This document shows positions 1 through 33,567 of a stretch of DNA of 33,567 nt, piece after piece. The position numbers and the translations under genes were made by a program. Each line of letters opens with the position of its first letter. Positions within the stretch are counted from its first letter, which is position 1. The stretch comes from an uncultured Clostridia bacterium. GTDB lineage: Bacteria; Bacillota; Clostridia; Oscillospirales; JAAYOS01. The stretch spans positions 1 to 33,567 of the forward strand of contig CANRIN010000017.1 of the NCBI GenBank assembly GCA_947630675.1. Direction: 5' to 3'. The notes under the pieces were generated by a model that worked only from the letters and a program-made list of their open reading frames with translations, did not search any database and was not told the DNA's origin.

Positions 1-253
1 TGCTGCCGTCATGCCAGCGCGGGCCGACGGTGTGTATGACATATTTGCAGGGCAGACGGTAGGCGCGGGTGATTTTCGCGTCGCCAACATCACAGCCGCC
101 GAGCGTCCTGCACTCGTCGGCAAGCTCCGGCCCTGCGGCGCGGTGGATAGCGCCGTCCACGCCGCCTCCGCCGAGAAGAGCGCGGTTTGCGGCGTTGACT
201 ATCGCGTCCACCTTCATCACCGTGATGTCGTTTCTGACTATTTCGAGCGGCAT
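1..253 (-). CDS. Macro-domain protein (O-acetyl-ADP-ribose deacetylase-like), 3' end truncated by window edge
   Basis: Reverse strand from ATG at 253 reads [84 protein letters not shown]; typical macro-domain NAAN / [14 protein letters not shown] / VIHTVGP motifs; GGGGG SD upstream. Confidence 0.92.
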
Positions 254-387
254 GACTGTACCCCCTCTGCGCTTCGGAGCGGGACCGGTACCTTTCGGTA
301 CGGTCCGCATGCGCCGGTATTGCACAATATATTCATGTGACTATGATACCATACGGCTGCGGCGGGTGTCAATAAGCCGCTCCTCGC

Positions 388-416
388 TTGACTTGAGCAG
401 GAAAAAGGGCTAAAAT
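388..416 (+). promoter_or_regulatory. Sigma-A-type promoter TTGACT-N17-TAAAAT upstream of MDR dehydrogenase
   Basis: TTGACT 388-393 and TAAAAT 411-416, 17-nt spacer. Confidence 0.6.
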
Positions 417-521
417 GACTGTATCTAACGAGAAGCGCGGACGGCATACCGGAAAAGGGCAGAGCGGTGAGAAAATTCCCCACAGCCCGGACGGTATCCG
501 TCGGACGGAGGTGCGTCAATT

Positions 522-1451
522 ATGAAGGGACTTTGTTATGTCGGCAAACCGGCTCCGGTGCTGCGGACCGACCTGCCTGTGCCCGAGCCGGAGGAGCGCG
601 AAAGTCTGATAAGGATAAGGCTCGCGGCGATATGCTCCACCGACCGCGAAGTGCTCGCGGGCTACAAGCCGGATTTCCGGGGAGTGATGGGCCACGAGTT
701 TGTCGGCACGGTCGAGCGCTCGCCGGATGCGTCGCTTGTCGGCGCGCGCGTCGTCGGCGAGCTGAATGCCGGCTGCGGGGAGTGCATCTACTGCCGCACC
801 GGCAGGGAGGGACACTGCATCCACCGCCGCGTGATAGGGCTTACGGACAAGGACGGCTGCTTTGCGGAGTATATGACGCTCCGCACCGACCTTCTCCATC
901 GCATCCCGGACGGACTTCCGGACGAGGTCGCGGTGTTCTGCGAACCGCTCGCGGCGGCATTGGAGATCCCGGATAAGGTACACGTCCGCCCGAGCGAGCC
1001 CGCCGCCGTCGTCGGCGACGGACGCCTCGCCTTGATGATAGCGCAGGTGCTCGCGCTCACCGGCGCGGAGGTCGTCGTCGCGGGAAAGCACCCCGAAAAG
1101 CTCGAGCGCTTCCGGTCGTTCGCACGGACCGAGCTCCGCGGGGACGAGACCTTCGAGCTCGTGGTGGACGCTTCCGGCTCGCCCTCCGGCTTCGAGACTG
1201 CGAGGCGGCTCGTGCGGCACCGCGGAACGCTCGTCCTCAAGAGCACCTTTGCGGAGAAGACGCCGATGAACCTCGCGGACCTCGTCGTGAATGAGGTGAC
1301 GCTCGTCGGCAGCCGATGCGGCCCGTTCGAGCCGGCTCTGCGCCTGCTCGAGAGGGGACTGGTCACGCTTCCGCCGATAGAGCTCTATCCCATAGAGGAG
1401 TACGAGGCGGCGTTCCGGTCGAGGGCGTTCAAGAGCGGGTTTAAATTCTGA
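522..1451 (+). CDS. Zinc-dependent medium-chain alcohol dehydrogenase-like protein
   Basis: 309 aa; [24 protein letters not shown] zinc cysteines, MDR fold; SD GGAGG at about 507-511. Confidence 0.85.
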
Positions 1452-1491
1452 GAAAAGCATAAAAAGATACTTACATAAAAGGAGGACAAAT

Positions 1492-2562
1492 ATGGATATC
1501 AGAAGCGTTACACATGTGAAAAACGTCTATCCGAGCGCGGGCGGAGCCGCGGTCACGATAATCGACCAGACGCTCCTGCCGAACGAGGTGAAGTACATCG
1601 AGCTCGGGAGCGCCGAAGCGCTCTACGAGGCGATAAAGCTCCTGCGCGTGCGCGGGGCCCCGGCGATAGGGATCTGCGCGGGCTTCGGCATGGCGGCGCT
1701 CGCGCGCGGGATAGATGCTGACGGCGAGGACTTTGTCCGCGAGTTCGAGCGGCTTGCGGACTACCTTAACTCCTCCCGCCCGACGGCGGTGAATCTCTCC
1801 TGGGCGCTGAAGCGCATGTGCGGAGTGGCGCGCGACGTGAGCGCGCTTCCGCGCACGGAACGCATCGCCGCGCTCGACCGCGAGGCGCAGGCCATACAGG
1901 ACGAGGACATCGACATGTGCCGCCGCATATCCGAGTACGGGCTTTCGCTGCTGCACGACGGAGCGGGCGTTCTCACCCACTGCAACGCGGGGCCGCTCGC
2001 GACCTCGCGCTACGGCACGGCGCTCGGGCCTCTCTTCCTCGGGCGGGAGAGGGGAATGAACTTCCGCGTATTCTCGGATGAGACCCGCCCGCTGCTCCAG
2101 GGCGCGCGGCTTACGAGCTACGAGCTGCACGCCGCCGGGATAGACGTCACGCTGATATGCGACAACATGGCGTCCATCGTCATGAAGAACGGATGGATAG
2201 ACGCGTGCCTCGTCGGCTGCGACCGAATCGCCGCAAACGGCGATACCGCAAACAAGATAGGCACATCCGGCGTCGCGATACTCGCAAAGCACTACGGCAT
2301 ACCGTTCTACGTTCTCGGCCCGACCTCCACGATAGACATGAACTGCCCCACGGGAGACGACATAGAGATAGAGCTCCGCGACCCGGAGGAGATCGCCGAG
2401 AAGTTCTACTCGAAGCGTATGGCCCCGGAGGGCGTGAAGTGCTACAACCCCGCCTTCGACGTGACCGACCACAGCCTTATAACCGGAATAGTCACCGAGC
2501 ACGGGGTGCTGCGTCCGCCGTTCGACGTGTCGCTCCGTAGTCTTTTTAACCAAAAAAGGTGA
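1492..2562 (+). CDS. mtnA: S-methyl-5-thioribose-1-phosphate isomerase (eIF2B-like family)
   Basis: 356 aa; [56 protein letters not shown] motifs. Confidence 0.93.
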
Positions 2563-2595
2563 CGCCGAACTGTGCAGATTGTGGAAGTTATCGCC

Positions 2596-2624
2596 TTGAA
2601 ATGCATCGGGCGCGGTGCTATAAT
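2596..2624 (+). promoter_or_regulatory. Promoter TTGAAA-N17-TATAAT with TGC extended -10
   Basis: TTGAAA 2596-2601; TGCTATAAT ending 2624. Confidence 0.7.
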
Positions 2625-2704
2625 GACACTGAAAATGGTGTCGGATCGTGCTGCGAAGGCTGCTCCGCCGCCGTTTCGTTCAAAAATTTTAGGAGGAATA
2701 TAAA

Positions 2705-3832
2705 ATGAAGAAAGTGCTTGCACTTACCCTCGCGCTTGTCATGTGCTTCGGCCTTGTCGCCTGCTCCGGCGGTACGACCACCAGCGCTGAACCGAGCGGA
2801 GATCCCAGCACGCTCAAGATAGCCATCGTCACCAGCCCGAGTGGCGTTGACGACGGCTCCTTCAACGAGGATAACTACAACGGCATCCTCGCGTTCATCG
2901 CGAATCATCCCGGCGCCACCGTCACCCCCGTCAACGAGCCGACCGGCGAGGCTACCGCCTCCGTCCAGGCCGTCGCGGACTGCTTTGCCGACTATGACGT
3001 CATTGTCACCCCGGGCTTCCAGTTCGCCGGCATCGGCGCTCTGGCTCAGGAGAACCCGGACAAGAAGTTCATCCTTGTCGACAGCTTCCCGGCCGACGCC
3101 GAGGGCAACGAGATAACGGTCGACAACATCTACGCCATGCAGTTCGCGGAGCAGGAGAGCGGCTTCTTTGCCGGCGTCGCCGCCGCGATGGAGACCCAGA
3201 CCGGCAAGGTCGCGGTCGTCAACGGCGTCGCGTTCCCGTCGAACGTCAACTATCAGTACGGTTTTGAGTCCGGCGTCTACTATGCCAACAAGAACCTCGG
3301 CACCTCTGCCACGATGGTCGAGCTCCCGTCCTACGCGGGCACCGACGTCACCGGCGCTAACGTCGGCGGCAACTACGTCGGCGACTTCAACGACGAGGCT
3401 ACCGGCAAGGTCGTCGGCGAGGCTCTTATCGCCGAGGGCTGCGACATAATCTTCGTCGCCGCCGGCAACTCCGGCAACGGCGTCTTCACCGCTGCCAAGG
3501 AGAACGGCAATGTCAAGGTCATCGGCTGCGACGTCGACCAGTATGACGACGGCGCTAACGGCGACTCGAACATCATCCTCACCTCTGTTCTCAAGAACAT
3601 GGCGCAGGAGGTCGAGCGTCAGCTGAACGCCATCGAGGACGGCACCTTCAAGGGCGGCAACTACACCCTCCATGCCGACACCGACTCCACCGGCTATGTC
3701 TCCGCCGACGGCCGTCAGCAGCTCAGCGAGGCTACCCTCAGCGCCCTCACCGACGCGTATGCGAAGGTCAAGAGCGGCGAGATAGTCCCGGCTGCGAACT
3801 TCAACGGCGTCTCGCCCGAGAGCTTCCAGTAA
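2705..3832 (+). CDS. BMP family (PnrA/Med-like) substrate-binding lipoprotein
   Basis: 375 aa; lipobox LVAC; DGSFNEDNYNGI, ITPGFQFAGI-like, FAGVAAAMETQTGKVAVVNG; SD AGGAGG. Confidence 0.88.
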   Translation: MKKVLALTLALVMCFGLVACSGGTTTSAEPSGDPSTLKIAIVTSPSGVDDGSFNEDNYNGILAFIANHPGATVTPVNEPTGEATASVQAVADCFADYDVIVTPGFQFAGIGALAQENPDKKFILVDSFPADAEGNEITVDNIYAMQFAEQESGFFAGVAAAMETQTGKVAVVNGVAFPSNVNYQYGFESGVYYANKNLGTSATMVELPSYAGTDVTGANVGGNYVGDFNDEATGKVVGEALIAEGCDIIFVAAGNSGNGVFTAAKENGNVKVIGCDVDQYDDGANGDSNIILTSVLKNMAQEVERQLNAIEDGTFKGGNYTLHADTDSTGYVSADGRQQLSEATLSALTDAYAKVKSGEIVPAANFNGVSPESFQ

Positions 3833-3862
3833 GAGATGATCCCGGCTTTTGCCGGAGCGTCG

Positions 3863-3895
3863 GACGGGGCCGCATTTGCGGCCCCGTCTTTTGTT
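3863..3895 (+). terminator. Rho-independent terminator after BMP lipoprotein gene
   Basis: GACGGGGCCGC-ATTT-GCGGCCCCGTC (3863-3888) followed by TTTTGTT. Confidence 0.9.
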
Positions 3896-3911
3896 AGGAC
3901 TTTTTCCCGTG

Positions 3912-4134
3912 GCCTCGCAGAGTTTCGCCGCGTAAGCGGCGAAATAGAGTGGAATCTATTTTCGGCGGCGGCGTGTACGTCGCCGAAAATACTTTGCGCG
4001 GAGCGCGCTTCGAAGCGGCGTAGCCGCAAGGAGCAGAGCGGAGTGCTTGCTGCCGGCAGAGCTTTGCTCTGTCCGGCGGCCTCGCTGCAAATTGGTAAGG
4101 GCGCGGATGAAATCCGCGCCCGCGATTTGCAGCG
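3912..4134 (-). repeat. Hairpin-mosaic repeat, array A (single core unit, reverse orientation)
   Basis: Ends in GCCTCGCAGAG (3912-3922, reverse of CTCTGCGAGGC); TTTCGCCGC-GTAA-GCGGCGAAA hairpin; outer stem CGCTGCAAAT/ATTTGCAGCG (4083-4092/4125-4134); same architecture as arrays B-D. Confidence 0.85.
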
Positions 4135-4139
4135 ACATC

Positions 4140-4168
4140 TTGTATTTCCTCTTGGAATGGTGTAGAAT
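4140..4168 (+). promoter_or_regulatory. Candidate promoter TTGTAT-N17-TAGAAT
   Basis: TTGTAT 4140-4145, TAGAAT 4163-4168; upstream of CDS starting 4209. Confidence 0.5.
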
Positions 4169-4208
4169 AGAGACCTGCACCAAAGACATACGATTGGGGG
4201 TAGGCAGA

Positions 4209-4616
4209 TTGAATATCGAGCTTACGCAGAAGCAGTTCCGGCTGCTCCTCGATATGGTCTACATCGGCAACTGGGTACTGAACAGCGCGCGCGGGGACGA
4301 CCGCATCACGGCATACGACGACATCGAGAGCCGGATGTTCTTTGAGGCGATGCGCGCCGGTATGCCCGAGCTCGCGGAGTTCCGCGACGGGACGATACAG
4401 GCTAGCCGCGCGTTCGTCGAGGGCGGCATCCACGAGGCTATAATGGACTATGAGGACGCGATGTTCTTCGACATCCTCGCCGAGGAGCTGAGCCGCCGTG
4501 ACATGCAGGCGGAGGGGCTCCGCGCCGAGGAGGGCGAGGAGATGGAGCGCCGCATAGCCGAGTACACGGCGGAGTTCGAGCAGAGCGGCGTGGATCACGT
4601 CCACGTGGACCTCTAG
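4209..4616 (+). CDS. Conserved hypothetical protein (acidic, about 135 aa)
   Basis: Likely TTG start with GGGGTAGG SD: MNIELTQKQFRLLLDMVYIGNWVLNSARGDDR...; upstream part of the longer ORF lies in the repeat and is not protein-like. Confidence 0.7.
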   Translation: MNIELTQKQFRLLLDMVYIGNWVLNSARGDDRITAYDDIESRMFFEAMRAGMPELAEFRDGTIQASRAFVEGGIHEAIMDYEDAMFFDILAEELSRRDMQAEGLRAEEGEEMERRIAEYTAEFEQSGVDHVHVDL

Positions 4617-4627
4617 GAGGGTGCCAG

Positions 4628-5146
4628 CTAACCGAATATACGGCTGAACAGAGCCGCCATGCAGAAACCGGTGACGTCCGCGACGAGCGCCGCCGGGAGA
4701 GCATGGCGGCTCTTTGTCACCCCAGCGCCGCCGAAGTAGACCGCTATCACATAAAAGGTCGTCTCGGTGGAGCCGAGCATGACCGCCGCCGTGCGCCCCA
4801 CAAGCGAGTCCGCACCCGCGGCGCGGATGATATCCGCGCCGAGCGCAAGCGCGCCCGAGCCGCTGAACGGACGTATCAGCGCGAGCGGTACACACTCTGC
4901 GGGGATCCCCACCGCCTCCGCTGCGGGACGAAGCAGGCCGGTGAGGAGATCGAGCGCGCCGCTCGCGCGGAACATATATATAGCCGTGAAGAGCACGACA
5001 AGCGTGGGAAGTATCCCCGCCGCCGTTCTGAGGCCCTCCTTTGCCCCGTCGGTGAGCGCCGGGAACAGCTCCACTCGCCGTGCGAGCGCCGCCGCGCCAA
5101 CGAGCGCGAGTATGCAGGGGAGGAGGGCGTTCATCAGCGCGTTCAC
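4628..5146 (-). CDS. spmB: Spore maturation protein B
   Basis: 172 aa with SpmB-like membrane segments (TAAGILPTLVVLFTAIYMFRASGALDLL; LIRPFSGSGALALGADII; STETTFYVIAVYFG); GTG start overlaps spmA stop (GTGA). Confidence 0.88.
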   Translation of the reverse strand: MNALMNALLPCILALVGAAALARRVELFPALTDGAKEGLRTAAGILPTLVVLFTAIYMFRASGALDLLTGLLRPAAEAVGIPAECVPLALIRPFSGSGALALGADIIRAAGADSLVGRTAAVMLGSTETTFYVIAVYFGGAGVTKSRHALPAALVADVTGFCMAALFSRIFG

Positions 5147-5985
5147 GGTGCGAGCCCTCCCGAGCCGTGAGCCGGAGAGGCCGTCTCCTGCCGCACGCGC
5201 CGCTTCCGCATAAGGGTGGGACGGACGGCGGCCCCGCCGCTCCGGGACGCCTCCGCTCCGTTGATGCGCGCCGCGCCTGCGGGTCCGATGACGCGCCCTG
5301 CCGGGTGTGCCGCTCCGCTGTCCGAACGGGGAACGCCGGCCGTGTCCGCGGCTCCGGCGCGCCGTCCGCGCCGCCGCGCGGACGGCGAAGAGCCGTCTTC
5401 CGACTTTTCGCCGCGCCGCCGTCCGATACGGCGGAAGAGCCGGTCGGCCGTGAGCCCTGCCGCGAGCGCAACGGCGCTCGAGCACCACACGGCGGGGAGG
5501 ATGTCAAACGGAGATGTCGCGCCGAGCGACGCCCTCAGCGCCGCTATCGTCGCCGGTACGAGCTGCAGCGACGCCGTGTTCATCACGACGAAGGTGCAGA
5601 GAGAGTCGGTGGCACGTTCGCCGCGCGCCATAAGCGACGCGGCGCGGATGCCGAGCGGCGTCGCGGCATTGCCGAGCCCGAGAAGGTTTGCGGAGAGATT
5701 TGCGGAGACCGCGCCGAGCGCCTCGTCGTCCGAGCTTATGTCCGGCAGGAGACGTCCGAGCAGCGGACGCGCCGCCCGGGCTAGCGCACGGTCAAGCCCG
5801 GCGCGCCGCATGACCTCCAGGACTCCGTTCCAGAGGCAGAGCGTACCGGTGAGGGAGACGGCGAGCTCGACCGCGGCCTTCGCGCCGTCGAGAGCGGCAG
5901 CGCTCACGTCGCCGAGACGCCCGTTCGCCGCCCCGAACACTATCGAACAGATAACCAGCAGGAGCCAGACCGCATCAATCACCAA
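5143..5985 (-). CDS. spmA: Spore maturation protein A with long low-complexity C-terminal tail
   Basis: SpmA core (NGRLGDVSAAALDGAKAAVELAVSLTGTLCLWNGVLEV; SANLLGLGNAATPLGIRA; FVVMNTASLQLVPATIAALRA); TTG start with GAGGTGG SD; Arg/Ala/Gly-rich tail of about 90 aa. Confidence 0.85.
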   Translation of the reverse strand: MVIDAVWLLLVICSIVFGAANGRLGDVSAAALDGAKAAVELAVSLTGTLCLWNGVLEVMRRAGLDRALARAARPLLGRLLPDISSDDEALGAVSANLSANLLGLGNAATPLGIRAASLMARGERATDSLCTFVVMNTASLQLVPATIAALRASLGATSPFDILPAVWCSSAVALAAGLTADRLFRRIGRRRGEKSEDGSSPSARRRGRRAGAADTAGVPRSDSGAAHPAGRVIGPAGAARINGAEASRSGGAAVRPTLMRKRRVRQETASPAHGSGGLAP

Positions 5986-6054
5986 TTTTTACCACCTCAA
6001 ACGAAAGGAATACAAAATTTTCATGCATTTTTTGCCGAAAAATGAAAAAAGTTG

Positions 6055-6083
6055 TTGACAACTCAAATTGTGAACAACATAAT
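6055..6083 (+). promoter_or_regulatory. Near-consensus promoter TTGACA-N17-CATAAT
   Basis: TTGACA 6055-6060, CATAAT 6078-6083. Confidence 0.75.
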
Positions 6084-6152
6084 GTAAACGTACGGTTGTT
6101 TTCGACAAGTTATTTACCATGTACCGGCATTAAGACTAAGGAGCTATGCGGA

Positions 6153-6392
6153 ATGAAGACTACCGGAATTGTCAGAAAAGTGGATGAGCTCGGGCGGGTG
6201 GTACTGCCGATAGAGCTGCGCCGAACACTGGAGATAGCGGAGAAGGACCCGCTTGAAATCTATGTGGACGGTGAAAACATTATTCTGCGGAAGCACAGCG
6301 AGCACTGTGTGTTCTGCGGGTCGGACAACTCGCTTGTTGAGTTCAGGGGCAAGTTGGTCTGCAAGTCCTGTAGGGAGGAGCTTGCAAAGTAG
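6153..6392 (+). CDS. AbrB/SpoVT-type transition-state regulator
   Basis: 79 aa MKTTGIVRKVDELGRVVLPIELRRTLEIAEKDPLEIYVDGENIILRK plus CxxC...CxxC tail; SD AAGGAG. Confidence 0.92.
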   Translation: MKTTGIVRKVDELGRVVLPIELRRTLEIAEKDPLEIYVDGENIILRKHSEHCVFCGSDNSLVEFRGKLVCKSCREELAK

Positions 6393-6492
6393 CGCTTCGG
6401 AAAACGGATTAAAAACGCGGCGCGAACGAGTATATGCGTTCGCATTGCATTTTGTACCCGTTTTTTAGGGTGTTCAGCAGTGGAACAAAAAA

Positions 6493-6525
6493 CTGGCGGA
6501 GCCAAATACGGCTCCGCCGGTTTTT
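6493..6525 (+). terminator. Rho-independent terminator (+ strand)
   Basis: GGCGGAGCC-AAATAC-GGCTCCGCC then GGTTTTT. Confidence 0.85.
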
Positions 6526-6532
6526 CCGCAAC

Positions 6533-6562
6533 AAAAAAGCGGAGCCTCGTCGGCTCCGCTTT
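6533..6562 (-). terminator. Rho-independent terminator for secG (- strand)
   Basis: AAAGCGGAGCC-TCGTC-GGCTCCGCTTT; on the minus strand followed by a T run. Confidence 0.85.
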
Positions 6563-6574
6563 CGTTCTCAAAAT

Positions 6575-6805
6575 TTACGGGATGAGGTTTATCGACAGGG
6601 TGAGGATGATGAAGAGGATAGCCACCCACGTCGTCATTTTGGCGAGACGCGCATCCCACGTCTTTGCCTGATTCTTGGCAAGGAAGGTATCCGCAACGCC
6701 GGAAATGGCGCCGCTGAGGCCGGAGCGCTTACCGCTCTGGAGAAGGACGACCGCGATAAGGAACAGGCTCGCGAGCACCTGAATGATCGTAAAAACGAGT
6801 TTCAA
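6575..6805 (-). CDS. secG: Preprotein translocase subunit SecG
   Basis: KLVFTIIQVLASLFLIAVVLLQSGKRSGLSGAISGVADTFLAKNQAKTWDARLAKMT; TTG at 6805 preceded by GGAGG. Confidence 0.9.
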   Translation of the reverse strand: MKLVFTIIQVLASLFLIAVVLLQSGKRSGLSGAISGVADTFLAKNQAKTWDARLAKMTTWVAILFIILTLSINLIP

Positions 6806-6901
6806 AACAAACGCCTCCAAATATTATTCTATTCCGCAGTAGCTAATAGTATACCACAAGCGGCGCGGTATTTCAAGAGATTTTTTGCCGCTCCCGAAAT
6901 T

Positions 6902-8026
6902 TTATTTCTTTATCAGCTCGCCCGTCGCGAGGGCGCGAAGGTACGCGTTGATGAATCCGTCGAGGTCGCCGTCCATGACGGCGTTGATGTTGCCGTTCTC
7001 AAAGTTCGTGCGGTGATCCTTTGCGAGCGTGTAGGGCATGAAGACGTAGGAGCGTATCTGGCTGCCCCACTCTATCTTCATCTGGACGCCCTTGATGTCG
7101 TCGATGCGGTCGAGATGCTCGCGCTCCTTTATCTCGGCGAGCTTAGCGCGGAGCATACGCATGGCGTACTCGCGGTTCTGGTGCTGGCTGCGCTCGGTCT
7201 GGCAGCTCACGACGACGCCGGAGGGAATATGCGTTATGCGTATCGCGCTCTCGGTCTTGTTGATGTGCTGACCGCCTGCGCCGCTCGAACGGTAGGTGTC
7301 GACCTTCAGGTCCTCGTCGCGTATCTCTATCTCTTCGTTGTCGTCTATCTCGGGCATGACCTCGAGCGCGGCGAAGGAGGTGTGGCGCCGTCCCGCCGCG
7401 TCAAAGGGGCTCACGCGCACGAGCCGGTGGACGCCGTTCTCACCCTTGAGGTAGCCGTAGGCGTTCTCACCCTCTATCGAGATGGTCGCGCTCTTGAGGC
7501 CGGCCTCATCTCCGTCGAGGTAGTCAAGAGTCGTACACTTGTAGCCGTGGCGCTCCGCCCAGCGGGAGTACATGCGGAAGAGCATCTGCGCCCAGTCCTG
7601 CGCCTCGGTGCCGCCCGCGCCGGCATGGAAGGTGAGTATGGCGTTGTTGTGGTCGTACTCGCCGTTGAGGAGGGTCGAAAGCGTCGCCTCCTCGAGGTCC
7701 TTCTCAAGCGCGGCGTACTGCTCGCGCAGCTCGCCGATAAGGCTGTCGTCGTCCATCTCGACGGCGAGCTCGCAGAGCGTCACGGCGTCTTCGTGCATGC
7801 TCTGGAGCTTGTTGTAGCCCGCTATCTTGTCGCGGAGCTGCTTTGTGCGCTGAAGGACCTTCTGCGAGCGCTCGATGTCGTTCCAAAAGCCCTCCGACGC
7901 GGTCTGCTCCTCGAGCTCCGCAAGCTCCTTCTTTGCCGCATCCAGTCCGAGAGCCTTCCCAAGCTCCTCAAGGCGGGGCGCGAGAGCCGCGAGCTTCTGC
8001 TTATATTCGTCAAATTCTATCAGCAA
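6902..8026 (-). CDS. prfB: Peptide chain release factor 2
   Basis: 374 aa; GGTEAQDWAQMLFRMYSRWAERHGY, SSGAGGQHINKTESAIRITHIPSGVVVSCQTERSQHQN; probable TTG start with AAAGGA SD. Confidence 0.95.
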   Translation of the reverse strand: MLIEFDEYKQKLAALAPRLEELGKALGLDAAKKELAELEEQTASEGFWNDIERSQKVLQRTKQLRDKIAGYNKLQSMHEDAVTLCELAVEMDDDSLIGELREQYAALEKDLEEATLSTLLNGEYDHNNAILTFHAGAGGTEAQDWAQMLFRMYSRWAERHGYKCTTLDYLDGDEAGLKSATISIEGENAYGYLKGENGVHRLVRVSPFDAAGRRHTSFAALEVMPEIDDNEEIEIRDEDLKVDTYRSSGAGGQHINKTESAIRITHIPSGVVVSCQTERSQHQNREYAMRMLRAKLAEIKEREHLDRIDDIKGVQMKIEWGSQIRSYVFMPYTLAKDHRTNFENGNINAVMDGDLDGFINAYLRALATGELIKK

Positions 8027-8271
8027 GAGAGTTTCATCCTTTCAAATGTTCGGCGTGTGGTGTCGTCTTCTCCGTATAACGGCTCAGATCCTCATCAAAC
8101 GAAGTCTCCTTTTCGGTTCCATAGCCTTTTAAGTATAACTGAAACGCGCCGTCTTGTAAAGAAAAATTTTGCGTTTGTTCATAAAATCAACTTTATTTCG
8201 GCGCATGGGTGTGCTATACTATACACTGTATTGCCATGCGCGGTGCGCAGGGCAGAAAGGAGCGTTGCCCA

Positions 8272-11058
8272 ATGGGAATCTTTACTAAAATATTCGGCTC
8301 GCAGAACGACCGCGAGCTTAAAAAGCTTTATCCGATAGTTGACGCTATTGAGGCGCTCGAGCCGGAGTACATGAAGCTCACGGACGAGCAGCTTTCCGGC
8401 AAGACAAAAGAATTCAAAGAGCGCCTGGCGAAGGGCGAGACACTTGACGACCTGCTCGTTGAGGCGTTCGCTACCGTGCGCGAGGCGAGCCGCCGCGTGC
8501 TCGGAAAGCGGCAGTTCCGCGTCCAGCTGCTCGGCGGAATAGTCCTTCACCAGGGGCGTATCGCCGAGATGAAGACCGGCGAGGGCAAGACCTACATCGC
8601 GCCGCTCGCGGCGTATCTGAACGCGCTCGAGGGCAAGGGCGTCCATGTCGTCACGGTCAACGACTACCTCGCAAAGTACCAGGGCGAGATGCTCGAGAAG
8701 CTCTACCGCTTCCTCGGCATGTCGCTCGGCCTCGTCATCCACGACATCGACCCGGACAAGCGCAAGCCGAGCTACGACGCGGACATAACCTACGGCACGA
8801 ATAACGAGTTCGGTTTTGACTACCTCCGCGACAACATGGCCATCTACAAGGAGAACATGGTCCAGCGCGGCCACCACTTCGCAATCGTCGACGAGGTCGA
8901 CTCGATACTCATAGACGAGGCGCGTACCCCGCTCATCATCTCGGGCCAGGGAGACGAGTCCACCGACCTCTATGCACAGGCTGATTCCTTTGCGAAGCGC
9001 CTCACCTGCGTCCGCATAAAGGAGCAGGACAGCAAGACCTTTGCCGACGAGGACCTCGGCGGCGACTACATCGTCGACGAGAAGGCGAGGACGGTCACGC
9101 TCACCGAGATGGGCGCGAGAAAGGCGGAGCGCTTCTTCGGCCTGGAGAACCTGTCCGACCCGGAGAATTCCACCATCTCGCACCACATCAATCAGGCGAT
9201 ACGCGCGAACGGCCTCATGAAGCGCGACGTCGACTACGTCGTAAAAGACGGCGAGGTCATCATAGTCGACGAGTTCACCGGCCGTATGATGTTCGGACGG
9301 CGCTATTCGGACGGACTTCATCAGGCTATAGAGGCCAAGGAGGGCGTGAAGGTCGAGCGCGAGAGCAAGACGCTCGCGACGATAACCTTCCAGAACTTCT
9401 TCCGCATGTACGACAAGCTCTCCGGCATGACCGGCACCGCCAAGACCGAGGAGGAGGAGTTCGGGGAGATATACAAGCTCGACATCGTCGAAATACCCAC
9501 GAACAAGCCGATGATCCGCGAGGATCTGCCGGACGTCGTCTACCGTACTCAGTCGGCAAAGCTCCGCGCCATCGTCGAGCAGATAAAGGAGTGCCACGCG
9601 AAGGGACAGCCGGTGCTCGTCGGCACCGTCTCGATAGAGAAGAGCGAGGAGCTGAGCTCGATGCTGAAGCGTTCCGGCATCAAGCACAACGTCCTCAATG
9701 CGAAGTACCACGATAAGGAAGCGGACATCATTGCGCAGGCGGGCAAGTTCGGCGCGGTGACGATAGCGACGAACATGGCGGGCCGCGGAACCGACATAAT
9801 CCTCGGCGGAAACGCCGAGTATATGGCGCGCCACGAGCTCCGCAAGCAGGGATATTCCGACGAGGCCGTCGCCGAGGCGGACGGCCACGGAGCCACCGAC
9901 AACGAGGAGATACTCGAGGCGCGCGAGAAGTTTACGGAGCTCGTCGGCCGCTTCGAGGAGGAGATAAAGGACGAGGCGGAGAAGGTGCGCGAGGCCGGCG
10001 GGCTCTTCGTCATCGGCACCGAGCGCCACGAGGCGCGGCGCATAGACAACCAGCTCCGCGGACGCTCCGGCCGTCAGGGCGACCCCGGCAGCAGCCGGTT
10101 CTACATCTCCCTCGAGGACGACCTTATGCGGCTTTTCGGTTCTGAGCGCATAGACGCGATAATGAGCCGCATGGGTGTCGACGACGATACGCCGCTCGAC
10201 CAGAAGATGCTGAGCGGAGCTATAGAGTCCGCACAGAAGCGCATAGAGAGCCGCCACTACCAGACGCGCCGCAACGTCCTCGAATACGACGACGTTATGA
10301 ATCAGCAGCGCGAGATGATCTATAAGCAGCGCTACGAGGTGCTCGACGGACACGACCTAAAGCGGTCGATACTCTCGATGCTCGATTCGAGCATCGAGGC
10401 GTCGGTCGCGGCCACCGTCGGCGACGAGAAGGCGCCGGAGGCGTACCAGGTCGAGGAGCTTGCCGTCAAGTACGAGCAGATATTCCTCGAGAAGGGCGAG
10501 CTGAAGTTTGAGGGACAGAGCAAGAGCGAGCTTGAGGAATTCCTCAAGCGGCGCGGGCACGAGGCCTACGAGCGCCGCGAGGCGGAGATAGGCTCCGAGA
10601 ATATGCGCGAGCTCGAGCGTGTAATACTTCTCCGCACGGTCGACAACCGCTGGATGGACCATATCGACGCCATGCAGGAGCTCCGTCAGGGCATCGGTCT
10701 CCGCGCCTACGCGCAGGTCGACCCGAAGAACGAGTACAAGCGCGAGGGTATGGATATGTTCGACGAGATGATAGCCGCGATACGCGAGGACACGCCGAAG
10801 TATATCCTCACCATCCGCATCACGCGCGAGCAGCCGAAGCGCCAGGCGGTGGCGAAGCCCACCGAGGCGTCGCACGGGAACTTCCCGTCGACGGCGAAGG
10901 CGGCAAAGACGGTCACCCGCGCGCCGGTGCGCGTCGGAAAGAAGATAGGCCCGAACGAGCCCTGCCCCTGCGGCAGCGGCCTCAAGTACAAGAAGTGCCA
11001 CGGCAGGTATCCGAACGGCGCTCCTTCCGCGCAGAACGCCGGAAAAGGCGCGGACTGA
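8272..11058 (+). CDS. secA: Preprotein translocase ATPase SecA
   Basis: 928 aa; [50 protein letters not shown]-terminal SEC-C zinc motif [26 protein letters not shown]. Confidence 0.98.
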
Positions 11059-11864
11059 TGGGCCTCCGTATGATAAAGGAGCGGGGCCTTACCCTGCTCG
11101 TAAGCGATAAGCTGAGAGAAGCCGGCGCGCGCCACGCCTTTACGACGCGGCGCGGCGGCGTCAGCGGGGGAGAGTACGCTTCGCTCAATCTCCGCATATC
11201 CTGCGGAGACGACCCCGAGAACGTATATAAAAACTACGACCTCCTCGCGGAGGCCGTAGGCTTTTCGCGCGAAAATGTCGTCATGAGCCGTCAGGTACAC
11301 TCGTCGGCTGTCCGCCGCGCAGACGCGGGAGAGGGACTTTTCCGCCCCGACCGTCCGGATGCGGACGGCGTCATAAGCGACCGCGCGCAGCTTGCGCTGA
11401 TGGTCTTCGTCGCGGACTGCACGCCGGTGCTGATATTCGACCCAGTGACCGGGGCGGCGGCCGCCGTCCACGCAGGATGGCGCGGCACCGCCGCGGGCAT
11501 AGCCGGCCGCGCGGTCGAACGGCTCGCGGAGGAGTACGGCGCGGAGCCGCGCCGTCTCGTCGCGGCGATAGGGCCGCACATCTCACAGGACAGATTCGAG
11601 ACCGGACCGGAGGTCGCGGAGGCGATGCTCCGTCACTTCGGAGATGCCGCCGCGCCGCTCTGCCCGAAGCGCGGGGAGAAGTTCTTCCCCGACCTCGGGA
11701 TGCTGAACCTTACCGAGCTCGTGCGCGCGGGACTGCGCGCGGAAAACATAGACCTCGACACGCGCTGCACCATGTGCGAGCCGGAGTACTTCTTCTCCCA
11801 CCGCCGCACCGGCGACCGGCGCGGCGTTCAGGGCGCGGTGATAATGCCGGGGAGGGCGGAATGA
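11058..11864 (+). CDS. pgeF: Multicopper polyphenol oxidase / peptidoglycan editing factor (YfiH/PgeF family)
   Basis: 268 aa; SRQVHSS, ADCTPVLIFDP, AVHAGWRGTAAGI, DLDTRCTMCEPEYFFSHRRTG; start overlaps secA stop (TGATG). Confidence 0.92.
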   Translation: MGLRMIKERGLTLLVSDKLREAGARHAFTTRRGGVSGGEYASLNLRISCGDDPENVYKNYDLLAEAVGFSRENVVMSRQVHSSAVRRADAGEGLFRPDRPDADGVISDRAQLALMVFVADCTPVLIFDPVTGAAAAVHAGWRGTAAGIAGRAVERLAEEYGAEPRRLVAAIGPHISQDRFETGPEVAEAMLRHFGDAAAPLCPKRGEKFFPDLGMLNLTELVRAGLRAENIDLDTRCTMCEPEYFFSHRRTGDRRGVQGAVIMPGRAE

Positions 11865-13399
11865 TGAGGCGCGCCCTGTCGCTGCTGCTCGCGCTTGCCG
11901 TCCTTATGGCGTGCGCGGGGTGCGAGGGCGGGGAGGACATCACCGACACTCTCGTCGAGGTCACGCCGGAGGCGCCGTCCCCATCGGCGGGGATAATCCT
12001 GCCCGGCGGCCCCGCGGCGGTGGAGGCTTTCGGCGCGGCGTACAGCTCCACCGCGTCCCTGAATCCGATAACCGGCACCAACCGCCTCAATCTCGAACTC
12101 GCCCCGCTCATGTACGAGGGCCTTTTCGAGGTGACGCCGGACTACGAGGCGGAACCGGTCCTCTGCGAGAAAATATCGCACGAGGGCGAGGTGTGGACCG
12201 TCACGCTCCGCCATGGCATCACCATGAGCGACGGCGAACCGCTCACCGCCGCCGACGTCGTCTACTCCATCGAGCTCGCACGGAACACCGACCTGTACGC
12301 GGCGCGCCTGCGCCCCGTGCGCTCGGTCATGACGATTGACGACAGAACGCTCACTATCGCGACAGACGGCGTGTACGGGAGGCTCGAGCTGCTGCTTGAC
12401 ACGCCGGTGATACGCGCCGGCAGCGCGGAGGATGCCGCGCCGCCCGGCACCGGCCTCTACACCTTCGTTAAAACGGAGGACGGCGGGTACCTCCGCGTGT
12501 CCGACTCGCGGCGCGGAGAGGCAAGCCTTCAGCGCATCGAGCTCGTGGACATTCCGGAGGGCGAGCTGATGGTCTCGAGCTTTGAACAGGGGACGGTCAG
12601 CGCCGCCTCAAGCGACCCGACCGCCACCGACAACCTCGACTACGGCGGCAACTTCGAGGAGTGGAGCCGGTTCACACCGAATATGATCTACCTGTGCTTC
12701 AACGGCGGCAGGCTGTCCGCGCCGGTGCGCGCGGCGCTCGCCGGAGCGGTGAACCGCCCGGAGATCGCCGCCTCCGACCTCGCGGGCGCGGCGGACGCCA
12801 CAAACCTGCCTGCAAGCCCCGCGTCCGCATTGGGCGCGGACGGAGACGCCGCACCGCACTTTGCCGAGGCCGAGTCCGCGCTTGAGGCGCTCGGCGCGGA
12901 GCCGGACGAGGAGGGGTTCCTCACGCTCGGCAGGAGCCGGATAGCGCTCACCCTCATAGCGCCGGAGGAAAACCCGTTCAAGGCGGCGGCGGCACGGCGA
13001 ATCGCAGAGGACTGGCGGCAGCTCGGTATAGACGTCACGCTCGAGCTGATGGGCTTTGACGACTACTCCGCGGCGCTCGCACGCGGCAGCTTCGACGCCG
13101 CGCTCTGCGAGACGCAGCTGACGGCGGACTTCTCGCTTGACTCGATACTCGGCGCGGGCGGCGCGCTGAACTTCTGCGGCGAGCCGGACGAGGAGCTTTC
13201 CGAGCTGCTCGCGGCGTTCCGCGCGGCGGACGCGGACGGGATAGCCGGCGCGGCGAAAAACCTCTACGGCTACATTTCACAGAACGCGCCGATAGCGCCG
13301 CTCGCGTTCGAGCGGCACCTGCTGATAGCGCGGCGCGGCGCGGTGAACGCCGCCGACCCCGCGCCGCACAACCTCTATCGGGGGGTAGAAAACTGGTAA
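11861..13399 (+). CDS. ABC transporter substrate-binding lipoprotein, family 5 (peptide/nickel type)
   Basis: 512 aa; lipobox LMACAGC; LAPLMYEGLFEVTPDYEAEPVLCEKI, WTVTLRHGITMSDGEPLTAADVVYSI; ATGA overlap with pgeF. Confidence 0.88.
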   Translation: MMRRALSLLLALAVLMACAGCEGGEDITDTLVEVTPEAPSPSAGIILPGGPAAVEAFGAAYSSTASLNPITGTNRLNLELAPLMYEGLFEVTPDYEAEPVLCEKISHEGEVWTVTLRHGITMSDGEPLTAADVVYSIELARNTDLYAARLRPVRSVMTIDDRTLTIATDGVYGRLELLLDTPVIRAGSAEDAAPPGTGLYTFVKTEDGGYLRVSDSRRGEASLQRIELVDIPEGELMVSSFEQGTVSAASSDPTATDNLDYGGNFEEWSRFTPNMIYLCFNGGRLSAPVRAALAGAVNRPEIAASDLAGAADATNLPASPASALGADGDAAPHFAEAESALEALGAEPDEEGFLTLGRSRIALTLIAPEENPFKAAAARRIAEDWRQLGIDVTLELMGFDDYSAALARGSFDAALCETQLTADFSLDSILGAGGALNFCGEPDEELSELLAAFRAADADGIAGAAKNLYGYISQNAPIAPLAFERHLLIARRGAVNAADPAPHNLYRGVENW

Positions 13400-13403
13400 A
13401 ACT

Positions 13404-14092
13404 TTCGCGGGAAATCGCGCGGGCTTCGCCCGCGACCTATTTCCCGCGAAGCCTCCGGACAAGGCGTAGCCTTGCCGGCGGCAGGCGCTCCGCTACGCGC
13501 CGAGTTTTCCGCCTGCGGCGAAAAATCGACGCACGCTCCGCGAGAGGAGTTTTTTCCGACGTACACGCCGCCGGAAAAAACGATTTGACTCTATTTCGCG
13601 CCTAGCGGCGCGAAACTCTGCGAGGCTGTCGGCGCGAAATGTGCTCGCTTACGCTACGCACCCTTTCGCGCCGAGAACGCCGGACAGAGCGGAGCTCTGC
13701 CGACAGCAAACGCTCCGCTACGCGCCGAATTTTCCGCCTTGGGCGAAAAATCGACGCAATTCCCACGCGGTCAGTGACCGCGTGGGAGCCCTTCCGATGG
13801 AAATGCTCGCCCCGAATGAATCGGGGCTCCGCAAAGTTGCTTGCCTATGGCAAGCAACTTCAACCGCGCGAACAGGCGCGGAAGCGGCTTTGCCGCTTCG
13901 AAGCGCGAACGGCGAGAGGTGTAAATTTCGCCGCCCTCCGGCGCGTATAAAGTTGGGCTTTCGGCGTGAAGCGCTGAAACTGATGCGCCCGGTAGAAAGT
14001 GCCGATGCGTAAAAAGTTGAGGGGCGCATTGACGACAGAAATTTGCCGATTGGAATTTATTTCGCCGCTAAAGCGGCGAAACTCTGCGAGGC
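13404..14092 (+). repeat. Hairpin-mosaic repeat array B (two tandem units 13404-13626 and about 13629-14092)
   Basis: Outer stems TTCGCGGGAAAT/ATTTCCCGCGAA (13404-13415/13439-13450) and TCGGCGCGAAA/TTTCGCGCCGA (13629-13639/13664-13674); CTCTGCGAGGC at 13616-13626 and 14082-14092; module M 13952-14030. Confidence 0.88.
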
Positions 14093-14106
14093 GGTCGTAG
14101 GAAATT

Positions 14107-14140
14107 GAAGGAGCGGGCAAAAGCCCGCTCCTTCGATTTA
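14107..14140 (-). terminator. Terminator-like hairpin after the minus-strand CDS 14148-15167
   Basis: GAAGGAGCGGGC-AAAA-GCCCGCTCCTTC 14107-14134, perfect 12-bp stem; weak T tract. Confidence 0.65.
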
Positions 14141-14147
14141 TTGTCGG

Positions 14148-15167
14148 TCACTCGTCAAACCGGAAATTCAGCGTTACGGAGCACTTCTCGCCGGTGCCGT
14201 CCTCGTTTTCGGTGAAAACGAGCGTCAGGCGGTACTCGGCCCCGTATTCCCAGTTCAGGAGATTCATTGTCAGCGGGCGCACATAGTAATCGAGGTGATC
14301 GCGTTCTTTATCCGAGGGGTCTAAGTAGTTATTTTCCTGCGGTGCGTACCCTACGATGAATGTGTCGTCCGGAACGTATTCACCGGACTCGGTGCGCCGC
14401 ATTATCCCGCTCCCGTCTTCTTGAAGGTAGCCGAAGCCTATACGCCAGTTTGTTATCAACAGGGTCATCTGCGCAATGTTCTGCTTACCCGGATAAGGCG
14501 GAGTGTCGTTGGTCAAATCTCTCATCCAAAAGTTCCCGACTTTCGGCTCTGTTGAAGACAGACTGCGCCCCGGGACATCGTATTCAAACGAGGCTTCGTA
14601 GAGTCCGTCACCGCTTGATCCGCCATTCCGCGGCGCCTTGGAAGATGCGGGAATATAATCCCTGAAATAGAATGTTATCCTGTACCGGCCCGGTTCATCG
14701 GTGTTCAGGGGAAAAGAGGAATACAACTCCTCGGTTGAGGAAAATGCATTTTTAACCGGCGGCCAGATACCGATTGTATCCGACTGCCACCATCCGTTTT
14801 CGCATGCAGTCCATCCGCCGTTCTCATATCTCTCGGTGAAGAAGTCACCCTTGAGCTCCTTATCCCGATGCTCTTCGCCATTTACAAATCTCGATGAACC
14901 GAACGTGTAATATCCGCCGTCTGCCGACCTGAGAGCCAAGGCCAGTCGAGGGTCATTAAGGAACGAGGTAGTTCTTTTATACACCGCTTCGATGCGCTCC
15001 GCATCCTTGCCGGAGAGCTTGAACGGCTGCGGCTCCGTGAAGGTGTATACCTTATCGCTCTTGTCTTCGATGATGAACTGAACCTCTCCGGGCACCGGCC
15101 GCAGGAAGCAGAACGCGACTGCGCCGACAATGGCTATGGCAAGAATAACAGCGACCGAACGTTTCAT
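14148..15167 (-). CDS. Membrane-anchored/secreted protein, paralogue of CDS 31458-32507
   Basis: 339 aa; N-terminal signal/TM; RYENGGWTACENGWW, GRYRITFYFRDY, C-terminal EYRLTLVFTENEDGTGEKCSVTLNFRFDE (bacterial Ig-like appearance). Confidence 0.75.
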   Translation of the reverse strand: MKRSVAVILAIAIVGAVAFCFLRPVPGEVQFIIEDKSDKVYTFTEPQPFKLSGKDAERIEAVYKRTTSFLNDPRLALALRSADGGYYTFGSSRFVNGEEHRDKELKGDFFTERYENGGWTACENGWWQSDTIGIWPPVKNAFSSTEELYSSFPLNTDEPGRYRITFYFRDYIPASSKAPRNGGSSGDGLYEASFEYDVPGRSLSSTEPKVGNFWMRDLTNDTPPYPGKQNIAQMTLLITNWRIGFGYLQEDGSGIMRRTESGEYVPDDTFIVGYAPQENNYLDPSDKERDHLDYYVRPLTMNLLNWEYGAEYRLTLVFTENEDGTGEKCSVTLNFRFDE

Positions 15168-15267
15168 ATTGTTATGACCTCCTTCCAGGTTTGCATACAG
15201 AGCGGTTCCGCGTCATAACGATTCATCGTGATGCCGTTTTGCGTCCGTGTGGAGCGACTGTACCCTT

Positions 15268-16098
15268 TTACTCCGAGACGTGCCCCGAGCTTATGCCCTG
15301 CGACTCCTCGCCGAGCGGGAGCCAGTCGAGCGCGTCCTTGATGTGCGTGTCCCAGAACAGCCAGTCGTGGACGCCGGGGGCGGGGAGCCACGTCACGTCG
15401 TAGCCGAGCTCCTTCAGCTCGCCCACGAACGCCTCGTTGACACCGAAAAGCCCGTCCTCGGTGCCGCAGCTCATGAAGAATTTCGGCTTCTCCGCGCCGG
15501 ACGCGGCGACGCGGCGCGCCATCTCGTGGTAGTCCTTGTTGCTGCCTTTGACGGCCTCGAGCTTGCCGAACGCCGCCTCGTAGTAGGCGCGGTCGGTGAA
15601 TATCATGTCGGTGTTCTCGGTGTACTGCGTGAGCCCGTCGGTGATGAGAGCACTGGAGAGGGCGCAGACCGCGCCGAAGGTCTCGGGCGCGTTGAGGGCG
15701 TTGATTATCGAGCCGTAGCCGCCCATCGAGAGGCCGCCGATGAAGGTGTCCTCGCGCTTGCTCGAGAGCGGGAAGCTCTTGCGGGTGAACTCGACGAGCT
15801 CCTGCGAGATGAACTTGCCGTACTTCGCGTCGGCGGGGACGCCGTCGACATAGAAATGGTTGTCGCCGCTCGGCATGACGACCGCGAGGTCCTTCGCCGC
15901 CGCCCACTGCTCGATGCGGGTGCCGGTCACCCAGTCTATGTAGCTGCCGAAGATGCCGTGCAGCAGATAGAGGGTCTTGAAAGGCTTCTGCTCAGCCTTG
16001 GGCGCGCCGAAGGTCATCTTGTCGGTCGGGAGCACCACCTGTATCGGGACGGTGCGCATGAGAGAGGTGGACATGAAACTACATTGAATGAGCGCCAT
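15268..16098 (-). CDS. Putative alpha/beta-hydrolase esterase (EstA/S-formylglutathione hydrolase-like)
   Basis: 276 aa; LYLLHGIFGSYIDW, FIGGLSMGGYGSIINAL (GxSxG), VTWLPAPGVHDWLFWD. Confidence 0.9.
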   Translation of the reverse strand: MALIQCSFMSTSLMRTVPIQVVLPTDKMTFGAPKAEQKPFKTLYLLHGIFGSYIDWVTGTRIEQWAAAKDLAVVMPSGDNHFYVDGVPADAKYGKFISQELVEFTRKSFPLSSKREDTFIGGLSMGGYGSIINALNAPETFGAVCALSSALITDGLTQYTENTDMIFTDRAYYEAAFGKLEAVKGSNKDYHEMARRVAASGAEKPKFFMSCGTEDGLFGVNEAFVGELKELGYDVTWLPAPGVHDWLFWDTHIKDALDWLPLGEESQGISSGHVSE

Positions 16099-16241
16099 AG
16101 TGTATGCCTCCTAGTAAAAATTCCCGCTGCGGCGGGTGAAATAAAGAAAGAATGGCATAACAGCCGTATACACGGTCATTATACCATTCTGCCATAAAAA
16201 ACGCAATATCGGTGCGAGATTTTGTATAAAATCCCGCATTG

Positions 16242-16898
16242 TCAGCGGCTCATCTCCGCGCCGCCCCACTCGACCGCGACGAAGCCTTCGCGCGCGGGCG
16301 CGTCGAGCGTCTGCGGCGCTATCTCGACCTCGTCCTGCGCGGGGTACCACGCCATGAATACGCGTATCAGCGTGTCCGGGGCGGGGGAGATGTCGAGCGC
16401 GGCGGCGTCGGTGTACGCATCGGACTGGAAGGATATGACGTTGTAGGCGTTTCCCTCCATGCGCGGCAGCCAGTAGACGATGAATTCGTTTGCCTCGCGG
16501 CGATCGAGGCCGAGCGACGCGAGCGCATCCTCGAGGAACGCCGCCGTGTCCTCGCCCGGGACGCAGAAGCCCTCCGAGAAGTCAAATTCGGCGTTCGTGT
16601 CCGCCTCCCAGTAGAGATAACTGTACTCCGTGCCGGAGGCGTCGGTGAGGGTGCCGTCCGGCTCCGCCGTGACGCGCCACCCGTCGCCGTACTCGGGGTA
16701 GGAGCAGGTGAGAGCGCCGTCGAGCGTGAGCGCGACCGAGACGTCGGTCGTCTCCTCCGGGTAGAGGTAGAGGACGGGCTTTTCGGTGCGTGCGCCGCCG
16801 CCGAATATGTCGTCCAGCCGGCTGCGGAGCTCACCGCAGGACGCAAGCGAGCACGCGGCGAGCGCCGCGCAGAGCAGAACGGAGATAAGGCGTTTCAT
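16242..16898 (-). CDS. Putative lipoprotein
   Basis: 218 aa; MKRLISVLLCAALAACSLASCGELRSRL lipobox; EKPVLYLYPEETTDVSVALTLDG; GGGGGACC SD upstream. Confidence 0.75.
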   Translation of the reverse strand: MKRLISVLLCAALAACSLASCGELRSRLDDIFGGGARTEKPVLYLYPEETTDVSVALTLDGALTCSYPEYGDGWRVTAEPDGTLTDASGTEYSYLYWEADTNAEFDFSEGFCVPGEDTAAFLEDALASLGLDRREANEFIVYWLPRMEGNAYNVISFQSDAYTDAAALDISPAPDTLIRVFMAWYPAQDEVEIAPQTLDAPAREGFVAVEWGGAEMSR

Positions 16899-17014
16899 GG
16901 GGGACCTCCTTATTTGTTCGATATATGAATTAGACGGGCGCTCGCGGGAAAAGTTCCGCATCGTACCGCGCGGCTCTCTTGCGTGGAAAATTCCGCGCCG
17001 CGCGCTGTATGCGC

Positions 17015-17043
17015 TTGACAAATCGCCGCCTATTGGTTAAAAT
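17015..17043 (+). promoter_or_regulatory. Promoter TTGACA-N17-TAAAAT upstream of tRNA-Arg
   Basis: TTGACA 17015-17020; TAAAAT 17038-17043. Confidence 0.75.
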
Positions 17044-17093
17044 AAGGAGTGCCCGAAGTCAGACCGCACCGGCGCGGGACTCGGGTGCGACGC

Positions 17094-17170
17094 GCCCTCG
17101 TAGCTCAGCAGGATAGAGCATTCGCCTCCTAAGCGAAGGGTCGGACGTTCGAATCGTCTCGAGGGTGCCA
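17094..17170 (+). tRNA. tRNA-Arg (CCT anticodon)
   Basis: GCCCTCG-TA-GCTCAGCAGGATAGAGC-...-TTCGC-CTCCTAA-GCGAA-...-GGACG-TTCGAAT-CGTCT-CGAGGGT-G-CCA; full cloverleaf with encoded CCA. Confidence 0.93.
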
Positions 17171-17181
17171 AAACCAAACTG

Positions 17182-17221
17182 AAGCAGAGCCGCCTGTTAC
17201 AAGACAGGCGGCTCTGCTTTA
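17182..17221 (+). terminator. Terminator hairpin after tRNA-Arg
   Basis: AAGCAGAGCCGCCTGT ... ACAGGCGGCTCTGCTT perfect 16-bp stem; possibly bidirectional. Confidence 0.8.
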
Positions 17222-17244
17222 CCCACAAACCGTTCGGAAGCGCA

Positions 17245-17787
17245 TCAGAACAGCGCCGACTTTATCACGGCGAAGCTCTCCTCGCAGGGAAGCGAGCCGT
17301 CGACATGCACCACGGGACAGGGGAGCGATTTTTCCCACTCGTCATGCAGCGCGCGGCTGCGTTGCTCCGTGCCCGCAGTGTCATAGCGTTCCGCCCACGC
17401 CATGAACCGGACGTGCCCGTCGTACATGTCGCCGCCCGGTTCTATACGCGCGCCGAACCTGTCGCTTTCCCGAATGCGCAGGCGCTCCATTCGAACCTCG
17501 CACGGCGTCACGACGCGCACGGCGAGCGTGATGAGAGGTATCAGCGGGTCGCCCCACGGCATCATCGCGCCCGCGAGGACGGAGCCCGCGCTGTGCTCAA
17601 AGTTCGAGCGTATCATACGAAGTCGCTTCTCTGGTTCACGGCTCGTCGTATACGGAGGGTCGCCCGGCAGCCAGAAGTAGTCGTCGGTATCCATGAAGCG
17701 GAGGCCGAGAGTCTCGGCGCAGAAGCGCCCGAGCGTGCTCGTACCCGAACCGCTTGCACCGAACAGGTGTATAAGTGTTTTGGACAT
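17245..17787 (-). CDS. P-loop NTPase / adenylate kinase-like protein
   Basis: 180 aa; HLFGASGSGTSTLGRFCAETLGLRFMDTDDYFW Walker A. Confidence 0.75.
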   Translation of the reverse strand: MSKTLIHLFGASGSGTSTLGRFCAETLGLRFMDTDDYFWLPGDPPYTTSREPEKRLRMIRSNFEHSAGSVLAGAMMPWGDPLIPLITLAVRVVTPCEVRMERLRIRESDRFGARIEPGGDMYDGHVRFMAWAERYDTAGTEQRSRALHDEWEKSLPCPVVHVDGSLPCEESFAVIKSALF

Positions 17788-17941
17788 AGTGCGCTCCTTT
17801 CGCAGGGTTCCGGCAGGGAGATGATCATATCACGGCAAACATGGCCTGTCAAGCTGTAGATACTGCTATTCGGGGAGATTTTTGCCGTATCGGGTCATAC
17901 CGGGAGATAGCGCCGGGCAGTGCGCGCGTTTTGTAAAAGAT

Positions 17942-17970
17942 TTGACTAATCGTATGCTTTGCGATATACT
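17942..17970 (+). promoter_or_regulatory. Promoter TTGACT-N17-TATACT
   Basis: TTGACT 17942-17947; TATACT 17965-17970. Confidence 0.65.
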
Positions 17971-18019
17971 ATATTATACAACAAACGGCGATTTTGCGGA
18001 CGAAAAGGAGCGCGAAAGC

Positions 18020-18568
18020 ATGGCGGACGTATTCAACGAACAGATAGTCAAGAAAAAACGCGACTTTACCGACGTTATCAAGATCATTCTGATAATTCTC
18101 GCGGCGTTTGTCGTCGACTCGGTGTTCCTCATCATGAACATGCTGAGGATGGTGTTCCCGGCGGTGTTCGCGATAAGCATCTATCTCGCGTACAACTTCA
18201 TCAGGAATATGTCCATAGAATATGAGTACTCTGTCATGAACGGCGAGCTCGACGTGGACAGCATCGCGGGACGGCGCAAGCGCAAGAAGCTGCTCTCGGT
18301 GTCGGTCCGCCGGTTCTCGATACTCGCCCCGGTGAAGAGCGAGTACCGCGCGGAGTACGAGAGTCAGTCGATACGCAGCTTCATCCACGCGAATATTTCC
18401 GACCGCATGGATGGGCTGTGGTTTGCGCGCTATGAGGACGACGCCGGGGTGGACACCGTACTCTTCTTCAACCCCAATGAAAAGGTCCTCGGCGCGATAG
18501 CGAGAGTGATACCGAGCAAGGCAAAGGAGGTACCTCCCGAGCTGCTCCGCCGGGGGGATGAGGCTTGA
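18020..18568 (+). CDS. Conserved hypothetical membrane protein
   Basis: 182 aa MADVFNEQIVKKKRDFTDVIKIILIILAAFVVDSVFLIMNMLRMVFPAVFAISIYLAYNF; SD AAAAGGAG. Confidence 0.8.
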   Translation: MADVFNEQIVKKKRDFTDVIKIILIILAAFVVDSVFLIMNMLRMVFPAVFAISIYLAYNFIRNMSIEYEYSVMNGELDVDSIAGRRKRKKLLSVSVRRFSILAPVKSEYRAEYESQSIRSFIHANISDRMDGLWFARYEDDAGVDTVLFFNPNEKVLGAIARVIPSKAKEVPPELLRRGDEA

Positions 18569-26652: not shown

Positions 26653-27396
26653 ATGGGCTACACCGCGCTTTCCGCGGTATACGACAGGTTCACGCGCGAC
26701 GTGGACTATCCCGCGCTCGCACGCTACGTCGCGGAGCTGCTTCGGCGGAACGGCGTCACGGACGGGATACTTCTCGACCTCGCCTGCGGGACGGGGACGC
26801 TCACGTTCGAGCTTGCGAAGATGGGCTTTGACGTGATAGGCGCGGACAGCTCGGAGGACATGCTCTCCGAGGCTTGGAACAAGCTGTGGAGCATGACAAG
26901 TCCGCCCGACCCGCCTCCGCAGTTCATATGTCAGGATATGCGCCGGCTCGACCTCTTCGGGACGATAAAAGCCTGCGTATCCACGCAGGACTCGCTCAAC
27001 CATGTGACCGACCCGGACGAGCTTTTCGAGGTGTTCCGCCGCGTCAGCCTCTTTACCGAGCCGGGCGGGGCGTTCGTGTTCGACATGAACACGCCCGCGC
27101 GCTTTGCCGCCATGGACGGCGAGACCTATGCGGATGAGGACGAAAACGCGCTCTGCATCTGGAGAGTGGCGGGAGACGGCGGCGGCCTCTACGAGTACAC
27201 GGTGGACGTCTTCAGGCGGGAAAAGCAGCTCTGGCGGCGCAGAAGCGAGGTGTTCTTTGAGCGCGCCTATGAGCCGCGCACGGTGCTCGATATGCTGAAG
27301 GACGCCGGCTTTTCGTCGGCGGAGACGTTCGGGGAGCGGAGCTTCGATGCGCCCGCGCCGGACGGGAAAAGAATATTTTTTGCTGCGAGGAAATAA
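26653..27396 (+). CDS. Class I SAM-dependent methyltransferase
   Basis: LLDLACGTGTLTFELAKMGFDVIGADSSEDML motif I; SD AGGAGGGGAGAAG. Confidence 0.92.
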   Translation: MGYTALSAVYDRFTRDVDYPALARYVAELLRRNGVTDGILLDLACGTGTLTFELAKMGFDVIGADSSEDMLSEAWNKLWSMTSPPDPPPQFICQDMRRLDLFGTIKACVSTQDSLNHVTDPDELFEVFRRVSLFTEPGGAFVFDMNTPARFAAMDGETYADEDENALCIWRVAGDGGGLYEYTVDVFRREKQLWRRRSEVFFERAYEPRTVLDMLKDAGFSSAETFGERSFDAPAPDGKRIFFAARK

Positions 27397-27397
27397 G

Positions 27398-28279
27398 ATG
27401 GGCAAGACAGTAAGGATGATTTCGTCGGACGGATATATCTCCGCCTGCGCCGTGGACGCGACCGACATCGTGGCGCGCGCCCACGAGATACACGGCACTA
27501 GCGCGACGGCTTCCGCCGCGCTCGGAAGGGTGCTCGCCGTCACGTCGCTCATAGGCGGCGGGATAAAGGTGGACGGCGGCTCGGTGACGGTCCGCTTCAA
27601 CGGTAACGGCGCGGGGGGAAGGATAATCGCCGTCGCCGAGTGCGATGGTTCGGTGCGCGGCTGCGTGGACGCCCCCCATGTCGATCTGCCGCGCCGTCCG
27701 GACGGCAAGCTCGATGTCGGAGGCTTCATAGGTCACGAGGGCTCGCTCACCGTCGTGAAGGATCTGCGTATGCGCGACCCCTACGTCGGCATGGTCGAGA
27801 TAGTCGGCGGCGAGGTCGCGGAGGACATCGCGGCGTACTTCGTAGAGAGCGAGCAGATCCCCACCGCCTGCGCCGCGGGCGTGCTAGTCGCGGGGGACGG
27901 GTCGATAGTCTCCGCTGGTGCGTACCTCGTTCAGCTTCTCCCCGGCGCGCCGGAGGAGTTTGCCGAAAAGCTCGAGGGCGCGGTCATGCGCGCGGGTACG
28001 GTCACGCAGCTGCTCGGCGCGGGCAACGGCCCGGAGGAGATACTTGAAAAGCTGCTCGAGGGCTTCGAGCCGAGAAAGCTCGAGGAATACGACGCGGTCT
28101 ACCGCTGCGGGTGCAGCCTCGAGCGTGTCGAGAGGGCTCTCATATCGAGCGGCAAGAAAGCGCTCGAGGAGATGATAGCCGAGGGGCACGGCGCGGAGGT
28201 GTCCTGCCAGTTCTGCGACAGGGTGTACCGTTTCACGACGGAAAACCTCGCGGAGCTGCTGAAAAAGGCGACAAACTGA
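27398..28279 (+). CDS. hslO: Hsp33 redox-regulated chaperone
   Basis: 293 aa; VRGCVDAPHVDLP, GRVLAVTSLIGGGIKVDGGSVTVRFNGNGAGG, C-terminal CGC...CQFC zinc motif. Confidence 0.95.
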   Translation: MGKTVRMISSDGYISACAVDATDIVARAHEIHGTSATASAALGRVLAVTSLIGGGIKVDGGSVTVRFNGNGAGGRIIAVAECDGSVRGCVDAPHVDLPRRPDGKLDVGGFIGHEGSLTVVKDLRMRDPYVGMVEIVGGEVAEDIAAYFVESEQIPTACAAGVLVAGDGSIVSAGAYLVQLLPGAPEEFAEKLEGAVMRAGTVTQLLGAGNGPEEILEKLLEGFEPRKLEEYDAVYRCGCSLERVERALISSGKKALEEMIAEGHGAEVSCQFCDRVYRFTTENLAELLKKATN

Positions 28280-28358
28280 CGCGCCCGCTCCGGTATGGGA
28301 ACTGCACTTAAAGAGTCCTCCGAGAGCCTTCGGCGGATGTCTTCGGGAGGTGAGCGGA

Positions 28359-29294
28359 GTGTCGGAAAAACCGAATAAGCTCGGACTGCGGCGTTTCCCG
28401 GACCTTCCGGTGAGCCGCGAGCATACGACCGGCATCGAGCGGCTCGACGCGTGGCTCATGGGTCACAGAAGGGCGAGAGAGGTGTTCGGCTTCGTATTCC
28501 GGATACTGAGGGACAACCTGATAGGCACCGCCGCGCAGACGGCGTTTTTCCTGCTGCTCGCCATTTTCCCGATACTCATGCTCGTTGCCGGATGGCTCTC
28601 GAGGATGCCGTTCGCGTTTGACACCGGGCTTATATCGGCGATATTCCCCGAGTCGGTAGCTTCGACTCTTCAGGAGGTCATGGAGCACGCGCCGGGCTCC
28701 ACGGGATACACCGTCGTGCAGATAGCGCTGTCGGTCTGGTCGGCGTCGGCCGGTATCTGGGCGCTGATGCGCGGTATATGCATATCCCACACCGGCAGGA
28801 CTCCGAACTACTTCAAGGGACGCGTCATCTCGGTGCTGCTGATGGTGGGCTTCGTCGCGATGATAGCGCTGAGCCTCGTCGTCTGGGTGTTCGGACGCGA
28901 CATAGTGAGCTACGTCGCGGGAGGGGACTGGCAGAGCGGCGACGTCCTTGTTTCGGTGGCGCGCTACGCCTTCACGCTGCCGTTGCTGTTCCTGTTCGTG
29001 CTTGTGATGTACGCCGCGACGCCGGGCTTCCGCCTCGAGATGCGTCAGATGGCGATAGGCGCGGCGATCGCCGCCGTGAGCTGGACGCTCATAAGCAGGG
29101 GCTTCGAGGCATATATGAGCACGTTTTCGCGCTACTCCGCGCTTTACGGTGGCGTCGGCGCGTTCCTCGGCCTTGCGGTGTGGCTGCTCGTCGTCTGCTT
29201 TGTGATAATGTTCGGCGCGGAAGTGAACGCGTATATCGCGGAGACGGCCGCGCTCCGCGCGGCGCTCGCAACCGAGCTGCGACCGAAGGGATAA
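28359..29294 (+). CDS. YihY/virulence factor BrkB family membrane protein
   Basis: NLIGTAAQTAFFLLLAIFPILMLVAGWL, SASAGIWALMRGI, ALYGGVGAFLGLAVWLLVVCFVIMFGAEVNAYIAE; GTG start with GGGAGG SD. Confidence 0.92.
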   Translation: MSEKPNKLGLRRFPDLPVSREHTTGIERLDAWLMGHRRAREVFGFVFRILRDNLIGTAAQTAFFLLLAIFPILMLVAGWLSRMPFAFDTGLISAIFPESVASTLQEVMEHAPGSTGYTVVQIALSVWSASAGIWALMRGICISHTGRTPNYFKGRVISVLLMVGFVAMIALSLVVWVFGRDIVSYVAGGDWQSGDVLVSVARYAFTLPLLFLFVLVMYAATPGFRLEMRQMAIGAAIAAVSWTLISRGFEAYMSTFSRYSALYGGVGAFLGLAVWLLVVCFVIMFGAEVNAYIAETAALRAALATELRPKG

Positions 29295-29297
29295 AAT

Positions 29298-29817
29298 TTC
29301 GCGGGAAATCGCGTTCGCGGACTTCCGACTTTGTACAGTGTCGGGACGTCGGCGCGGAGTGCCGAGGTCTGATGCGCCCGGTAGAGAGTTGGATGCGGTA
29401 TGGGTTCGAGGGCGCATTCTTACCAATTTCCCGCGAAGCCGTCGGATAGGGCATAGCCCTACCGACGGCAAGCACTCCGCTACGCAATTCCCGCGCGGTC
29501 GGCGACCGCGCGGGAGCCCTTCCGATCAAAATGCTCGGCGGAAATGAATTCCGCCTGCGCGAAGTTAGCGGCTTTGCCGCTAACTTCAACCGCGCGAACA
29601 AGCGCGGAACCGCCTTCGGCGCTTCGAAGCGCGCTCCGCGAGAAGTGTTTTTTTGCTTTAATTCGCAGAAAGTCGGGACGTCGGCGCGAAGCGCCGAGGT
29701 CTGATGCGCCCGGTAGACGGTCAGACGCGGTATGGGTTCGAGGGCGCATTGTACACGCCGTCGGAAAAAACAGATTGAACCTTATTTCGCGCCTAACGGC
29801 GCGAAACTCTGCGAGGC
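29298..29817 (+). repeat. Hairpin-mosaic repeat array D, unit D1 with two nested M modules and one E module
   Basis: Outer stem TTCGCGGGAAAT/ATTTCCCGCGAA (29298-29309/29426-29437); M 29340-29418 and 29672-29750; E module from 29489; CTCTGCGAGGC 29807-29817. Confidence 0.9.
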
Positions 29818-30246
29818 CATGGCGGGACGTCAGCGCGGAGTGCCGAGGTCTGATGCGAAATCCCAAACGCTCCAGAGGAGCGTTTGGGAGCCCTTCCGAT
29901 CAAAATGCTCGGCGGAAATGAATTCCGCCTGCGCGAAGTTAGCGGCTTTGCCGCTAACTTCAACCGCGCGAACAAGCGCGGAACCGCCTTCGGCGGAAAA
30001 TCGACGCATTCCCACGCGGTCGGCGACCGCGCGGGAGCCCTTCCGATCAAAATGCTCGGCGGAAATGAATTCCGCCTGCGCGATGTTGCCTGCGGCAACA
30101 TCAACCGCTGCGAACAGCGAAAGCGCAAGCCTGTTCTTCATCCTACATTCTACTGCTTTCGCCTGCAATATTCGCTTCGCGAATATTGCCCGACATTGAG
30201 CGCATTGTAGGGCGTGCGCCGCATTTGGCGGCGAACTCTGCGAGGC
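29818..30246 (+). repeat. Hairpin-mosaic repeat array D, distal unit (truncated M, two E modules, 112-nt segment)
   Basis: Partial M 29822-29857; 110-nt exact repeat 29886-29995 (= 29512-29621); third E copy from 30010; 112-nt segment 30103-30214; CTCTGCGAGGC 30236-30246. Confidence 0.88.
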
Positions 30247-30260
30247 TTTTTCTAAAAGCG

Positions 30261-30294
30261 AGGCGGACGGTACATCTGTACCGTCCGCCTTTTG
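30261..30294. terminator. Bidirectional terminator-like hairpin between array D and the E2-like gene
   Basis: AGGCGGACGGTACA-TC-TGTACCGTCCGCCT followed by TTT. Confidence 0.75.
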
Positions 30295-30309
30295 CGTTCT
30301 ATGTTATTG

Positions 30310-31281
30310 TCAGTCGAGGGCTTCGGAAACCTCTGCCTCTGTATCCGTTGCGTCTTGGAGACTGTCGCCCTTTTTGCGCTTTTTCGGCTTGTCTATCTTC
30401 GGGTCCTCGAGCACGCGCTTCGGGGGGCGGTCGAGCTCATCCGGCTTTTTTAGTATACGCTGCATCAGCTTTGCGGCGGAGGCGAAGTAGTACCCGTCGC
30501 AGACGCGCTCGTCCATGACGAAGGTGTAGTCCACATACCGCACGGTGCGGACCGACCCGTCCCGATTCAGCTCGTAGCGCTGCCTCTTTGCCCCGAAGCT
30601 CATGAACAGCGGCACGTTGCCGAAGTCGTAGACGTGGTGAAATATCGGCGGGATGCCGAGCGAGCCCATAGAGGTGATAAAGAAGGAGGTGTGGAACGGG
30701 CTGAGGTCGGTGAGCGTCTTCGGCAGGAGCCCTAAGTAATCGAGTAGGCCGAGAAACCACACCGCAAACTTCAGAAGGAAGCGCGGCATGAAGTTCAGTA
30801 TCTTCGCCGCGGAGTCGAAGCTTCCGCCGGGGGAGTTGCGGTACTCGTCGACCGCCTTCGTGACCGTGGCGTATACGTCGTCCGCGGTGAAGTCCGGCCG
30901 GAAGTGCAGCTTCAGGGCGGTGTCCGGCGAGTTGAGGGTCATTTCGCGCTTTATGACGAGCGAGACCTGTATGTCCTTTCTCGCGTACACCCTATGGCCG
31001 ACGCAGAAGCGGTTGACCGCCGGCATCGCCGCCACCGCGCGGAGGTAGCAGGTGAGAAGGACGTGCATGAGCCCGAAGCCCTTCAGCCCCTCCTCGCGCT
31101 TGCGCTTGATGTATTTTTCTATTTCGGATATTTCGAGACTGTCGCGGAAGTAGTTCTGCGCGTCCGACCGCTTCTTCATGATGAACGGAGAGACGCGCTC
31201 CATCGGGGACGTGCCGCGCAGGAGCCAGCCGTCCTTCCTGTCGCCGGGACGCCAACGGCGCTTTTTCTTTGTGTCGGGCAT
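30310..31281 (-). CDS. 2-oxoacid dehydrogenase E2-like/CAT-fold acyltransferase domain protein without lipoyl domain
   Basis: 323 aa; SPFIMKKRSDAQNYFRDSLEI..., SPFHTSFFITSMGSLGIPPIFHHVYDFG, YTFVMDERVCDGYYFASA (E2 DHRxxDG position); SD AAAGGAG. Confidence 0.75.
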   Translation of the reverse strand: MPDTKKKRRWRPGDRKDGWLLRGTSPMERVSPFIMKKRSDAQNYFRDSLEISEIEKYIKRKREEGLKGFGLMHVLLTCYLRAVAAMPAVNRFCVGHRVYARKDIQVSLVIKREMTLNSPDTALKLHFRPDFTADDVYATVTKAVDEYRNSPGGSFDSAAKILNFMPRFLLKFAVWFLGLLDYLGLLPKTLTDLSPFHTSFFITSMGSLGIPPIFHHVYDFGNVPLFMSFGAKRQRYELNRDGSVRTVRYVDYTFVMDERVCDGYYFASAAKLMQRILKKPDELDRPPKRVLEDPKIDKPKKRKKGDSLQDATDTEAEVSEALD

Positions 31282-31457
31282 CGGTTCCACTCCTTTTTTC
31301 TGTATAAAATTGTAAATTCTTATATGTTTGTATCTTTATATAATAATTTTATCAGATATAAACGGAAAATGCAATGCCCGAAACCTTAAATTTGCGTAAA
31401 AAGTCGAAAAACCCGTCCGCGCGTCGACCCGTCCAACGCGGACACCGCCCGAAAGAT

Positions 31458-32507
31458 TCAGCTTTCGTCCTCGAAGCGGAACGCGAAGGTCAGCTCGTGG
31501 CGCTTTCCCGTGCCGTCGAGGTTCTCGACAAAGGTTAGCCGCACGCGGTACCTGTGCTGTGTATCCGGCAGACGCAGAGAGATCTGCTCGGTCTCGTATG
31601 TGCCGTTTGTGGCGTTCCAGCCTCGGGGATTATACCTGTACTCCGGCTTTTCCAGAAGCGGCGGATACTCGTCGTCCAGATGATATATGGCGTCCTTTCC
31701 GTCGGACGTGTCCGGCACCGGAACCCACTCGCCGTCCTCGAACATCTCTACGGTGTTGCAGGCGTTGTCGCAGTAGAGCGGCGTGCCGTCGTTGGAGCGG
31801 ATGGCAAGGGTCATCATGCCGCCGTAATATCCGTGGGATGCGCCGTCATCGACCTCCTCGGACAGGTACATGAACCAGCCGATGAGGTCATACGGCTTAT
31901 CCGTCGGCTCCGGGACGGTGAACTCGAAGACCGTGTGGTATAGCTCGTCCCCCGTGGTATATTCGTCCTCTTTTGTGCGGTAGTTGAGGGTGACGCGGTA
32001 CCTTGCGGGCTCGTACAGGCGGAGGCTCGTGCCGATGCTGCGGGGCGTCTCCGTCGGTCCGTCGGTGGAGCGGAAGGGAGGAAGTCCGCCGAGCATCACA
32101 ATGGCGTACTCCAGCCCCATATCGCCGGCAGGCGTCCACTCGCCGTTCTCCCATCGCTCGACCGTGCCGAAAGGAATGTTCTTTGTCTCTTCGTAGTATT
32201 TGCCGCCGTAGTTGACGCCGGTGAGCGCTATCGCACGGTCTGTCGTAAATATGAGAGTCGGGGTGCGCGGCTCCCAGTTCGTCTGACCTATCCCCAGCAC
32301 CGTGAGCCCGCCGCCGTCCTCGCAGCTGTCCACCGGGATATAGCCGTCCTTCAGGACGTACTGCCAACTCTCCTTTGTGAGCGTGTACTCCTCTTCGACA
32401 AATCCGAAGTCGGCATTCGGACGCGAGCGGAGCACCGCGACCTCCGCGGCGGCGAGCGACGCGAATACGGCAAGCGTGAGCAGGACTGCGAGTATTTTCT
32501 TCTTCAT
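31458..32507 (-). CDS. Secreted protein, paralogue of CDS 14148-15167
   Basis: 350 codons including stop; signal peptide MKKKILAVLLTLAVFASLAAA; ERWENGEWTPAG, ARYRVTLNYRTK, HRYRVRLTFVENLDGTGKRHELTFAFRFEDES; SD AAGGGAG. Confidence 0.78.
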   Translation of the reverse strand: MKKKILAVLLTLAVFASLAAAEVAVLRSRPNADFGFVEEEYTLTKESWQYVLKDGYIPVDSCEDGGGLTVLGIGQTNWEPRTPTLIFTTDRAIALTGVNYGGKYYEETKNIPFGTVERWENGEWTPAGDMGLEYAIVMLGGLPPFRSTDGPTETPRSIGTSLRLYEPARYRVTLNYRTKEDEYTTGDELYHTVFEFTVPEPTDKPYDLIGWFMYLSEEVDDGASHGYYGGMMTLAIRSNDGTPLYCDNACNTVEMFEDGEWVPVPDTSDGKDAIYHLDDEYPPLLEKPEYRYNPRGWNATNGTYETEQISLRLPDTQHRYRVRLTFVENLDGTGKRHELTFAFRFEDES

Positions 32508-32632
32508 CTGAAACGCTCCCTTCAACGCAGTTCCGTGTTTCATCCGTATATGTCCGCACCCGCGTATTTCGGGACAGCTTTTTCAAAAAATTTTTTGTTT
32601 TTTTCGGGAGCGTCCGCGCCGGAAGAAAAATA

Positions 32633-32661
32633 TTGAAAAATTCCCTCCGCTGTGCTATATT
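32633..32661 (+). promoter_or_regulatory. Promoter TTGAAA-N17-TATATT with TGC extended -10
   Basis: TTGAAA 32633-32638; TGCTATATT ending 32661. Confidence 0.65.
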
Positions 32662-32773
32662 TGTAGTATCCGTGAGCCGGACGGGAAAACTTACCGGAGG
32701 CGGAGTATTCGGATATTTATTTCCCGGGGATGACCGATATCCCACGGGACGATATATGCGGGAGGATGTATAA

Positions 32774-33567
32774 ATGGACTACAAAGCGCTGAGCGAGCTG
32801 CTTTTCCCGGACGTGACGAACACGCCGGAGGCGCTCGAGGAACAGTACCCGCCGCGCGACCTGCCGGAGGGCGCGGTCGTGAGCCGCATGGGGCCGAGCC
32901 CCACGGGTTTTGTCCACCTCGGAAACCTCGTGCAGGGGATAACCTCCGAGCGAATGTGCCACCAGTCGGGCGGTACGCTCTTCCTGCGCGTCGAGGACAC
33001 CGACAGCAAGCGCGAGGTGCCGGGAGCGATAGAGTCGCTTATCCGAGGCCTTGCGCACTACGGCATAAACTTCGACGAGGGCGCGACGATTGACGGCGAG
33101 AAGGGAGCTTACGGCCCCTACAAGCAGTCCCGCCGCGCGCACATATACCACGTCTACGCGAAGAAGCTCGTCTCGGAGGGCAAGGCGTACCCCTGCTTCT
33201 GCACCGAGGAGGAGCTCCAGGAGATACACGCCAGGCAGGAGGCGGCAAAGGAGAACTTCGGCTACTACGGCAAGTACGCCGTCTGGCGCGACCGTCCGAT
33301 GGAGGACATAAAGGCCGCGCTCGCCGAGGGGAAGGAATGGGTGCTCCGCTTCCGCTCGGAGGGCTCGATAGAGCACAAGATAAAGTTCACCGACCTCATC
33401 AAGGGACAGCTCGAGCTCACCGAAAACGACATCGACCACGTCCTGCTGAAGTCGGACGGGATACCGACCTATCACTTCGCCCACGCCGTCGACGACCACC
33501 TCATGCGCACCACGCACGTCGTGCGCGGGGACGAGTGGCTGCCGAGCCTGCCGCTGCACATCCAGCT
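32774..33567 (+). CDS. gltX: Glutamyl-tRNA synthetase, 3' truncated by window end
   Basis: MDYKALSELLFPDVTNTPEALEEQYPPRDLPEGAVVSRMGPSPTGFVHLGNLVQGITSERMCHQSGGTLFLRVEDTDSKREVPGAIESL...DGIPTYHFAHAVDDHLMRTTHVVRGDEWLPSLPLHIQ; open to window end. Confidence 0.92.
   Translation, partial: MDYKALSELLFPDVTNTPEALEEQYPPRDLPEGAVVSRMGPSPTGFVHLGNLVQGITSERMCHQSGGTLFLRVEDTDSKREVPGAIESLIRGLAHYGINFDEGATIDGEKGAYGPYKQSRRAHIYHVYAKKLVSEGKAYPCFCTEEELQEIHARQEAAKENFGYYGKYAVWRDRPMEDIKAALAEGKEWVLRFRSEGSIEHKIKFTDLIKGQLELTENDIDHVLLKSDGIPTYHFAHAVDDHLMRTTHVVRGDEWLPSLPLHIQ

Follow-up and report, generated by a model that had tools for sequence, protein, structure and literature searches.

Modular hairpin arrays in the window

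The analysed window, a stretch of 33 567 nucleotides from an uncultured bacterium of the class Clostridia, contains four intergenic arrays of hairpins (A to D) that are composed of recurrent modules. Profile HMMs place these modules in a fixed order, namely, S or R, an optional T, K, an optional insert (N, P or Q), G or H, an optional M, and E. The minimal core, S-K-G/H-E, spans approximately 210–230 bp and is exemplified by array A (S-K-H-E, 3912–4146, minus strand). The N insert occurs either alone or joined to the long hairpins Q and P, the M module is also placed in the loop of the S hairpin (arrays C and D), and additional N' and Q' pieces, frequently reversed, are located 3' of E. The other three arrays lie on the plus strand. 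Array B (13404–14092) consists of S-K-G-E followed by R-K-G-N-H-M-E; array C (23481–24261), which begins immediately at a stop codon (23480), consists of S(M)-K-H-M-E followed by reversed Q', N', Q' and M; and the focal array D (29298–30246) reads, from the module HMMs and the sequence, S(M)-K-N-H-M-E, followed by an M fragment, two N modules, Q and an end hairpin.

The S hairpin of array D (29298–29437, with arms at 29298–29309 and 29426–29437) begins 4 nt past the stop codon of the gene that ends at position 29294. Its loop holds an M module, GTCGGGACGTCGG..GGGCGCATT (29339–29418), and it is followed by the K hairpin, GCCGTCGG..CCGACGGC (29438–29469), an N module with four hairpins and fixed linkers that also matches covariance model R1 (29485–29608), the G/H hairpin segment (29609–29651), a further M module separating H from E (29671–29750), and the E module with its terminal AACTCTGCGAGGC (29751–29817). 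The rest of the array comprises the second N module (29858–29982), a third N module that continues into Q (30006–30107), the long Q hairpin itself, an inverted partner of 23896–24007 (30103–30214), and the end hairpin with CTCTGCGAGGC (30217–30246). These boundaries come from the module HMMs, with the sequence used in addition for S and K, and in their place for the end hairpin. An inverted repeat that resembles a terminator, with its T run, was recognized by eye 3' of the array at about 30261–30294 and is absent from the consensus-scan listing.

The outer stems of the four arrays had been proposed from the sequence of the window, together with individual hairpins at 13809–13827, 13834–13860, 29537–29555, 29561–29587, 30082–30102 and, on the minus strand, 24008–24032, and all are present as quoted. 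The accompanying list left the insertable M and the long hairpins P and Q unseparated. In the sister MAG Lapin-022, the N hairpin motif is repeated in tandem four times at a spacing of exactly 118 bp (L196:1245–1627).

A high-copy family of the Oscillospirales

The 949 bp region 29298–30246 produces 104 HSPs within its own 2.06 Mb genome and has a folding z of −13.5. The end motif CTCTGCGAGGC is present in 120 copies in this genome, far more than the 5 expected from the reversed control pattern. Arrays A to D are members of a genome-wide family with approximately 100 arrays per genome; the original prediction had recognized a real family but counted only some seven units. The 125 arrays collected from three congeneric genomes make up approximately 5% of the sampled DNA, a density that is biased upward because the sampling was centred on arrays.

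Within the genus, the family was found in three of four congeners, the rabbit-gut MAGs Lapin-003-2, Lapin-022 and Lapin-004; the fourth, G002, gave no match in any search run on that genome. Remote relatives are present in cultured Oscillospiraceae, namely, isolates of Flavonifractor and Pseudoflavonifractor, so that the arrays recur in independent assemblies. The scan with a covariance model that had been suggested for the family, carried out with the N module, matched 22 of 250 genomes of Oscillospirales; elsewhere in the class, it returned practically nothing, with one weak match. One pattern scan named the genera Flavonifractor, Pseudoflavonifractor, Intestinimonas and Dysosmobacter along with Clostridia MAGs from rabbit gut that belong to the window genus. 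The Oscillospiraceae also carry, at a low copy number, a compact relative of the E end that has other flanking hairpins. Phage records, plasmid records and one IMG/VR pattern gave no match to the family. In the Rfam search of the window, a tRNA was the sole match above the gathering score, and relaxed thresholds added nothing credible; 16 Oscillospiraceae loci likewise matched no Rfam family, in keeping with the initial impression of an unrecognized family, and no description of it was found in the literature.

Location downstream of genes

With genes called by a simple codon-based caller built for this analysis, 58 of the 71 core arrays are located downstream of a gene on the same strand, and in 49 of these 58, the array starts at most 20 nt from the stop codon (median, 4 nt). 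Arrays are present in 52 of the 97 convergent gaps compared with 11 of the 99 divergent gaps; on inspection by eye, a terminator-like hairpin usually lies beyond their far end. In 3' UTRs, the elements are probably tolerated as selfish or neutral passengers, and any effect on mRNA ends would be secondary.

At five positions (L050:2987, L063:3189, L077:3797, L101:3412 and L051:4714), an array starts 3–6 nt past a TATAAT box. For the last of these, the empty site in G001 shows the box to be the promoter that serves the downstream gene, and the array lies in the 5' UTR of that gene.

Covariation of the stems and turnover between sister species

Covariation of the stems is far above that in slid and shuffled controls. 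Among 45 diverse copies of the N module, the named structure is paired in 97.8% of the cells, compared with approximately 36–45% with slid partners, and two-sided changes occur at 18 of the 36 pairs, with 192 two-sided versus 12 one-sided cells. Among 60 copies from Oscillospiraceae, in an alignment that was fitted to the covariance model and hence leans toward it, two-sided changes are found at 34 of the 36 pairs (495 two-sided versus about 30 one-sided cells). For the E module (31 copies), the corresponding fraction is 14 of 17 pairs, whereas the M module shows little variation and keeps a conserved G·G mismatch. The unpaired linkers, for example, AACTCTGCGAGGC, are nearly invariant across genera.

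An RNA fold under selection is expected to tolerate G·U on one strand. In the window genus, 235 of the 319 distinct hairpins are perfect, and the mismatches comprise 21 G·T, 32 A·C and 44 others (p = 0.17 for G·T versus A·C); the respective numbers for Oscillospiraceae are 35, 30 and 35, and in the 60 Oscillospiraceae copies, G·U accounts for 1.7% of the pairs, about the same frequency as A·C. No strand preference of G·U was detected in the window genus or in Oscillospiraceae; an apparent strand signal in the N module faded after de-duplication and in Oscillospiraceae. The missing tolerance of G·U on one strand counts against a fold kept by RNA selection. Hairpin alleles within N reassort almost freely, with weak linkage (p = 0.013, 0.056 and 0.21), and both orientations are found for loops such as TTT/AAA.

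Orthologous loci were compared where the flanks could be matched between species, a biased sample in which the proteins are mostly 85–99% identical. Arrays are mostly retained at these loci, but their stems and modules differ between sister species, as in the exchange of GCGGGGAAT for GCTGCAAAT, in which both arms are altered. Uninterrupted orthologous sites exist as well, among them that of array C in the sister MAG G001 (L089). Paired positions change in one step, and stems are replaced whole. The near absence of G·U intermediates, the lack of strand bias, the loops in both orientations and the reassortment of alleles are accounted for more readily by whole-hairpin replacement or template switching than by an RNA fold selected step by step. 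The original prediction of a modular hairpin family with compensatory stem changes is thus borne out, but its conclusion that the fold is what is maintained is not supported as stated. Whole-hairpin exchange or template switching yields such covariation without selection on RNA (template-switch mechanism, PMC8794818).

Two further differences were observed between sister genomes. In G001, the orthologous array locus at L077:434–1946 is reduced to the S hairpin, followed by a foreign protein-coding insert, which we take to resemble a GIY-YIG-type gene. A lone Q'/N' insertion (L101:17568–17752 versus L077:17349–17388) is accompanied by a possible 5–6 bp duplication, TATCAA, unlike the long gene-tail repeats described below.

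The insertion footprint

Direct repeats of 26–111 bp flank the element at 36 of the 54 Oscillospiraceae loci with homologs, which include orthologs, so that the number of independent events is below 36. The repeat almost always is the end of the adjacent gene, and control positions show no comparable direct repeat, apart from two loci with tandem arrays. The footprint begins with the gene tail and its stop codon. A 10–18 nt segment that repeats the target junction in inverted orientation comes next, then the element, and finally the gene tail once more. Among footprints at gene 3' ends, nearly all have the end of the first tail no more than about 8 nt from the stop codon, and a few footprint loci involve the start of a gene rather than its end. 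The junction-spanning inverted copy reaches a score of at least 9 at 28 of the 36 loci, whereas among 720 controls, the 99th percentile is 9 and the maximum is 10. In a second, partly overlapping sample chosen by another criterion, the footprint was found at 18 of 31 loci. Relatives with uninterrupted infB and alaS ends confirm insertion at both genes. To our knowledge, this duplication of gene ends fits no transposon mechanism. A reading of the segment from the first tail to the element as a spliced intron was discarded, as no conserved boundary motif is present at the junctions.

At the seven loci where the two tails differ appreciably, 46 of the 52 codon differences are synonymous, compared with a random expectation of 23%, so that both copies must have been coding while they diverged. 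Our preferred reading of these differences is transfer between relatives by homologous recombination. The genes alaS, infB and lepA were struck in different genera at different offsets, and such repeated targeting calls for a hot spot or homing. Judged by eye, many of the targets at loci L117–L172 are translation genes (infB, alaS, lepA, efp and tuf-like), perhaps owing to high expression or conservation. At four infB and lepA ends in Oscillospiraceae (L117, L119, L122 and L125), the same gene tails also contain a second hairpin family, ..GCGCTAAAGATTTGCC..GGCAAATCTTCTTAACGCTGC.., with its own tail duplication of about 22 nt that ends at the stop codon.

The footprint has one clear counterpart in the window genus: in G001, a core element at the end of a ribosomal protein gene, presumably that of S9 judging from the C-terminus, is accompanied by the inverted copy AGTACTTCTCGCGCTCC and by a gene-tail repeat of 61 bp; fragments of an N-type element appear to enclose it. 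Gene-tail repeats around the 125 arrays of this genus yielded one clear case and no enrichment over the control. With the footprint otherwise missing, the arrays in this genus would be either old or of a different origin, and given one clear footprint in 125, the insertion model for the focal arrays rests on the homology of the N module.

Comparison with known repeat families

The searches for enzymes covered Y1/RAYT, IscB and reverse transcriptases (RTs). The RAYT domain (Y1_Tnp, PF01797) had no match in five congener genomes, with the positive controls detected, and the identification of the arrays as REP/BIME was rejected on the absence of this transposase. IscB/RRXRR gave no match over the cut-off in 13 genomes, with one sub-threshold match, and an IscB omega-RNA identity was dropped. 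RVT_1 is missing from four congeners of the window genus, and the RTs of Oscillospiraceae (group II maturases, retron Ec67 and a Drt4-like protein) are mutually unrelated and not shared, which counts against a SINE-like retroelement with a dedicated or shared RT. At two Oscillospiraceae loci, L254 and L257, a retron Ec67-type RT is a clear match and a Drt4-like antiviral RT falls below the NCBIfam cut-off.

The cassettes behave like a BOX-like modular interspersed repeat that lies outside every family tested. The BOX elements of Streptococcus pneumoniae are intergenic mosaics of short modules with strong secondary structure and a variable number of modules; they have no transposase of their own, and some are located at gene 3' ends, where they supply the stop codon (PMC3049150). 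The two share the modular, intergenic, structured organization and the lack of a transposase, which made BOX a fair analogue to propose. The cassettes differ from BOX in grammar and host order and presumably in sequence; BOX varies mainly in the number of boxB modules, whereas the cassettes exchange entire hairpins at several slots and, on insertion, leave a duplicate of tens of base pairs of a gene end as well as an inverted target copy.

The other proposed analogues fit less well. A REP unit is a palindrome of 20–40 bp, one of whose ends is tagged by GTAG or CGTC; no palindrome with either tag was noticed on reading the arrays by eye, the Y1/RAYT gene is lacking in the congeners, and the units here contain multiple hairpins and span 120–900 bp. 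REP/BIME share with the cassettes a mosaic array structure and palindromes dispersed in large numbers close to the 3' ends of genes (PMC3733652, PMC8266576). MITEs and Correia elements resemble the cassettes in being short, non-coding, palindromic and high-copy, but the comparison, and with it a MITE identity, fails on the repeats, which are variable at 26–111 bp in place of a short fixed target duplication, on the target-derived inverted segment, and on the absence of any common terminal inverted repeat that we noticed.

Proposed mechanism and alternative explanations

Our best explanation, to which as a whole we give about even chances, is that the arrays belong to a family of Oscillospirales hairpin cassettes that are non-coding and non-autonomous, lie between the stop codon and the terminator, and are inserted and rewritten by polymerase template switching. 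The copying strand would exit the gene at the stop codon, copy a few nucleotides of the target backwards and then an element, and resume 19–104 nt upstream, which would create the second copy of the gene tail. Template jumps within hairpins, along with recombination among the many copies, would correct, flip or replace stems; in the window genus, insertion looks nearly finished, and swapping alone would continue. A single template-switch event can account for stems without mismatches, compensatory changes at several bases, inverted loops and short inverted copies; such events have been described as local mutations in RNA genes and differ from the spread of a dispersed family with gene-tail duplication (PMC8794818). 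Here, 28 of 36 junctions carry nearby sequence copied in inverted orientation, and stem changes are coupled. The synonymous differences between the tails speak against this mechanism in its simplest form, being unexpected from a local duplication. The conserved linkers and M module, with the G·G mismatch of the latter retained although palindrome correction without constraint would remove it, make some sequence-level function or recognition likely.

The arrays could instead be structured RNA under selection, that is, transcribed 3'-UTR modules involved in mRNA protection, termination or protein binding, the fold of which is kept by compensatory mutation. Their position just past stop codons, mostly in the orientation of the gene, the excess of covariation over the controls and the near-invariance of unpaired linkers, such as AACTCTGCGAGGC, all agree with this explanation; the near absence of G·U intermediates without strand preference, the two orientations of copies within arrays, the swapping of whole stems between orthologs and the lack of arrays in G002 in every search made leave it unlikely. 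A conventional non-autonomous element, either MITE-like or SINE-like with target-primed reverse transcription, mobilized by an unrecognized enzyme, appears rather unlikely: the 26–111 bp repeats would be its target-site duplications, in line with the varying length of the direct repeats where insertion is confirmed and with the presence of RTs in Oscillospiraceae, but these RTs are not shared and are missing altogether from the window genus, the elements have no terminal inverted repeat in common that we noticed, and we know of no transposase product in which repeats of this length end at a stop codon and are joined by an inverted copy of the target.

Very unlikely, in our estimate, is an RNA-guided or homing element, in which the 10–18 nt target-complementary segment would act as the guide, matching empty alleles alone, and the gene would be restored by the tail brought in with the element. 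The junction-spanning inverted segment indeed matches only the empty site, the same genes were struck in different genera, and both tail copies stayed coding, but no IscB-type nuclease was found in the 13 genomes searched for it, and the offsets differ within one gene, alaS, which is unexpected for homing of a single allele. Returning to template switching, it is a tentative and rather doubtful extension that the cassettes represent a class of transposase-less bacterial mobile elements that enter at stop codons by programmed template jumps, keep the host gene intact and swap whole hairpins.

As a route by which DNA spreads without gene disruption, the insertion footprint would be new. The family clearly illustrates, in nature, that strong covariation does not necessarily imply a selected RNA structure, a warning for the discovery of RNAs by covariation. 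It is also a still unnamed repeat that reaches high copy numbers in common gut bacteria, and the culturable relatives in Flavonifractor make its mobility directly testable.
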